Under the pieces are notes generated by a model. It had not been told where the DNA came from. It did no database searches and saw only the letters and a list, made by a program, of their open reading frames with translations. Positions 1-64,000 of a stretch of DNA of 64,000 nucleotides are shown piece after piece. The first letter of the stretch is position 1; each line of letters begins with the position of its first letter. The stretch is from Acidobacteriota bacterium (GTDB lineage Bacteria > Acidobacteriota > Terriglobia > Bryobacterales > Bryobacteraceae), in assembly GCA_017307505.1 (NCBI GenBank), contig JAFKEE010000034.1:124001-188000 (forward strand). The letters run 5' to 3'. A program made the translations under genes and the position numbers.

Positions 1-360
1 TGGGAGCTTCTCGGGATTTCGGTCGGATGACGTTGGGGTTGGGGCGGGCCTCCGGCAATGCCGGGGGGAATGCTGGGGGAGCGGTTCGGGTTGTTGGGGC
101 GGATGGCCGGGGAAGTGGGTTTGTTCGGCCAGAATCTCATGCGCTGGATCTTGCGCATTGATTGCCTCTGCCGGATTCTTCAGGGAAAGGATTTTGGGGT
201 TCGAGGCGGGCGACGTTGGGGTTGGGGCGGGCCTCGGGCTATGGCGGAGGGAATGCTGGGGGAACTGAGCGGGTTGTTGGCACCGGGGTGTCGCGCTGTG
301 CGGCGGGTGGGCCAAATGGGTCTGTTCGGCCAAAATCGGGTTGGGTTGGTCGATTGACGG
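1..360. repeat. Imperfect tandem duplication in the 3' part of the partial gene
   Basis: Two stretches (about 25-150 and about 190-345) share long runs such as GACGTTGGGGTTGGGGCGGG, GGAATGCTGGGGGA and TGTTCGGCCA in the same order. They encode the repeated low-complexity tail of the minus-strand protein. Unit length is roughly 165 bp with small indels. Whether more units follow beyond base 1 cannot be seen. Confidence 0.65.
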
Positions 361-1035
361 TTCCGAGGCGGGCGGCTCCGGCTGGAGTTTGGGTTCGATT
401 GGGTTCATTTGGACTAATTCGGATTCGAGAAGGTCAGGGTCGGCGGCCAGGGCCAGTTCGACTTTGCGCAGGCGGGCCTGGATCCAGCCGGCGTAACGGT
501 TGAGGGCTTCGATGTAGCCGGATTGGCGGAGGACCCATGCGGTGGCTCCGGCTTCGTCGCCATTGGCGTGCTCGATGCCCGCGTTGAAGAGCGCCCGCTC
601 CCGGCTCTCGTGGAGGACCCGATGGCCGTCGAGCATCCACCAGTCGTAGTGGAGGGCTCGGCGGGCGGGGTCGGTGATACAGCGGGTCTTCTCTTCGGCC
701 CGGGCTCTGAAGTGCGCGGCAATGCGCGCGGGCATGCGATGGACACGGGCAAAGAAACGGGTGCGGCAGGCGTTTTCGGCTACGGCCGCCTTGCCGGCCT
801 CGGTGCGGGGGCCGGTGGATTTCTGCGCGTTGGCGCGGTTCGCGGCGAGGCGCTTTTCGGAAATGCTGGCCAGGGGGCGGGTGGTGCGGCCGGGGCTGGA
901 CTTCGTGGCCGGGTGGTTCTCCGAGCAGGATGCGACGGCGGTTCCGGTGCTGAACCCGCCTTCCTTGGGGGCAGGCACGGAGGCCGGAAGTCCCTCGGCA
1001 ACGCGGGTGACTTCCGTGATATCGACGTAATTCAT
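1..1035 (-). CDS. Partial hypothetical protein with RLAANRANAQKSTGPRT-type domain; C-terminus outside window
   Basis: The reading frame opens with ATG at 1035, preceded by AGAGGA, and stays open to base 1, so the 3' end lies outside the window. Around residues 65-100 it carries an ANRANAQKSTGPRTEAGK block. I recall this block from many uncharacterised proteins of Acidobacteria and Planctomycetes; its function is unknown. A helical, charged middle part (residues about 110-230) follows, then a Pro/Gln/His-rich tail. In the tail a unit of about 45 residues beginning ILAEQTH occurs twice. No signal peptide or catalytic motif is visible. The longer reading frames on either strand here are shadows of this gene. 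Confidence 0.7.
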   Translation of the reverse strand, partial: MNYVDITEVTRVAEGLPASVPAPKEGGFSTGTAVASCSENHPATKSSPGRTTRPLASISEKRLAANRANAQKSTGPRTEAGKAAVAENACRTRFFARVHRMPARIAAHFRARAEEKTRCITDPARRALHYDWWMLDGHRVLHESRERALFNAGIEHANGDEAGATAWVLRQSGYIEALNRYAGWIQARLRKVELALAADPDLLESELVQMNPIEPKLQPEPPASEPSIDQPNPILAEQTHLAHPPHSATPRCQQPAQFPQHSLRHSPRPAPTPTSPASNPKILSLKNPAEAINAQDPAHEILAEQTHFPGHPPQQPEPLPQHSPRHCRRPAPTPTSSDRNPEKLP

Positions 1036-1504
1036 TGAAATATCCTCTGTATCCAGCGTAGCCAGGGGCTACCAAGCGTTTTCGAGAATGAGGTCTGTAA
1101 GTCGTTGAATTGACGAGACGAGGAATTTTTTGAAGTCGTGTCATCAAAGGATCTTAATGCGCGAAATCAGGGAGAACATGGCAGGTGGTGCCGGAAATCG
1201 GGAGAGCCGAGGGCATTGGAGCCGGTGGCAGTTCTGACTGGTTGGACCTGGTTCGGGGGACCGGCCGCCTGATGTTGCGCTCCTGGCGGCCGAAGCGGTT
1301 CGGGCGTGAAGCGGGGACGATCCGCCGGCGCTTTCCGGCCTCGTCCCCATACCTTCCCCTGCGGTTCAGGTCAGCGCTGCCTTTTGGAAGAAGCCTCCGT
1401 TCTGTGCGGAACGGAGGCCTGGCCAGAAGCCGTTAGTTCGCGTCCAAAAGGTCCGCCTCTCTGCCGATTGCGGTGCGTGCTGTTGACAACCGCAGGCGGG
1501 GCGT
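1036..1504. other. 469 bp intergenic region with two hairpins, no recognised gene
   Basis: Short reading frames here have no start signal or family resemblance. Two strong inverted repeats occur: 1313-1348 (GGGGACGA paired with TCGTCCCC around an inner GCCGG/CCGGC stem) and 1393-1418 (10 bp perfect stem GCCTCCGTTC, 6 nt loop). The second lies 87 bp past the patatin stop on the minus strand and could end that transcript, but its T-run is weak (TTCTT). Confidence 0.5.
1393..1418 (-). terminator. Possible terminator hairpin after patatin gene
   Basis: A perfect 10 bp stem with a 6 nt loop. Read on the minus strand it is followed by TTCTTCC, a poor U-tract. It lies downstream of the minus-strand patatin gene. 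Confidence 0.35.
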
Positions 1505-2356
1505 TCACCACCAACCGGTCGTGCCTCGGGCCTGGACGACGCGGTGGCCTTGGGCGCGGCCGGCGCGGGTGGCGGGTTCACAGATCGCGGGATCCATGAG
1601 CGAGCCAACCGACGCCATGGCTTCGGTCGCCTCTTCGTCCGGCTGGATCACGATGACCTCCGATCCGGTCGCCCGGAGATCGGCGACGCCTTCTTCCAGC
1701 GAGACCAGCTTGAGAGCCCATGGCGGCGCTTTCAGAGCCAGGACCAGTGCCTTGGGGTAGCCTGCCGCGAGATCGGCATTGTCACTAGAGTGGAAGCCGC
1801 CGTCAATGTAAGGGGCGCCTTCGAACCAGATGGGGGCGGCTCCGAAGAAGGCCGTCGTGGCCATCAGGGCGTCTACCAGATCGATGCCACATTCGCGGTC
1901 GAAGGCCCGGCGGACACCGGTTTCGGCGTTTAGCGCGATGAGGCGGATGAGGCGGTCCGGCCAGGTCTGCATCGGCAACTGGGAGGAAACGAGCGCGCGG
2001 CGGTCGGGGCCGGCGTTCGCCAGGGCGAGAGCGCCGATGCGCTTCAGGATTTCGGTGCGCTCGCCGCCGAGTTCTTTTGCGTGTGCGATGTCGCGCTGAA
2101 GCTTGCCCCAGTCCGCGCCGAATGATGGTCGCGCTACGTGGGCGGCGACATTCACCTGCCCCTCGAAGATTTTCTCCAGCGGTGTGCCGGAAGCCAGTTG
2201 CAGGGCTACGCGGCCGCCGGAGGAGGTGCCGATGAGTACGTCGGCATCGCGGACGTCGACACCGGCGTCGGCCATGCCGACGATGAGTCCGGTGGACCAG
2301 GAACTGGCGGCAAATCCGCCGCCACCGATTACCAGGGCCTTTTGTTGATTGTTCAG
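1505..2356 (-). CDS. Patatin-like phospholipase, start codon disturbed
   Basis: Patatin-family serine lipid acyl hydrolase. The glycine-rich oxyanion loop (GGGGF, residues 11-15), the nucleophile elbow GTSSG (Ser45) and the catalytic Asp in DGG (about Asp185) are all present, giving the Ser-Asp dyad. The first in-frame ATG (2275) would cut off the glycine loop, so translation must begin upstream. The only plausible in-frame codon there is CTG at 2354-2356, with GGAGA 7 nt upstream. An ATG at 2370 is in another frame and reaches a TGA after five codons. One missing base between the two would give a natural MENP(x)ILNNQQK start. The gene is therefore CTG-initiated, frameshifted, or affected by a sequence error. 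No signal peptide is visible. Confidence 0.75.
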   Translation of the reverse strand: MNNQQKALVIGGGGFAASSWSTGLIVGMADAGVDVRDADVLIGTSSGGRVALQLASGTPLEKIFEGQVNVAAHVARPSFGADWGKLQRDIAHAKELGGERTEILKRIGALALANAGPDRRALVSSQLPMQTWPDRLIRLIALNAETGVRRAFDRECGIDLVDALMATTAFFGAAPIWFEGAPYIDGGFHSSDNADLAAGYPKALVLALKAPPWALKLVSLEEGVADLRATGSEVIVIQPDEEATEAMASVGSLMDPAICEPATRAGRAQGHRVVQARGTTGWW

Positions 2357-2682
2357 TATGGATTCTCCATGGGATCAGGATAGCGGGTGGAGGTGGGGAC
2401 GAGGGGTGGCGCAACCCGAGAGTCCTGCAAGCAAGCACAACCTCTCACGCTCGGAATGGGAAATCTAGCCACAGATAAACGCAGATGAACACAGATTGCA
2501 GCCAGAAGGAGAGAGTAACGGAAGAGGCTGGGTAACTTCGAAGTCTGTCCCAATCCCGGTCTTTCTCAACTCAGTCTCCCATCTGTGTGTATCTGTGTTC
2601 ATCAGTGGCCCAATCTCCGAGTCCCTCGCCCGGCGTCCCGCCATTTCCGGATGTTACGATCTCTATTGAGGTCTTCATTCCT
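2357..2682. other. Intergenic region holding repeat copy 1 and pgk leader
   Basis: Most of this 326 bp gap is the dispersed repeat at 2418-2614. The rest is a short leader before pgk with TACGAT at 2655-2660 as a possible -10 box and GAGG at 2667-2670 as ribosome binding site. No gene is seen. Confidence 0.5.
2418..2614 (+). repeat. 197 bp dispersed repeat, copy 1
   Basis: This is homologous over its whole length to the reverse complement of 5084-5280, with scattered substitutions and equal length. The core is bounded by near-perfect terminal inverted repeats (GCCACAGATAAAC at one end, GTTCATCAGTGGCCC at the other), each built on an ACAGAT/ATCTGT iteration. The interior is asymmetric and holds a conserved block with TTCGAAGTCTGTCCCAATCC. 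No coding potential is apparent. Confidence 0.8.
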
Positions 2683-3852
2683 ATGGCTAAACTCTCCATC
2701 CGCGATCTCGATCTGAAGGGCAAGCGCATCTTCATGCGCGTCGATTTCAATGTCCCGCTGGCCCCTGGCGGCCAGGAGATCACCTCCGACAAGCGCATCA
2801 AAGCGGCTCTCCCGACCATCAAGTACGCCCTCGAACAGGGCGCCGGCCTCGTGCTGGCCTCGCACCTGGGCCGTCCCAAGGGCAAACCGAATCCAGAGAT
2901 GAGCCTGAAGCCGGTCGCCGCCAAGCTCTCCGAACTGCTGGGCAAGCCGGTCGCCTTCGCGCCGGACTGCATCGGCGCCGAAGTGGAAGCGATGCTGCCC
3001 GCCCCGGGCGAGATCCTGCTGCTCGAGAATCTGCGCTATCACGCGGAAGAAGAGAAGAACGATCCGGCGTTCGCACAGCAACTGGCGAAGCTGGGTGATG
3101 TGTATGTGAACGACGCCTTCGGCACGGCGCACCGCGCTCATGCGTCGACGGAAGGGATCATCGCGTTCCTGAAGCCGGCCGCAGCTGGCTTGCTGATGGA
3201 GAAGGAACTCGAGTACCTCTTCAAGTGCACGCAGAACCCCGAGCACCCCTGCGTGGGCATCCTGGGCGGCGCGAAGGTTTCGGACAAGATCGAAGTCATC
3301 CAGAACCTCCTGAAGTTCGTCGACCGGCTGCTGATCGGCGGCGCGATGGCCTACACGTTCATGAAGGCGCAGGGCAAGCCGACGGGCAAGAGCCTGGTGG
3401 AAGAGGACAAGGTGGAGCTCGCGAAGGAACTGCTGGCCACCTCCGGCGACAAGCTGCTGCTGCCGATCGATCATGTGGTGTCGGCCGAGTTCGCCGAAAA
3501 CGCTCCGAACGAGGTGGTGACGGAGATTCCGGAAGGCAAGATGGGGCTCGACATCGGACCGGCGACGGCAGCCGAGTTCGCGGCGGTGTTGAAGTCGTCG
3601 AAGACGATCATCTGGAACGGCCCGATGGGCGTGTTCGAGAAGAAACCGTTCGACAAGGGCACCGTGGCGGTGGCGATGGCCGTAGCCGAATCCGGAGCAC
3701 TCTCCGTGGTGGGCGGCGGCGATTCGGAGAAGGCCGTGAAGTCGGCCGGTTTGTCCGACAAGATTAGCCACATCTCGACGGGCGGCGGCGCTTCGCTGGA
3801 GTTCCTGTCGGGCCTGGTTCTGCCCGGTGTGGCGGCCCTGACCGACAAATAG
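2683..3852 (+). CDS. pgk: Phosphoglycerate kinase
   Basis: Glycolytic transfer of phosphate between 1,3-bisphosphoglycerate and ADP in the cytoplasm. The 389-residue length is normal for the family. The N-domain substrate loop RVDFNVPL (residues 19-26), GGAKVSDKI, the NGPMGVFE loop and the C-terminal GGGDS nucleotide-binding loop are all intact. The ATG at 2683 is chosen because the family starts at this MAKLS-type end and GAGG lies 12 nt upstream; the frame continues upstream only through repeat sequence. It is unusual to find pgk without gap or tpi next to it. Here it is isolated between two inverted repeats and followed by a strong terminator. Confidence 0.97.
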
Positions 3853-3876
3853 TCCTCCGAGTCTGATATCAAAGAT

Positions 3877-3919
3877 GGGACGGCCCGGCAGCCTGCTGCC
3901 GCGCCGTCCCGTTTTTTTT
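3877..3919 (+). terminator. Rho-independent terminator of pgk
   Basis: GGGACGGC pairs with GCCGTCCC, with inner CGGCAG/CTGCCG pairing and a short loop, directly followed by eight T residues (3912-3919). It lies 25 bp past the pgk stop. The next start codon (3920) touches the T-run. Confidence 0.9.
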
Positions 3920-4597
3920 ATGCCACTCATCGTGACTGGCGGCGACGGCGCGCTGTTCCACCAACTGCAGAAGTTGCAGGCGCCCTTTCCGGAGATCGTC
4001 ATCGAGGCGAAGGGCCGCGGCAACGCGCTGGCCCGGGACCTGCGTGCCTTGCCGGCTCCGGCGGCCGTGGACCTGATGGCGGTGGAGGTGATCCCGGAAC
4101 GGGGCGCTCCGTACCTGCGGCTCTGCGGGTCGTCTGTATCGTTCGGCTATCCGACCCTGGTGACGCGGCTGGCGGAGCATTTCCGGCCACTGCGGCGTTT
4201 GAGCTATGCCGCGGCGTCGGTGCTGGCCTGGCCGAGCGCGCAGGAGTTCCGGATTGGGTATGACGGCAGTCCACTGGAGAAGCAGCGGCTGACAGGGATC
4301 CTACTGAACAACACGAAGCATGTGGGCGGGTTTGTGGGCTTCCCCGAGGCGTCGTGCCAGGACGGGCTGGCCGATGTCATGGAGATGACGGCCCTCTATC
4401 CGTCGCAGATGCTGCACAACGTGACGTCGATGCTGCAGCTGCCGGTGTGGCGGCCGTCGCGGTTCCTGCAGGTGGGGGCAGCCGAGATCCACGCTCCGGC
4501 GGCGCAGGAGCTGATGCTGGATGGAGAGCTGATTCCCGGGGTGGCGGGCCTCCGGCTTCGGATGATGCCGGCGGCGCTCGTCTGCCGGACGTTGTAG
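3920..4597 (+). CDS. Diacylglycerol kinase/YegS-like protein, N-terminally short
   Basis: Recognisable DAGK/YegS lipid-kinase blocks occur in order: GGDG at residues 7-10 (family GGDGT, here followed by Ala), GRGNALAR at about 33-40 (family GTGNDFAR), a middle DGLADV block near residue 150 and a late LDGELIPG. The protein is 225 residues against about 300. It begins just before GGDG, so the first roughly 55-60 residues with the usual NPxSG motif are missing. Its ATG abuts the T-run of the pgk terminator and has no Shine-Dalgarno; an in-frame ATG at 3875 lies inside the terminator. It may be a truncated remnant or a divergent short form. Confidence 0.65.
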   Translation: MPLIVTGGDGALFHQLQKLQAPFPEIVIEAKGRGNALARDLRALPAPAAVDLMAVEVIPERGAPYLRLCGSSVSFGYPTLVTRLAEHFRPLRRLSYAAASVLAWPSAQEFRIGYDGSPLEKQRLTGILLNNTKHVGGFVGFPEASCQDGLADVMEMTALYPSQMLHNVTSMLQLPVWRPSRFLQVGAAEIHAPAAQELMLDGELIPGVAGLRLRMMPAALVCRTL

Positions 4598-4636
4598 GCG
4601 GGCCGCGCGGGTCTGGTTTGGCCTCACAATGGGTTC

Positions 4637-5056
4637 ATGTCGACCCGTGCCCCTTTTGCCTGGCGCAGCCGGATCCGGTTCGTTGATACGGACGCGAGCT
4701 GCCGGATTCACTACTCGGCGTTGTTCCGCCATCTGGAGACGGCCGAGGACGAGTTCATGCGATCGCTGGGGTTTGCTTACTCCGAGCGGGCGCCGGCGCA
4801 TCTGTCGTATCCGCGGGTTCATGTGGAGGCGGACTACCTGGCGGCACTGCGGTATGACGACCCGATCTACATCACGGTGGGGGTGTCGAAGCTGGGGACC
4901 TCGTCGTACACGCTGGAGTTCAACGTGTATCTGGAAGAGACGTCGGAAGTGGCCGCGAGCGGGATCATCACGGTGGTGTGCATGTCGACGAAGACGCAAA
5001 AGGCGTGTCCGTTGCCGGAAGATCTGCGCGAGGCATTGAGCGGGCACAGGACGTGA
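4637..5056 (+). CDS. Acyl-CoA thioesterase, 4HBT/YbgC hotdog fold
   Basis: A 139-residue hotdog-fold thioesterase. The N-terminal RFVDTDASCRIHYSALF block matches the DTDAxGxVHYxxY signature of the YbgC/4-hydroxybenzoyl-CoA thioesterase group, with the Asp as expected general base or nucleophile. It is followed by RHLETAEDEF of the long helix. Expected activity is hydrolysis of short- or medium-chain acyl-CoA in the cytoplasm; the substrate cannot be told. It starts 39 bp after the DAGK-like gene on the same strand and may be co-transcribed. Confidence 0.85.
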   Translation: MSTRAPFAWRSRIRFVDTDASCRIHYSALFRHLETAEDEFMRSLGFAYSERAPAHLSYPRVHVEADYLAALRYDDPIYITVGVSKLGTSSYTLEFNVYLEETSEVAASGIITVVCMSTKTQKACPLPEDLREALSGHRT

Positions 5057-5083
5057 GAACCCAAGTGGGGCAGGATTCCTCGA

Positions 5084-5280
5084 ATTGGGCCACAGATGAA
5101 CACAGATATACACAGATGGGAGACTGAGTTGAGAAAGACCGGGATTGGGACAGACTTCGAAGTTACCAGTCCTCTCCTGGTACTCTCTCCTTCTGGCTGC
5201 AATCTGTGTCTATCTGTGTTTATCTGTGGCCAAGAATTGCGCTCCGATTGTGAGAGGTTGTGCTCGCTTGCGGGACTCTT
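5084..5280 (-). repeat. 197 bp dispersed repeat, copy 2 (inverted)
   Basis: Reverse-complement partner of 2418-2614, of the same length. Terminal inverted repeats are GGCCACAGATGAACACAGAT (5088-5107) and ATCTGTGTTTATCTGTGGCC (5212-5231), and the sequence beyond the core is also shared up to about 5280. A third, partial end fragment (TTGGGCCACTGATGGACACAG) follows at 5284-5304 and runs into the GxxExxY gene. Confidence 0.8.
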
Positions 5281-5283
5281 TGA

Positions 5284-5318
5284 TTGGGCCACTGATGGAC
5301 ACAGATACACACGGATCG
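5284..5318 (+). repeat. Partial third copy of repeat end
   Basis: This stretch resembles the 5084-5117 end of the repeat in the same orientation (ATTGGGCCAC.GATG.ACACAGATA.ACAC.GAT). The start codon and first roughly eight codons of the GxxExxY gene lie inside it. Confidence 0.6.
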
Positions 5319-5696
5319 GAATCTGAGATTACGGAAGCTGTGATTGGGGCTGCCTTCGAGGTTGCGAATGTTCTCGGGGCCGGGTTTCTGGAGAAGGTCT
5401 ACGAACGGGCTCTGATGCGCGAACTGGGGTTGCGGGGGGTACGGGCCAAATCGCAGGTTGCCCTGCCCGTCCGCTACAAAGGGCAGTGCATCGGCGAGTA
5501 TGTGGCCGATCTCATCGTGCAGGACAGAGTGATCGTGGAATTGAAGTGCGTGGAGTGCTTCGCGAACGAACATCTGGCCCAGTGCATCAACTACCTGAAA
5601 GCTTCCGGTCTGCGCGTCGCCCTGCTCCTGAACTTCCAGCGCTCGAAAGTGGCCTGGAAGCGCGTGGTCTTCGACCGGGAACCGGTTCCGGAATAG
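5295..5696 (+). CDS. GxxExxY protein (PDDEXK_3-like)
   Basis: A 133-residue member of the GxxExxY family, treated in Pfam as a PD-(D/E)XK nuclease-like fold. Visible signature residues are G30-x-x-E33-x-x-Y36 in GFLEKVY, then Asp72 in YVADLIV and the ExK pair Glu82/Lys84 in VELK, which matches a D...ExK active site. The biological role of the family is not established. The ATG at 5295 gives the normal family length; the frame continues upstream only through repeat sequence. Residues 1-8 (MDTDTHGS) are encoded by repeat-end DNA, and I recall similar repeat-derived N-termini in other members. Confidence 0.85.
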   Translation: MDTDTHGSESEITEAVIGAAFEVANVLGAGFLEKVYERALMRELGLRGVRAKSQVALPVRYKGQCIGEYVADLIVQDRVIVELKCVECFANEHLAQCINYLKASGLRVALLLNFQRSKVAWKRVVFDREPVPE

Positions 5697-5708
5697 GGTG
5701 TCCCCTTG

Positions 5709-5737
5709 GCCGGGCGGAGAACCGTCCTCCGCCCGGC
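5709..5737. terminator. Bidirectional hairpin between convergent genes
   Basis: A perfect 11 bp stem (GCCGGGCGGAG with CTCCGCCCGGC) and a 7 nt loop lie between the stop codons of the convergent GxxExxY gene and the class V aminotransferase. There is no T-run on either side. Confidence 0.6.
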
Positions 5738-5751
5738 TTCCAGGAGGAGCC

Positions 5752-7038
5752 TCAGGCCGGAATCGAACCCTTGCGGATGATCTTCTCCATCACCTCCGCG
5801 AAGGTGTCCACTTCCTCCAACGTCGTGTAAACATTGGGTGTGATCCGCAACCCGTGATACTCGCCGGGGGTCACGATGGCGACAGTCCAGATGCGGTACT
5901 TGTCCATCAGGTACTTGGCCAGCGCCGGAGCGTCGAAGCCGTCCACCTGGATGAACCCGATGCCGCACGACTGCTCGGGATCGTCGCTGTTCAGGATCTT
6001 CACCCCGGGCAACTCGCGCAGCTTGTTCGACCAGCGGCGGCGCAGGTAGCGCAGACGCTCCGCTTTGCGCTCCGCGCCGATGCTCTCGTGGAACGTCAGG
6101 GCTTCCGTAATCGCATTGCGCTGCGAAGCCGGATGAGTGCCGATCTCTTCGAACTTGCGGATGTTCTCCGCCATGTTCTCGGGCGCGGCCATCATCGGCC
6201 AGATCTTTGAAATCTTGGATTTGCGGACATACAACATGCCCGTTCCAATCGGCGCCAGCACCCACTTGTGCAGCGACGTGCCGTAGTAGTCGCAGTCCAG
6301 GTCCTCGTGCTTGAACGGGAACTGGGCAAACGCATGCGCGCCGTCCACCACTACTTCAATCCCGCGCGCCCGGGCCATCTGGCAGATCTTCTTTACCGGG
6401 AAGATCTGGCCGGTCCGGTTCGTGATGTGGCAGATGTGGATGACCTTGGTCTTCGGAGTGATGTTCTCCTCGATCCGCTTGGCCAGGTAGTCCAGGCTGG
6501 GCGGAGGCACCGGGAAGGTGATCTGTTTCAGGACGATGCCGTCGCGGCGTTCGCGCTGCTTCCAGGTTGTGATCATGCGCGGATAGTCCTGATTTGTGGT
6601 CAGGACCTCGTCGCCGGCCTTCAGTTCCATGCCGAGCTGCACGATCTCCAGCGACTCGCTGGCATTGCGCGTAATGGCGATCTCTTCCGGGTCGCACCCA
6701 AACGTGCGCGCCAGACGGCGGCGCACGGTCTCGATGCCCGGGTCGAGCACGTTCCACATGTAGTAGGACGGGCTCATGTTCTCTACTTCGAGGTAGCGTT
6801 TTTCTGTATCCATGACCATTCTCGGTGACGGCGAGACGCCGCCGTTGTTGAGATTGATCAGGTTGCGATCGACGGTGAACGCGTGACGGATGTTGAGCCA
6901 GAAATCCTCATCTCTGGCCACGGAATCGGCCGGCCGGCCGGAAACAGCCTCTACCGCGGACTGGGCGCGCGCCACAGAATCGTGCTGCATGACTGCGAGC
7001 GCCCCTACGGTGGAGGAGACGAAACGTCGTCGGTCCAT
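5752..7038 (-). CDS. Class V aminotransferase with twin-arginine-like leader
   Basis: PLP-dependent fold-type I enzyme of the NifS/isopenicillin N epimerase group, 428 residues. The Schiff-base lysine is Lys258 in SLHKW, the cofactor Asp232 is in VDGAHA, and TNQDYPR and HITNRTGQ are typical blocks. The N-terminus MDRRRF followed by a hydrophobic stretch to about residue 25 (AxA) looks like a Tat signal, implying folding with PLP before export. The substrate is unknown; no active-site desulfurase Cys loop is evident. It is last of a minus-strand run (nth, lipoprotein, GT-C, kinase), 75 bp after the kinase. A paralogue lies at 49495-50742. Confidence 0.85.
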   Translation of the reverse strand: MDRRRFVSSTVGALAVMQHDSVARAQSAVEAVSGRPADSVARDEDFWLNIRHAFTVDRNLINLNNGGVSPSPRMVMDTEKRYLEVENMSPSYYMWNVLDPGIETVRRRLARTFGCDPEEIAITRNASESLEIVQLGMELKAGDEVLTTNQDYPRMITTWKQRERRDGIVLKQITFPVPPPSLDYLAKRIEENITPKTKVIHICHITNRTGQIFPVKKICQMARARGIEVVVDGAHAFAQFPFKHEDLDCDYYGTSLHKWVLAPIGTGMLYVRKSKISKIWPMMAAPENMAENIRKFEEIGTHPASQRNAITEALTFHESIGAERKAERLRYLRRRWSNKLRELPGVKILNSDDPEQSCGIGFIQVDGFDAPALAKYLMDKYRIWTVAIVTPGEYHGLRITPNVYTTLEEVDTFAEVMEKIIRKGSIPA

Positions 7039-7113
7039 GAGTCACGATAACGGCGGCTGGCCCGGCAGGTCAACCGGAATAGCCGCGGAGGGCCCGATGA
7101 TCTGCGAAATTCG

Positions 7114-8061
7114 CTACTTCTCGGCCGGAACCCCGGAGAGCTCCACGCGCAGCCCGGCCTGCTGGTAGGCTTCCAGCAGAGCCCCGGCGGCCGGTCCATA
7201 GGCCGGGGTGACAACATGCATATCGTTTGTGCGCTCCACCCGCCGCCGGAACTCCTCCATCAGCAGTTCGCTCTTGAAGACGCCGCCGATGGGGGCCACC
7301 GGCACCATCTCCCCCCTCGGGAACAACTGCATCCGTGTGGCGCTGGTGATGCCGGACAACTGTTGTGCCGCCTCGCTCAGAATGTCCGCCGCCACCTCAT
7401 CGCCCTGTGAAGCCGCGCGGACCACAATCTGCGACATCGCCGCGATCTTGGGCCGGGGGAACTCCGGCGTGTAGAACTTGTGCATCAGCTCGTTGGCGTT
7501 GGCCGCGCCGGTGGCCTCGAGCAGCAGCGCCCGCAGCACGGTCTCCGGGCCCCAGCCCTCCTCCATGCGCAGCGCGGCCCGCAGACCCTGGCGCGTGATG
7601 TCGAAGCCGCCGCCTTCGTCGCCGTAGATATAGCCCCAGCCGCCGACCCGGGCGAACTTACCCGTGCCATTGCGGCCATAGCTGATGGAACCGGTCCCAC
7701 CGATTGTGATGATGCCCGGACGGCCCGCATGGGCTCCCGCCAGCGCGATGACGGCGTCGTTGGTGACCACCCGGCTGCCGATGGAGAACATCTCGGCAAT
7801 CAATGAGTCCTTATCGGCCGGCCCGCCGGAGAAGCCCAGGCAGGCGGCGCGGAAGTGGGTGTCGGCCGGCAGTCCGGCTGCTTCCCGGGCCTGGCCCACA
7901 CAGCCGCCAATGGCGCCCATGAATTTGGCGCGCGCCTCCGAGGCACTGACGTGATTGCATGGCCCGCCACGGCCGATGCCCAGCACACGGCCTGTCTCAT
8001 CGCCGATCAGCGCGGTTGTCGACGACTGCCCGCCGTCCACCCCAAGAAAGTACTCAGCCAC
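7114..8061 (-). CDS. BadF/BadG-type N-acetylglucosamine kinase-like ATPase
   Basis: Sugar kinase of the ASKHA superfamily, 315 residues, closest in pattern to eukaryotic-type N-acetylglucosamine kinases. The phosphate-1 loop VDGGQSST (residues 8-15), the Asp of TNDAVIALAGA (phosphate-2/catalytic region, about 100), the adenosine-side GGTGSI (about 121) and the GDEGGGFDI block (about 148) are present. It likely phosphorylates an amino sugar released by wall recycling or polysaccharide breakdown. It begins 6 bp after the GT-C gene stop, so the two should be co-transcribed. Confidence 0.85.
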   Translation of the reverse strand: MAEYFLGVDGGQSSTTALIGDETGRVLGIGRGGPCNHVSASEARAKFMGAIGGCVGQAREAAGLPADTHFRAACLGFSGGPADKDSLIAEMFSIGSRVVTNDAVIALAGAHAGRPGIITIGGTGSISYGRNGTGKFARVGGWGYIYGDEGGGFDITRQGLRAALRMEEGWGPETVLRALLLEATGAANANELMHKFYTPEFPRPKIAAMSQIVVRAASQGDEVAADILSEAAQQLSGITSATRMQLFPRGEMVPVAPIGGVFKSELLMEEFRRRVERTNDMHVVTPAYGPAAGALLEAYQQAGLRVELSGVPAEK

Positions 8062-8067
8062 TCTGTG

Positions 8068-10257
8068 TCACTCCAGCTTATACAGTCGCACGTTGTCCAC
8101 CATGGCCGTCTGCCGGATGCCCCACAGGTCGGCGTGCTCCCGGAAGTCGTCTGCCCGGTAGTCGTCATCGCTCAGCAGCAGGTAGCCTACGCCGTCCCGC
8201 TTCAACTCGTCGATGGCCATCCGGCGCATGCCCAGTGGCGGAGCGAGGCCGCTCACTTTCGGCTCGTGCGTCAACTCGCGCCACGTACCGGAGGCGTCCC
8301 GGCCCTCCAGCTTCAGCCGAACCGCATACTGGTCTCTCGTCACGTCCAGCCTGACGGTGTCGACGGTCCGTGCGTGCCCGAATGCCACTTCCACAAACAT
8401 GCCCGGCCGGATGCCCGCCCAGGAACGCCAGCGGGTGACCGGCGAGTTGTCGAAGGCCTTCTGGACATCCCAGGCGGACGGGCGCGCCTGCAGGCGCCAG
8501 TCGTCGTCCCGAGGGAGCTCCCGCTTCTGGGAGAGGATCCGAAACTCGGTGATGCTCCAGACATCCCGAGACGCCGGCGTCCCTCGTTCCGGCGAAGCCG
8601 TCTGCACCACGCGCAGGCCTGTCAGGGACTGGGCCGGGAACTGGAACTCGATCTGCTGCTCGGGCTGGAACTCGGCCACCAGGGGGGTGAGCAGGTAGTC
8701 CCGCAGTTGCTCGTTCGACCCGCTCTGGAAGCTGGCCCGGATCTCCCGCGACGTATAGCTCTCCGCGATGGGAGACATGGAGTAGATGACCGCACCCTCC
8801 GGCGTAGCTCCCTCCACCATGCGCGCCAGCCGGTAGGCGGGCCACTTGTCCGCCAGCCACGCCTCGACCTTCTTCCCGCGCAGCGCCTGCTTGAACGGGA
8901 TCTTGTCGATGCGCCAGCCGTAGGGATCGCAGTAGCGGTCGGGTTGGCCGGGAAAGCTCAGGAATGCGTGCGCCAGCACCAGCACGGGTAGCGTCAGGGA
9001 AGGAAGCCCGGCGGCCAGCGCCAGCGACCAGAACGGCAAGGCGGGGATCAGGAAGCGCGTGCCGATGTTGGCGGCATAGGTCAGCGAGAACAGCACCGCA
9101 CACACGAGGGCCCTGCGCCCAAACTTCGACCGGAGGCCCAGCAACGCGAGCGGAGTGAGCAGGAACAAGGGGCCGAGGAAGCCGCCCAGGATCCGGCCGC
9201 GCAGCGTCAGTTCCAGCGGGATCTGTTGCCAGCTCTCCAGTCCGACATACCAGCGCATGGAACGCGAGTAGTCGTCCTCGAAACTGGCATGGACGAACGG
9301 GTTCGGGAAGTAGGCATTCAGCAGCGGAGCGAACGGGTTGCCGGTCCAGATCCAGTTGCGCAGCACCCACGGCAGCACCATGCAGGCTGCCGGGATGCAG
9401 GCGATGACGATATGACGCCAGCGGCGCTGGAACGCATACCGCAGCACCACGTAGACGACGGCCAGGAAGGCCGTGTACTTCAGTGCATAGCAGAACCCCG
9501 CCAGCAGTCCGGTGAGCGCCGGGGGCGCGTCGATCTCGCACAGGTAGAAGACGGCGAACAGCAGGCACGCCACGGCGACATCGTTGTAGGCGCTGGCGCC
9601 GTCGATCATCACGACGGGACTGATGAGGACGAACAGTCCGGCCGCGGCGCCCGCACCGGGAATCCCCTGGCGCTGCCCGTAGCGCAGCAGCAGCAGCGGC
9701 AGCACCAGCAGGAAAGCGCAGTGCACGAGCGCGGCAGCCGAGTGCCGTCCGAACGCCCAGGCGGAGAGGAACAACATCTCCAATCCCTGAGACAGGAAGG
9801 AGTACATGTTCGACGAGATGAGCTTGAACCCGTGCGCCCGGTAGAAGTGGCCGACGACGCCCAGGTGATACGAGCTGCCATCCGGGCTCCACTCGGGCGC
9901 CATGGCGTAGATCACGGCGATTACGGCAAACACCGTGTAGGGCGGCCAGAACGTCCACTGCCATAAACGGGGCAGGGCAGGGAGGCGCTCGCCGCTCACC
10001 TGGTAAGCGCGCGTCTTCCAGACCGCTGCGAACACAAGCACGCCTAGGACCAGGAACGTCGCGTCATAGATAAGGTGCACGCAGGCGAGCAGGAAGATGA
10101 GGAGGCTCAGCACCGGCGCGCCGGCCACAAACCCGAACAGGTGCTGCTCTTCGCGTGTGAAGTTTGGCTTCAGCCGCTGCAGCAGCAACCGGCCCAGGCC
10201 AAAAGCCGTGGCGATGGTGAACAGCGCTCCAAAGAGGATGGAAAACGCTTTGGGCAT
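8068..10257 (-). CDS. GT-C (GT39-like) membrane glycosyltransferase with C-terminal discoidin-like domain
   Basis: A 729-residue integral membrane protein. Residues 1-450 hold about eleven hydrophobic helices in the pattern of lipid-sugar-dependent GT-C transferases, with an acidic first loop. The soluble remainder ends in a domain (about 570-729) with alternating strands resembling an F5/8 type C (discoidin) carbohydrate-binding module: DVQKAFDNSPVTRWRSW, then VRLDVT and VDNVRLYKLE. The acceptor is unknown. Start is ATG at 10257, 11 bp after the lipoprotein stop. It may extend or decorate a cell-surface glycan. Confidence 0.75.
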   Translation of the reverse strand: MPKAFSILFGALFTIATAFGLGRLLLQRLKPNFTREEQHLFGFVAGAPVLSLLIFLLACVHLIYDATFLVLGVLVFAAVWKTRAYQVSGERLPALPRLWQWTFWPPYTVFAVIAVIYAMAPEWSPDGSSYHLGVVGHFYRAHGFKLISSNMYSFLSQGLEMLFLSAWAFGRHSAAALVHCAFLLVLPLLLLRYGQRQGIPGAGAAAGLFVLISPVVMIDGASAYNDVAVACLLFAVFYLCEIDAPPALTGLLAGFCYALKYTAFLAVVYVVLRYAFQRRWRHIVIACIPAACMVLPWVLRNWIWTGNPFAPLLNAYFPNPFVHASFEDDYSRSMRWYVGLESWQQIPLELTLRGRILGGFLGPLFLLTPLALLGLRSKFGRRALVCAVLFSLTYAANIGTRFLIPALPFWSLALAAGLPSLTLPVLVLAHAFLSFPGQPDRYCDPYGWRIDKIPFKQALRGKKVEAWLADKWPAYRLARMVEGATPEGAVIYSMSPIAESYTSREIRASFQSGSNEQLRDYLLTPLVAEFQPEQQIEFQFPAQSLTGLRVVQTASPERGTPASRDVWSITEFRILSQKRELPRDDDWRLQARPSAWDVQKAFDNSPVTRWRSWAGIRPGMFVEVAFGHARTVDTVRLDVTRDQYAVRLKLEGRDASGTWRELTHEPKVSGLAPPLGMRRMAIDELKRDGVGYLLLSDDDYRADDFREHADLWGIRQTAMVDNVRLYKLE

Positions 10258-10268
10258 CCGGCCGCGTC

Positions 10269-10799
10269 CTACTGAACGAACCCGATGCTGGTGATAATGA
10301 AGCCGCGCTGGACTCCGTCAGCAGGGGAGGTCCACAGTTTGTCGATCTCCAGCCGCACAAGATTCGGACGCTCGGTGGTGAGCCACTCTGCCGGTACCGG
10401 TTTCTCGAAGATGCGCTGCCCTGGCTTCGGGAATTCCAGGGTGTCCAGCAGCCGGGAGTTGATGGCGATGGTGATCTTCACCGGGCCCGTCTGTTCGAAA
10501 GTGACATCGGGTACGGTGAGATCGGCCTTCAACCGTAGCGACTTCGTTGTCGGAACCTGGAATTGGAACGTCGGGGATTTGGTCACCCAGCGCCACGAGC
10601 CGTCGTGCAGGTCCGGCACAACACCGGAGATGAAATGGTCTGCCGCGCTGGGCATGCTCATGCCGATGAAATGGCTCAGTTTGGCATCCCCGCCCATTTC
10701 CACCGGTTTGCGTTGAACAGGAGGGCGGTAGGGCTCTGGATACTTCACGCAGCCGGCGAACAACAGAGGCAACAACAGGATCAGGGTACGGCCTTGCAT
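10269..10799 (-). CDS. Secreted lipoprotein of unknown function
   Basis: 176 residues with a type II signal peptide: a hydrophobic run and lipobox LFAGC (Cys17). The mature part is beta-rich, with VPDVTFEQTGPVKITIAIN and WLTTERPNLVRLEIDKLW suggesting a carbohydrate-binding or jelly-roll-like fold, but I do not recognise a family. Its ATG directly follows the nth stop codon (TAA then ATG), so translation is probably coupled. The GT-C gene follows after 11 bp, which suggests a surface-glycan role. Confidence 0.75.
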   Translation of the reverse strand: MQGRTLILLLPLLFAGCVKYPEPYRPPVQRKPVEMGGDAKLSHFIGMSMPSAADHFISGVVPDLHDGSWRWVTKSPTFQFQVPTTKSLRLKADLTVPDVTFEQTGPVKITIAINSRLLDTLEFPKPGQRIFEKPVPAEWLTTERPNLVRLEIDKLWTSPADGVQRGFIITSIGFVQ

Positions 10800-11471
10800 T
10801 TACAACACTGCCTTGTCTTTTGCGTAGCACAATCCTTCCAGCGGGCACGCCCCGCAGCGCGGCTTGCGGGCCACGCAGATCTCACGTCCGAAGTGGATCA
10901 CCTGGTGGGAGAAGAGAATCCAGCGGTCCTGCGGCAGGATCTTCATAAGATCCTGCTCTACCTTTACCGGATTGGTCTCTTTCGTCAGGTCGAGTCGCAG
11001 GGCGATGCGGCCGACATGCGTATCGACCACCACGCCGCTGGGGATTCCGAACGCGGTGCCGAGGACTACGTTCGAGGTCTTGCGGGCCGCGCCCGGAACG
11101 GTGAGCAGTTGCTCGATTGTGCGAGGAATCTCGCCGCCAAAGTCCTGGATGAGCGTGCGTGCCGCGCCGATGATGCTCTTGGCCTTGTTGTTGAAGAACC
11201 CCGTGGACCGGATGACCTCGGAGACTTCGCGCACATCGGCTACCGCGAGATCCTGCATCGTGGGGAAACGCCTGAACAGTTCCGGAGTGACCATGTTCAC
11301 GCGGGCATCCGTGCATTGGGCCGACAGGATGGTCGCTACCAGCAACTCCCAGGCATTCGAGTGGTTCAAAGCACAGGTGACGTTAGGATAGCGCTGCGAC
11401 AATGCATCAAGAATGCGATAGAGGCGTTCCTTGCGCTCGGCCGCGGTGCGAGGCCGTGAAACTTTGCTCAT
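10800..11471 (-). CDS. nth: Endonuclease III
   Basis: DNA glycosylase/AP lyase of base excision repair for oxidised pyrimidines, 223 residues. The helix-hairpin-helix is LLTVPGAARKTSNVVL with catalytic Lys131, and catalytic Asp150 is in VVDTHVGR. The [4Fe-4S] ligands Cys199, 206, 209 and 215 have the standard C-x6-C-x2-C-x5-C spacing. The hairpin reads PGAAR rather than the common PGVGR, a mild deviation. It is the first gene of a five-gene minus-strand run and is divergent from the TMTC-like gene with only 26 bp between starts. Confidence 0.95.
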   Translation of the reverse strand: MSKVSRPRTAAERKERLYRILDALSQRYPNVTCALNHSNAWELLVATILSAQCTDARVNMVTPELFRRFPTMQDLAVADVREVSEVIRSTGFFNNKAKSIIGAARTLIQDFGGEIPRTIEQLLTVPGAARKTSNVVLGTAFGIPSGVVVDTHVGRIALRLDLTKETNPVKVEQDLMKILPQDRWILFSHQVIHFGREICVARKPRCGACPLEGLCYAKDKAVL

Positions 11472-11497
11472 GAGAGTGCAGTTGGAATTGCTCTAAC

Positions 11498-13018
11498 ATG
11501 GTAGCATTGCGTTTCCGGATTCTCCTTGTAGTGGCTGCTCTGTTAGCGTTTTGCGGCGCGCTGTGGGCCCCTTTTCAGTTCGACGATTTCTCGCTTCTCA
11601 GTGATCCATCGCTGAATTCCCCCGACGGTTGGCGTCACGTCTTCACTGCCACGCAAACGCGGCCTCTGACGTTCCTTTCGTTCTGGCTGAATCTGCGGGT
11701 TTCCGAGGCGCCCTGGACTTTCCACCTGGTTAGCCTGGTGCTGCACCTGATCTGTGTGTGGCTGGCCTCGGGGCTGCTGCTGGAACTGCTGCCGCTGCGA
11801 GCGGCCTGGCTGGCCGGGGCGGTGTTTGCCTTCCATCCTCTGCAGACGGAGGCGGTGGCTTACGTCTTCTCGCGGGGCACGCTGCTGGCGACCTTGTTCT
11901 GCCTGCTTTCGTTGTCGTGCTGGTTGCAGAAGCGGCGCTGGTGGGCCTGTGGGCTATTTGTCTGCGCGCTGCTGGCGAAGGAGGAGGTGGCTGCCTTTCC
12001 GCTGTTCCTGGCGCTGCTGGAATGGTCGACACGACGGAACCGGGAGGCGGTGGCGCCTGTCATCGCCATGTGTGCGGCGGCCCTGGCTGCCGGGCTTCGG
12101 ACCATCTATGCGACTGCAGTGATTGCGGGCTCGGGCGCGGGGACGCAGTCCGGGCTGACTTCGTTCGACTACTTCAGCTACCAGGGCGTCGCGATCGTCC
12201 GCTATCTGCAATTGCTGCTGGTGCCGCTTGGATTCACGGTCGATGCGGAAGTGAGAGTCCATCCGCTGGCCGCGGCGCTGGCCTGGGGTGTGATTGCCGT
12301 TGTGGCGATTCTGGCGTGGCGGACGGTGCGGGCGGCACAGCCCGGCTTCTGGATTCTGGGCGGACTGCTGCTGCTACTGCCGAGCTCCTCTGTCTTTCCG
12401 GCGGAAGACCTGGCGGCCGACCGCCGCATGTACCTGCCGCTCTTCTGCTTCGCCGCGCTGTTCGGCATGCTGATGCAGAAGTCGAACCGGAATCTGCTCT
12501 ACGGCTATGCGGCCATTCTTATTGTGTTGAGCTTTGCACAGACCCGCATCTGGATGTCGCCGCAGTCGCTGTGGATGGAGGCGGCGCGGCGCGCGCCTTC
12601 CAAGATCCGGCCCAAACGGCAACTGGCTCGGGTGGTGCAGCCGGCGCAGGCGGTAGAGCTGATGGAGGAGGCGAAGCGGCTGGCTCCGCAGGACGCGGCG
12701 GTAGCTACGGATCTGGGGCTCAGCTATCTGCGCGCGAATCAGCCGGAACTGGCGCTGGGTGAGTTCGGAAGGGCCTTGGCGCTGGACCCGAATTCGGCCT
12801 CGGCGATCCACAATCGCGGGATGGCACTTTTGCTATTGGGTCAGACGGAGGCGGCGAAGGGAGATTTCGCACGGGCCCTGGAGAAGGACCCGTGCCTGTT
12901 TGATGCCCACTGGAATCTGCGCCGTTTGGGTGTCGTTCGCTCGATACCCGCCGGCTGTGCCTGGACGCGGCGCCAGGCGGAAGTGCTGCTGCGGCCCGAA
13001 CTCAGTTCGGCGCCGTAA
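11498..13018 (+). CDS. TMTC-like membrane protein with C-terminal TPRs
   Basis: 506 residues. The N-terminal two-thirds is a multi-pass GT-C-like module with DDFSLL in the first lumenal/periplasmic loop, TRPLTFLSFWLN and HPLQTEAVAYVFSR, all signatures of the O-mannosyltransferase TMTC group. The last about 120 residues hold two tetratricopeptide repeats (GLSYLRANQPELALGEFGRA and GMALLLLGQTEAAKGDFARA). A protein or lipid glycosyltransferase role is likely but the substrate is unknown. The start ATG at 11498 lies 26 bp from the divergent nth start. The 3' end overlaps the convergent zinc-ribbon gene by 17 bp. Confidence 0.8.
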   Translation: MVALRFRILLVVAALLAFCGALWAPFQFDDFSLLSDPSLNSPDGWRHVFTATQTRPLTFLSFWLNLRVSEAPWTFHLVSLVLHLICVWLASGLLLELLPLRAAWLAGAVFAFHPLQTEAVAYVFSRGTLLATLFCLLSLSCWLQKRRWWACGLFVCALLAKEEVAAFPLFLALLEWSTRRNREAVAPVIAMCAAALAAGLRTIYATAVIAGSGAGTQSGLTSFDYFSYQGVAIVRYLQLLLVPLGFTVDAEVRVHPLAAALAWGVIAVVAILAWRTVRAAQPGFWILGGLLLLLPSSSVFPAEDLAADRRMYLPLFCFAALFGMLMQKSNRNLLYGYAAILIVLSFAQTRIWMSPQSLWMEAARRAPSKIRPKRQLARVVQPAQAVELMEEAKRLAPQDAAVATDLGLSYLRANQPELALGEFGRALALDPNSASAIHNRGMALLLLGQTEAAKGDFARALEKDPCLFDAHWNLRRLGVVRSIPAGCAWTRRQAEVLLRPELSSAP

Positions 13019-13805
13019 TCACGAAGTCGGTCTTCAGGAACTGCCAGTCCGGCAGTTCATAGATCTTCATCTTCGTGTTGAGCAGAGACTCAAACTCTTT
13101 GGTGCCATTTGCCGGCACGCTGCCCACTTTGGCGTCAATGACGGAGACGGGTTCGGTGTCGGGCTTTGAATCCACGGGCTTCAATACGACCTGGAGCTCC
13201 AGGCCCGTGATTTCGGCGGGCGAGTGGTTGACGACGGTGAACCGGACGACCGGCTTCTTGGCCTCATTCTCGAAAAGGCGGACGCCCACCACTTCCACAT
13301 ACTTAGCGTAGGGGTTCTTGGAGGAGCCGGCGGCCGGCAGCTTGGTTGCGGTGGCATCGGCGTTTGAGGTGGAGCCACGGCCGCCGACAAACCGGTAGAG
13401 TCCGAACAGCGCTCCGCCGAGAACCGCCAAGGTCAGGATGCCCACCATCCACGCCGGCATGCCTTTCTTGGGTTCAGCGATTGTGTAGACGGGCTGAACG
13501 GGAGGCGGCGTGTACTGCTGCTGCGGCGGGGGGGCATATTGCTGCGGCGGGGGCGCGTACTGAGGTTGAGGCGGCGGTGCATACTGCGGCTGAGGCGCGG
13601 GGTACTGCTGCGGCGGCGGAGCGTACTGCGGCGGTTGCGGAGGCGGGGCAGCCTGCGGAGCATATTGAGGCTGCTGGGGTTGCGGTGGGGCAGGGGCGGG
13701 AGGCTGGCCCCCGGCGGCCTGCTGGCGGCGCTCCGCGCAGGTAGGACATTCTGAGTAGGAGGGAGGGACCTCCCGGCCGCATTGTGGACAGATCCAGGTG
13801 AACAT
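13002..13805 (-). CDS. Zinc-ribbon, proline-repeat, single-pass membrane protein
   Basis: 267 residues. Residues 6-23 form a zinc ribbon (CPQCG...CPTC). Residues about 35-105 are a low-complexity linker of PQYAPPP-type repeats. One transmembrane helix (about 118-140) follows, then a C-terminal beta-rich domain (VVRFTVVNHSPAEITGLELQVVL) that looks like an exported or extracytoplasmic Ig-like fold. A function is not established. ATG at 13805 has no Shine-Dalgarno but a TATAAA box ends 8 nt upstream. A protein with the same architecture is encoded at 23713-24579. Confidence 0.8.
   Translation of the reverse strand: MFTWICPQCGREVPPSYSECPTCAERRQQAAGGQPPAPAPPQPQQPQYAPQAAPPPQPPQYAPPPQQYPAPQPQYAPPPQPQYAPPPQQYAPPPQQQYTPPPVQPVYTIAEPKKGMPAWMVGILTLAVLGGALFGLYRFVGGRGSTSNADATATKLPAAGSSKNPYAKYVEVVGVRLFENEAKKPVVRFTVVNHSPAEITGLELQVVLKPVDSKPDTEPVSVIDAKVGSVPANGTKEFESLLNTKMKIYELPDWQFLKTDFVITAPN
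13505..13700 (-). repeat. Proline-glutamine-tyrosine coding repeat
   Basis: An iterated coding repeat for PQYAPPP/QQYAPPP units in the linker of the zinc-ribbon protein. Such runs are prone to length change. Confidence 0.7.
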
Positions 13806-13813
13806 GTGGGTTC

Positions 13814-13819
13814 TTTATA
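13814..13819 (-). promoter_or_regulatory. Candidate -10 box (leaderless) for zinc-ribbon gene
   Basis: TATAAA on the minus strand, ending 8 nt before the ATG at 13805. No Shine-Dalgarno lies between, fitting a leaderless transcript. Confidence 0.45.
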
Positions 13820-13890
13820 CTTTAGACCTTTTACTTGTATCGCTTGGTCAGGTCATTTGATAGATGCGGCCCGAGCCGCTCCGGTTGCCC

Positions 13891-14997
13891 CTACGCCACG
13901 CGATATCGTTCGATCTCCTGTGGTATCAGTTCGATGCCGAAACCGGGGCTCTGCCGGGGCGTCAAATACCCGTTCACCGGCTTCATGGGATTGGCCAGGA
14001 CGCTGTCGAACATCTTGACCCCGGAGGCGGCCAGGAAGTACTCGACGAAGATGGCGTTCGGGATCGCCGCGCAAAGCTGGCTGTGGAAGTCCCAGTTGTA
14101 GTGCGGGGCGATGGGGATGTCGAGGGCGGCGGCCATGTGAGCGACTTTCAACCATTCGCTGACTCCGCCGACCACGGTGACATCGGGTTGGAGAATCTCG
14201 GCGGCGCGGGTCTCGACGAGCTGGGCGAAGGCCCAGCGGGTGGCCTCCAATTCGCCGGTCGCGACGGGCGTGCGGATTGCTTCCGCGATCTTGGCCATGG
14301 CGGTCAGATTGTCGGCCCGCACCGGTTCTTCGATCCAGAACGGCTCGAACTCCTCCAGTCGATCCATGGCTGCGATTGCTTCGGGTGCGCTCTTCCAGCC
14401 GCCGTTGGCGTCGAGCAGAATGTCGACGTCGTCGCCCAGCGCCCGGCGGACCGCGCCGATCCGTTTAGCGTCCTCGCGGGAGGACTGGCCTCCGACCTTG
14501 AGCTTCAAGGCCGTGAAGCCCTGTTCGACGACGGCGGCGGTCTCGCGCACCAGATCGTCCAGCGTCTGGCCTTCGCGGTAGTAGCCGCCGGTGGCATAGC
14601 AGCGCAGCTTGCGGGAATGGACGCCGAGCAGTTCCATGACCGGCAGCCTGGCAGCCTTGCCGCGCAGGTCCCACAGGGCGATGTCGATGGCACTGATCGT
14701 TCGGAGAGCGGCGCCTCGGCGTCCGGCCTGGATCGATTGCCGGTACATCTCGCCCCAGAGGTACTCGGTGTCGAGCGCGTTGGCGCCAAGCAGCAGCGGG
14801 CGGTAGATCTGGTTCACCAGTTCGACCATCGCCTTCGAGCCGTCGTAGCCCAGCGTGAAGCCTGTTCCGGAGAGTCCATCCTCGGTGTGGATGGTGACAA
14901 TCAGGTGATCGCGGTGCGTAATCAGCCGCACAGCATCGGCTACGGGCTTGGGCAGGGGGATCGATATGGCGATGGCTTCAACCTGGAGGATCTTCAT
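13891..14997 (-). CDS. Enolase-superfamily enzyme (mandelate racemase/muconate lactonizing type)
   Basis: 368 residues from the ATG at 14997; the frame extends further upstream but without a family-like sequence. Catalytic pattern: the Lys pair in LKLKVG (about 165), metal ligands Asp in LDANGG (about 197), Glu in WIEEPV and Glu in GELEATRW, and His in PHYNWDFH (about 300). It should abstract the alpha-proton of a carboxylate, most often a sugar acid or muconate-like substrate; the exact reaction cannot be assigned. The divergent NadD-like gene starts only 18 bp away, so each promoter must lie inside the other coding region. Confidence 0.85.
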   Translation of the reverse strand: MKILQVEAIAISIPLPKPVADAVRLITHRDHLIVTIHTEDGLSGTGFTLGYDGSKAMVELVNQIYRPLLLGANALDTEYLWGEMYRQSIQAGRRGAALRTISAIDIALWDLRGKAARLPVMELLGVHSRKLRCYATGGYYREGQTLDDLVRETAAVVEQGFTALKLKVGGQSSREDAKRIGAVRRALGDDVDILLDANGGWKSAPEAIAAMDRLEEFEPFWIEEPVRADNLTAMAKIAEAIRTPVATGELEATRWAFAQLVETRAAEILQPDVTVVGGVSEWLKVAHMAAALDIPIAPHYNWDFHSQLCAAIPNAIFVEYFLAASGVKMFDSVLANPMKPVNGYLTPRQSPGFGIELIPQEIERYRVA

Positions 14998-15014
14998 CTC
15001 GCTACGATGATGGC

Positions 15015-15608
15015 ATGGAATTCCTGTGGGGCGGCGGGCTGAAGAGAGAGACGGTGGCCCTGCTGCCCGGCGCCTGGAATCCTCCCACGTTGGCTCACCT
15101 GGCGATGGCCGAAGCTTCACTCATTTGGGCGGAGGAGGCGGTACTCGTGCTGCCGCGGGCGTTTCCCCACAAAGCTCCGGAGGGCGCGCCGTTGGAGCGG
15201 CGGGCGGAATGGCTGGTGGCGTTGGCTGGCCAGCGTCCAGGTTTGGCGGTGGCCTGGAGCGACGGCGGTTTATTCATCGACATGGCGCGGGAGGTGCGGC
15301 AGGCGTTGAACGCGAACCGGGTCCTGCTGGTGTGCGGCCGGGATGCGGCGGAGCGGATCGTCGGTTGGGATTACGGGGCGGGCGATTCGATTGACCGGCA
15401 ACTGGAAGAGTATGAGCTGCTGGTGGCTCCGCGGCAGGGCGAGTATGTGCCGCCGGCCGGGTTGGCGGCACGGGTCCACGCTTTGCACCTGGGCGACGGG
15501 TGGCACGACGTGTCGTCTTCGGAAGTGCGCGCACGCATGGCCTCCGGGCAGGAGTGGGCAAGCCTGGTGCCTGGCGAGATCCGGGATTCTGTCCGCGCCG
15601 CTTACTAG
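15015..15608 (+). CDS. NadD-like nucleotidyltransferase (divergent)
   Basis: 197 residues with two hallmarks of the cytidylyltransferase-like fold: [16 protein letters not shown] (residues 19-34, standing in for the GxFxPxHxGH ATP-binding loop; the first His is replaced) and [10 protein letters not shown] near the C-terminus (ISSTxIR signature). Nicotinate-mononucleotide adenylylation is possible but not proven, since the first His of the HxGH signature is replaced. The ATG at 15015 has no good ribosome site; GTG at about 15051 after AGAGAGA would also keep the whole domain. It converges on rpoD with 3 bp between stop codons. Confidence 0.7.
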
Positions 15609-15611
15609 CGG

Positions 15612-17297
<1,686 letters not shown>

Positions 17298-17377
17298 GGA
17301 AACCTCGCCAGTAATCCCCTTGCCTATACGTCTCACTCATAGTACAACAGCGCGTCCGATGAGTTGTGCGGAGCGCG

Positions 17378-19126
17378 TCATGATCGTTTCAAGGCGTTGA
17401 GCTCTTCCATCAAATGCAGGGCTTCCTCCATATTGCCCGATCTCTCGGCGTCTTTGATGCGCTGCCTTAGTTCTGCCAGACGGAAATCACGCTCCCCGAA
17501 AGCCAGTTGCCGCACGCACGCCACGGCTTGTTCCGTGGTGAAGTTCTGGCTAAGGGTATCATCGGCAAACACGAGCGAAACCAATAGTGCCCTGTCGGGC
17601 TCCGCCAGTCGGGCTTCGACGGCCGAATAGGAAGGCGCCTGGCCTTCCTCGATGAGCTGGAGGATCACCTCGAATATACGGGCGGAACGAAACTTTGTTA
17701 CTACGGACAGGCCGCGCAGCACGGGCGCGATCTGGTCGCGGGCCTCGGGGTTGCCGAGCAGGGCGTGAAGCAGCAGGACTTCGTTGGGGTCGGGCGTGTT
17801 CTCTTCGCGCCGGGTGACGCGGCCACGCTTCTCCGCGGCCGCCTTGCGGAATTCGTCGAGTACGATGCCGGGCTCCATTTTCAGGTACTCCGCCACGTCG
17901 TTGGCGACGGCGAGGCGGTCGAGCTTATCCGGCATCTTCTGGATGGCGGGCAGCAGGAACTGGAAGGCGGCGACGCGGCCCTCGGGGGTGTGGAGATCGA
18001 GGCGGGTGCGGGCGCGGTCGGCCAGCCAGTGGAAGTAGCCGCGGGCGTTGCGCAGGGCGTCCATGTAGGCTCCGGCGCCGTTGGCCTTGATGTATTCATC
18101 CGGATCGAGGCCGCCGGTGAGAGAGAGAACGCGCAGGCGCACTCCCTCTTCGAGGAGGATGGGGATGGATTTCTCGGTGGCGTTGGCTCCGGCGTTGTCG
18201 GGGTCGAAGTTGAGGACCACTTCGCCGGCATGGCGGCGCAGACTGCGCACCTGGAAGTTGGTGAGCGCGGTGCCGCAGGAGGCGACCACGTTGCGCACTC
18301 CGGCCGCATACACTCCGATCACGTCCATATACCCTTCTACCAGAATGCTGAAGCCGGCTTCCTGGATGGGCTTGCGTGCACGGTTGAGGTTGTAGAGTAC
18401 GCTGCGCTTCTGATAGACGTCGGAATCGCCGGAGTTGAGGTACTTCGGTTCGTCGCCTTCGGCCAAAGCGCGGGCTCCAAAGCCGATCACCTTGCCGGTC
18501 TCGGAATGGATGGGAAACATGAGCCGGCCGCGGAAGACGTCATAGTGGCCTGTGCCCTCGTTGCGCACCCGCACGAGGCCGCTGTCTTCCATCTCGGCGT
18601 GGGAAAAGCCCTGTTTCTCGAAGATCTTGACCAGCATCTGCCCGCCGCGCTCGGAGAGGCCGAGGCTGAACTCTTCGGCGACGGCCTGCGAGAGGCCGCG
18701 GTGCTTGAGGTAGGCGCGCGCCTCCTGCCCGGCGGGCGAGAAGAGCAGGTCCTGATAGACCTTGAGGGCGATCTCGTTCATCTCGTAGACGGCGCCGCGC
18801 TTCTTCGCCTCTTCGTCGGCCAGGTCGGTTCGTTTCGGCAGCGGGATGCCGTTGCGTTCCGCGAGGTACTTCAGCGATTCCCAGAAGGTAAGCCGTTCCA
18901 TCTCCTGGACGAACTTGAAGACATCGCCGCCGGCGCCGCAACCGAAGCACTTATAGAACTGGTGGGTGCCGTGGACGGAGAACGAGGGTGTCTTCTCCGT
19001 ATGGAACGGGCAAAGCCCGATGTAGCGGGTACCCGCGCCACTGCGCTTCAGGCTGGGCACGTACTCGCGCACCACCTGAACGATATCTACTGCCGACTTC
19101 ACCTGATCGACGAGTTCTTTGTTCAC
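17378..19126 (-). CDS. dnaG: DNA primase
   Basis: Synthesises RNA primers at the replication fork. 582 residues. The N-terminal CHC2-type zinc finger (CPFHTEKTPSF ... CFGCGAGG, residues 39-67) is complete. It is followed by the TOPRIM core with VEGYMD (about 265) and FDPDNAG (about 315), and a C-terminal helicase-interacting domain. Start is GTG (19124-19126, MNKELVDQVK). It is transcribed with rpoD. Long open frames on the opposite strand are antisense shadows. Confidence 0.96.
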   Translation of the reverse strand: MNKELVDQVKSAVDIVQVVREYVPSLKRSGAGTRYIGLCPFHTEKTPSFSVHGTHQFYKCFGCGAGGDVFKFVQEMERLTFWESLKYLAERNGIPLPKRTDLADEEAKKRGAVYEMNEIALKVYQDLLFSPAGQEARAYLKHRGLSQAVAEEFSLGLSERGGQMLVKIFEKQGFSHAEMEDSGLVRVRNEGTGHYDVFRGRLMFPIHSETGKVIGFGARALAEGDEPKYLNSGDSDVYQKRSVLYNLNRARKPIQEAGFSILVEGYMDVIGVYAAGVRNVVASCGTALTNFQVRSLRRHAGEVVLNFDPDNAGANATEKSIPILLEEGVRLRVLSLTGGLDPDEYIKANGAGAYMDALRNARGYFHWLADRARTRLDLHTPEGRVAAFQFLLPAIQKMPDKLDRLAVANDVAEYLKMEPGIVLDEFRKAAAEKRGRVTRREENTPDPNEVLLLHALLGNPEARDQIAPVLRGLSVVTKFRSARIFEVILQLIEEGQAPSYSAVEARLAEPDRALLVSLVFADDTLSQNFTTEQAVACVRQLAFGERDFRLAELRQRIKDAERSGNMEEALHLMEELNALKRS

Positions 19127-19151
19127 GGTACGAGACTGTTCAGTACTCCTA

Positions 19152-19919
19152 TTATCGCGCGCGGTAGTCGCCGCGGCTGAAGTACTTTTCCAGCCAGCAG
19201 TAGAGGGCGATGAACAGGTAGCGGCTGCCCATTTCCTTGATCTTGAGCTTGGACTCGCCGAAGCGGCGGTTGCGCCAGGAGATGGGCATCACGGTCCAGG
19301 AGTAGCCGCGCACGATGGTCTTCAAGGGGAGTTCCACGGTGAGGTTGAAATGGGGCGACAGGAAGGGGCGGCAGCCCTCGATCACCTGGCGGCGGTAGGC
19401 CTTGAAGGCGTTGGTGGTGTCGTTGAGCGGAATGTTGAAGAGGATTCGGAGGAAGAAGTTGGCGAGGCGATTGATGGACAGCTTAAGCCAGGGGTAGTCG
19501 ATGACGACACCCCCTTTGACAAAGCGCGAGCCGAAAACGGCATCCCACCCCTCGTTGAGGAGATGCCAGTACTGCACGACGTCGCGGGCATCATCGGATT
19601 CGTCGGCCATCATGACGACCACGGCATCTCCGTGCACGCGGTCGAACCCAAAGGTGATGGCACGGCCGAAGCCGTGCTCGCCATTGTTCTGAACGGGGCG
19701 TAATTCGGGGCGGCGCGTCGCCAGGTCCTGCAGAACCGCCCAGGTGCCGTCGGTGGAGCCGTCGTCGACAACGATGATTTCGTGGGGAATTCCACGCTCG
19801 TGCAATTCGACATGCAGGTGCTCGACGGTGAGAGCGACGCAGTCTTGTTCGTTGTGGGCCGGAATGACGACCGACAACAGTTCGAGGGGCGGGCGCTTTT
19901 CCGGCGCCGGCGTCTTCAT
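19152..19919 (-). CDS. Family 2 glycosyltransferase, dolichyl-phosphate mannose synthase-like
   Basis: 255 residues from ATG 19919. GT-A fold with LSVVIPAHNE at residues 16-25, VVDDGSTDGTW (about 48) and the DESDD metal-binding acidic motif (about 97), then WRNRRFGESKLKIKEMG typical of DPM1-like enzymes. It should transfer a sugar from a nucleotide-sugar to a polyprenyl phosphate at the inner membrane. The ATG overlaps the stop of the upstream epimerase (ATGA), so the two are translationally coupled. Confidence 0.88.
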   Translation of the reverse strand: MKTPAPEKRPPLELLSVVIPAHNEQDCVALTVEHLHVELHERGIPHEIIVVDDGSTDGTWAVLQDLATRRPELRPVQNNGEHGFGRAITFGFDRVHGDAVVVMMADESDDARDVVQYWHLLNEGWDAVFGSRFVKGGVVIDYPWLKLSINRLANFFLRILFNIPLNDTTNAFKAYRRQVIEGCRPFLSPHFNLTVELPLKTIVRGYSWTVMPISWRNRRFGESKLKIKEMGSRYLFIALYCWLEKYFSRGDYRAR

Positions 19920-20983
19920 AGGCCGCTTAGTTCCAGCCAGAGCGGGTGCTGTTCCGCATGCGTGGCGATCTCCTCGACGACGGAATCGAGGCTCAGGGCC
20001 GGACTCCATCCGAAATCGCGTTGAACCTCGGAATTGCTCATCACTACCCAAGGTATGTCATAGGGACGGGGGCGTGGGTCGGCCGCGGGCGTGTGGACTC
20101 CGAAACGGGCGTCGCACCAGGCGTTCAGACGGGCGAGCGACCAGGCGCTGCGCGGGCCTCCGCCGGCCGTGTAGATGCGCTGGCCGCCGTCGCGGGGGGT
20201 ACGGATCTGGGCGAGCAGGAGCGTGGCGAGGTCTGAGGGGTGGAAGGCGTCGCGCACCTGGCGGCCGAGTCCTTCGAAGCCGATGTAGCGAAGCGGGCGG
20301 CGGCGCAGGTGAGCGTTGACCCAATAGGCAAAGATGCCCTGGTCGGGTGTGCCGAACTGGCCGGCTCCGGCGAGGACGCCGCAGCGCGTGATCCAGACGG
20401 GGAAGTTAAACGCAGCACCGTATTCGAGGGCCATGACTTCCGAGGCGAGTTTGGTGGCTCCGTAGAGCGAGATGGGCGCGGTGGTGGAGAAGCCTGTGCC
20501 TATGCCCTCTGCGGCAACGCCCGCGGGGAGAGGTCGTGTGTCATCCAGGACGAAGCCGTCTCCTTCGACGCGGAGCGGCAGGCCGACCAGCGCGGGGATC
20601 GAATAGACCCGGCTGCTGCTGAGAAGAAGGAGCCCGGCCCGGTGGGTCTTGGCGTATTCGAGAACATTGCCGAGGCCGGCCAGATTGTGTTCGAAGAGTT
20701 GACGGCTGCTGCCGCCGCCGGCGACGCCGGCCAGGACGCTGGGATTGGCCGCGGCGTCGATCACCCAGTCCGCGGCAGGCAGGCCGGCCAGGTCGCTGGC
20801 GGAACGGATGTCGCCATGGACGAATTCGACGCCCAGGCTCTTGAGGGCCTGGCGGTTGGTTTCGGCGCCGGGGCGCATCAGGTTGTCGATGCCGAGAATC
20901 TGGAGTCCTTCGGCGCGGGCCAGCAGCGAGCGCGCGAGGGTGCTGCCGACGAAGCCGCAGATGCCTGTGATCAGGATCTTCAT
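19916..20983 (-). CDS. NAD-dependent sugar epimerase/dehydratase (extended SDR)
   Basis: 355 residues. Rossmann start GICGFVGS (GxxGxxG), DIRSASDL (NAD adenine contact region), Ser triad in SSSRVYS and catalytic Tyr-x3-Lys in SLYGATK (about 187-193). It is similar in layout to its upstream neighbour and to UDP/CDP-sugar epimerases. It overlaps both neighbours by ATGA, forming a three-gene coupled unit for making and attaching a modified sugar, probably of a surface polysaccharide. Confidence 0.85.
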
Positions 20984-22050
20984 AGTGCCGCGGTTTTGAG
21001 CCGCTCCATCCAGCTGCCCGCGATCTCCTCAAAGATGGTGCTGAGCGGCTTGCTGATGTTCCAGGCGGGATAGTGTTCCTGCATCTTGCGAAGGTCGCTG
21101 TAGTAGCAGATGTGATCGCCGATGCGGTTCTCGTCCACGTAGCGCCAGTGCATCGGCTTACCGGTGACTTTCTCAGCGAGTTGGAAGGCCTCAAGGACGG
21201 AGCAGGCGTTGTCTTTGCCTCCGCCCAGGTTGTAGACCTCGGCGACGCGGGGCGCCTTCCAGAATTCGTACATGAAGCGGGCGACGTCCTCGGAGTGGAT
21301 GTTGTCGCGCACCTGTTTGCCTTTGTAGCCGAAGACGCGGTATTCGCGCTCCTCGACGTTGCATTTGACCAGGTAGCTGAGGAAGCCGTGCAGTTCGACG
21401 CCGCTGTGGTTGGGTCCGGTGAGGCAGCCGCCGCGCAGACAGCAGGTGGGCATGCCGAAGTAGCGGCCGTACTCCTGGACCATGACGTCTCCGGCGACCT
21501 TGGAGGCGCCGAAGATGGAGTGCTTGCTCTGGTCGATGGAGAAGTCCTCGGCGATGCCGTGCTCGTAGGCGGGATCGGCGTAGTCCCAGCGGGTGTCGAG
21601 TTCCTTCAAGGCGATGGTGTTCGGACGGTCTCCGTACACCTTATTGGTGGACATGTGGATGAAGGGCGACTCGGGGCAGTGCTGGCGTGCCGCTTCGAGC
21701 ATGTGCAGGGTGCCGAGGGCGTTGACTTCGAAATCGAGGAAGGGGATGGCGGCGGCGCGGTCGTGCGAGGGCTGGGCCGCGGTATGGATGATCAGATTGG
21801 GGCGGAGTTCGCCCATGAAGGCGAGCAGGCGGTCGCGGTCGCGGATATCAATCGCCTCGTGCCGGTAGCCGGGGATCTCCTGGCGGAGCCGGCCGAGCAC
21901 CCAGCTGGTGTCTCCTTCGGGTCCGAAGAACACGGCGCGATGATTGCTGTCGATGCCGGCCACCTGAAAGCCCTGCCTGGCGAAAAACACTGCTACTTCG
22001 GACCCGATCAGGCCGCAGGAGCCGGTCACCAGCACACAAGGTTTACTCAT
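20980..22050 (-). CDS. CDP-paratose 2-epimerase-like extended SDR
   Basis: 356 residues from ATG 22050. It shows the characteristic run of the CDP-paratose/CDP-tyvelose epimerase group: [28 protein letters not shown] with HSIFGASK (Tyr replaced by Phe at the usual Tyr-x3-Lys site), [19 protein letters not shown] and [14 protein letters not shown] tyvelose-type 3,6-dideoxyhexose step is an inference from pattern only. It is the first gene of the three-gene overlapping operon, 64 bp after the GT39-like gene. Confidence 0.85.
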
Positions 22051-22114
22051 ATCCGTTTGCCTCCTCAAATCGCGGGCATCACTTCCATCGGCGTAACGTG
22101 CCACTTTCATGATG

Positions 22115-23656
22115 CTACGAACCGGGGCGCGGGGCTGAGGCGCGATAGAGCTGGCCTCCGGCGACGGTGCCCAGCGGGTCGAGCCGCCAGCCAAGTTCTT
22201 TTAATCGAGGGGCTTGCCAGTTGAGGAATGCGGGGCCGGCGGTGAGGAGGAGGAAGTCCTGCCGGTTGGTCAGAAACTCCTCAAAGGTGCGTACGGGCGC
22301 GGCATTCATCCGGCGGAGCGCCAGCAGCAGGCGGACTGCCCCGTCCGTACCGCCCAGGCGGTAAGCCGCTTCGGGTTCTCCGATATAGAAGAGCCGGGCG
22401 CGCTCGTCCGGTCTGGCGTAATACCAGGCGGACAGGAATTCCAGAGGGTTGGCGACAACGAGTGAGGGATCTGAGGTAGAGCGCAGGGCCGTCAGGGCGG
22501 CCCCGGATTGGCCGGCGCGCTGTGCGGAGGGTTGGGTTCTGAGGCCGGCTGCCTCCCGGGCGGTGAGGATGAGGAAGGCCAGGAGGAGGCTGAGGGTGAA
22601 GCCCCGCGCCACGCCCCCGGGGTTCCAAGCCAGCAGTAAGGGGATCGCGGCGGCGTAGCCCAGGACAACAGGCATCGCGTAACGTTCATTGAAGCCGCCG
22701 TGGGTGGCGAGCGCAAACAGGAGGCTGAGCAACGGTAGGAGGAGAAGGCTCAGGGCGAGTTGGAGCGCCTGCCAGCGGCCGTTCGCCGGCTTCTCCAGGA
22801 GGATGGCGCGGAGCAGGTAGACAAAACCGAAGGGGAGCAGGGCCAGAGCAACGGCCAGCGGAAAGCCCAGGAGGTTGCCGTAGTAGTAGGGGAGCCCGCC
22901 TAACTCGGGCCGGGCCCAGAAGCGCGCTCCGAAGTCCGCCTTCATTTTGATGAGCAGGGGGAGGGCGGCCAGGGTGGGGATGGCTGCGACGGCGAAGGCT
23001 GCCCAGATGCGCCAACGGATCTGGCGCTGCGCGAGAGTCACTGCCGTTTCCGCCAGGGCGAAGCAGAGAACAGACAGGGGCGCGAGGTAGTGCAGATTCG
23101 TCGCCGCGGTCAGGAGCACGGCCAAAGCGGCGATCCAGCCCCAGTGACGGCCGGCTCTCTGCCAGGATACGGCGGCCCAGCCGAGGACTCCGAGAAGGAG
23201 CGCATAGGGTCTGGTTTCCCAGGCGTAGGACGAAACGGGTGTCAAGGCGAGCAGGAGCACTGCCGCCAGACCCGCGCCGCGGCCGCAGACTGAGGCGACG
23301 AAAAGATGGATTCCGCCGAGGGCGAGCAGCCAGCCCAGCAGGGACGGGACGCGCCAGCGAGTGTGGTCGTCCAGCGGCAGGCGCGCGGCCATGGCGCTGA
23401 TCCAGTAATAGCCCGGCGGCATGCCGTCACAGCCGTCGTAAAGGGCCTGCCAGCGGGCCTCGGACGAAGGCAGGCGGCTGACCTCGATGGTAAGAATCTC
23501 GTCGAACCAGAAGGGTTTCGTGCCTGCGTGCCAGAGGCCCAGGCCGAGGCTCAGCAGCAGGATCAGGCCTAGTGCGCAACGCGTGGCCCAGGCGCCGGGT
23601 TCGGCCGGGCCGTGCAGGAGGAGTGGGCGCAACCAGCCGCTTGAGGATTCAGGCAC
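22115..23656 (-). CDS. GT39/ArnT-like polyprenyl-sugar glycosyltransferase
   Basis: 513-residue polytopic membrane protein with about ten to twelve hydrophobic helices. The first periplasmic loop has [11 protein letters not shown] with the acidic GT-C motif, followed by PPGYYW. It likely uses a polyprenyl-phosphate sugar such as the product of the nearby GT2. The GTG start at 23656 has no Shine-Dalgarno; a TACATT box ends 8 nt upstream with TTGCCC 18 bp before it. Confidence 0.8.
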
Positions 23657-23664
23657 CGCGCACC

Positions 23665-23670
23665 AATGTA
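23665..23670 (-). promoter_or_regulatory. Candidate -10 box (leaderless) for GT39-like gene
   Basis: TACATT on the minus strand, 8 nt before the GTG start, with TTGCCC as a -35 candidate at 18 bp spacing. Confidence 0.4.
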
Positions 23671-23712
23671 AAACCGAGCGGCGGCGCCGGGCAACTCAGC
23701 GCCGCGCGCGAT

Positions 23713-24579
23713 TTACTTGCTGCCATAGGTGATGGCAACTTCGGTCCCTTTGTCGCTGGAGCCGACGGTGACCATCACGGTGTGCTTCGAATCGGGATTT
23801 TCCGCGGTGACGAGCCCGCCCTTCGAGTCCCCGGAGTCTCCGTTGACGTTGGAGGTGATCCGGAAGCCGGCGCTTTTCAGTTCATCCTGATAGAAGCTGA
23901 GGACCTTTGAGACCGAGTCGCTGGTGGTGAAGTGGGCCATGCCGCCTTCGCCCCGATTGCCAGTGGCGGCGATGGTGCCTTCCGGTTTCGAGCCGGGATA
24001 CTCCGGGATCCAGGCGGGCAGTTTCACATCAGCGCCGGCGCCGAACGAGACCTTGTCGCCGGTGCTGTCGTCGGAAAACGTGAGCTTCCCATTCTTGACG
24101 TCATCCGCGCTGATCGTAATGGTCTTACCGGACTTTTTCTCGCGGATGGTGAGGACGCCTTTGTCGTCGTCCACGCGAACGACTTCCACATCGGGGTTCA
24201 GGGATGCCATGACCTTGGCGGCCGCCAGGGTGGGGTTCTTCTGGGCCAGTTCAGAATCGAAGCCGGAGTTCTTCACCTTGTTTGCCACGAAGAATCCGGC
24301 GCCCACGACCAGAACGCCGATGAGAAGGCAGAAGCCGCCCAGACCGATGAGCACCCACCCAAACGTGCCGATGCCCTTCTTCGCGACGGCGGGCGGAGGG
24401 GCGGGCTGTTGACCGAAGCCGGCCGGTGGCGGAGCCTGCGGCTGTCCGAAGCCAGCCGGTGGCGGCGGCGCCGCCTGGCCGAAGCCGGCGGGCGCCTGGG
24501 CTGGCCGGGCCACGGCCTGCCCGCACTTCTGGCAGAAGTTGCCCTCCACCGGTGTTCCGCAGCCTGTACAGAAAGTCAT
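23713..24579 (-). CDS. Zinc-ribbon, PAGFGQ-repeat, single-pass membrane protein
   Basis: 288 residues. Zinc ribbon FCTGCG...FCQKCG (residues 3-19), three PAGFGQ units in a Pro/Ala linker (about 28-62), one transmembrane helix (about 70-95), then an acidic, lysine-rich beta domain ending in VMVTVGSSDKGTEVAITYG. ATG 24579 is set by a strong GGAGGTGAT site just upstream. Function is unknown. It has the same three-part architecture as 13002-13805 but unrelated repeats. It is divergent from the GH29 gene across 100 bp. Confidence 0.85.
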   Translation of the reverse strand: MTFCTGCGTPVEGNFCQKCGQAVARPAQAPAGFGQAAPPPPAGFGQPQAPPPAGFGQQPAPPPAVAKKGIGTFGWVLIGLGGFCLLIGVLVVGAGFFVANKVKNSGFDSELAQKNPTLAAAKVMASLNPDVEVVRVDDDKGVLTIREKKSGKTITISADDVKNGKLTFSDDSTGDKVSFGAGADVKLPAWIPEYPGSKPEGTIAATGNRGEGGMAHFTTSDSVSKVLSFYQDELKSAGFRITSNVNGDSGDSKGGLVTAENPDSKHTVMVTVGSSDKGTEVAITYGSK

Positions 24580-24665
24580 GATCACCTCCGATCCACTCAT
24601 GGTATGGAAAGGAAGGCCCGGTGTCGAGGTGGATCTTCGCCTTTCTTGCCGGCCGCCGCTCCCGA

Positions 24666-24671
24666 TATACT
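24666..24671 (+). promoter_or_regulatory. Candidate -10 box (leaderless) for GH29 gene
   Basis: TATACT ending 8 nt before the ATG at 24680, with no Shine-Dalgarno between. Confidence 0.5.
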
Positions 24672-24679
24672 GTGCGCGA

Positions 24680-26452
24680 ATGACCAAACGACAATCCGGT
24701 CCTGTATTTCCCGGACGCGCCGCAGTTCTCCTGCTCTGCCTCGCCGCTTCCGCTGCCGCACAATCAACGGTGCAACTGACGCACGACCAGCGCATGGAGT
24801 GGTTCCGGCACGATAAGTTCGGCATGTTCATCCACTGGGGTCCTTACTCAGCACTCGCCGGTGAGTGGAAGGGGCAGAAGGTGCCAGTCGGCACGGAGGC
24901 CGAGTGGATCATGCAGCGGTTTAACATCCCGGTGGCCGATTATCGGGAGACCGCGCGCGGGATGAACCCGGTGAAGTTCGATGCAGAGGCCTGGGTCGCG
25001 CTGGCCAAAGCGACGGGCATGAAGTATCTGGTGTTGACCGCGAAGCATCACGACGGGTTTGCGATGTACCGCTCGAGTGTGTCCAAGTACAACCTGCTGG
25101 ACTGGGCGAAGTTTGGCCACGATCCGGTGCAGGAGCTCTCGGCCGCGTGCCAGAAGGCCGGGATCCGCTTTGGGGTCTACTATTCGCATCGCGAGGATTG
25201 GGATCATCCCGACGGGTTTGGCAATAACTGGGACTATGACCGGTCAAAGAAGAACTTCGACCGGTATCTGGATGAGAAATCGAAGCCGCAGCTGAAAGAG
25301 CTGCTATCGCGCTATGGACCCATCAGCCTGGTATGGTTCGACCGCGGCATGGATACGCCGCAGCACACGCAGCAGTTCATCGACATCGTGCGCCAGTTGC
25401 AGCCGCAGTGCCTGATCAACGGACGGGTGGGCGACTATGGCGCCGATCTCATGGGCGACTACCAGAACATGAACGACAACGGCATGCCGAACGGCGGGCT
25501 GCAGGAAGACTGGGAGACGCCGCAGACGCTGAACACGACGTGGGGCTATAGCAGGTTCGACCAGCAATGGAAGACTCCGGGGGAAGTGATCCGGCGCATG
25601 GTGGAGATTGTAGGCAAGGGCGGGAACTATCTGCTCAACATCGGGCCGATGGCGGACGGCACAATCCCTGCGCCCAGTGTGGCTACGCTCAAGAGCGTCG
25701 GCGCGTGGATGCAGACCAACGGGGAGAGTATCTACGGCACGACGGCGAGTCCGCTGCCGGCGCAGCCGTGGGGGCGGAGCACGGTGAAGGGGAACAAGGT
25801 GTACGTGCACGTATTCAGCTGGCCGGCCGACGGCATCCTGCGCGTGCAGGGGCTGACGAATGAGGTGAAGGCCGCGTATCCGTTGGCTGCGCCGGCACAG
25901 AAGCTGGCATTGAGCCGTGAGAGCGGGGTGCCGCTGGTCACGCTGCCGCCGAAGCCGCTGGATCAGAACGATACCGTGATCGCGCTGGAGTTGGACGGAG
26001 CCCCGCGTGCGGAGCCGCTCATCGTGGTGCAGGGCAGCGATGTCGGGTTCGACCTCGACTACCTGGAGGCCGTGACCACAGGCAAGGCTGTGAAGAGGTT
26101 CAATCGCAGCGGCAAGTTCCATATCGCGAAGTGGACGGGACCGGCGGATTCGGCCTCGTGGCAACTGCTGGTCAGCCAGGCTGGAGAGTATGAGGTGCGG
26201 ATCCGCTATTCGGCCCGGGCGGAATCGAATGGCGCCGGGTTTGTCGTGAGTATCGGCGGCCAGACGATTCGGGGCACAGTTTCCGGGACCGGGGAAGGGT
26301 ATGAGTACAAGACTATGGATCTGGGCCGGGTGCGATTGCCCAAGACGGGCCCGCTTACGGTGAAGCTGCAACCGGCGGCCGACACGGGTCGCAACCTGAT
26401 GTTCTTCCAGTCGCTGGAACTGAGTCCGGCGGGTCACCGCATGGTCGAGTAG
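24680..26452 (+). CDS. Secreted alpha-L-fucosidase, GH29
   Basis: 590 residues with an N-terminal signal peptide (to about residue 28, ASAAAQ). The GH29 barrel shows FGMFIHWGPYS, TAKHHDGFAMY, and WFDRG (about 219-223) carrying the retaining nucleophile Asp, where the common form is WFDGG. GKGGNYLLNIGPMADG closes the barrel. The C-terminal part (about 490-590) looks like a carbohydrate-binding jelly roll (YEVRIRYSARAESNGAGF). It should release L-fucose from glycans in the periplasm. A ROK regulator follows on the same strand. Confidence 0.92.
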   Translation: MTKRQSGPVFPGRAAVLLLCLAASAAAQSTVQLTHDQRMEWFRHDKFGMFIHWGPYSALAGEWKGQKVPVGTEAEWIMQRFNIPVADYRETARGMNPVKFDAEAWVALAKATGMKYLVLTAKHHDGFAMYRSSVSKYNLLDWAKFGHDPVQELSAACQKAGIRFGVYYSHREDWDHPDGFGNNWDYDRSKKNFDRYLDEKSKPQLKELLSRYGPISLVWFDRGMDTPQHTQQFIDIVRQLQPQCLINGRVGDYGADLMGDYQNMNDNGMPNGGLQEDWETPQTLNTTWGYSRFDQQWKTPGEVIRRMVEIVGKGGNYLLNIGPMADGTIPAPSVATLKSVGAWMQTNGESIYGTTASPLPAQPWGRSTVKGNKVYVHVFSWPADGILRVQGLTNEVKAAYPLAAPAQKLALSRESGVPLVTLPPKPLDQNDTVIALELDGAPRAEPLIVVQGSDVGFDLDYLEAVTTGKAVKRFNRSGKFHIAKWTGPADSASWQLLVSQAGEYEVRIRYSARAESNGAGFVVSIGGQTIRGTVSGTGEGYEYKTMDLGRVRLPKTGPLTVKLQPAADTGRNLMFFQSLELSPAGHRMVE

Positions 26453-26564
26453 GCGGGCGGGCGGATGGGTTGGAGGCCGACCGGGTAGCGCGAGGAGACG
26501 GTAATCTGATACATCAGTAGTTATTCGAATGGGGTCTATTTGTTGGAGTTGAGCAGACTTGCCA

Positions 26565-26579
26565 CGGCGCCAAGCGCCG
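26565..26579 (+). terminator. Hairpin downstream of GH29 gene
   Basis: A perfect 6 bp stem CGGCGC/GCGCCG with 3 nt loop, followed further on by a second GGCGC/GCGCC hairpin (about 26609-26621). No clean T-run, so termination is uncertain. Confidence 0.35.
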
Positions 26580-26704
26580 CATTGCCGTCATTTTGCAAGT
26601 GTAGAGGGCGCATTGCGCCATCTCCTCGAACTCAAAATGAGGCTGGCGCCTGTGCGGGTCCGGCGCACACAACCTCCGCTCGATTGCTTATAGTTGCTAG
26701 ACAG

Positions 26705-26710
26705 TACAAT
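26705..26710 (+). promoter_or_regulatory. Possible -10 box for ROK regulator
   Basis: TACAAT lies 30 bp before the GTG start, leaving room for a leader with GAGG. A -35 (TTGCTT) sits at a short 15 bp spacing, so support is weak. Confidence 0.3.
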
Positions 26711-26740
26711 CAGTTTGTTCGTTTGAGTTGAGGATTCCGC

Positions 26741-27919
26741 GTGAAAACCGCCAGCCCCGCATTGCTCGTGCAGACCGCTACGCCTTCCACCGTGCGTGAT
26801 GTGAACCGGCGCATCATCCTGAACCTGATCCGGCTCCATCAGCCCATATCGCGAGCCGATCTCTCGGCGCAGACCGGCATCTCCCGCAGCAACATCAGTG
26901 AGATCGTCGACGAACTCGTGTTGATGGGCATGGTGAAAGAGAAGCAGGCCGAACCCAGCAAGAGGGGCCGCGTGCCGATTCATCTCTCGCTGAACGACGA
27001 TGGCTTCCGAGTGCTGGGGATCAGTATCCGGGCGGGCTCCACCTCGCTGGCCTATGCCGGATTGAGCGGGCACGCGCAGAAGGTCATCACATTCCCCACG
27101 CCTTCCACTCCGCAGAAGTTTGTGAGGATGCTGGCGGCGAAGTCGATTCATGGCTCGTCCGGGTTCTTCCAGCATGTGGGTGTGAGCGTGCCGGGCCTGG
27201 TGAATGCGGAGAGCGGCGAGGTCCTGTGGCTGCCGGCGCTGCCGGAGTATGCCGGTTTCCCGCTGGCTACGGCGATTCAGGATGTGGTGGGTGTGCCGGT
27301 CACCGCCGACAATGACTGCAATCTCGGCGCGCTGGCCGATCTGTGGCTGAGTGCGGAGGAGATTGCCGGGCTGCAGAACTTCGTCTTTTTGGAGATTGGA
27401 GCGATTGGCGTGGGCGCCGGCCTGATCCTCGGCCGGGAAGTCTATCACGGCCACGATGGTCGCTTCGCGGCGGAGTTCGGCCATATGATCGTTGACCCGA
27501 ACGGGCCAAACTGCCGCTGCGGACGGCAGGGCTGCTGGGAGCTGTTCGTTTCCGATCAGGCCGCCTGGCAGCGTTATCGGGGCGAGGCGCCGTTCGATTC
27601 GACCAGCATGGCTACGCTGCTGGCGGAAGCGCGAGGCGGTTCCGGCGATGCGATGCGCGCCCTGGAAGAGACGGCCCGCTACCTTTCCATTGGAATCTCG
27701 AATATTGTGCTGGCGCTGAACCCTGAGCTGATTGTGATCACGGGGGAGATTACCGCAGCCTGGGATCTGGTGGGGCCGATGATCGAGAACAAATTCGCGC
27801 CTTCGAAGATCGCGATTCGGGTGCGGCCGGCGAATCTTTCGCCAGAGGATCTGTACCTGCAAGGCGCGATCTCGCTGGCCTTGAACAACGCTTTTGCCAA
27901 GCCGCGCATCGGGTGGTAG
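26741..27919 (+). CDS. ROK-family transcriptional regulator
   Basis: 392 residues. An N-terminal winged helix (ISRADLSAQTGISRSNISEIVDELVLMGMV, about 36-66) is fused to a ROK sugar-kinase fold with DNDCNLGA and the zinc motif CRCGRQGCWE (about 257-266), the NagC/XylR type. It likely binds a sugar and controls neighbouring glycan genes such as the GH29 gene directly upstream; the target is inferred from position. GTG at 26741 is supported by GAGG 9 nt upstream. Confidence 0.9.
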   Translation: MKTASPALLVQTATPSTVRDVNRRIILNLIRLHQPISRADLSAQTGISRSNISEIVDELVLMGMVKEKQAEPSKRGRVPIHLSLNDDGFRVLGISIRAGSTSLAYAGLSGHAQKVITFPTPSTPQKFVRMLAAKSIHGSSGFFQHVGVSVPGLVNAESGEVLWLPALPEYAGFPLATAIQDVVGVPVTADNDCNLGALADLWLSAEEIAGLQNFVFLEIGAIGVGAGLILGREVYHGHDGRFAAEFGHMIVDPNGPNCRCGRQGCWELFVSDQAAWQRYRGEAPFDSTSMATLLAEARGGSGDAMRALEETARYLSIGISNIVLALNPELIVITGEITAAWDLVGPMIENKFAPSKIAIRVRPANLSPEDLYLQGAISLALNNAFAKPRIGW

Positions 27920-27975
27920 CAGGCCGCTGGTTCACAGAGCTGCGGCCGTTGTGCCCTGGTTCAGTAGAGCGCGCG

Positions 27976-28218
27976 TCACACTACTCGATCGGTCTTCAAT
28001 TGTTCGTCGTCAACAGCAGCGGCCGCGAAGAGGAGCGATTGCTGAAAGTCTTCCTGTTCGAGAAATGGGTACTCGGCGAGGATCGAAGCGCGGTCCGGAT
28101 AAGCGGCCAGGAGTTCCAGCACGCGACGAACCGTGATTCTCATTCCGCGGATGCACGGCTTCCCTCCGCACTTTCCCGGCTCGACGGTAATCCTATCAAA
28201 CTGATCTACCTTGGCCAT
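27976..28218 (-). CDS. DUF433 protein (antitoxin-like)
   Basis: 80 residues from ATG 28218 (MAKVDQFDRI). Typical DUF433 sequence: GGKPCIRGMRITVRRVLELLAAYPD then ILAEYPFLEQEDFQQSLLFAAA, a small winged-helix-type fold. In other genomes DUF433 proteins are often paired with a DUF5615 PIN-like toxin directly downstream. Here the next 57 bases lead into the convergent ROK gene and no such partner exists, so this is an orphan. The divergent flavoprotein gene starts 118 bp away. Confidence 0.85.
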   Translation of the reverse strand: MAKVDQFDRITVEPGKCGGKPCIRGMRITVRRVLELLAAYPDRASILAEYPFLEQEDFQQSLLFAAAAVDDEQLKTDRVV

Positions 28219-28322
28219 CAGCTCAGTTTTAAGCACAGCCAGGCGAAGGACTGAGACCCCGGTTGACGGCGCCCGCTGGCATACCCGTGGCCCACCGGAG
28301 GAATCTTCCATGTTTTATCTGA

Positions 28323-28328
28323 TATCCT
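28323..28328 (+). promoter_or_regulatory. Candidate -10 box (leaderless) for flavoprotein gene
   Basis: TATCCT ending 8 nt before the GTG at 28337, with no Shine-Dalgarno between. Confidence 0.4.
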
Positions 28329-28336
28329 GAGCCACC

Positions 28337-29683
28337 GTGGACAAGCGAACCTTCCTCAAACTGCTCTCGGCCGCGGGGGCCGCCCCAGTCACGACGCCAC
28401 TGTCTGCCTGGATGGCTAACGAGAAGCTGGCCAACTGGGCGGGGAATCTCACTTACAGTACAGACCATTTGCAGGAAGCTTCTTCCGTCGATCAGATCAA
28501 GACCTTCCTGCGGGCACAGAAGAAGGTGAAGGTGCTCGGCACCCGGCACTGCTTCAATTCCATCGCTGACAGCAAGTACAACCTGCTGTCGCTGAAGCCG
28601 ATGCACGAAGTGGTCTCGATTGACGCAGCGGCGCGGACGGTGACGGTCGACGCGGGGATCACGTACGGGCAACTGGGCCCGTACCTCGACAGCAAGGGAT
28701 TTGCTCTGCACAACCTGGCGTCCCTGCCGCACATCTCGATCGCTGGGGCTTGCAGCACGGGTACTCATGGGTCCGGTGAGAAGAACGGGAATCTGGCGAC
28801 GGCTGTCTCCGCGCTCGAACTCGTGACGGCGGCGGGCGATGTGGTGAAGCTTTCCCGTAAGAACGATGGCGACACGTTCCAAGGCGCGGTGGTCGGGCTT
28901 GGGGCGCTGGGGGTCATCACGCGCATCACTCTCGACATCCAGCCGAAGTTCTCCGTGCGGCAGTACGTCTATGAGAATCTGCCGCTGTCGCAGATGAGAG
29001 ATCACTTCGATGCGATCCAGGCGAGCGGGTACAGTGTGAGTCTGTTTACAGACTGGCAGAAGCAGCGCATCAACGAGATCTGGATCAAGAGCAGGGTGGG
29101 CGATGGCGCGCCTTTCGCGGCACCCGCCGAGTTGTTCGGCGCCAAAAGGGCCACGAAGAACCTGCATCCCATCGCTGAGCTTTCCGCGGTGAACTGCACA
29201 GAACAAATGGGCGTCCCGGGCCCGTGGTATGAGCGGCTGCCGCACTTCCGGATGGGGTTCACACCCAGCGCGGGCAAGGAACTGCAGTCAGAGTTCTTCG
29301 TGCCCCGGAAGAACGCCATCGATGCCATCCTGGCCGTCGAGCGGTTGCGCGACCAGATTACGCCCCATCTTCTGATCTCGGAGATTCGAACGATCGCCGC
29401 GGACGACCTGTGGATGAGCGCCAGCTACAAGCAGCCGAGCGTGGCCATTCATTTCACCTGGAAGCAGGATTGGCCCGCCGTGCAGCGAGTGTTGCCAGTG
29501 ATCGAGAAGGAGCTATCCGCCTTCCAGTACCGCCCGCACTGGGGCAAGCTGTTCACGATTGCGCCGGCGCAGCTCCGGTCGCGGTATGAGAAGTTGCCGC
29601 AGTTTCTGGCGCTGGCGGCGAAGTATGATCCGACGGGCAAGTTCCGCAACGATTTCCTGGACACAAACCTGTTCAGCAAGTAG
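28337..29683 (+). CDS. FAD-linked alditol/xylitol oxidase-like enzyme
   Basis: 448 residues of the vanillyl-alcohol-oxidase superfamily. GTRHCFN (about 68-74) and ISIAGACSTGTHGSG (about 133-147) match the FAD-binding loops of alditol oxidase; the His of HCFN is at the covalent flavinylation site seen in AldO-type enzymes (His in xHSF). C-terminal RPHWGKLF and YDPTGKFRNDFL are also typical. The N-terminus MDKRTFLKLLSAAGAAP looks like a weak Tat/Sec leader. It should oxidise a polyol or sugar with O2 or another acceptor; substrate unknown. Confidence 0.85.
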   Translation: MDKRTFLKLLSAAGAAPVTTPLSAWMANEKLANWAGNLTYSTDHLQEASSVDQIKTFLRAQKKVKVLGTRHCFNSIADSKYNLLSLKPMHEVVSIDAAARTVTVDAGITYGQLGPYLDSKGFALHNLASLPHISIAGACSTGTHGSGEKNGNLATAVSALELVTAAGDVVKLSRKNDGDTFQGAVVGLGALGVITRITLDIQPKFSVRQYVYENLPLSQMRDHFDAIQASGYSVSLFTDWQKQRINEIWIKSRVGDGAPFAAPAELFGAKRATKNLHPIAELSAVNCTEQMGVPGPWYERLPHFRMGFTPSAGKELQSEFFVPRKNAIDAILAVERLRDQITPHLLISEIRTIAADDLWMSASYKQPSVAIHFTWKQDWPAVQRVLPVIEKELSAFQYRPHWGKLFTIAPAQLRSRYEKLPQFLALAAKYDPTGKFRNDFLDTNLFSK

Positions 29684-29778
29684 GAGGTGGGATGCCGCGG
29701 CGGACGGCCCAACTCCGGACGGTGCAGATCGCCGTATGATCATAAGGCGGGATCGATTCATTTATTCGGGAGTTGCCC

Positions 29779-31098
29779 ATGCCAGACACACCATCCATTC
29801 CTCGTAGAAGCATTCTCACCGGCGCCAGCGCCGCATTTACGACGTCGCTCTTTACGGGCCGGGTCCGAGGCGCCAATGACCGTATCGCGGTAGGGTTTAT
29901 CGGCCTTGGGGCTATGGGCTCGGGCAACCTCTCCTATGCGATGCAGGTTCCGGAAGCGCAGCCTGTCGCGGTTTGCGACATCTATGGTCCGCACCTGGAG
30001 CGGGCGGTCTCCGCCGCCGCCAAGAAGGGTGTGCAGGTGAAGGCGGTCACGGATTTCCGGGACATCATCGCCGACAAGTCGATCGATGCCATTTGTGTCT
30101 CGACGCCGGACCACTGGCACGCCTACATGACAGTGGAAGGCTGCAAGGCTGGAAAAGACGTGTACGTCGAGAAGCCTGCCTGCACTTACGTCAACGAAGG
30201 CCGGAAGATGGTCCAGGCCGCCCGGAAGTATGACCGTGTGGTGCAGGCCGGAACGATGCAGCGCTCGGGCGGATATTTTCAGAAAGCCGCCGAACTGGTG
30301 AAGAGCGGCATCCTTGGCGAGATCACCTTCTGCCATGCGTTCCAAAGCGGGTTGACGAAGGAAGCGGGCTTCGGTGATCCGGCCGATACCACTCCGCCGG
30401 CCGACCTGAACTGGGATATGTGGCTCGGACCGGCCCCCAAGGTTCCGTTCAACCCGAATCGCTGGGGCGTGAAGACCACGACGTTCCCGACGTTCCGCTA
30501 TTTCTGGGATTACGCCGGCGGCGCGATGACTGATTGGGGCGTGCACCTGATCGATCCGCTGCACCAGTGCTTCGACGAGGTGATGCCGTTGTCTGTGTCG
30601 GCCATGGGCGAGAAGTTCTATGTAAAGGACAACGTCCAGACACCGGACACGATGCTGGCCACGTTCCGCTATCCGAAGTTCTTGAGTTCGTACGAGAGCC
30701 GGACCTGCAATCCGCTGCCGATGTTCGGGATGAATCAGGGCGCGGCGACAACGATTCATGGCACCGAGGCGAGCCTGATGGTCAACCGGTCGGGTTGCTG
30801 GCTGATTCCCAACAACAAATCGAAGATGGAGCCGCAGACCTGGGAAAAAGACAAAGAGATGAGCCAGATGAACGTGCCGCACTGGCGGAATTTCATGGAG
30901 TGCATCAAGTCTCGCAAACGGCCCACCAGCGACATCGAGACGTGCGTGCGTTCGTCCACTACCTGCATCCTGGCCAACCTCTCCATGCGCCACAAGACGT
31001 GGCTCGATTGGGACGAGAAGGAATGGACCGTGAAGCAGGATGCCGTGAAGCCGGCCCTGGTGGAGAAGTACCGCGCGCCCTGGAAACTCGTCGTCTAG
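29779..31098 (+). CDS. Secreted Gfo/Idh/MocA-family oxidoreductase
   Basis: 439 residues from ATG 29779 (GGGAG 8 nt upstream; the frame can extend to TTG 29773). It has a twin-arginine-like leader (IPRRSILTGASAAF), a Rossmann domain starting VGFIGLGAMGSGN (about 38) and the EKP motif in YVEKPACTYV (about 130-139) with catalytic Lys, then the alpha/beta C-terminal domain. It would oxidise or reduce a sugar or sugar-like substrate with NAD(P), with export as a folded holoenzyme. Substrate unknown. A second such gene is at 55599-56792. Confidence 0.88.
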   Translation: MPDTPSIPRRSILTGASAAFTTSLFTGRVRGANDRIAVGFIGLGAMGSGNLSYAMQVPEAQPVAVCDIYGPHLERAVSAAAKKGVQVKAVTDFRDIIADKSIDAICVSTPDHWHAYMTVEGCKAGKDVYVEKPACTYVNEGRKMVQAARKYDRVVQAGTMQRSGGYFQKAAELVKSGILGEITFCHAFQSGLTKEAGFGDPADTTPPADLNWDMWLGPAPKVPFNPNRWGVKTTTFPTFRYFWDYAGGAMTDWGVHLIDPLHQCFDEVMPLSVSAMGEKFYVKDNVQTPDTMLATFRYPKFLSSYESRTCNPLPMFGMNQGAATTIHGTEASLMVNRSGCWLIPNNKSKMEPQTWEKDKEMSQMNVPHWRNFMECIKSRKRPTSDIETCVRSSTTCILANLSMRHKTWLDWDEKEWTVKQDAVKPALVEKYRAPWKLVV

Positions 31099-31127
31099 AG
31101 CAAGGTCCAACTCCCGAAGTGAATCAC

Positions 31128-31168
31128 ACGGCCCGGTTGCGGTTTCCTGAAAACCGCAATCGGGCCGT
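31128..31168 (+). terminator. Long hairpin after Gfo/Idh/MocA gene
   Basis: ACGGCCCG..TTGCGGTTT pairs with AAACCGCAA.CGGGCCGT, an 18 bp stem with one G-T mismatch and a 4-5 nt loop, 29 bp past the stop codon. No downstream T-run on either strand. Confidence 0.55.
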
Positions 31169-31379
31169 AGTTGTCTGGAGCGGCTGATTGCGGCGCGGCG
31201 GATCGGGAGCATGACTGAGCACGGTAAGCACCTTGAAAGATTGCCCCGGCAGGGTGCATCTTTGACGGGGTGAAAACCATCCACTCACGTATAGATTAGT
31301 CAGCCCAAAGGAACAGGTTCGCTGCCCTTGGTGTGCCTGCTGTTCCCGCACCAATCTGCGCGCCGGAACGAGTGACGGA

Positions 31380-32342
31380 ATGGCCAATTCATCCAGCGCC
31401 TACAGGCGTATTCTGCTCAGAATTGGAATTGCCGGCGTGGTTGTATTTGCCGGTCTCCAGTTTGTGCGACCTGAACTGAAGAATCCGGAAGTCACGAACG
31501 AATTGCAGGCCCCGCCCGAGGTGAAGGACATCCTTCGCTCCGCGTGCTACGACTGCCATTCGAACGAGACGAAACTGGCGTGGTTTGACCAGGTGGTGCC
31601 CGCTTACTGGCTGGTGGTGAGGGATGTCAAAACTGCGAGACAGCACCTGAACTTCTCTGAGCTCGGGGCACAGCCCGCGGCGAAGCAGAGAGCCATGCTG
31701 TATGAGGCGATCAACCAGGTGCAATTGGGGGCGATGCCACTGGCGGCGTATCGCCGCATGCATCCGGAAGCGCATGTGAGCGAGTCCGAGCTGGCTGTGC
31801 TGCGTCATTATCTGGAGACGTCCACGCCGCAGCCCGAGGTCTCCGCGGCTGAGGTCAGCGCCGCTGAGAAACAGTTCTCGGACTGGGTGGCGGCTGGCCC
31901 GGCTTCCGCGAAGCCACCCGCGGCCCCCAACGGCATTGAGTTTCCGGCGGACTACAGGAACTGGACACCCATAAGCAGTACCGACCGGTTCGACAACCAG
32001 TCTTTGCGTGTCATTCTGGGCAACGATACGGCGTTGAAGGCGATCGCCGAGAACCACATCAATCCCTGGCCGGATGGCTCAATTCTGGCGAAGGTGGCGT
32101 GGACACAGCAGAAGGACGGGCAGGGGATGGTGCGGACTGGTGCATTCCAGCACGTGGAGTTCATGATTCGAGACAGCCGCAAGTATGCGTCCACGAAAGG
32201 CTGGGGTTGGGCACGCTGGCGAGGCACAGGATTGAAACCCTATGGGGACAGACCGTCATTCTCCGACGAATGCGTGGGTTGTCACGAGCCGGTGCAAGGC
32301 AACGATTATGTGTACACGGCTCCGATCAGGGGGCAGCGGTGA
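31380..32342 (+). CDS. Haem-binding domain fused to cytochrome P460 domain
   Basis: 320 residues. A membrane anchor (about 11-28) precedes a haem-binding domain with CYDCHSNET (CxxCH at 56-60), as in the haem_bd family. After an Ala/Pro linker (about 145-185), the C-terminal domain matches cytochrome P460: WTPISSTDRFDN, a WPDGSILAKV block and a late CVGCH (298-302). It may act in periplasmic electron transfer or hydroxylamine/NO-type chemistry; not proven. The 281 bp upstream region holds only the hairpin at 31128. The next gene overlaps by GTGA. Confidence 0.85.
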   Translation: MANSSSAYRRILLRIGIAGVVVFAGLQFVRPELKNPEVTNELQAPPEVKDILRSACYDCHSNETKLAWFDQVVPAYWLVVRDVKTARQHLNFSELGAQPAAKQRAMLYEAINQVQLGAMPLAAYRRMHPEAHVSESELAVLRHYLETSTPQPEVSAAEVSAAEKQFSDWVAAGPASAKPPAAPNGIEFPADYRNWTPISSTDRFDNQSLRVILGNDTALKAIAENHINPWPDGSILAKVAWTQQKDGQGMVRTGAFQHVEFMIRDSRKYASTKGWGWARWRGTGLKPYGDRPSFSDECVGCHEPVQGNDYVYTAPIRGQR

Positions 32343-32845
32343 GATTACGTAACCGGTTCGCAACTGTGTTCACAGCCGTAGCGGCGGTGCTGTTGTCTGG
32401 CTGCACGGCTCCCAATCCACTCATCGCGACACATCTAAACGAGACTGCCGCGTTCGGCGGCGGGGTCAAGTTGAATCCCCTGCAGGGGAAGGTGATCACG
32501 TCGTGGGTTGACCGGCGGACAGCGGCAATGTCGACTTTGACGGGGAATGAAACTGCGGTGCGCTATGCCAGGGCTGGCGGCGGGCCGGCCTATCCGGCGG
32601 GCTCCACACTCTCGCTGGCGACCTGGGGTCAGGTGGAAGATGGCCGCTGGTTTGGAGCGCGGATTCCGGGCGCACCAAGATCCGTGGAGATTGTGACGGT
32701 ATCCCAGGACGCAAACGGACAGCGCCTATATTCCTATCAGAAGTACGAAGGGGCGCCGCTGAAGCGGGTGGTGAGCCGGGAGGCGGGACCTGCGGATGAG
32801 CGGCTCCAATTCCTAATCAGCCAGCGCGCGTCTGTCCTGCCCTAG
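32339..32845 (+). CDS. Lipoprotein resembling the P460 fold, lacking CxxCH
   Basis: 168 residues from GTG 32339, which overlaps the stop of the preceding P460 fusion (GTGA), giving translational coupling. The lipobox LLSGC (about Cys22) predicts a lipoprotein. The mature part (KVITSWVDRRTAAMSTLTGNE, YPAGSTLSLATWGQVEDGRWFGARIPG) recalls P460-family proteins but has no haem-binding CxxCH. It is possibly a non-haem partner of the upstream protein. Family call is from memory of pattern only. Confidence 0.7.
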   Translation: MRLRNRFATVFTAVAAVLLSGCTAPNPLIATHLNETAAFGGGVKLNPLQGKVITSWVDRRTAAMSTLTGNETAVRYARAGGGPAYPAGSTLSLATWGQVEDGRWFGARIPGAPRSVEIVTVSQDANGQRLYSYQKYEGAPLKRVVSREAGPADERLQFLISQRASVLP

Positions 32846-32904
32846 CGAAGGTGGGTGGGCGGCCCGGCATCTCGAGGGGAGAAAGGGCCGCCCGGATCTG
32901 GTGG

Positions 32905-33330
32905 CTATTCCTGGACCTCGACGTTGCGCGCGTCGTACGAATTCAAGTGCTTCTGCAGCTTCAGAACAAACTCCCTGGCCGCCACGCGCCGTGACGACTC
33001 ATCGGTGCCCATGCGGAACTCATGGGATGTCAGGACCTTACGGGTTGCAGCCTCGCGCAGTTCCAGTTTCGAATCCTCAGCGCGGCCCGTCACTTTGCGG
33101 TGCATGACCTGCGCCGCGACGGTTTCGAACTTGGGTCCCAGGTTTACAGTGAAGTGCGGGTTGGCGTGGCTGTCATGGAATTCAACGTTCAGCTTCAGGT
33201 TTTCGGCCGCGGTCCGGATGTGGGGTGCGAAGTCTCGGGTGCGGTCGAGGACTACAATCCTGGGCTGGTCGAATGCAAACGAGGGTACGGCGCAAAACGC
33301 CGCAATGGCGAACATGACTAACTTGGTCAT
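32905..33330 (-). CDS. Small secreted protein of unknown function
   Basis: 141 residues with a clear signal peptide (hydrophobic to about 19, SFA). The mature part has an alternating beta pattern and a basic region but no recognised family. Just upstream of the ATG is the perfect 14 bp palindrome CTATCGTACGATAG (33335-33348), overlapping a possible -10 box TACGAT. Confidence 0.65.
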   Translation of the reverse strand: MTKLVMFAIAAFCAVPSFAFDQPRIVVLDRTRDFAPHIRTAAENLKLNVEFHDSHANPHFTVNLGPKFETVAAQVMHRKVTGRAEDSKLELREAATRKVLTSHEFRMGTDESSRRVAAREFVLKLQKHLNSYDARNVEVQE

Positions 33331-33334
33331 GCTT

Positions 33335-33348
33335 CTATCGTACGATAG
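33335..33348. promoter_or_regulatory. Palindromic operator candidate
   Basis: The perfect palindrome CTATCGTACGATAG starts 5 bp upstream of the ATG of the small secreted protein and contains TACGAT, a possible -10 box 6 nt from the start. A regulator bound here would block that promoter. Confidence 0.45.
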
Positions 33349-33368
33349 TTACTTTAGACGCATCAAGC

Positions 33369-33896
33369 CTATTCGGTTTTAGTCCACGGAGGGGTGATCC
33401 CGGCCATCCTGGCATAGGCGATCATCTGGCCGAGATGTTCATTGGTGTGCGCCAGAATCCTCAAGTAGATTGCGTTTGCGGTGGCGGGCTTGCCGAAGAA
33501 ATCCACCTTTTTCGCCAGGTCTGCGGCGCCTGCACCGGAGTAGGCCTTTTCCACGGCGGCTTTGGATTGGACGAGCAATTCAATCGCCTGGTCTCTGGTG
33601 GCTTTGGTCGTCTCCCAGTCGTGGATCTCTTTCACGTCCGGCCAGGTTCCTGGTGCGGCGGCCTTGCCCAGCAGCATCAGGTTACCTGCTCCCAGGTGGA
33701 CAAAGACTTCCCCAACGGAACGAACTCCGGGTACGGGTTTCCAGGCGAACTTGGCGGCAGGGAATGCCTTGGCCAGGTCGATGGCGTGTTGGGCGGTGTA
33801 GCCGAATTCCCAGAGGTATTCGGAGGTTGCAGTATTTGATTGCGCGGCGGCCGGAGCGGCGAGTAGGGCGAGAGAGAAACCACGTCTTGATGTCAT
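33369..33896 (-). CDS. DinB-family protein
   Basis: 175 residues from ATG 33896. A short signal-like N-terminus (SRRGFSLALLAAPAAA) is unusual for DinB. The four-helix DinB core shows VGEVFVHLGAGN and LAHTNEHLGQMIAYARM with the metal-binding His residues. Other members are metal-dependent thiol transferases or have unknown roles. It lies 4 bp after the AlkD-like gene, so the two are co-transcribed. Confidence 0.82.
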   Translation of the reverse strand: MTSRRGFSLALLAAPAAAQSNTATSEYLWEFGYTAQHAIDLAKAFPAAKFAWKPVPGVRSVGEVFVHLGAGNLMLLGKAAAPGTWPDVKEIHDWETTKATRDQAIELLVQSKAAVEKAYSGAGAADLAKKVDFFGKPATANAIYLRILAHTNEHLGQMIAYARMAGITPPWTKTE

Positions 33897-33900
33897 GGGG

Positions 33901-34584
33901 TCAAGCTCTTTTCTTTTTCGCATAGTGGGCCAGGGTCTTCGCTATATAGGACGCGGCATCCGGGGTTTCGCACGAAGTTTCGCCGTGATCGACTACGACC
34001 TTGCCGATGCGGGCGGCGGTGGCGAGCACCAGCGGGCGGAGGGACTCGCGGTGGATGCCGATGTTGATCATGACTCCATTCATGGAATGGCGCACCCGGT
34101 TCATTGATTGATGAATGTGCTTCTCGATGAAGGCCAGGATCTCTTTTAGGTAGTCGTCGCTGAGGTCTTCACCACCCGAGACTGCATAGGACAGCAGCAG
34201 CCAGCCGGCCTGGGCGGTGAACTCCTCCCTGGACTTCATCCACTTCTCCCGCATTTTGCGGGCATGCGGGGTCTGGGCGGCGAACTTCCCGAACAGGTCG
34301 GTGAGCGAGTAGCCTTCGAGGTCCTTGACCCAGCGGTCCAGTTCAGCCGGGGTCATGGCCTGGGGATCGGCGATCATTGTTGCCAGGACGCGAGCGTCGA
34401 AGTTGCCGGTGTCCCAGAGTTGGCCCGCCAGGACGTGGTCCTGTTTGATCTTTTTCTGGAGCTTTCCGAAATGGGCGAACGAGACGCCGAACATAGGGTC
34501 GACCGCGCCGTGGCGGCGGTAGATCTTGCGGGCCTGTTCGGTGCCCAGAGATTCGAGCGTCTGCATTACTTCCTGCGCAGTCAT
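33901..34584 (-). CDS. AlkD-like DNA alkylation repair protein
   Basis: 227 residues of the AlkD/AlkC HEAT-repeat DNA glycosylase family: GVSFAHFGKLQKKIKQDHVLAGQLWDTGNFDARVLATMIADP, then EILAFIEKHIHQSMNRVRHSMN with the helical repeat pattern. It should excise alkylated purines in the cytoplasm without base flipping. The ATG at 34584 is preceded by GAGGAGAG. It forms a two-gene unit with the DinB gene downstream. Confidence 0.85.
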   Translation of the reverse strand: MTAQEVMQTLESLGTEQARKIYRRHGAVDPMFGVSFAHFGKLQKKIKQDHVLAGQLWDTGNFDARVLATMIADPQAMTPAELDRWVKDLEGYSLTDLFGKFAAQTPHARKMREKWMKSREEFTAQAGWLLLSYAVSGGEDLSDDYLKEILAFIEKHIHQSMNRVRHSMNGVMINIGIHRESLRPLVLATAARIGKVVVDHGETSCETPDAASYIAKTLAHYAKKKRA

Positions 34585-34651
34585 GGGGGCTCTCCTCGAT
34601 ACCCGATCTCCGGACAGGATAGCAGTCCGGGTCGCGGGTGGCGCCGTGCGA

Positions 34652-34657
34652 TATACT
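34652..34657 (+). promoter_or_regulatory. Candidate -10 box (near-leaderless) for esterase gene
   Basis: TATACT ending 10 nt before the ATG at 34668; no Shine-Dalgarno between. Confidence 0.45.
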
Positions 34658-34667
34658 CCGCCTCAGT

Positions 34668-35612
34668 ATGATTTCCCGAATTCTGTTTACCCTGGCTGCC
34701 GTGGTTGGCTTGGCGCAGGCCGCCGAAGTCAGCAAGGGCGTGGTGGCGCGCAACGTCCTGACACTGAAGTATCACAGCGAGTCGCTCAACGCCGACCGCC
34801 TGTGCAACGTCATTCTGCCGATGGACTATCAGCAGTCTACACGGCGATATCCGGTGCTCTACCTGCTGCACGGACTGGGCGACGACCATACGGCCTGGGC
34901 CTTCATGACCAATGTTTCCGCCTATGCGAGCCGTTTCGGGATCATCGTGGTGATGCCGGACGTGGGGCGCAACTGGTATGTGAACAGCGCGGCTGATCCG
35001 GCAGCGAAGTATGAAGACATGATCGTGAAGGACCTGATCCCTTACGTCGACAGCAACTATCGCAGCATTCCGTTGCGGCGGGCCCGGGCGGTGGCGGGGT
35101 TGTCGATGGGCGGCTATGGCGCGATGTTCCTGGGCTTGAAGCATTCCGGGCGCTTTGCGGCGGTTGGGGCGTTTAGCGGGGCCCTGGCGATCTCGCATGG
35201 CGCGCCGATGGCCGTTCCGGCCAATGCCACGGCCGAGGCCCGCAAGCGGACCGAGGAGATGAATGCACTGTTCGGTCCGGCAGATTCGGCGGCCCGGAAG
35301 GAACGGGATCCATTCGAACTGCTGGAGAAAGTCCCGGCGGGGCAGATGCCGCTGCTGTATATTGCCTGCGGCGGGCAGGATTTTCTGATCAAACAGAATC
35401 GGGACTTCGTGGATCTGCTGGCTACGAAGAAAGTTCCCTATGAGTACCGCGAGATTTCGCCGCGCGTGCACTCCTGGGACTTCTGGGACGATCAGATCGA
35501 GATCTTCCTGGGGATTCTGGCTCGCACGCCCGGCTTCCCGATGGCAGGCCCGCATCCAATGCAGCCGCAGCCGATGCCGCAACCGATGCCACCGCCCGTG
35601 CCGCAGAATTGA
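34668..35612 (+). CDS. Secreted esterase (esterase D/feruloyl esterase type)
   Basis: 314 residues with a signal peptide (to about AAVVGLAQAA). Alpha/beta hydrolase of the putative esterase family: YPVLYLLHGLGDDHTAW oxyanion region, nucleophile Ser in GLSMGGYGA (about 146) and His in SPRVHSWDFW (about 272), with an Asp in between. A Pro/Gln/Met-rich tail ends the protein. Likely acts on acetylated or feruloylated polysaccharides in the periplasm. Confidence 0.88.
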   Translation: MISRILFTLAAVVGLAQAAEVSKGVVARNVLTLKYHSESLNADRLCNVILPMDYQQSTRRYPVLYLLHGLGDDHTAWAFMTNVSAYASRFGIIVVMPDVGRNWYVNSAADPAAKYEDMIVKDLIPYVDSNYRSIPLRRARAVAGLSMGGYGAMFLGLKHSGRFAAVGAFSGALAISHGAPMAVPANATAEARKRTEEMNALFGPADSAARKERDPFELLEKVPAGQMPLLYIACGGQDFLIKQNRDFVDLLATKKVPYEYREISPRVHSWDFWDDQIEIFLGILARTPGFPMAGPHPMQPQPMPQPMPPPVPQN

Positions 35613-35620
35613 GGGGCGGC

Positions 35621-36991
35621 TCACTGCCCTTTCGGGACGAACGTAAAGCTGCGAATGGCGACGTTGGCGCTTCGGTTGAACCGGTAACCGCTGAGCACGA
35701 AATCGATGATGATCCGGTCGAAGCTGTCGATGGCGGGGTGCGGAGGGATTGGGAAGCGCAGAACGACTTCGCCTTTCCCTACAACCCGTTGCCGGCCGAG
35801 TGGCAGTCGAGGAGCCTGGGCGAGTTCGGAGGTCGTCAGCAGGACAAATAAGTCGACGGAGTTCGGAATCGGGTCAGCGTTCTCGACGGTCACGTCGAGG
35901 GCCGAGCAGCAGCGTGGATCGACGGCGGCGGGCAGTTGCTGGTGGGCCTGCATCGTGATGAAACCGTGATGCCCGGCGGTGAAGCTGTAGCTGACCGGCG
36001 AATCGTGATAGACCCTGGCACTGGCGGAAGGGCGCCGGTGAGGCGGCGAGAGAACCCAATAGAGACCGGAGAAGGGCAGGACCGAGGGTGGGGTCACCTG
36101 AGGCCGGGCTGATCCCGCGCGTCCATGCAGAGTAGGGATGGTCAACTTGGCGGCATTCCGGCTGTCGGCCAGAAGGATCGCTCCGGAGATGAGATCCGCG
36201 CTGGAGGGGCCGCCTGTTGCCTCGTGACCCCTGGACGCCACGCTACGGCTTGTGACGGTACGGAATGCTGGAATCGGGATCAACGCGAGACAGGCCAGTA
36301 TGAGGGCCAGGCTCGCGTGCAGCAGGAAGCGAAGCGGCGCGCGGCCGCTTATCTGGTGCGCCTGGGTGTCCGGGGCCGAGGCGGCCATGAGGGAGGCAGC
36401 AATCACAGTCAGGATTCCAGCGCCCAGAATGTGGCCGCCCAGGGCGCACACCGCAGACAATTCCAGAGCGGCGGCCGCCGCGACGGCATAGCCCAATTCC
36501 CGGGTAAGCTGGCTGGGATAACGCGCGGCGAACATCAGGACGGGTTCGTCCTCTCCGGCCGCTGCCGGCTCTGAGATGAGCCTTGCGGAGGTGCACAGCA
36601 GACGGCCTGTAGCGAAGCCGCACACCAGCGCCACCGGCAGTGCGAGCAGCGACTGCTGCGCAGCGATCGCGGCCATGGGGGCGAACCATACGCCAATCGC
36701 CGCGGACCTCCAGGCGAGCCCGGATGCCAGCTCATCGGAGCAGACGGTGAAGTACGGGAGAGTGACCCGGGCCACGAGGGCCGTGGCTCCAGCCGCGAAG
36801 ACCACGGCGAAAAGAGCCTTCCAAAACGTCCAGACGGCGGGATCCGACATGGTCTGCGGCCTGGGCGCGGTGAGGGCCGCGGCGGCGATTCCGGCCACCA
36901 GGCAGGCTGCAAAGGGGAGCCAGGGGAGATCGGGATCCGCTGAGTCGTCGACCGGACGCGGGCCTGCCACGACAGAAAGAGTCAGGGGCAT
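35621..36991 (-). CDS. Large polytopic membrane protein of unknown function
   Basis: 456 residues from ATG 36991, chosen because GGAGACACC lies just upstream; upstream in-frame codons are less likely. The first half has seven or eight hydrophobic helices; the second half (about 285-456) is a soluble beta-rich domain with paired Cys (DPRCCSALDVTVENADP). No family recognised. Convergent with the esterase gene (8 bp apart) and divergent from the glycosidase-like gene. Confidence 0.6.
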   Translation of the reverse strand: MPLTLSVVAGPRPVDDSADPDLPWLPFAACLVAGIAAAALTAPRPQTMSDPAVWTFWKALFAVVFAAGATALVARVTLPYFTVCSDELASGLAWRSAAIGVWFAPMAAIAAQQSLLALPVALVCGFATGRLLCTSARLISEPAAAGEDEPVLMFAARYPSQLTRELGYAVAAAAALELSAVCALGGHILGAGILTVIAASLMAASAPDTQAHQISGRAPLRFLLHASLALILACLALIPIPAFRTVTSRSVASRGHEATGGPSSADLISGAILLADSRNAAKLTIPTLHGRAGSARPQVTPPSVLPFSGLYWVLSPPHRRPSASARVYHDSPVSYSFTAGHHGFITMQAHQQLPAAVDPRCCSALDVTVENADPIPNSVDLFVLLTTSELAQAPRLPLGRQRVVGKGEVVLRFPIPPHPAIDSFDRIIIDFVLSGYRFNRSANVAIRSFTFVPKGQ

Positions 36992-37157
36992 GGTGTCTCC
37001 AGGTGGACTGTTGTGCATTGAGACACTGAGCGCCTGGCGTGGGTTCCCGCGATCGAGCCGCCCGGCGGGGGAATGCCCCGCGAATTTACAAATGATCTGG
37101 AAGATATCCGGGAGTTCCACTGGCTCAGCCGGATGCCTGAGATCACAGATCCGCCGT

Positions 37158-37163
37158 TATAAT
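37158..37163 (+). promoter_or_regulatory. Candidate -10 box for glycosidase-like gene
   Basis: A perfect TATAAT ending 10 nt before the GTG at 37174. A GGAGG lies between, so the transcript may be leaderless or carry a very short leader. Confidence 0.45.
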
Positions 37164-37173
37164 GGAGGCCGCC

Positions 37174-40053
37174 GTGCCTCTCTCCTCCTGGTTCTCCAAG
37201 ACTGCGATTGCCCTGCTGGCCGCCGGCGGAGCCCTGTGGGCGGCCGGCCCGCTGGACTTCGGGCTGGCGGAGTACCGGAAGGCGCTGGAGGCGCGCGGGC
37301 TGGCTCCGGAGCGCAACCAGATCCTCACTGAGTTTTCGATGGTGCTCTCCGGGGATGGGTTCTCCATTACGGGGAACATCATCCGCGGCGGCAGCCAGAG
37401 GGGTTTGATGTACGGGCTGCTGGAGGCGGCGGAGCAGATCCGGCGGCTGGGGCACCTGGCTCCGGCGAAGGTCGATCCGCCGAACCAGATGCGCGGCATT
37501 CGCTGGTTCCTGCACAACGAAGAGCTGGAACGCGGCTGGTATTACGACCATGAACAGTGGCGAGCGTTCTTCGAGATGCTGGCGCGGAACCGCTACAACC
37601 GGTTCAACCTGGTCTTTGCGCACCAGACGCAGTACCTGGCTCCTCCGTATCCATTCTGGGTGGAGGTTCCGGAGTTTCCGCAGGTCCGGGCGAAGGGTGT
37701 GACGGCGGAGCAGCGGGCGAAGAATCTGGAGACGCTCAAGTTCATTGCGCAGGCCGCAAGTGAATATGGCATCGATTTCACATTGGGCGTCTGGGAGCAC
37801 GATATCCAGCGCGGGATGACGCCCAGCGTCGAGGGGCTGACCCCGGAGAACATCGGGCCGTATTCTTATGCGGCGCTGAAGATGGTGCTGCAGGCGTGCC
37901 CCGGAATTCGCAGTGTGCAGATGAGGACGAATGGCGAGTCCGGGATTCCAGCGGAACGGCAAGTCGCGTTTTATCGCGACTATGTCTTCCAGGCGTTGAG
38001 GGACACGGGCCGGTTGGTTCAGTTGGACCTGCGCGGCTGGCTGATGCAGCCGGGGCTGATGGAGGCTGCGCTGAACGCGAAGGTGCCTCTACGGTTGTCA
38101 TCGAAATATTGGGCGGAGGATCTGGGACGGCCCTATCCGCCGGCGGAGACCTGGCCGAACTACTCTTTCCTGAACTTCCTGGAAAAGCCGCCGGTCTCCG
38201 AGCGGCCCCGGTTGTGGCAGTTCTACTGGGAGTTGTGGGGCCTGGGTTCGCACCGGCTGCTGATGTGGGGCGATCCGGACTATGTGAAGCGGGCCGCGGC
38301 TACCTTCGCGATGAGCGGCGCGGCGGGGTTCGAGATCGATCCGCCACTGGCGCAGAAGGGGTTTGGCAACCGTCCGGGGGAGTGGGGCGTGTTCACCCAG
38401 GCGCAACAGGGCCGGGTGTTCTGGAAGTGGGAGTGGGAGCGCTACTGGCTGTTCTACCTGTTGTGGGGGCGGCTCAGTTACAACCCGGAAGAATCCGAGC
38501 GGGTGTGGATGGACGAGTTCCAGCGGCGCTTCGGGGCGGCGGGCAAGGATGTTTTCGAGGCTACGCGGAACGCCAGCAAGGTGTTGAACGAACTCGTAGC
38601 GGTGCATCTGGCCGATCCGAATATGTATATCTGGCCGGAGGTCAACCCTGGCGGCCTGATCGATTCGTATGCCGATGTGCGGCCCAGTGACTGGAGCTAT
38701 GTCGCGTCGTTTGAGGAGAACGCGCGGAACCGGTTGGAGGGGCGCGGATCCGCCAAACAGACGGCGGTACAGACGGCGGATCGTTTTCACGCGTACGCGC
38801 TGGCGACGGAGCAGGCGGTTGCGCGGGCCCAGGCTGCGTTGGGCGACGCGCATAAGGAGTGGTCGGGCACGAAGCCGGATCTGGATGTGCTCACGTTGCT
38901 GGCCCGGTATCACGGCCGCAAGCAGATGGCGGCGGACCATCTGGTTTGGTTCGAGCATACGAATGACGAGACCGCCTTATTTGCGGCGCAACGGGAGTTG
39001 TCCGGCGCGCTGCTGGTGTGGCTGCAACTGGTGAAACTCACCGATGGACTCTACCCGGCCAACATGGCGTTCGGTCCGGAAGACGTGGGGCACTGGAAGG
39101 ACAAGGTTCCCTATCCGCAACAGGACGTGGAGACCGTGAAAGAGCGGGTGGAGTTCTGGAAGAAGTACGGGCGGGTGGACTACGGGTTCGACTTCGGGGC
39201 CCCGGTGAAGGATGCGCGGGAGAACAGCTACCGGCAGAACCGGTCGGTCGAGCAGAGCAACGTCCTGGCGGGCTTTGCGGCGGTGTCGCCCGAGACGATA
39301 TTTGATGAGCAGCGAGGCTATGGCTGGGCACAAGGCGGCGGCCTGACGGCCAACGCACTGCCGCTGGTGCCGTATGCGGAGGTGCGCGCGGTGGCTCGCG
39401 AGCCACAACATCTTCCTGCGAATCTGTTCCTGGGCGACTCGGTGGAAGGGACGGGCGGACAGATCTTTCGGGTCAAAGTGAAGGGGGCGGAGTTCAAGGC
39501 GTTGCTGATCAAACCCGATGGTTCTGTGGATGAGAAGACTCTTCAAGCGCAGGCGGGTGTGCTGGAGGTAGCGATGCCGGAGGGCGCCTGGAAGTACAGC
39601 GGACTGATCCTTCAGAACACGGCCCCGCCGCCTATCCCGCAACGGTGGCCGAATCCGGTGGCCCGGCCGGCGATTGAGCACAACGCTCCCAAGCTGATCT
39701 TCGCCGGCAAGCCGATCCAGTTGCTACTGCGCGTGTATCCTTTTAACAACGTGAAGACAGTGCGTCTGCACTATAGGCCTCTGAATCAACTGGCCGCCTG
39801 GAAGACGATGGATGCAGCGCCCCAGCACGCGCTGTTTCAGCTCACCGCGGAAGACGCCGACCCGCATTGGGATCTGCAGTATTACTTCGAGGTGTTGAAC
39901 ACGGAAGGCTCCGGCTGGTTCTATCCCGATCCGTCGCAGACCCGGCCCTATTTTGTGGCGACGGTGCAGATCGAAGTGCCTCCGCCCCCACCTCCGCCAG
40001 CGGTGCCCCCGCCGAATGAAAGCGCTCCCCCGCCTGGCGGCGCCGTGAAATAA
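37174..40053 (+). CDS. Large secreted glycoside-hydrolase-like protein
   Basis: About 959 residues from GTG 37174 (GGAGG 5 nt upstream), with a signal peptide; ATG 37162 is an alternative. The N-terminal GNIIRGGSQRGLMYGLLEAAEQIRRLG resembles the alpha-glucuronidase/hexosaminidase-type N-domain, followed by a TIM-barrel-like region (RWFLHNEELERGWYY, NRFNLVFAHQTQYLAPPYPFW, DFTLGVWEHD). A later helical domain and a beta domain end in a Pro-rich tail. I cannot place it in one GH family, and no catalytic pair is confirmed. It heads a three-gene catabolic unit. Confidence 0.7.
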   Translation: MPLSSWFSKTAIALLAAGGALWAAGPLDFGLAEYRKALEARGLAPERNQILTEFSMVLSGDGFSITGNIIRGGSQRGLMYGLLEAAEQIRRLGHLAPAKVDPPNQMRGIRWFLHNEELERGWYYDHEQWRAFFEMLARNRYNRFNLVFAHQTQYLAPPYPFWVEVPEFPQVRAKGVTAEQRAKNLETLKFIAQAASEYGIDFTLGVWEHDIQRGMTPSVEGLTPENIGPYSYAALKMVLQACPGIRSVQMRTNGESGIPAERQVAFYRDYVFQALRDTGRLVQLDLRGWLMQPGLMEAALNAKVPLRLSSKYWAEDLGRPYPPAETWPNYSFLNFLEKPPVSERPRLWQFYWELWGLGSHRLLMWGDPDYVKRAAATFAMSGAAGFEIDPPLAQKGFGNRPGEWGVFTQAQQGRVFWKWEWERYWLFYLLWGRLSYNPEESERVWMDEFQRRFGAAGKDVFEATRNASKVLNELVAVHLADPNMYIWPEVNPGGLIDSYADVRPSDWSYVASFEENARNRLEGRGSAKQTAVQTADRFHAYALATEQAVARAQAALGDAHKEWSGTKPDLDVLTLLARYHGRKQMAADHLVWFEHTNDETALFAAQRELSGALLVWLQLVKLTDGLYPANMAFGPEDVGHWKDKVPYPQQDVETVKERVEFWKKYGRVDYGFDFGAPVKDARENSYRQNRSVEQSNVLAGFAAVSPETIFDEQRGYGWAQGGGLTANALPLVPYAEVRAVAREPQHLPANLFLGDSVEGTGGQIFRVKVKGAEFKALLIKPDGSVDEKTLQAQAGVLEVAMPEGAWKYSGLILQNTAPPPIPQRWPNPVARPAIEHNAPKLIFAGKPIQLLLRVYPFNNVKTVRLHYRPLNQLAAWKTMDAAPQHALFQLTAEDADPHWDLQYYFEVLNTEGSGWFYPDPSQTRPYFVATVQIEVPPPPPPPAVPPPNESAPPPGGAVK

Positions 40054-40060
40054 TGTCCCC

Positions 40061-40825
40061 ATGTTCAAACGCAGTCTGCTTCTCTTCGCCGGTGTCCTTG
40101 TTGCGACGCTCGGGCTGTGGGCCCAGGACGCACCCTACCTCACTCAGGAGGGATGGAAGCCCCTGTTGAACGGGACGAACCTCGAAGGCTGGCATGCCAT
40201 GGATCCGACCAAGCCGCACGAGTGGGTGGCGGCGCGCGGCATCCGTTTTGACCGCATGTACTCTCCGAAGGCGCTGTCCTTTGTGGGCAACTCGGGCGAC
40301 CGCATGGTGAACGGGAAGAACGGCCGCACGCAGAACTTCGTCACGGACCAGAAGTTCGGCGACATCGAACTCTACATCGAGTGGATGATCCCCAAAGGCG
40401 CGAATTCGGGTGTCTATCTGCACGGGCTGTATGAGATCCAGATTCTGGACAGCTTCGGCTCGCAAGATCTCACGACGGGTGATTGCGCCGCTGTCTACCA
40501 CCGCTGGATCAACAACCGCCCGGTGGGCGGCTCGGCTCCGAGGGTGAATGCGATGCTGGCGCCGGGCAACTGGCAGCGGTATCACATCTGGTTCCGCGCT
40601 CCTCGGTTCGATGCCTCCGGCAAGAAGACGGAGAACGCGCGGTTCCTGCTGGTGATGTTCAATGGCGTGGAAGTGCAGCGCGATGTCGAAGTGCCCGAGG
40701 GCACGAGGGCGCATATGGAGATTCCGGAGGCGGCCACGAATCCGCTGATGCTGCAGGGCGACCACGGTCCGGTGGCCTTCCGCAATATCTACTGGCGGCC
40801 CCTCGGCGAGATCCCGGAACGCTAA
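40061..40825 (+). CDS. Secreted DUF1080 (3-keto-disaccharide hydrolase) protein
   Basis: 254 residues with signal peptide. Classic DUF1080 layout, a concanavalin-like jelly roll: PLLNGTNLEGWHAMD near the start, FGDIELYIEWMIPKGANSGVYLHG (about 105-128), then YEIQILDSFG and FRNIYWRPL at the end. DUF1080 members hydrolyse 3-ketoglycosides in some bacteria. It begins 7 bp after the glycosidase-like stop and ends 5 bp before the cyclase gene. Confidence 0.88.
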   Translation: MFKRSLLLFAGVLVATLGLWAQDAPYLTQEGWKPLLNGTNLEGWHAMDPTKPHEWVAARGIRFDRMYSPKALSFVGNSGDRMVNGKNGRTQNFVTDQKFGDIELYIEWMIPKGANSGVYLHGLYEIQILDSFGSQDLTTGDCAAVYHRWINNRPVGGSAPRVNAMLAPGNWQRYHIWFRAPRFDASGKKTENARFLLVMFNGVEVQRDVEVPEGTRAHMEIPEAATNPLMLQGDHGPVAFRNIYWRPLGEIPER

Positions 40826-40830
40826 CGCGC

Positions 40831-41460
40831 ATGAGTTGGATCGACATCTCCACGCCTATCCAGAGCGGCATGGTCGTGTGGCCCGGAGATACGCCTGTCC
40901 GGGTCGAACAGACTATGTCTCTGGAGCGTGGGGATCCGTTCAACCTGACCGTGCTCGGCATGACCGCCCACACGGGGACCCACGTCGATGCTCCGCGCCA
41001 CTTTCTGGCCGATGGCGTGAGCATGGAGCACATGCCGCTGGACCAGTTGATGGGTCCGGCCCTGGTGATTGAGGTGGACGACCCGCAGGCCGTGCGGGCG
41101 CGGCATGTCCCGGATGATCTGCAGTCCGGCGCGCGGGTGATCTTCAAGACCAGGAACTCGCGGGAGTATCTGGCACGGCAAGATTTCGTGGAAGAGTTCG
41201 TGTACGTCTCCGAAGAGGCGGCGCTGAAACTGGCGGCCGCCCGGGTGCGGATGGTGGGTGTCGACTACCTGTCGGTGGGCGGCTTCCGGAACGACCTGCG
41301 GGAGACCCATGTAGCTCTGCTGGGCGCCGGGATCTATGTCATTGAGGGGCTGGTGCTCACACACGTCGAGCCCGGGTTCTACGAACTGGTCTGTCTACCC
41401 TTGCTGATTCCGGGCTCGGATGGATCGCCGGCCCGGGCGTTGATCCGACCCCTGCCCTAG
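40831..41460 (+). CDS. Cyclase/kynurenine-formamidase-like metal hydrolase
   Basis: 209 residues. The HxGTHxDxPxHF metal signature is present as HTGTHVDAPRHF (about 49-60), with DISTPIQSGMVVWPGD at the start. The family includes KynB arylformamidases and polyketide cyclases; isatin hydrolase is also related. Cytoplasmic, Mn/Zn-dependent. The ATG lies 5 bp after the DUF1080 stop. The 3' end overlaps the convergent secreted gene by 4 bp. Confidence 0.88.
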   Translation: MSWIDISTPIQSGMVVWPGDTPVRVEQTMSLERGDPFNLTVLGMTAHTGTHVDAPRHFLADGVSMEHMPLDQLMGPALVIEVDDPQAVRARHVPDDLQSGARVIFKTRNSREYLARQDFVEEFVYVSEEAALKLAAARVRMVGVDYLSVGGFRNDLRETHVALLGAGIYVIEGLVLTHVEPGFYELVCLPLLIPGSDGSPARALIRPLP

Positions 41461-41831
41461 TGCGCGCTGACCTGGGGTTGCGGAGCGTTGAGCTTCACTT
41501 CGATGGTGCGTTCTGCTTCGTTCACTTCGAAGGTCTGGCCGAAGGTCTGGTAGCCCTTGGCGATGACCTGGATGAGGATGTTGCCCTGGGGCAGTGGCGG
41601 GATCTTCGCCACACCTTCCTGGTTCGTCTTCATCTGCCAGGCTGTGTGAGTTCGCTTACCCAGCTTGACGTAGTTTCGACCGGGCGAAAACTTGACGATT
41701 ACGCTGGCGCGATCGATGGGCTTCTCGGTGTAAGTCTTGACCTCGATCTTCAGCGAAGTCATGGGTGGGTCCGCCAACACAGGGAAGGCGAACACCAGCA
41801 GGGCCATCAGAGCGAGAAAACGCGATCGCAT
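41457..41831 (-). CDS. Secreted protein with carboxypeptidase-regulatory-like domain
   Basis: 124 residues with signal peptide (to LADPP). The mature part (SLKIEVKTYTEKPIDRASVIVKF, GVAKIPPLPQGNILIQVIAKGYQTF) matches the CarboxypepD_reg/beta-sandwich pattern common in acidobacterial exported proteins; role unknown. A TAGAAT box ends 6 nt before the ATG. It lies 9 bp downstream of hpnE on the same strand. Confidence 0.75.
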   Translation of the reverse strand: MRSRFLALMALLVFAFPVLADPPMTSLKIEVKTYTEKPIDRASVIVKFSPGRNYVKLGKRTHTAWQMKTNQEGVAKIPPLPQGNILIQVIAKGYQTFGQTFEVNEAERTIEVKLNAPQPQVSAH

Positions 41832-41840
41832 ATTTTAATT

Positions 41841-43151
41841 CTAAGCGATGTCGGGCAGAAGGGCTCTTCCGGCCGGGTAAACAACGTCGGCGGCCTTGTA
41901 GCCGCTTCGCACGGCGCCTTCCATGGTTGCCGGCCAGCCGGAGCGGGTCCAGTCACCGGCCAGGACGAGATTGGGGATCGCCGTGCGGGCTTCGGGCCGC
42001 ATGAGTTCCAGTCCGGGCTTGGCGGAGAAGGTGGCGCGAATCTCTTTCACGACGTGTGCTTTCACCAGCTTTGCATTCTGCGCGGCAGGGAAGAACTCCT
42101 TTAACTCTCGGACGGCCAGATCGATCACTTCGTTTCGCGGCATATCGGTGAGTGTGCGCGAGGCGCTGACCACCAATTGGATATAGCGGCCGTCCTGCTT
42201 GTTGAACGCCCATTGCAGCGTGCGGTCGAGCAGGGTCGCGTGCGGCAGGCCGGTCACCGGACGGTCGAACCACAGGTGGATGCCCGTGATGGGGGAATGC
42301 TCGAACGGGGAGTAATCGATGTTCAGCGGGGTGGCCAGCAGAGCCAGACGCTCGAAGGGGAGGGCGGAGATGTAGTGGTCGGCTGTGAAGCGCTCATCGC
42401 CGGAGTATGCCGCGCTCACCTGCCCGCCCTCGAATTCGATGCGGGTGACGGGCGTACGAAACCGGATGTCGACTCCGGGGATGCGCTTCCACGCCTGCTG
42501 TGAGTACAGTTCCCCCAGGGGCACCGCGGGGACGCCCATCTGATAAGAGTTGGAGGAGGCGAGAAAGCCGAGGTAGAAGACCTGGAAGCCATGCGAGGCG
42601 GCCATGCGGTCGAGTTCCTCATTGATGGAGCTGACCAGAATCTGGCGCCAGAATCGCTCGATGGCCTGCTCGGGCTGCTGCTTCTCCTTGAGCCAGTCGA
42701 GCATGGTGATGGCGTCGAGATCCTGGCGGGTATGCCATTCGCTCTGGATGGCGAGCAGGGCGCGGCCGACGGCGATTTTATCAGCGAGCGACAGGAAGTG
42801 AAGGGTCGCGAACGAGCCGGTGAAGTGCAGCGGCCTGGGCAGAATGCCTGCCTTCATGGTGGAGGTCCTGCCGCCTGGCTCGATGAAGAAGAATTCCTTG
42901 TGGAAATGGATGCTCTGTTCGACGCCCAGGCGCTTGTAGAAGTCGAGGAGGTTGACGCAGCAGCGCAGCAGGATGTGCTGGCAGTTGTCGATCACTTCGC
43001 CGGATTCATCGGCGGGCAGGGGATAGGAGGTGGCGCGGCCGCCCAGGAAATGGCGTGCTTCGAGGACCGTGACTTGGTGGCCGGATTGGCCGAGGGCCGC
43101 CGCAGCAGAGAGCCCGGCGAGACCGCCGCCGAGCACGAGGACTTTTGGCAT
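41841..43151 (-). CDS. hpnE: Hydroxysqualene dehydroxylase HpnE
   Basis: 436 residues. FAD-dependent enzyme for the last step of squalene formation in the HpnCDE route (hydroxysqualene to squalene). N-terminal VLGGGLAGLSAAAALGQSGHQVTVLEARHFLGGRATSY is the FAD dinucleotide fold; the C-terminal LVLAGDWTRSGWPATMEGAVRSGYKAA is the FAD-closing motif of the phytoene desaturase group. ATG 43151 is used because it starts at MPKVLVLGGG. It follows a 38-residue microprotein whose stop overlaps the leader (TGAAATG). The shc/hpnCD partners lie 15 kb away. Confidence 0.93.
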   Translation of the reverse strand: MPKVLVLGGGLAGLSAAAALGQSGHQVTVLEARHFLGGRATSYPLPADESGEVIDNCQHILLRCCVNLLDFYKRLGVEQSIHFHKEFFFIEPGGRTSTMKAGILPRPLHFTGSFATLHFLSLADKIAVGRALLAIQSEWHTRQDLDAITMLDWLKEKQQPEQAIERFWRQILVSSINEELDRMAASHGFQVFYLGFLASSNSYQMGVPAVPLGELYSQQAWKRIPGVDIRFRTPVTRIEFEGGQVSAAYSGDERFTADHYISALPFERLALLATPLNIDYSPFEHSPITGIHLWFDRPVTGLPHATLLDRTLQWAFNKQDGRYIQLVVSASRTLTDMPRNEVIDLAVRELKEFFPAAQNAKLVKAHVVKEIRATFSAKPGLELMRPEARTAIPNLVLAGDWTRSGWPATMEGAVRSGYKAADVVYPAGRALLPDIA

Positions 43152-43152
43152 T

Positions 43153-43269
43153 TCAGGATGCGACAGGGAGCCGGGAGCGTTTACCACCGCCGCCGTTGGA
43201 ATCCCAGTTCATGGCCAGCCAGGCGCAGATTACGAGAAAGAGAATGTAGATAGCGTCGGAAAGGTCCAT
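43153..43269 (-). CDS. 38-residue membrane microprotein upstream of hpnE
   Basis: A short frame from ATG 43269 encodes MDLSDAIYILFLVICAWLAM, then a Gly-rich basic tail (NGGGGKRSR). It has one predicted transmembrane helix (about residues 5-21). GGAAG lies 4 nt upstream of the ATG. Its TGA is followed by one A and then the hpnE ATG, suggesting translational coupling. I recall similar very short proteins in acidobacterial genomes but know no function. Confidence 0.6.
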   Translation of the reverse strand: MDLSDAIYILFLVICAWLAMNWDSNGGGGKRSRLPVAS

Positions 43270-43591
43270 GGTTCTTCCAGTATTCAGACTTTTGCCCTAG
43301 GACGCAATGGCACACTAGTTCCAGTACCCGGGGATCCAACCTAGAGCGCCCCTTCCAAATCACTCAAAACGGGCAGGTTTCCTGACGCGGCTGTCAGCGG
43401 CCTGCCCCTGTTCGACTCGCACACACTCAAACTCAAGACGGGCTCAGACCAAGTGGCCCCATGCCTTGAGATGCTGGACTCGGGCTGCCCGATGCGGCGC
43501 CGGGCGAGGTGTTTGTACCTACTTAGGGCCTGACAGACCATGACTGAAGCGGCATCCGGCGCACTTTGTTGCAACAAGGAGCGGAGCATGG
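43270..43591. other. Intergenic region between hpnE unit and trpE(G)
   Basis: 322 bp with no gene-like frame. It holds the hairpin at 43371-43407 and an A-T box AATACT ending just before the microprotein ribosome site. Confidence 0.45.
43371..43407 (-). terminator. Terminator candidate of trpE(G)
   Basis: GGGCAGG pairs with CCTGCCC around an inner CTGAC/GTCAG stem. Read on the minus strand it is followed by CGTTTTG. It lies about 185 bp past the trpE(G) stop. Confidence 0.5.
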
Positions 43592-45736
43592 TCAATGGGC
43601 TACTTTGGCCCGCCCGTAGCGCTTGACCATGTTCCGGATCATCTGCAGCCCGTGTTCCCCGTCGGTGGACAGCAGGCTTTCCGGATGGAACTGCACGGCT
43701 TCCACGGGCAGTTCGCGATGGCGGACGCCCATGATGATGCCGTCCTCGCTCTCGGCCGTGATCTCCAGGCACGACGGCAGCTTGTCGCGCAGCGCATACA
43801 GCGAATGGTAGCGTCCCACCTTCACCTTGGGCGGAAGGCCTTCGAAGACGCCGAGATTGCGGTGCTCCACCCAGGATGGTTTGCCATGCATGGGGTAGGG
43901 CAGCACGCCCAGCTCGCCGCCCCAGGCTTCGACAATGCCCTGCAGGCCCAGGCATACGCCAAACACGGGAATACCGAGCGCGGCGGCGTGGCGGGCTGTT
44001 TGCGGGACATTGAAGTCGTTCGGGCGGCCCGGTCCGGGCGAGATCATGACAATATCCGGTTTGATCTCACCGATGAGGGACAGGGGAAACCCGCTGCGAT
44101 AAGTTACGACTTCCGCACCTGTCTGGCGCGCGTAGTTGGCGAGGGTCTGGATGAAACAGTCGTCGTTATCGACCAGCAGGAGCCTGATGCCGCGGCCCGA
44201 GTTCTCTACCACCGCGCCCGCGGCCGTGGGCTTGGGTTTGGCCTGCAGCGAACGGAAGAAGCCCGTGGCCTTCAGCCGGGTCTCCTGTTCCTCGGCTTCC
44301 GGGATGGAGTCGTAGAGCAGCGTGGCGCCTACGGGATAGCGGGCGAGGCCGTTTTTGAGATGCACCGTGCGGATGAGGATGCCGGTGTTCATGTCGCCGT
44401 TCAGGGACAACATGCCTACGGCTCCGCCATACCAGCCACGGGCGTTCTTTTTTTCGATGGCCTGCGCGGCTGCCTTCTTGGGGGCGCCGATCATGGTGAC
44501 GGCCCACATGTGCGACAGGAAAGCGTCCAGCGAGTCGAAGCCTTCGGCGAGCGTGCCTTCGACGTGATCCACCGTATGGAACAGACCGGCGTAGCGTTCG
44601 ATCAGGCGGCGGCCGATGACGCGGACCGAGCCGGGTTCACAGACGCGCGACTTGTCGTTGCGGTCGACGTCGGTGCACATGGTGAGCTCGGACTCTTCCT
44701 TGGGCGAATTGAGCAGTTCGCGGATGAGGTCGTGATCGCGTAGCGGATCGCCTGTACGCCGGGCCGTGCCGGAGATGGGGCAGGTCTCCACCCGGCGGCC
44801 TTCCACGCGGACGAACATCTCGGGGCTGGCGCCGATGAGTTGCTCATCTCCGAACTGGAGGAGGAATTCGTAGGGGCTGGGGCTGGTGGTCTGGATGCGC
44901 TGGAAGAGTTCGGAGGGGCTGCCTTCGAAGCCGGCCGAGAATGTCTGGCGAAGGACGACTTCGTAGAAATCGCCCTGTTTCATGCCACCGCGCACGGTTT
45001 CCACCTTGGCGGCGTACTCTTCGGGCGTGTGGTCGGAGATGATCTCCAGCGGTGCGCTGGCGGCGACGGGCGCAATCTCCTCCGCAGTGCGCGAGAGGCC
45101 CAGTGTTGAGATGGACTCGAAGTCGAAGTCGTACTGATAGCGCTCGATGACTTCGCGCTTGCGGTCCATGAAACAGATGTCGTCGCAGAAGTAGAGGTGG
45201 AGGTCCTTGTGGCCGTGGCGTGGCAGCTTCAGTTCGATGGGATCGAACTGGAAGAGCAGATCATAGCCAAAGGCGCCGACCAGGGAAAGCCGGGTGTCCC
45301 TGGGATTGTGAAACTCGCTCACCAGGGCGCGCAGGACCGAGAAACACGAGGGCTGCTTGCTGCGCTCTTCTTCAGAGAACAGTTTCGGCAGCGGCTTGAG
45401 GCGGCCCTGCAGCAGGCCGGCGGAGAGACCGAAAGAGTCCCAGTGCGGGTGATCCTTCAGGGCTGCATAGAGCATTTCGGCCAGCATCTGGCCACGGGTG
45501 TTGAGAGGGCGGAATTGGATTTCCTGGCCGCGGCCAGTGATTTCGAGCGGCGGGCAAAGGCTGGCGATGTCCCATCGGGCGTAACGCTCCGGGTATTCAT
45601 AACCCGAGGACAGATAGATGCCACGGTGGTGATCCAGTTCGCGCAGCAGATGGTCGAGGCCGCGCTTGAACGGAAGCCGTGACACCGTACGGGACACGTC
45701 AATCCCGCTCTTGGTGGTGTAACGAAGCGTTCGCAT
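43592..45736 (-). CDS. trpE(G): Fused anthranilate synthase TrpE-TrpG
   Basis: 714 residues, both subunits of anthranilate synthase in one chain. The N-terminal chorismate-utilising part (about 1-515) has DVDRNDKSRV and PISGTARRTGDP; the C-terminal glutamine amidotransferase has GVCLGLQG with the nucleophile Cys (about 603) and HPES with the second triad residues. First step of tryptophan biosynthesis. The divergent S9 peptidase starts 34 bp upstream, leaving no room for a leader-peptide attenuator of the kind seen before other trpE(G) genes. No other trp gene is near. Confidence 0.94.
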   Translation of the reverse strand: MRTLRYTTKSGIDVSRTVSRLPFKRGLDHLLRELDHHRGIYLSSGYEYPERYARWDIASLCPPLEITGRGQEIQFRPLNTRGQMLAEMLYAALKDHPHWDSFGLSAGLLQGRLKPLPKLFSEEERSKQPSCFSVLRALVSEFHNPRDTRLSLVGAFGYDLLFQFDPIELKLPRHGHKDLHLYFCDDICFMDRKREVIERYQYDFDFESISTLGLSRTAEEIAPVAASAPLEIISDHTPEEYAAKVETVRGGMKQGDFYEVVLRQTFSAGFEGSPSELFQRIQTTSPSPYEFLLQFGDEQLIGASPEMFVRVEGRRVETCPISGTARRTGDPLRDHDLIRELLNSPKEESELTMCTDVDRNDKSRVCEPGSVRVIGRRLIERYAGLFHTVDHVEGTLAEGFDSLDAFLSHMWAVTMIGAPKKAAAQAIEKKNARGWYGGAVGMLSLNGDMNTGILIRTVHLKNGLARYPVGATLLYDSIPEAEEQETRLKATGFFRSLQAKPKPTAAGAVVENSGRGIRLLLVDNDDCFIQTLANYARQTGAEVVTYRSGFPLSLIGEIKPDIVMISPGPGRPNDFNVPQTARHAAALGIPVFGVCLGLQGIVEAWGGELGVLPYPMHGKPSWVEHRNLGVFEGLPPKVKVGRYHSLYALRDKLPSCLEITAESEDGIIMGVRHRELPVEAVQFHPESLLSTDGEHGLQMIRNMVKRYGRAKVAH

Positions 45737-45770
45737 GGGAGGGCTGTCCTTCTAGGTTAACATTGCAGAG

Positions 45771-47960
45771 ATGCGACTCCTCTGCGTCCTCTTACTGGGA
45801 ATCGTGCAACTGGCCGGGCAACCGGCGGCAAAAACGCGGATCACGGCCGCCGACCTGCTGAGGATCCGGCAGGTGGCGGCGGTAGATGTCGCGGATAGCG
45901 GGTCTTTTGCCGTCTATGGAGTTCGCTCGATGTTCGCCGAGCCGGGAAAGGATGGCGAAGTCCAATACGGCTACCGAACGCATTTGTGGCGTGTGGATTT
46001 GAATGATCCGGCGGCGCAGCCGGTCCAATTGACGTTTGGAGACCGGAACGACACAGCTCCCGGCGTGAGCTCCGATGGAAAGTGGCTTGCGTTTCTGCGG
46101 ACAGAAAACGGCGAGGGGCGCGATTCGAAGGCCAAGCCGAAGCCGCAAGTCTTTTTGTTGCGGATGGATGGTCCGGGAGAGCCAGTGGCGGTGACGGCTT
46201 TGGAGTACGGCGCCAGCGGCGTGCTCTGGCGGCCCGATGGCAAGGCCCTGCTGGTGAGCAGCGCGGTTCCGTTGTCAAAGATTGAGGGCGCACCACCCTA
46301 CTCGATGGAGCGGCCGGCACGCGAATACGAGTCCTATACAAAGGCTGAACTGGACGCAGCGCGGCCCGATGGGGACCTGGCGCAGATCCGGGCCTGGCTC
46401 TATAAGAACGGGCAGAAGGACAATCCCACGGTGATCACCCGGATGAATTTCCTGGGGGAACAGGGACTGGCGCCGGAGATGACGGTGTCGCAGCTGTTTG
46501 TGGTCGACCTTGGCGCCCAGAACAAAGTTACGCAGATCACAAAAGGGTTTCTGCCTCACAACAATCCGCAGTGGTCTCCTGACGGGCAGTTAATCGCGTA
46601 TGCTTCGTTCCCGGAGGGGAAGCAGCATCCTGACCGTGTGCGGCGTGGGGCCATCCGGTTGATGGATGCGGCAGGCAACGGCGACCACGCCATTCTCGAC
46701 GACGAAAAACACAACTGGCAGCTGGCGCGATTTGCTCCCGATGGGAAGCAGTTGCTGGTGACGTTCTCAGATCCGGCCGACCTGATTTATGCGCAGCCCA
46801 AAATGGCGCTGGTGAATCTCGAGGGTGAGGAGTTGAAGCCGCTGGAACTGAAATGGGATGCAGCACCGCAGGGCATTACCTACAACTCGGATGGCTCCAT
46901 TCTGTTCACCAGTGGCTGGCATGGCGGATTTCCATTGCTGCGCATTCGGGACGGGATTCTGCAGACGTTGATTGAGGCTCCGAACGGAGTGCAGACCTTT
47001 GCCGCCGCGGCGGGGAAGGTTGTTTATGCGCTGACGACCGCCGACAACCCGAACGAGCTCTACCTGCGGGAGCAGGGCGGCGCGATCCGGCGGCTCACGG
47101 ACCTAAACGAGAGCTGGCTGGCCGGCAGGATCGTGATCAAGCCGGTGGAGAAGTGGCTGACGCGGCCGGATGGACGGAAGGTTCAGTATTGGGTGATGGA
47201 TCCCGAAGGGGCGGAGCCGGGTAAGAAGTATCCATGGGTGCTGGATATGCACGGCGGGCCGTCGGCGATGTGGGGGCCGGGTGAGTTCTCGATGTGGCAC
47301 GAGTTCCAGACGTTCTGTGCGTGGGGGTATGGCGTCGTGTATGCGAATCCACGAGGCTCCAGTGGCTACGGAGGGGCGTTCCTCAAGGCGAACTTCAGGA
47401 ACTGGGGCGCCGGTCCGGCTGGCGATGTGCTGGCAGCCCTGGATGAGACGGTGAAGACGAATCCGCTGGTCGACAAGGAGCGGCTGTTCCTGACGGGCGG
47501 CTCGTATGCCGGCTATCTGACCGCCTGGATCGTGGGCCATGACAATCGTTTCAAGGCCGCTGCCGCGCAACGCGGCGTGTACGAACTGTCGACATTCTAT
47601 GGGGAAGGGAACGCCTACGTGCTGGTGCAGGGTGCTTTCGGCGGTTTCCCCTGGCAGCCCGACGCCAGGAAGATTCTGGACTCGGAATCGCCACTTACCT
47701 ACGTGAGCAAGATCCAGACGCCATTACTCATCCTGCATGCCAGCACGGATTACCGTACCGGTCCGACGCAGAGCCAGATGTTGTTTCGCGCACTGGAGCA
47801 GCAGGGCAAGCCGGTAGAGTACATCCGGTATCCCGGCGAAGGGCATGAACTGACGCGCTCTGGGAATCCGGGCCGCCGCATGGATCACATGCTCAGGATG
47901 GTGGAGTTCTTCGAGCGCTACGCCAAGAACGACCGCGGAGCGCCGGAGTCGAAGCCGTAG
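45771..47960 (+). CDS. Secreted S9-family peptidase
   Basis: 729 residues with signal peptide. Beta-propeller domain (TolB/WD40-like repeats such as WSPDGQLIAYASFP) and C-terminal alpha/beta hydrolase with Ser in GGSYAGY (about 577), Asp in HASTDYRTG (about 659) and His in GEGHEL (about 690). Acylaminoacyl/dipeptidyl-peptidase type. Converges on the M28 peptidase with 3 bp between stops. Confidence 0.92.
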   Translation: MRLLCVLLLGIVQLAGQPAAKTRITAADLLRIRQVAAVDVADSGSFAVYGVRSMFAEPGKDGEVQYGYRTHLWRVDLNDPAAQPVQLTFGDRNDTAPGVSSDGKWLAFLRTENGEGRDSKAKPKPQVFLLRMDGPGEPVAVTALEYGASGVLWRPDGKALLVSSAVPLSKIEGAPPYSMERPAREYESYTKAELDAARPDGDLAQIRAWLYKNGQKDNPTVITRMNFLGEQGLAPEMTVSQLFVVDLGAQNKVTQITKGFLPHNNPQWSPDGQLIAYASFPEGKQHPDRVRRGAIRLMDAAGNGDHAILDDEKHNWQLARFAPDGKQLLVTFSDPADLIYAQPKMALVNLEGEELKPLELKWDAAPQGITYNSDGSILFTSGWHGGFPLLRIRDGILQTLIEAPNGVQTFAAAAGKVVYALTTADNPNELYLREQGGAIRRLTDLNESWLAGRIVIKPVEKWLTRPDGRKVQYWVMDPEGAEPGKKYPWVLDMHGGPSAMWGPGEFSMWHEFQTFCAWGYGVVYANPRGSSGYGGAFLKANFRNWGAGPAGDVLAALDETVKTNPLVDKERLFLTGGSYAGYLTAWIVGHDNRFKAAAAQRGVYELSTFYGEGNAYVLVQGAFGGFPWQPDARKILDSESPLTYVSKIQTPLLILHASTDYRTGPTQSQMLFRALEQQGKPVEYIRYPGEGHELTRSGNPGRRMDHMLRMVEFFERYAKNDRGAPESKP

Positions 47961-47963
47961 GCC

Positions 47964-49424
47964 TCAGTTCGTCGCGTGCAGCTTCCTCCAGGCCTCGACG
48001 TACTTAGAGGTCTTGGAGTTTGACTCATTCCACTTCACAGGCTCCGTGGAATTGCCAATGCGCTCGACGGCCAGAGCGCAGGTGCGCACTTCCTTCTCCA
48101 TGTTGGGATAGTTGATCTTCTCCCAATGGTCGCCGGGGCGGTGATAGTCAGGAAAGATCCACGAGACGGCAACTGTAATGGCGGGCACACCGGAATCCGC
48201 CAGCGACTGGTTGTCGCTGCGGCCGAAGAATTCGTCGCTGTTCGTGTCGTGCTTCCAGGCTTCGATGCCGGTGGCCTTGCCTGCTTCCTTGAGTACTTCG
48301 CCCAACGAGGTGTAGTCGAAGCCGGAGGCGGTGATCTTGCCCGTGCGATCCCCTTCGGTGTCGTCCGTGCGGCCCATGTGCTCGAAGTTCAGGTTGGCGA
48401 CAGTTTTTGTCAGCGGGAAGACCGGGTGGCTGCCATAAAACCGGGAGCCGAACAGGCCCTTCTCTTCGCCAAAGTATGTCATGAAGACCAGCGTGCGCTT
48501 GGGGCGGGCTGCCGATTTGGCGAACGACTCGGCCAAAGCGAGCACCGTGGCGACTCCGCTGGCGTCGTCGTTGGCTCCGTTGTTCAGCCGGTCACCTTCG
48601 CCGCGCGGGCTGATGCCGATGTGATCGTAGTGGGCGGTGAGCAGGATGTAGGTGTCTCTCAGGGCAGGATCGCTGCCCGGCAGAGTGGCGATGATGTTCT
48701 TCAGCTTCACCGGCTGGATGACCGGCGCCGGGACGGTGGCGTCCAAGGTCGCGGCGTCGTCAAGCGAAGCAACAAAGGAATTGAAGTCCGGATCGCTGGT
48801 GGTGACCATCGGCGGACGCTGCGCGGCGTTCTCGGAGGCTTCACGCAGGCGGGTCCGGCCAAAGCCGGTGAAACCGCCGGTGACGACAATGGCGGGCCCC
48901 AGTTCCAGGATGCTTTCACGCTTGCGCACCATGGCGCGGGAACGGGGCTGCGGCGCGATGAGGATCACCGCCTTGCCTTCGACAAGAGAGCGTTCCGGCA
49001 GCGGAGTGTTCTCGTCCGTGACGGTGACCTTCACCACCGCGGCGCCCTTGACCTGTGTAGCGCCGGAGCTGGAGATCATGACATGTTCGCGATCCGACTT
49101 CCAGGACTTCCCGCCGGAGGTCAGCGTGATCTCCAATCCATCCGCCGGTTGCGTCACGTTGACGTAGTTGGCGGTCTGGAAATACCCGTCGTCGCCCGCC
49201 GGCTCGAGCCCGTTGCGGCGGAACTGGGACGCGATGTACTCAGCGGCCACGTCCAGGCCTTTCGAAGGTGTGTCACGGCCCTCCAGCGCGTCGGACGCGA
49301 GGAATGAAATGTGCCCTTTGAGGACGTTTGCGGTGATGGGCGCGAGCAGGGCTTCTTCGGCGGGGCTGAGCGGCTGTGCCGCGAATACGGAGGCCGCGAG
49401 GGCCAGGACGAGCAGATATCGCAT
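47964..49424 (-). CDS. Secreted M28-family metallopeptidase
   Basis: 486 residues with signal peptide. PA insertion domain (about 130-240) and M28 catalytic core with zinc ligands: His in AHYDHIG, Asp in NNGANDDASG, Glu of the EEKG motif and Glu/Asp in NFEHMGRTDD, and a distal His in PDYHRPGD. Aminopeptidase or glutamate carboxypeptidase-like activity in the periplasm. TACATT lies 12 nt before the ATG together with AGGGG. Confidence 0.92.
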   Translation of the reverse strand: MRYLLVLALAASVFAAQPLSPAEEALLAPITANVLKGHISFLASDALEGRDTPSKGLDVAAEYIASQFRRNGLEPAGDDGYFQTANYVNVTQPADGLEITLTSGGKSWKSDREHVMISSSGATQVKGAAVVKVTVTDENTPLPERSLVEGKAVILIAPQPRSRAMVRKRESILELGPAIVVTGGFTGFGRTRLREASENAAQRPPMVTTSDPDFNSFVASLDDAATLDATVPAPVIQPVKLKNIIATLPGSDPALRDTYILLTAHYDHIGISPRGEGDRLNNGANDDASGVATVLALAESFAKSAARPKRTLVFMTYFGEEKGLFGSRFYGSHPVFPLTKTVANLNFEHMGRTDDTEGDRTGKITASGFDYTSLGEVLKEAGKATGIEAWKHDTNSDEFFGRSDNQSLADSGVPAITVAVSWIFPDYHRPGDHWEKINYPNMEKEVRTCALAVERIGNSTEPVKWNESNSKTSKYVEAWRKLHATN

Positions 49425-49494
49425 GGAGACCCCTTCAATGTAGCATCCGGGCCCACCGCGACCGGCGCGACTTTCGATAGCGGTCCCAGCGGGT

Positions 49495-50742
49495 TCAGGC
49501 TTTGTGGCCCACTACTTCGTCGACCAGCGCGTAGTAGGCTTCCAGGTCCTGCGGCCGGGTGTGGATGTGCGTGGAGAGGCGCATGCGTTCGGCGCCGTAG
49601 ATCCAGATTTTGCGCTCGCGGGCCTTGCGGAAGAGCTCGTCGAGTTTGGCGCCGCGGAAGCCGATGGTGACGAGGGAGCCGTATAGTGAAGGATCCGCAC
49701 TGCTGAAGATTTCGAGATAGGGGCGCGCAGCGGCCAGCTTGTAGTTGCGCATCGCGAGGTCGTGAATGCGGGCGTAGACGTTCTCCGGGCCCAGTTGTTT
49801 GAGGAAGCGGAGCCCGGCCAGCATGCCGACCACGATGCCTTTGTTGTTTGTGCCGACCTTCATGAACCGGGCAGCCTTGCTCTTCTTGTTGTCCCAGTCA
49901 CCGGTGACGATGGTGGGCCACAAACGGTCGAGGTTCTCTTCCCGGATATAGAGGATGCCGCTGCCCGCGGGCGCGAACATCCACTTGTGCGGGCTGCCGG
50001 CGTAGAAGTCGCAGCCAAGCTCGGAGAGTTTCACCGGGATCTGGCCGTTCATATGGGCGCCGTCGACCACCGTGAGGACGCCTTTCGCTCGCGCTGCATC
50101 GCAAATCTGGCGAACAGGCATGATGGTGCCTGTCGGGCTGAGGATCCCACTGAAGAAGAGGACCTTGGTACGCGGTCCGATGGCCGAGACCATGATGTCG
50201 GCCAGCTGAGCGGAACTCTTCGGGGGATGTGGAACCGGGACTTCCCGGACCACGACGCCATGGCGTTGGGCGCGGACGGCCCACCCGGCCTTGCCGCTGG
50301 GGTGCTCCAGATCCGTCATCACGACCTCGTCGCCTGCCTGGAGGTCGAGCCCGGCGGCGATGGTGCTGAGGCCTTCGGTCGCGTTGTGGACGAAAGCGAG
50401 CTCGTCCTTCCTGCAGCCCAGGAACTCCGCCATCTCAGTGCGCTCGGCGTCGAGAGTCTCGTAGCCCCAACGAGGATACTCGTCGCTGATCAGCCCGGCG
50501 CCGCGTTCCAGAAACTCTTCCACGGCCTGAATGACGGGCCGCGGAGCGACGCCCAGGCTGCCGTTGTTCAGGAAGGTGCGCCATTCCGGCAGGTAGAACT
50601 GTTCGTTGCGGACGCGCAGCCAGTACTGGTCGGGATTGGAGTCTCGCAGGGCGGCATCGGGCAGTGGTTTCAGGCCGGAATCGGCGGCGGGGAGGGCAGT
50701 GAGGCCAAATAGCGAACTGGCCAGCAGGTGACGCCTGTTCAT
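49495..50742 (-). CDS. Class V aminotransferase with signal-like leader (second copy)
   Basis: 415 residues, paralogue of 5752-7038. PLP lysine Lys253 in SPHKW and Asp227 in VVDGAHMNGQ. The N-terminus MNRRHLLASSLFGLTALPAA is a twin-arginine-like leader. TACACT ends 8 nt before the ATG with no Shine-Dalgarno. Isopenicillin N epimerase-like or cysteine desulfurase-like fold; reaction unknown. It diverges from the sulfatase gene across 57 bp. Confidence 0.86.
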   Translation of the reverse strand: MNRRHLLASSLFGLTALPAADSGLKPLPDAALRDSNPDQYWLRVRNEQFYLPEWRTFLNNGSLGVAPRPVIQAVEEFLERGAGLISDEYPRWGYETLDAERTEMAEFLGCRKDELAFVHNATEGLSTIAAGLDLQAGDEVVMTDLEHPSGKAGWAVRAQRHGVVVREVPVPHPPKSSAQLADIMVSAIGPRTKVLFFSGILSPTGTIMPVRQICDAARAKGVLTVVDGAHMNGQIPVKLSELGCDFYAGSPHKWMFAPAGSGILYIREENLDRLWPTIVTGDWDNKKSKAARFMKVGTNNKGIVVGMLAGLRFLKQLGPENVYARIHDLAMRNYKLAAARPYLEIFSSADPSLYGSLVTIGFRGAKLDELFRKARERKIWIYGAERMRLSTHIHTRPQDLEAYYALVDEVVGHKA

Positions 50743-50750
50743 GAGTTTTC

Positions 50751-50756
50751 AGTGTA
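50751..50756 (-). promoter_or_regulatory. Candidate -10 box (leaderless) for class V aminotransferase
   Basis: TACACT on the minus strand ending 8 nt before the ATG at 50742. Confidence 0.4.
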
Positions 50757-50799
50757 TCGCGGCCCGGCGGGGCGTCCCTTGCGCGCTGATTCGCATAAG

Positions 50800-52179
50800 A
50801 TGGCTGGCGTGAAGACATCCCGCAGAGCCTTTCTCGCCGCGCCCTCCTTCCTGGCCATGCAGGGCCGGAAGCGGCCCAACATCCTGTTCCTGCTGACGGA
50901 CGACCAGCGCTGGGACTCGCTGGGCTGCATGGGCAACCGCATCGTGCAAACGCCCAATATCGACGGTCTGTCGAGGGGTGGCGTGACCTTCGGACAGCAG
51001 TTTGTGACGACCGCAATCTGCGTCACGTCCCGCGCCAGCATCTTCACCGGGCAATACGCGCGATGCCATGGTGTGACGGACTTCAACAAACAGTTCACTG
51101 CGGAGCAGTTGAACCGCATCTACCCGGTGGCGCTGCGCCACGCCGGGTACCGGACCGGCTTCATCGGCAAATGGGGTCTGGACAAAGCTCCGGCGCCTAG
51201 AGAGGCGTTCGATTACTGGGCCGGTTTCCTGGGCCAGGGAAAATACTTTCCGGAAGGCGAGCCCGGTCCGCATCTGACGACGATCATGACCGGACAGGCG
51301 CGGGAATTCCTGCAGTCGTGCCGGCAGAATGAGCCGTTCTGTCTCTCGGTGAGCTTCAAGGCGCCCCACGTGCAGGATGAGGATCCGCGCCAGTTCCTGT
51401 ACGACCCGGCGGACGCGGCGCTGTATGCGAATCAACGCATGCCGGTGCCGAAGACGATGGACTCCGAGTCGATTACAAAGCTGCCGTTGTCTGTGCAGCG
51501 GTCAGAAGGACGGCGCCGCTGGGGCGTACGATTCTCGACTCCGGAGCTGTTCCAGCAGTCTGTGAAGGGCTACTACCGGCTGATCAGCGGAGTGGATCGC
51601 TCCGTCGGCACCATTCTGGGGGAACTGGAAAAGCTGGGCCTGCGGGAGAACACGATTGTGGTCTATACGGGCGACAACGGGTTCTATCTGGGCGAGCACG
51701 GCCTGGCAGGAAAGTGGTTCATGCATGAGGAGTCGATTCGTGTCCCGCTGATTGTGCAGGGTCCGGGCATTGCGTCGGGCCGCCGGGTGGAGGCGATGTC
51801 GCTGAATGTGGACCTTGCGCCTACGATGCTCGATCTGGCCGGGGTGAAGATCCCGGACGAGATGCAGGGCCGATCGCTCCGCCCATGGCTGGAAGGACGA
51901 TCGCCGGCCTGGCGCTCCGAGTGGTTCTACGAGCATCAGTTCCGGGCCGCGGGGTGGATCCCCCCGACAGACGGCATCCGCACGGAGCGCTGGAAGTACA
52001 CGCGCTATCCCGCGGAGTCGCCTGTTTTTGAGGAGCTGTACGATCTGAAAACCGATCCGCTGGAAGAGCACAATCTGGCAGCGGAGGCGGCCCATCGGGC
52101 GACTCTGGAGGGCTTGCGGGCGAGGCGGAAGGAGTGGTCGGATTCGCTGGATGCAGGAAAGGTTCCGGCGGGCATGTAA
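50800..52179 (+). CDS. Exported type I sulfatase
   Basis: 459 residues from ATG 50800; the frame extends upstream but the leader KTSRRAFLAAPSFLA starts here. Alkaline-phosphatase-superfamily sulfatase: NILFLLTDDQR metal ligands (residues about 30-40), formylglycine motif CVTSRASIFTG (Cys to be oxidised; Thr replaces the Pro of CxPSR), and YTGDNGFYLGEHG (about 286). It hydrolyses sulfate esters, most likely on a sulfated glycan. It lies upstream of the DUF5107-TPR gene. Confidence 0.9.
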   Translation: MAGVKTSRRAFLAAPSFLAMQGRKRPNILFLLTDDQRWDSLGCMGNRIVQTPNIDGLSRGGVTFGQQFVTTAICVTSRASIFTGQYARCHGVTDFNKQFTAEQLNRIYPVALRHAGYRTGFIGKWGLDKAPAPREAFDYWAGFLGQGKYFPEGEPGPHLTTIMTGQAREFLQSCRQNEPFCLSVSFKAPHVQDEDPRQFLYDPADAALYANQRMPVPKTMDSESITKLPLSVQRSEGRRRWGVRFSTPELFQQSVKGYYRLISGVDRSVGTILGELEKLGLRENTIVVYTGDNGFYLGEHGLAGKWFMHEESIRVPLIVQGPGIASGRRVEAMSLNVDLAPTMLDLAGVKIPDEMQGRSLRPWLEGRSPAWRSEWFYEHQFRAAGWIPPTDGIRTERWKYTRYPAESPVFEELYDLKTDPLEEHNLAAEAAHRATLEGLRARRKEWSDSLDAGKVPAGM

Positions 52180-52238
52180 GCGTAGACAAGATCTTTTTAT
52201 CTGCAAATCTATATACTGCTACCGAGGACTTTTTTCTG

Positions 52239-55200
52239 ATGTCGATCATTCGCTTTGCCGTGGTCATTTTCCTGTTGTGCTCGTCCGCTCTGGCGCAGGT
52301 GACAGTTACTGAACTCAAGGTGAATATCCCCACCTATGTGGCCGGACCGCCGGATGTGAACCCGTTCTTCTATACGGGCCGTACGTATCAGGGCGCCAAG
52401 GGCCTGGTCTACCCCTACCCGATGTACGACAACCTGACGGACGTGAAGCAGGATAAGAGCTACACCGAAGTCTGCCTGGAGAATGAGTACGTGAAGGTCT
52501 GCGTCCTGCCGGAGTTGGGCGGACGCATCTTCGAAGCTGTCGACAAGACCAACGGCTACAACTTCTTTTACAAGCAGTCGGTCATCAAACCGGCGCTCAT
52601 CGGCATGCTGGGCGCCTGGATCAGCGGCGGTGTGGAATGGAACATTCCGCACCATCACCGGGCATCGAGCTTCATGCCGGTGCTGTACAAGACCCAAGAA
52701 AATGCCGACGGCTCAAAGACGATTTTCGTCGGAGAATTGGAATTGCGCGACCGGATGCGCTGGGCCGTCGGGCTGACGCTGCGGCCGGGCTCCAGCGTGT
52801 TGGAGGCTCAGGTCACTGCGCTCAACACGGCGCCCGTCCAGAACTCGCTGCTCTATTTCGCCAACGTGGCCGTGCATACGAACGACGACTATCAGGTGAT
52901 CTTCCCACCCGCGACCCAGTTCGCCACGCAGCATGCCAAAAGGGAGTTCTCGCGCTGGCCCATCGCCGATGGCGTCTACGCCGGAGTGGACTTCACCAAG
53001 GGCGTCGACGTGAGCATGTGGAAAAACCATCCCAGCGCCATCTCGATGTTCGCCTGGAACGAGGACGACGACTGGCTGGCCGGCTATGACTACGGCAAGC
53101 AGGCGGGCACCATGCACTGGGCCGACCACTACCAGGTGCCGGGCAAGAAGTTCTTCACCTGGGGCACCGGCCCGGGCGGCCGCTTGTGGGACAAGATCCT
53201 GAGCGATACCGATGGGCCGTACCTGGAACTGATGGTCGGCGGCTGGAGCGACAACCAACCCGACTACAGCTGGCTGAAGCCCTACGAGACGAAGACGCTG
53301 AAGCAGTACTGGTATCCGTTCCGGAACATTGGCGGAGCGAAGAACGCGACGCGCGAGGCCGCTGTAAACCTGGAAGTGAAGAACGGCCAGGTGAAGGCAG
53401 GCTTCTATACGACCCAGAAGTTCCCGCAGGCCAAAGCCGCGGTGATGGCCGGCGACAAAGAGTTGTGGTCGGCCGTGAAGGATCTGGATCCCGCGAATCC
53501 GCTCATCCAGGAGTTCCCGCTGCCCGCCGGCTTAAAAGAGACTGATCTGCGCATTGTGCTGCGTTCGAACGGGCACGAACTGGTGTCCTACCAGCCGGTG
53601 GAGCGCAAGAAGCTGCCCATGCCGGAGCCGGTGCACCCGCCGGACACCCCCGAGAAGACGAAGTCGACCGAAGAGCTGTACCTCGCCGGCCTGCGCCTGG
53701 AGCAGTTCCACAGCCCGGCGCTCGAACCGGACCCTTATTACCAGGAAGCGATCAAGCGCGACCCCAGCGACATCCGGAACCGCACAGCGCTGGGCATTCT
53801 CTGCATCAAGCGGGGCCAGTTTGCCGAAGCCGAGAAACATCTGCGGATCGCCGTGGATCGAGTGCAGCAGAACTACACCCGGGCTAAGGATGCGGACGCC
53901 CTCTACTACTTGGGCGTGGCGCTGGAGGCCCAGGGCCGGCTCAAGGAAGCGGAGGACTGGCTGCAGCGCGCGGCCTGGGATTCGGCCTGGCGTTCAGCCG
54001 CCTACTTCCATGTGGCTCAGATCAAGGGCCGGCAGGACAAGCTGGAGGAAGCTCTGGCTTACCTGGACCGTTCGCTGGTGATGAACGCGGCCAATACGCC
54101 AGCACTCTGGCTGAAGGCTCTCATCCTGCAACACCAGGGCCGGGGCGGGGAATCGAGCGCGGTCCGCAAAACCCTGCGGGCGATCGACCCCATCGACATG
54201 CGCGGCTTCTCGGATCTCAGCGAGTTGTTCACCGTAAGCCAGCAGCAGCCCCCGGAAGGGCTCGAGCTGGTGGTTTCCTGCATCAACGGAGGACTCTATC
54301 GCGAGGCCGAGATGCTGCTGGACCGCATGCCCTCGAAGTCGCCCATGGTGCACTACTACCGCGGCATGCTGACTGAGCGGCAGGGTCAGAAGGATACCGC
54401 GCTGGTCCACTACAAGAGGGGCTCGGCGCTTCCTTTCGACTACGTATTCCCCTTCCAGGTGGAAGCGATGGACGCTCTCTATGCCGCCATCAACGCGAAT
54501 CCGCAGGATCCGCGGCCGCGCTACTATCTCGGCAACCTGCTGTTCGACCGGCAACCCGCCGAGGCCGTCGCCCAGTGGAAGAAGACGGTGGAGTTGGATC
54601 CGTCGATGGCAATCGCCTGGCGGAATCTGGCCGTGGCCTACGCCCGGGAGGACAACGGTGTACCGCAGGCGATCAGCGGCCTGGAGAAGGCGATCTCACT
54701 CAATGGGAACGACGCCCTCTACCTGTTCGAACTCGACCGGTTGTACGAGTTCTCGCAGGCTCCGGTGACCAAGCGCCTGCAGATGCTGGAATCGCACCGG
54801 TCGACCGTGGACAAGCGCGACGACACCACCTCCCGCCTGGTCACCCTGCAGGTGCTGGCCGGCAAGTACGACGACGCCGTGGCCGTCATGCGGCAGCGGC
54901 ACTTCCACCTTTGGGAAGGTGGAGCCCGCTTCAATGTGCAGGACACCTGGACCGACGCCCTGGTGCTCCGCGGCCATCAGAAGATGAAGGCGAAGAACTT
55001 CGCGGGCGCGCTGGAGGACTACCAGAATGCGATCAAGTACCCGGAGAATATCGAGGTGACCCGCGCCTATCGCGGAGGACGCGCTCCGGAGACGCTGTAC
55101 AACGCCGGTGTGGCGCTGGCCGCGCTCGGCAAGCAGGCGGAAGCGCAGAAGGCCTGGCGCGACTCGGCCGCCGAGCTGATGGGCAACGACGAGAATCCGA

Positions 55201-55532
55201 AGCCGACCGTGGATGGCGGAGCCGCGCTGGTCTACTATCAGGCGCTTTCCCTGCAGAAACTCGGCGAGACAGCTCGTGCGAAGGTGCTGTTCCAGTCGCT
55301 GGTCGATGCGGCGGACCGCGCCATGAAACGGACTCCGGGCAATGAGTTCTTCGCCAAATTCGGAGAGCAGCGGTCGCCGCGGTTGCGGTCGGCGCAGGCT
55401 CACTACGTGGCCGGACTCGGACACATGGGGCTCGGCGACAAGGTCAAGGCGAAGGCTGAGTTCCAGAAGGCAGTGGAGCTGAACGGCTACCTGCTGGAGG
55501 CTCGCGCCCGTCTGGAGAGCATGACAGAATAG
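52239..55532 (+). CDS. Secreted DUF5107-TPR protein
   Basis: 1,097 residues from ATG 52239, with a signal peptide (to about ALAQV). Residues about 25-400 are a DUF5107 beta-sandwich domain (FYTGRTYQGAKG, LPELGGRIFEAVDKTNGYNFFYKQ, WNIPHHHRASSFMPV), a galactose-mutarotase-like fold. From about 480 to the end lie many tetratricopeptide repeats (for example ALYYLGVALEAQGRLKEAEDWL, ALEDYQNAIKYPEN). Role unknown; possibly glycan recognition coupled to a TPR scaffold. TATACT is 22 nt before the ATG. The gene is followed by a hairpin (55540-55570). Confidence 0.85.
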   Translation: MSIIRFAVVIFLLCSSALAQVTVTELKVNIPTYVAGPPDVNPFFYTGRTYQGAKGLVYPYPMYDNLTDVKQDKSYTEVCLENEYVKVCVLPELGGRIFEAVDKTNGYNFFYKQSVIKPALIGMLGAWISGGVEWNIPHHHRASSFMPVLYKTQENADGSKTIFVGELELRDRMRWAVGLTLRPGSSVLEAQVTALNTAPVQNSLLYFANVAVHTNDDYQVIFPPATQFATQHAKREFSRWPIADGVYAGVDFTKGVDVSMWKNHPSAISMFAWNEDDDWLAGYDYGKQAGTMHWADHYQVPGKKFFTWGTGPGGRLWDKILSDTDGPYLELMVGGWSDNQPDYSWLKPYETKTLKQYWYPFRNIGGAKNATREAAVNLEVKNGQVKAGFYTTQKFPQAKAAVMAGDKELWSAVKDLDPANPLIQEFPLPAGLKETDLRIVLRSNGHELVSYQPVERKKLPMPEPVHPPDTPEKTKSTEELYLAGLRLEQFHSPALEPDPYYQEAIKRDPSDIRNRTALGILCIKRGQFAEAEKHLRIAVDRVQQNYTRAKDADALYYLGVALEAQGRLKEAEDWLQRAAWDSAWRSAAYFHVAQIKGRQDKLEEALAYLDRSLVMNAANTPALWLKALILQHQGRGGESSAVRKTLRAIDPIDMRGFSDLSELFTVSQQQPPEGLELVVSCINGGLYREAEMLLDRMPSKSPMVHYYRGMLTERQGQKDTALVHYKRGSALPFDYVFPFQVEAMDALYAAINANPQDPRPRYYLGNLLFDRQPAEAVAQWKKTVELDPSMAIAWRNLAVAYAREDNGVPQAISGLEKAISLNGNDALYLFELDRLYEFSQAPVTKRLQMLESHRSTVDKRDDTTSRLVTLQVLAGKYDDAVAVMRQRHFHLWEGGARFNVQDTWTDALVLRGHQKMKAKNFAGALEDYQNAIKYPENIEVTRAYRGGRAPETLYNAGVALAALGKQAEAQKAWRDSAAELMGNDENPKPTVDGGAALVYYQALSLQKLGETARAKVLFQSLVDAADRAMKRTPGNEFFAKFGEQRSPRLRSAQAHYVAGLGHMGLGDKVKAKAEFQKAVELNGYLLEARARLESMTE

Positions 55533-55539
55533 CCGCGGA

Positions 55540-55570
55540 GCGCTGGAGCCCCTGTCGCGGGCCCCAGCGC
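55540..55570 (+). terminator. Hairpin after DUF5107-TPR gene
   Basis: GCGCTGG pairs with CCAGCGC around an inner GCCC/GGGC stem, directly after the stop codon. No T-run; it may instead lower read-through to the Gfo/Idh gene 66 bp downstream. Confidence 0.4.
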
Positions 55571-55598
55571 GGCGCGCAATCAATCCCGGGAGGCGCTC

Positions 55599-56792
55599 AT
55601 GAGTGAGAGACGTGATTTTCTGAAGGCGGCCGGCGCGGGCCTGATGATTCTCAAGCCGGAGACGGCCTTCGGCTATCAGGCGAATTCCACTGTGGAAGTC
55701 GGCCTGATCGGCTGCGGCGGCCGCGGCAACTGGATCGCTCCGTTCTTCGTGGAGTACACAGGGGCTCGCGTGGTCGCGCTGGCTGACGTGGTGAAGGCGA
55801 ACCTGGAGTCGACGCAGGCAAAGTTCAAGGTTGAGAACTCGCGGTCGTATTATGGGCCGGATTCCGGCAAACAACTGGCCGAGTCGAAGCTCGATGCTAT
55901 CGTCATCGAGACGCCCACTTTCTTCCACGCGGAGCAGGCGAAGTGGGGCGTCGACGCGGGCAAGCATGTCTACATGGCCAAACCGATGGCGGTGGACGTG
56001 CCCGGCTGCAAAAGCGTTCTGGCCAGCGGCGACAAGGCCCGCCAGAAGAAACTGACGTTCTATGTCGACTTCCAGACGCGCGTCCGCGAAGTCTACAAAG
56101 AGGCTGCCTCTCGCATCTTCCGTGGCGACATCGGCAAACCGGCGTTCGCGCAGGTTTACTATTACGCCAGCCGTCCCTCGAAGGACAAGGGCACGCCGGG
56201 CATGGAACCCGGACAGCGGCGCATCTCCAACTTCTACATGGACAAGGTGCTGGGCGGCGACATCATCGTGGAGCAGAACATTCACGTCATCGACGTCGCC
56301 AACTGGTTCCTGCAGGGGCACCCCGTGAAGGCGTATGGCAGTGGCGGGCGGACCGACTGGTCCGGCACTCCTTACGACGCGGGCGACGCCTGGGATCACT
56401 TCCTGGTCCAGTTCTTCTATCCCAATGGTGTGCAGGCCGATTTCAGCTCACACCAGTTGAACGGCGGTTACAGCGACCTCTGTGTGCGCATCGTCGGCAT
56501 CGACGGCTGCGCGGATACGCACTACGGCGGCATGCTGCGCATCGCAGGGAAGAACGCCTGGATGGGCGCCGAGAAGGACGATACCTTTAAGGGCGGCGCC
56601 GTTGAGAACGTCAAACTGTTCATCGCCGCTGTGAAGGCGGGCCAGCCCATCTACAACTACGAGGAGTCCATCCGGAGCAACCTGACCGCTATCCTGGGCC
56701 GCACGGCCGCCTACAGGAACCGCGAAGTGACCTGGGACGAAATGATGAAATCCGAAGAGAAGTGGACGCACGATCTCAAGCTTAGATGGTAG
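55599..56792 (+). CDS. Secreted Gfo/Idh/MocA-family oxidoreductase (second copy)
   Basis: 397 residues, with GGGAGG 5 nt before the ATG. Twin-arginine-like leader SERRDFLKAAGAG. Rossmann start VEVGLIGCGGRGNW, AKP motif in YMAKPMAVD (Glu of EKP replaced by Ala; compare YVEKPACTY in the 29779 gene) and GGDIIVEQNIHVIDVANWFL. The substrate is unknown; the missing Glu may change substrate handling. Confidence 0.88.
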   Translation: MSERRDFLKAAGAGLMILKPETAFGYQANSTVEVGLIGCGGRGNWIAPFFVEYTGARVVALADVVKANLESTQAKFKVENSRSYYGPDSGKQLAESKLDAIVIETPTFFHAEQAKWGVDAGKHVYMAKPMAVDVPGCKSVLASGDKARQKKLTFYVDFQTRVREVYKEAASRIFRGDIGKPAFAQVYYYASRPSKDKGTPGMEPGQRRISNFYMDKVLGGDIIVEQNIHVIDVANWFLQGHPVKAYGSGGRTDWSGTPYDAGDAWDHFLVQFFYPNGVQADFSSHQLNGGYSDLCVRIVGIDGCADTHYGGMLRIAGKNAWMGAEKDDTFKGGAVENVKLFIAAVKAGQPIYNYEESIRSNLTAILGRTAAYRNREVTWDEMMKSEEKWTHDLKLRW

Positions 56793-56884
56793 CGTCCGGC
56801 CTCCGCGCTGCCCGCGGTGCTGGTGTGGCCGCCTATGCGGGACCTCCGGGCATCGTCGTGGAGTCCGGTTCCTCGCAAATTGAG

Positions 56885-58141
56885 TTAAGCTACCTGCCCA
56901 GGGCCGTTTTCCTCGGGGGGCGGCTGTTCCTGTTGGAGCTGCTTTGTCATGTGCACTCGCAATAGGAACCAGGCGGTCCCGCAGAGGCCAATCGCACCAC
57001 CGGTGAGAAAGGTCCACTCCGGTCCGACATGGCTCCACAGCCAGACCGCCACCAGCGGGGCTGGGCAGAAGAACAGCGACCGCAGACCCCAATAGAGGCC
57101 CACGGCCCGAGCCCGGATGCGCGGTGGCATGCCCGCCGTGATGGCTGCCTTGCGGGCCGGTTCTCCTATTTCGCGCAGTCCATTGAGGACGAATGTGAGG
57201 CAGAGCGCGGTCATCAGTGGCAGTCCTGACTTTGGCAGGAGCGTCAGAGAAAACGGGAACAGCGTGAACAGGACGAAGGTAATCCCGACAAAGGGCTTCA
57301 TGCTGGAGGACCGGTCGGCCAGTTTGCCCACCGGGATGTAGGTAAGCAGGGACGTGAAGGCGGTCAACGAAGCCAGCAGGCCGTATTCGGCAGGGGTGCG
57401 GCCCAGCACCGCGACTACATACAACGCGGCGAAGTCGCGTACGAACCAGTCGCCCCAGCGGAGAAAGATCTCGGCCGTGAGCAGGCGTTTGAGGTCCGGC
57501 GGGATGGCGGCTAGTACCTCGCGGGCCGGCATGGGATCGGGCTCCGGCGTTGGCTTCATGCGTCCCAGCAGGGTGATCTGTGCGATCACAGAGGCAGCCA
57601 GCACGCCCACCGCCAGCCACAGATTCGCCCAGTAGCCGATGGCAAAGACCAGGCCGCCAATCAGCGGGCCGATGATTTTGGGGATCCGTTTCTGGATGCT
57701 CTGTACGGCGAAGGCGATGTTCCTGCGGTTGGCAGCCACCTCGCTGCCGACTACTTCGAAGGTGGCGGGCACCGAAAGCGGGTCCCAACTGGTGAGCAGG
57801 AGCGCCCCCATCACGATGGCCCATGGCTGATTCAGCGACAGTAGCAGAGTGAAGCCCACTGTCATTGGAACGGCGGAGAGCGCCAGCGCCACCCGAGGAC
57901 CCAGGCGGTGGGCAAAGGTTCCACCCAGGAAGTAACCCAAGCCCTCCACCAGGTTCTCCAGGAAGGAGTAAATGCCCATGTAGCCGACGGCCTTCGCCAG
58001 GTCGCCGGTCTTCACGTTGAGGTAGATGGAAAGGAAGTTCCGCCAGATCTCCTCGGAGAGGCCGAGCCCGCCCACCACAACGAGCACACCGAGGGCGGCG
58101 CGATTAATTCCCAGCCAGTCCGCCAAACGGCGCATGGACAT
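56885..58141 (-). CDS. MFS transporter
   Basis: 418 residues with about 12 predicted transmembrane helices in two halves, including GYFLGGTFAHRLGPRVALALS and YIPVGKLADRSSS-type loop-2/loop-8 motifs. Substrate unknown. The ATG lies 39 bp after the hpnD stop on the same strand, so it could be part of the hopanoid operon, but a lipid export role is only an inference. Confidence 0.85.
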   Translation of the reverse strand: MSMRRLADWLGINRAALGVLVVVGGLGLSEEIWRNFLSIYLNVKTGDLAKAVGYMGIYSFLENLVEGLGYFLGGTFAHRLGPRVALALSAVPMTVGFTLLLSLNQPWAIVMGALLLTSWDPLSVPATFEVVGSEVAANRRNIAFAVQSIQKRIPKIIGPLIGGLVFAIGYWANLWLAVGVLAASVIAQITLLGRMKPTPEPDPMPAREVLAAIPPDLKRLLTAEIFLRWGDWFVRDFAALYVVAVLGRTPAEYGLLASLTAFTSLLTYIPVGKLADRSSSMKPFVGITFVLFTLFPFSLTLLPKSGLPLMTALCLTFVLNGLREIGEPARKAAITAGMPPRIRARAVGLYWGLRSLFFCPAPLVAVWLWSHVGPEWTFLTGGAIGLCGTAWFLLRVHMTKQLQQEQPPPEENGPGQVA

Positions 58142-58180
58142 ACCCTATTGGACCGCAGCCGGCGGCACCACGGGTTCAGG

Positions 58181-59026
58181 TTAGAAGAGCCGCCGCAGCC
58201 AGGCGCGCGCCAGCACCGTCATCTTTTCCGAAGTCGAAAGGCGGATTTTCCCGGGCATGACATCGTAGTTGCGCTGCTGGATGCGCTTCAGCAATTGAGA
58301 GTAGATTTCGATCAGGGCCCAGAGGGCAGGCTGGCTGTCCTCGCGCACCATTGCGATCAGCGGTGCGGACTCAGCGTAGTAGCGCTGCGCCCGCGCACCT
58401 TCGAACTCCAGCAACTGGCGGATCTCGGGCGTGGTGACGGGTGCGGCCAGAGCCTCCGGTGTCACACCGAAGCGCGCCAGGTCTTCCGCCGGCAGATACA
58501 CCCTCTGGTTGGCAGCATCCTCGCGCACGTCGCGGATGATATTCGTGAGCTGGAACGCGATGCCGCACTTCTCGGCCAGCGCCAGGGCACGCGGGTCTTC
58601 AAATCCGAAGATGTGGATCGTAGTGAGGCCGACAACCGAGGCGACCAGGTAGCAGTAGCGATAGAGTTCGTCGAAGGTCTGCACGGTGCGCGGCTCCAGG
58701 TCGCTGGAGACGCCGTCGATCATCTCGTGGAAATAGCGTGCCGGGATGCGATACTTGCGGACTACGTCCTGGAAGGCGGGCCACACCGGATGGTCGGCGG
58801 GCGGACCCGTGAGCGTCTGCACCATCTGTGCACGCCAGCCGGCGATGTTCGAAAGACTTGCTCCGGCCTCGTCGCTGAGGTCGTCGCATTCCCGCATGAA
58901 CGCGTAGATGGCGCACATGGCGAGCCGCTTCTCTTCCGGCAATACGAGAAAGGAGTAGTAGAAGTTTTTAGCCCGTGCCCGGGCAACTCCCACGCAATGG
59001 GCATAGGACGCGGACAGACGGCTCAT
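58181..59026 (-). CDS. hpnD: Presqualene diphosphate synthase HpnD
   Basis: 281 residues. Squalene/phytoene-synthase fold; HpnD couples two farnesyl diphosphates to presqualene diphosphate. First Asp-rich motif RECDDLSDE (about 44-52), FYYSFLVLPEEKR near the start, and the second motif FQLTNIIRDVREDAANQRVYLP. ATG 59026 overlaps the hpnC stop (ATGA), so the two are translationally coupled. Length is normal for the family. Confidence 0.94.
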   Translation of the reverse strand: MSRLSASYAHCVGVARARAKNFYYSFLVLPEEKRLAMCAIYAFMRECDDLSDEAGASLSNIAGWRAQMVQTLTGPPADHPVWPAFQDVVRKYRIPARYFHEMIDGVSSDLEPRTVQTFDELYRYCYLVASVVGLTTIHIFGFEDPRALALAEKCGIAFQLTNIIRDVREDAANQRVYLPAEDLARFGVTPEALAAPVTTPEIRQLLEFEGARAQRYYAESAPLIAMVREDSQPALWALIEIYSQLLKRIQQRNYDVMPGKIRLSTSEKMTVLARAWLRRLF

Positions 59027-59898
59027 GCGGCTTTCGACACGGCCGCGCGCAGCAGGCTGCGCAGCAGCAGCACTACCCGCTCCGGTTTCGAAACCACGGG
59101 CCGTCCTTTCAATACGTCGTAGTCCTGCGCCCGGATCTTGTCCAGTACCTTCATTCCGCCGCGGCTGAAGAGATCGATGTCCAGCGCCAGCCGGCGGTCC
59201 AGTTTGCTCACCAGCGGCAGGCCGGCCAGGAACAGCTCCTGGGCATAGTCGACCGCTTCCACCATGACACTGCGGAAGGCGGGCGTATTCCGGTGGGCAA
59301 ACAGCTCTTCCACCGTGTATCCATATTTGCGAAACAGGTGCAGCGGCAGGTAGACGCGATCTTTCTGGAGGTCGACGGTGACATCCTGCCAGAAGTTCGC
59401 CAGCTGCAGGGCGGAGCAGGTGGCGTCGGAGAGCCGGAAGCGTTCCTCGTCGCGATAGCCGCAGAGCATAAGCACCAGCCGGCCCACCGGATTGGCGGAG
59501 TTGACGCAGTAGCCCATGACTCCGGCCCAGTCGTCGTAGCGCGTGACCGTCTGGTCCTGGATGAACGCCGTCAGCAGGTTGTCGAACGGGTCGATGGGGA
59601 GTTTGTGCCGCTCGATGGTCGAAGCGAGAGCGACGAAGACCGGATGCGATGGTTTGCCGCGCTGGTACAGGGCGCGCAGTTCGCCGCGCCACCACTCGAG
59701 CAGGCGCAGGCTCTCGGCCGTGTCTCCGATCTCGTCGCCCAGATCGTCGGACCAGCGGCAGAAGGAGTAGACGTTGTAGAAATCCTGGTGCAGGTGCTTG
59801 GGCAGCAGAAAGCTCACCACGTTGAAGTTCTCGTAGTGGTGGGTCGCCAGCCAGTGCGTATACGACAAAGCCTGGTCACTCGACCAGGCTTTTGTCAT
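59023..59898 (-). CDS. hpnC: Hydroxysqualene synthase HpnC
   Basis: 291 residues from ATG 59898 (AGGA 5 nt before it); a GTG at 59940 has a poorer site. Same fold as HpnD but it converts presqualene diphosphate to hydroxysqualene. Asp-rich RWSDDLGDE and second motif QLANFWQDVTVDLQKDRVYLP are intact, and the HYENFNVVSFLLP start is HpnC-type. Gene order hpnC-hpnD is the common one. Confidence 0.92.
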   Translation of the reverse strand: MTKAWSSDQALSYTHWLATHHYENFNVVSFLLPKHLHQDFYNVYSFCRWSDDLGDEIGDTAESLRLLEWWRGELRALYQRGKPSHPVFVALASTIERHKLPIDPFDNLLTAFIQDQTVTRYDDWAGVMGYCVNSANPVGRLVLMLCGYRDEERFRLSDATCSALQLANFWQDVTVDLQKDRVYLPLHLFRKYGYTVEELFAHRNTPAFRSVMVEAVDYAQELFLAGLPLVSKLDRRLALDIDLFSRGGMKVLDKIRAQDYDVLKGRPVVSKPERVVLLLRSLLRAAVSKAA

Positions 59899-59956
59899 GG
59901 CTTCCTGCGATTTCAGAAACTCGACGGGTTGCAGTTGCACGCTGATCGCAACAGCC

Positions 59957-60997
59957 TTAGGGAATGATGGCCGTCTTCATGTGGCCGTTGTGGCTCATCA
60001 GGTGGCGCATCACTTCGAGCAGGTTGGTGAGCGGCTCTTCCCGGTTGACGAAATCACGGGCGGTGATGTCGCCGCGGCTGACGATGTCGAGAGCCTTGCG
60101 GATGTAGGACGGCGTGTGGTGGAAGCTGGCCACGCACTTGATCTCGCTGTAGTGCAGCATCTGCGTCTCCAGCATGATGCGCGTGTCGCTGGGGCAGCCG
60201 CCAAAGAACTGGGCGGTTCCGCCGCGGCGCAGCAGGCGCACGGCAAGTTCCCAGGTTTCCGGGTTGCCCACCGCCTCAATCACGACATCGGCGCCGTAGC
60301 CGCCGGTAAGCCCGCGCACCTGGCGCATGACATCCTCGGCGTCGGTGTTGAGCAGGGCGTCGTGCGCCCCCATGCGCAGAGCGCGGTCCAATTGCGAGGT
60401 ACGGCGGCCCAGGGCGATCACCCTGGCTCCGTAGACCTTGGCCAGCCGGACAAACATCAGACCAATCGGACCCTGGCCAATCACGACGACATTGTCGCCC
60501 GGGCGCACGTGGGTCTCTTCCAAACCCTTCAGGACGCAGGCCAGCGGCTCAATCAGGGCCGCATCCGGATAGCTCAGGTGGCCGGGGATCTCGTAAAGGT
60601 TCCGTTGGACGATGCGGGCGGGAATACGAATGAACTCGGCGTACGCCCCATTGTTAAACAACAGGTCCTCGCAGAGATTCTCCAGACCCTTGCGGCAGTA
60701 GAAACAGTTCAGGCAGGGCGCGGAGTTGGCTGCCACCACCCGTTGACCGGCGTGGAAGCCTTCCACATGCTCGCCTACGGCGACGATGTCGCCCGCCAAC
60801 TCATGACCGAACAGGGCCGGCGGGACGATCATTTTTGCGTGATACCCGCGACGGAAAACCTTCACGTCGGTGCCGCAGGTGAGTGCGGCCCGCACGCGCA
60901 CGAGCACGTCGCCTTTTTCAATTTGAGGCACGGACACCTGTTCTACGCGCACCTGTTCACGCCCGTAGAGCACGGCGGCCATCATCTGCTTGTTCAC
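59957..60997 (-). CDS. Zinc-type medium-chain dehydrogenase B inside hopanoid operon
   Basis: 346 residues from GTG 60997 (AGAGG 9 nt upstream); ATG at 60985 is possible. Catalytic zinc Cys in CGTDVK (the usual Cys-Gly-x-x motif), GHELAG (about 64), structural zinc CLNCFYCRKGLENLC, and the NAD fold VIGQGPIGLMF. It resembles sorbitol/threonine-type MDRs and its neighbour. It immediately follows dehydrogenase A (stop TAA then GTG) and precedes hpnC. Hypothesis: acts on a hopanoid side-chain aldehyde or alcohol. Confidence 0.86.
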   Translation of the reverse strand: MNKQMMAAVLYGREQVRVEQVSVPQIEKGDVLVRVRAALTCGTDVKVFRRGYHAKMIVPPALFGHELAGDIVAVGEHVEGFHAGQRVVAANSAPCLNCFYCRKGLENLCEDLLFNNGAYAEFIRIPARIVQRNLYEIPGHLSYPDAALIEPLACVLKGLEETHVRPGDNVVVIGQGPIGLMFVRLAKVYGARVIALGRRTSQLDRALRMGAHDALLNTDAEDVMRQVRGLTGGYGADVVIEAVGNPETWELAVRLLRRGGTAQFFGGCPSDTRIMLETQMLHYSEIKCVASFHHTPSYIRKALDIVSRGDITARDFVNREEPLTNLLEVMRHLMSHNGHMKTAIIP

Positions 60998-62053
60998 TTA
61001 AGACAACCTCTGTGGCTGAACCATTATTTTCAACGATTTGCCGTCCGGATGCAACGCCAGGCCGATGCCTTCCTGGATCTCAGAGAGCGGAAGTCTGTGA
61101 GAAACCAAATCTTCCACTGGCAAATCCCCGCTAAATACCAGACGAGCGGATTCGGCCTGAAGATCGACCGAAGCGCTGTAACACCCTAACAGCGTCCGCT
61201 CCAATTTGCAGATGTCAGCGCCGGAGAGTTCGATTCTTTCCGTGTCACTGGTCTGCGCAAACAGTAAGATCTTGCCGCCGGGACGGGAAGAGGCAACGGC
61301 CTGATCCACAATCCCCTTGGCTGAGGCGGCGACGAATACCTGGTCGACGCCGCGACCCTCCGTCAATCCCTTACACAGGCGCGCGACATCCTCCGCGCGC
61401 GGATCCCACGCTTCGGTAGCCCCAAACCGGCGGGACAACGCCAGACGCTCTGGAATCGCGTCTGTCGCCAGGACGGTGGCTCCGGTGCGCTTTACCAGCA
61501 TGGTAAACAACAACCCAATCGGGCCCTGGCCCTGAACCAGCACCACATCCCCGGGCTGCGGGTTCATCTCCACGACCGCCTTCAGGCACGTATTCACTGG
61601 TTCAACAAAACTGGCAACTTCGAACGATACACCCTCCGGGATCAACTCCACGCCGTCACGGACAATCCAGTCCATCACCCGGATGTACTGGGCGAATCCG
61701 CCCCCGGCGGGCTCGAACCCGGCTGTAATACCAACCCTCTTGTAAGTTTCGCACTGTGCGTACAGTTTCTTCGAGCAATAAAAACATTTCTTACAAGGAA
61801 TGTGGTGAAAGGCAATGACCCGGTCACCGGCCCGGTACTTCGTAACACCCGCGCCCACCTGTACAACTACACCTGCGGACTCGTGCCCATAGATGCGCGG
61901 CGGCGGCAGCAGATCGTGCTCCACCTTTTTCAGATCGGTGTGGCAGATGCCGCACGCCTCCACACGAACCAGAATCTCGCCCGGTCCGATCTGAGGCACG
62001 GGCACGGGCTCCACGCTGATCTGGCCCTGACCCGTGTAGACGGCGGCCATCAT
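60998..62053 (-). CDS. Zinc-type medium-chain dehydrogenase A inside hopanoid operon
   Basis: 351 residues from ATG 62053. Catalytic zinc CGICHTD, GHESAG, structural zinc CKKCFYCSKKLYAQC (C-x2-C-x2-C-x7-C) and NAD fold VLVQGQGPIGLLF. It lies 25 bp after the hpnG stop. The frame upstream of 62053 runs into hpnG. Together with B it forms a tandem pair, likely from duplication. Function in hopanoid side-chain redox is inferred from position only. Confidence 0.86.
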   Translation of the reverse strand: MMAAVYTGQGQISVEPVPVPQIGPGEILVRVEACGICHTDLKKVEHDLLPPPRIYGHESAGVVVQVGAGVTKYRAGDRVIAFHHIPCKKCFYCSKKLYAQCETYKRVGITAGFEPAGGGFAQYIRVMDWIVRDGVELIPEGVSFEVASFVEPVNTCLKAVVEMNPQPGDVVLVQGQGPIGLLFTMLVKRTGATVLATDAIPERLALSRRFGATEAWDPRAEDVARLCKGLTEGRGVDQVFVAASAKGIVDQAVASSRPGGKILLFAQTSDTERIELSGADICKLERTLLGCYSASVDLQAESARLVFSGDLPVEDLVSHRLPLSEIQEGIGLALHPDGKSLKIMVQPQRLS

Positions 62054-62078
62054 TGTGCCGTTGGGAGAACCGTTCGGT

Positions 62079-62795
62079 TTAGAATCGGCAGTCGGCAAGG
62101 AAATCCCCCAGATTCGTGGAAGCGCGGCGGCAGTGGGCGTCCAGGCGCACAAGCCCGGCAAAACTGGCTGGCCGCATTAGTGCGGCGGCCACAATGCGTC
62201 CGCGCGAAAAACGACCATCCCGGTCGCGGTACAGGTTGAAATCGAGTGGCATCTCATCGCGCGCTGTGTCACTTACGACGCGGATGCAATAAAACGGAGT
62301 TTCCGATCTTTCCGCCCGATCAGCGACGGCGGCGGCTTCCATCTCCACCACGGACGATCCTTCCGCCCATAGTGCGGCTTTCTCGGCGGCTGTCACCGCC
62401 ACCCGGTCCACCGAAAGCAGGCGGCCCTGGGCGTGTGGAACATCAACATTTGTTGGATTGGATTCGAATTCGCGGCCCTGGTCCCTCGCCTCGACCGTCG
62501 ACGCCACAAACACCTGGCAGGCATCCAGGGCGGGGTCCAAAGCTCCGCAGAATCCGGTACTTATGAAGGCGCGAGGCTCGCATTGCCGGGCGGCCACGTC
62601 GGCTGCTTCGCCGGCCAGCCTGGGACCCGGGCCATTGGCCGAAAGGATCCACGACGCCCCGCCGATCTCGGCCCGGCGGGCAAACTGCACCGGCCAGTCG
62701 AGTTCCGACACGGAGGACGCGTGCCGCAACAGCCCCTCAAACTCGCGGGCCTCCGCGGCAATCGCCACTATCGGGTTTCCGTCAACAGTAGCCAT
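62079..62795 (-). CDS. hpnG: Adenosylhopane nucleosidase HpnG
   Basis: 238 residues from ATG 62795; a TTG at 62804 is an alternative. Nucleoside-phosphorylase fold with the SSVVEMEAAAVADRA purine-site motif. HpnG removes adenine from adenosylhopane to give ribosylhopane. It overlaps hpnA by 14 bp, implying coupling. The GAGG in the hpnA 3' end serves as its ribosome site. Confidence 0.85.
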   Translation of the reverse strand: MATVDGNPIVAIAAEAREFEGLLRHASSVSELDWPVQFARRAEIGGASWILSANGPGPRLAGEAADVAARQCEPRAFISTGFCGALDPALDACQVFVASTVEARDQGREFESNPTNVDVPHAQGRLLSVDRVAVTAAEKAALWAEGSSVVEMEAAAVADRAERSETPFYCIRVVSDTARDEMPLDFNLYRDRDGRFSRGRIVAAALMRPASFAGLVRLDAHCRRASTNLGDFLADCRF

Positions 62796-63756
62796 TTGCC
62801 TCAAACCAGGTCACAGCCTTGCGCAATGCAAGATCAGCGCCAGAGGGACGGAAGCCCAACTCCCGCTCCGCCTTGGCGCAACTTACCCACATTCTCTTCC
62901 GGGCCATCCGGACCGCGTCCAGAGGCACCCGCGGGGCTACCCCGCTGATATTCGCCCAGGCCGTTGAAAACGCGCCAGCTACCAGGGCCACCAGCCACGG
63001 GATTCTTGTCTTGGGTGCCGTCTTGCCGCTGATGGCGGCCAGCTTGCCCAGAATCTGCTCCAGCGTCAGGTTCTCGCTGCCGAGTATATACCGTTCGCCG
63101 GACTTTCCCCGTTCGCACGCCAGCCAGTGTCCTTCCGCCGTCTCCCGGGCGTCCACAATATTCAAACCGGTATCGACGAAAGCCGGAATCCGGCCGGCCA
63201 GGAAATCCACGATGGTCTGCCCGGTAGGGGTTGGTTTCACGTCGTGGTCGCCTACGGGTGCCGTAGGGTTCACAATCACCACCGGGAACCCTTCCTGGGC
63301 AAACCGCAGCGCCTCCTGCTCCGCCAGGAATTTCGACCGTTTATAGTGTCCGGTCATGTCTTCCAGGCTCACAGGCGTCGTCTCATTCCCCAGACCGCCC
63401 GGAACAAAGCCGATACACCCGACCGTGCTTGTATAGACCACCCGTTCGACGCCCGCCTTGCGGGCCGCGCCCAGCAGGTTCCTCGTCCCGGCGACGTTGG
63501 AGTCGTACATTTCCTGCGGATTCTTCACCCACAGCCGGTAGTCGGCGGCGACGTGGAACACCAGGCTGCAGCCGGCGACAGCCCTGCGCAGGGAATCAGC
63601 GTCGCGCAGGTCGCCGGGCACAATCTCGACGTCCAAACCGCGCAGATTCTCCGGTTTACGTGCCATGGCGCGGACGGGAATACCTCTCTCTACTAGCCCG
63701 TTTGCCACGTGCCAGCCGAGAAACCCCGAAGCGCCAGTCACTAACGCCGGCTTCAA
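62782..63756 (-). CDS. hpnA: Hopanoid-associated NAD-dependent sugar epimerase HpnA
   Basis: 324 residues. Extended SDR with TGASGFLG, VFHVAADYRLW and the HpnA-type run GDHDVKPTPTGQTIVDFL and VDTGLNIVDARETAEGHWLA. The TTG start at 63756 has GAGG 6 nt upstream. HpnA is found in many hopanoid clusters; its exact step is not settled. It lies 82 bp after shc. Confidence 0.93.
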   Translation of the reverse strand: MKPALVTGASGFLGWHVANGLVERGIPVRAMARKPENLRGLDVEIVPGDLRDADSLRRAVAGCSLVFHVAADYRLWVKNPQEMYDSNVAGTRNLLGAARKAGVERVVYTSTVGCIGFVPGGLGNETTPVSLEDMTGHYKRSKFLAEQEALRFAQEGFPVVIVNPTAPVGDHDVKPTPTGQTIVDFLAGRIPAFVDTGLNIVDARETAEGHWLACERGKSGERYILGSENLTLEQILGKLAAISGKTAPKTRIPWLVALVAGAFSTAWANISGVAPRVPLDAVRMARKRMWVSCAKAERELGFRPSGADLALRKAVTWFEANGYC

Positions 63757-63838
63757 ACTTTCGCCTCGCTAAGATCAGACCCCATTTGCTACCGCGACGC
63801 CTTCCTGGAGCCGCCGAACGTTCGCAACCCCGTCACCC

Positions 63839-64000
63839 TCATGGGTGCACGGCGCCTCGTCCGCCCTTTAGTTTCATATATTCCGCGAGCGCAAGCGCCG
63901 GGAAAGAATGCCGGTAGAGATGATAGGTGAGGTAGAAGACCCTCGGGAAACCAGTCCCCGTCGCCAGATTCTCATCCCACCCGCCATCCTGGCGCTGATT
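63839..64000 (-). CDS. shc: Squalene-hopene cyclase, C-terminal end (partial)
   Basis: The last 53 codons of shc, cut by the window edge. QRQDGGWDE is a QW-type repeat and GTGFPRVFYLTYHLYRH is the highly conserved C-terminal signature of squalene-hopene cyclase. It is followed by LALAEYMK and a short basic tail. Shc cyclises squalene to hopene/hopanol at the membrane. It is the first visible gene of the operon read toward hpnD. Confidence 0.92.
   Translation of the reverse strand, partial: NQRQDGGWDENLATGTGFPRVFYLTYHLYRHSFPALALAEYMKLKGGRGAVHP

Follow-up and report, generated by a model that had tools for sequence, protein, structure and literature searches.

Two zinc-dependent medium-chain dehydrogenases (MDR1 and MDR2) are encoded within the hopanoid operon of a soil-type Acidobacteriota bacterium of the family Bryobacteraceae, and relatives that apparently lack hopanoids keep the pair, so it is probably not simply the missing enzyme of the hopanoid side chain. 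The pair is probably co-expressed with the hopanoid pathway, yet not confined to it. Bacterial lipids in wide use as biomarkers derive from bacteriohopanetetrol (BHT), and the available sections of a paper of 2025 still call the BHT-forming enzyme not established (PMC12583986); the sequence-only reading of this DNA had likewise stated that the step from ribosylhopane to BHT has no firmly assigned enzyme. The order to which the genome belongs provides a natural experiment, since it contains genomes without squalene-hopene cyclase (SHC) and HpnH which keep MDR1 and, less cleanly, MDR2. This experiment lowers the MDR pair as a generic answer to the question of BHT formation and leaves hypotheses that are directly testable. 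It is also a warning that operon position alone is insufficient for reading function.

Results

The MDR pair is embedded in a hopanoid operon

The window, that is the whole stretch of 64,000 nucleotides analysed, carries on its minus strand a tight cluster in the order ispH-shc-hpnA-hpnG-MDR1-MDR2-hpnC-hpnD, followed by an MFS gene (Table 1), with ispH and most of shc lying beyond the window. The layout described earlier from the sequence alone, two MDRs with full zinc motifs abutting on one strand between hpnG and hpnC with hpnA, shc and hpnD around them, was confirmed, hpnD being below its cut-off and assigned partly by synteny. At the junction, TCT TAA of MDR1 is followed directly by GTG AAC of MDR2. 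The hpnG score is under the cut-off of the NCBIfam profile TIGR03468, which was reached in none of the 199 genomes of the phylum sample, so that this model is perhaps a poor fit to the phylum. Among six operon genes compared, hpnG was the fastest-changing (33-46% identity between SHC-bearing loci). The hpnH gene of the source genome is located on a separate contig (C74).

Table 1. Features of the window and of the other loci discussed (positions are those of the sequence named in the second column).
Feature	Sequence	Positions	Strand	Remarks
hpnE, hydroxysqualene dehydroxylase	window	41880-43142	-	away from operon; converted from G000:C15:165880-167142
MFS transporter, beyond hpnD	window	56885-58141	-	candidate neighbour only, operon tie not implied
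hpnD, presqualene diphosphate synthase	window	58181-59119	-	258.3 bits, cut-off 278.6; partly synteny; start uncertain
hpnC, squalene synthase HpnC	window	59023-59940	-	NCBIfam 335.3 bits, cut-off 250.45
MDR2, zinc medium-chain dehydrogenase, NADP-type coenzyme site	window	59957-60997	-	346 aa, GTG start
MDR1, zinc medium-chain dehydrogenase, NAD-type coenzyme site	window	60998-62053	-	351 aa, ATG start
hpnG, hopanoid-associated phosphorylase	window	62079-62804	-	128.0 bits, cut-off 187.1; score and synteny
hpnA, hopanoid-associated sugar epimerase	window	62782-63756	-	NCBIfam 458.6 bits, cut-off 367.65
shc (squalene-hopene cyclase), 3' part	window	63839-64000	-	gene extends past window; L010 9840-11783; G000:C15:187866-189758
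hpnG remnant	L247	3412-3960		between ispH and MDR1
hpnG remnant	L250	9442-9990		between ispH and MDR1
MDR2	L250	11038-12180		possible early decay stage
MDR1-MDR2	L147	6581-9617		G066
MDR2, lone orthologue	L138	8240-9289		G132
Third MDR	L291	6660-7706		
Third MDR	L294	11607-12641		
Third MDR	L295	7525-8559		
Third MDR	L296	12552-13586		
Third MDR	L297	7285-8319		
Third MDR	L298	5503-6537		

MDR1 and MDR2 are zinc MDRs with different coenzyme sites

Both Pfam domains of the family, ADH_N (PF08240) and ADH_zinc_N (PF00107), were found in MDR1 (90.9 and 67.2 bits) and in MDR2 (90.1 and 90.9 bits), with cut-offs of 23.5 and 31.8, respectively. The catalytic Cys, the GHE motif and the Glu as well as the four structural Cys are intact in all distinct orthologue rows aligned (28/28 for MDR1 and 29/29 for MDR2). 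Having both domains and all zinc ligands, the two proteins are zinc MDRs. In Rossmann folds, an acidic residue at the end of beta-2 usually marks the NAD type. Such a residue occupies this position in 28/28 MDR1 rows (27 Asp and one Glu) and is absent from 28 of the 29 MDR2 rows (the exception being G037), in which Arg, Lys or Asn is adjacent. Judged from these coenzyme-site residues, MDR1 is predicted to use NAD and MDR2 NADP.

In a tree of 107 rows, MDR1 (35 rows) and MDR2 (36 rows) each formed one clade with support of 100/99; the deep branching order of this tree is unsure owing to six long E. coli branches. Related, distant tandem MDR pairs occur elsewhere in the phylum (L131, L132, L133, L134, L139, L141, L142 and L143), with settings near dxs (G098, G055) or between a DEAD helicase and a prephenate dehydratase (G108). 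Fifteen of the 19 rows labelled D2 by score join MDR2 in one superclade (51 rows, 100/97), and the remaining four group with the type-1 partners, which do not form one clade with MDR1.

The place of the pair in the operon is conserved

Clear orthologues of MDR1 (at least 49% identity, next tier at most 40%) were found in 29 of the 199 genomes of the phylum sample, and clear orthologues of MDR2 (at least 49%, next tier at most 45%) in 30, namely the same 29 and G132. MDR1 neighbours hpnG in 21 of the 29 genomes, hpnA in seven (family f28) and neither in one (G066). The two genes are in tandem in 17 genomes and separated in 12, and in all 12 of these MDR2 lies directly 5' of hpnC-hpnD. The close-relative set, the best 80 of at least 577 relatives, represents the nearest kin rather than an unbiased sample; its loci, titled mostly Bryobacterales, Solibacter or Acidobacteria, include the four SHC-less loci described below, and its closest MDR1 (82% identical) comes from a Paludibaculum MAG. 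At those of the best 80 loci with room for the comparison, hpnG adjoins MDR1 in 76/78, MDR2 comes next in 73/73 and hpnC follows MDR2 in 70/71, the sole exception being L213. Across the loci examined, placement is near-invariant in families f1, f2, f28 and f50 and in genera g200 and g201 of family f69. The place of the MDR pair in the hopanoid operon is thus more than chance.

The orthologous pair of G066 follows a proline dehydrogenase gene and lies on a different contig from shc-hpnH-hpnA-hpnG. The earlier reading had named homologues far from any hopanoid gene as evidence against its proposal; this pair comes close to such a case. In the phylum sample, 28 of the 29 MDR1 genes adjoin hpnG or hpnA. 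The lone MDR2 orthologue of G132 is 53% identical, and no match to HpnH, SHC or squalene/phytoene synthase was found in that genome.

MDR1 is not general to HpnH-bearing genomes of the phylum sample

HpnH served as a stand-in for BHT making in the phylum sample. It was over its cut-off in 50 of the 199 genomes, of which 28 have MDR1 and 22 do not. These 22 include G007, a likely assembly gap, where HpnH and SHC are present, nothing matching hpnG, the MDRs or squalene synthase was found and the contig ends about 2 kb past hpnH. MDR1 is therefore not general to BHT makers in this sample, and in the survey of co-occurrence with hpnG and hpnH suggested by the sequence-only reading, the adjacency to hpn genes proved strongly conserved but many HpnH-bearing genomes had no MDR1. 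One genome (G113) has MDR1 and SHC with no HpnH match.

Six genomes of f28/g40 (L151-L156; L276-L281) carry MDR1-MDR2-hpnD behind ispH and hpnA, with no hpnG or hpnC there and no hpnE match; a second, divergent squalene/phytoene-synthase homologue lies elsewhere (one of the six was scanned). That the pair replaces hpnG in these genomes is only a thought, and weaker phosphorylase-family matches exist elsewhere in them. Squalene/phytoene synthases were found in 12 of 14 genomes searched, the two without being G132, which has MDR2 alone, and G007, which has neither MDR.

A third zinc MDR with an NAD-type site is located directly after hpnH in six of eight shc loci from another family of the order (g198, g202; Table 1), and its identity to MDR1 and MDR2 rows is 33-37% at best. 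In the four g202 loci that were scanned (of five), genes past the third MDR match models of N-carbamoylputrescine amidase or agmatine deiminase, below cut-off.

Genomes without SHC and HpnH keep the pair

Among 257 genomes of the order, an SHC match was found in 249 (242 over the family cut-off) and MDR1 in 243; among the 163 of good quality, the counts were 158 and 162, the one good-quality genome without an MDR1 match (G372) having SHC. MDR1 is present in seven of the eight SHC-less genomes, the exception (G235) being 62% complete, and in all five of good quality (G440, G442, G443, G444 and G452). The four of these that were examined, which are 93-99% complete, have no match to SHC or HpnH and keep both MDRs (G444, G442, G443 and G440, with loci L247, L250, L244 and L248, respectively). 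All four loci read ispH-(hpnG)-MDR1-MDR2-hpnC-hpnD; shc and hpnA are absent from them (hpnA was looked for at the loci only). The next gene after hpnD is hpnE, recognised by model in L247, L244 and L248 and in L250 by 95% identity to that of L247 (23 changes in 478 codons). L244 and L248 have an intact hpnG, and in L247 and L250 a remnant matching the C-terminal part of HpnG lies between ispH and MDR1. When the L244 HpnG was used as tblastn query against the two gaps alone, matches of 46% over 52 residues and 49% over 45 residues were obtained (E 8e-8 and 1e-9), and the HpnG of the window as query gave no significant match in these gaps.

Pairwise dN/dS of MDR1 and MDR2 was 0.08-0.14 within the SHC-less group, save for MDR2 between L247 and L250 (seven of ten comparisons computable, the rest saturated), and likewise low, at 0.09-0.24, for SHC-bearing pairs (10 of 12 computable, the rest saturated). 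The L247-L250 comparison of MDR2 gave 0.46, with 13 amino-acid changes against nine synonymous-only codons; the corresponding counts were 10/21 for MDR1, 6/21 for IspH, 15/21 for HpnC, 6/17 for HpnD and 23/30 for HpnE. At 78 columns otherwise invariant in MDR2, L250 departs six times (including H293P), L247 and L248 twice each and L244 once, and at 76 invariant columns of MDR1 each of the four departs once. From these codon and column counts MDR1 looks independent of hopanoids, and MDR2 is perhaps loosening where hpnG decayed; a relaxation of MDR2 once hopanoids are lost, if real, would be the behaviour expected of a hopanoid enzyme. The MDR2 of L250 is possibly at an early stage of decay.

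The intact hpnG of L244 and L248 means that SHC loss there may be recent, in which case the retention of the MDRs says less. Moreover, the four SHC-less genomes group together as a single clade in the tree of MDRs; in the same family, MDR1 is not in the stretch around shc-hpnH at six loci of g198 and g202, whereas in g200 and g201 a single cluster holds MDR1, MDR2, shc and hpnH, so that all four cases may go back to one or two losses. The neighbours of the four loci were scanned for another use of squalene, and no obvious lipid enzyme was seen among ten proteins.

Discussion

Our preferred reading, held tentatively and with a little less than even confidence, is that the two MDRs, inherited together, form a polyol-type couple with split coenzyme preference, acting on a polyol-like or prenyl-linked substrate and not confined to ribosylhopane reduction. 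Both would act on one alcohol/ketone group of this substrate or on successive ones, MDR1 using NAD(H), most probably for oxidation, and MDR2 using NADP(H), most probably for reduction. The reading starts from the operon position, the zinc sites, the coenzyme-site residues, the co-inheritance and the retention without SHC and HpnH, all of which are observed; coenzyme use, reaction direction, co-expression and a common substrate are what we infer. The idea of a couple is weakened because the two genes lie apart in 12 of 29 genomes, and the very long conservation of the operon suggests a tie to the hopanoid pathway, which counts against this reading. The possible relaxation of MDR2 in L250, the perhaps recent SHC loss in L244 and L248 and the SHC-bearing G372 with no MDR1 match speak against it as well.

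Less probable, and on balance unlikely, is that one MDR, more likely the NADP-type MDR2, is the ribosylhopane reductase of this lineage, converting the open-chain aldehyde to BHT without being an orthologue of the enzyme that other phyla use, with MDR1 possibly acting on another side-chain hydroxyl. Such an enzyme would be expected beside genes of the hpnG/hpnH pathway, which is where MDR1 is found (next to hpnG in 21 and to hpnA in seven of 29 genomes), and to be lost alongside SHC and HpnH, whereas all four genomes without a match to either keep the pair, with signs of relaxation in the MDR2 of one. Those signs, in L250, where hpnG has decayed, speak for the reductase, as do the vacancy of the step (PMC12583986, available sections) and the different third MDR that comes directly after hpnH in g198 and g202. 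The bacteriohopanepolyols (BHPs) of cultured relatives are, moreover, mostly tetrafunctionalised, with 97% in Paludibaculum fermentans, 98% in Solibacter usitatus and 100% in Bryobacter aggregatus MPL3 (Table 1 of PMC5462960, from the accessible part of that paper). Against it stand the absence of MDR1 from 22 of 50 HpnH genomes, the place of split MDR2 beside hpnC-hpnD, not hpnG, in 12/12 genomes, and Chloracidobacterium thermophilum, which according to the same part of PMC5462960 makes BHT and lacks the gene termed ug2. A dedicated reducing role is not favoured because of the retention without SHC and HpnH and the 22 genomes without MDR1. The proposal of the sequence-only reading, that one or both MDRs carry out the ribosylhopane step, therefore stands as far as operon embedding is concerned, whereas as a dedicated role it fits poorly with the retention, the 22 of 50 genomes, C. 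thermophilum and G066; a lineage-specific or promiscuous role in this step is possible.

An idea that we consider improbable combines both functions: the redox couple would edit the ribose-derived C35 side chain, one hydroxyl being oxidised and a carbonyl re-reduced, MDR2 would be the lineage-specific reductase from ribosylhopane to BHT, and a second substrate would keep at least MDR1 after hopanoid loss.

It is also improbable that the pair serves the squalene arm, making or recycling something tied to FPP, presqualene or squalene. Where SHC and HpnH are gone, the pair is kept with hpnC-hpnD-hpnE and ispH; MDR2 precedes hpnC in 12/12 split genomes and at 70 of the 71 loci long enough to tell (best 80 of at least 577 relatives), and 12 of the 14 genomes searched have squalene/phytoene synthases. 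However, the six f28/g40 genomes have the pair and hpnD with no adjacent hpnC and no hpnE match, and in G066 hpnE and two genes of the squalene-synthase family are not on the contig that carries the pair. To our knowledge, MDRs have no part in squalene formation. In the accessible part of PMC5462960, ug2 was judged non-essential for squalene, C. thermophilum being without it.

The least probable reading takes the MDRs as operon passengers, general polyol or alcohol dehydrogenases unconnected to isoprenoids and held in place by shared transcription. Related tandem pairs in other settings (G098, G055, G108), the G066 pair after a proline dehydrogenase gene and the slightly more frequent retention of MDR1 than of SHC (162 vs 158 of 163 good-quality genomes) are consistent with passengers; the almost constant position at the loci examined from f1, f2, f28, f50 and f69 (g200, g201) is not, nor is the finding that each half of a split pair remains with hpn genes in the 12 genomes checked. 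That MDR2 takes the place of hpnE was ruled out, since hpnE is present in the source genome and also follows hpnD in the SHC-less loci.

Comparison with known systems

A literature search for a link of these dehydrogenases with hopanoids gave one pertinent paper, judged by the parts accessible (Sinninghe Damste et al., 2017; PMC5462960). These parts describe, in Acidobacteria, a cluster C of hpnA-hpnG-ug1 and a cluster A of ug2-hpnC-hpnD-hpnE, in which ug2, of about 350 aa and 5' of hpnC, is often annotated as a Zn-binding alcohol dehydrogenase. From gene order, MDR1 is probably ug1, which likewise follows hpnA-hpnG but is not stated there to be an MDR, and MDR2 would correspond to ug2, with the reservation that the statements on SD3 conflict (cluster A without ug2 in SD3 vs ug2 in all SD1 and SD3 strains). 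The same parts describe for ug1 and ug2 no tandem pair, coenzyme split, gene phylogeny or retention without SHC; the separate MDR1 and MDR2 clades, the split into NAD-type and NADP-type residues, the retention without SHC and HpnH and the absence of MDR1 from 22 of 50 HpnH genomes are new here.

The AlphaFold models of MDR1 and MDR2 have a mean pLDDT of 92.0 and 90.8, respectively, and matched solved MDR structures of the polyol, ketose, threonine and alcohol types, with sequence identities of about 21-32%. Structures of NADP(H)-dependent ketose reductase/sorbitol dehydrogenase (1e3j, 3qe3 and, for MDR2 only, 1pl6) are among the closest folds (TM about 0.85-0.90), but at a mere 24-28% sequence identity their substrate is not transferable. 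The top NCBIfam models for both proteins were IolM (NF041097) and L-threonine 3-dehydrogenase (TIGR00692, NF003808), and both proteins have the MDR zinc sites. MDR1 and MDR2 are nevertheless not members of these families, with scores of 149-174 bits against cut-offs of 380-458: IolM gave 159.7 for MDR1 and 173.9 for MDR2 (cut-off 450), tdh 149 and 159.5 (cut-off 458.35) and PRK05396 155.8 and 157 (cut-off 380). Substrate assignment by family or fold thus failed, as no equivalog cut-off was reached and the fold matches cover many substrates.

For the ribosylhopane to BHT step, HpnA was proposed in the accessible part of PMC5462960, and the corresponding part of PMC12583986 reports no obvious new candidates in the surroundings of alphaproteobacterial clusters besides HpnA, HpnB, HpnL and HpnM. 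HpnA (TIGR03466) shares the operon with the MDRs but is an NAD-dependent epimerase/dehydratase of an SDR-type family unlike theirs, and its gene is missing at the four SHC-less loci, where the MDR pair stays.
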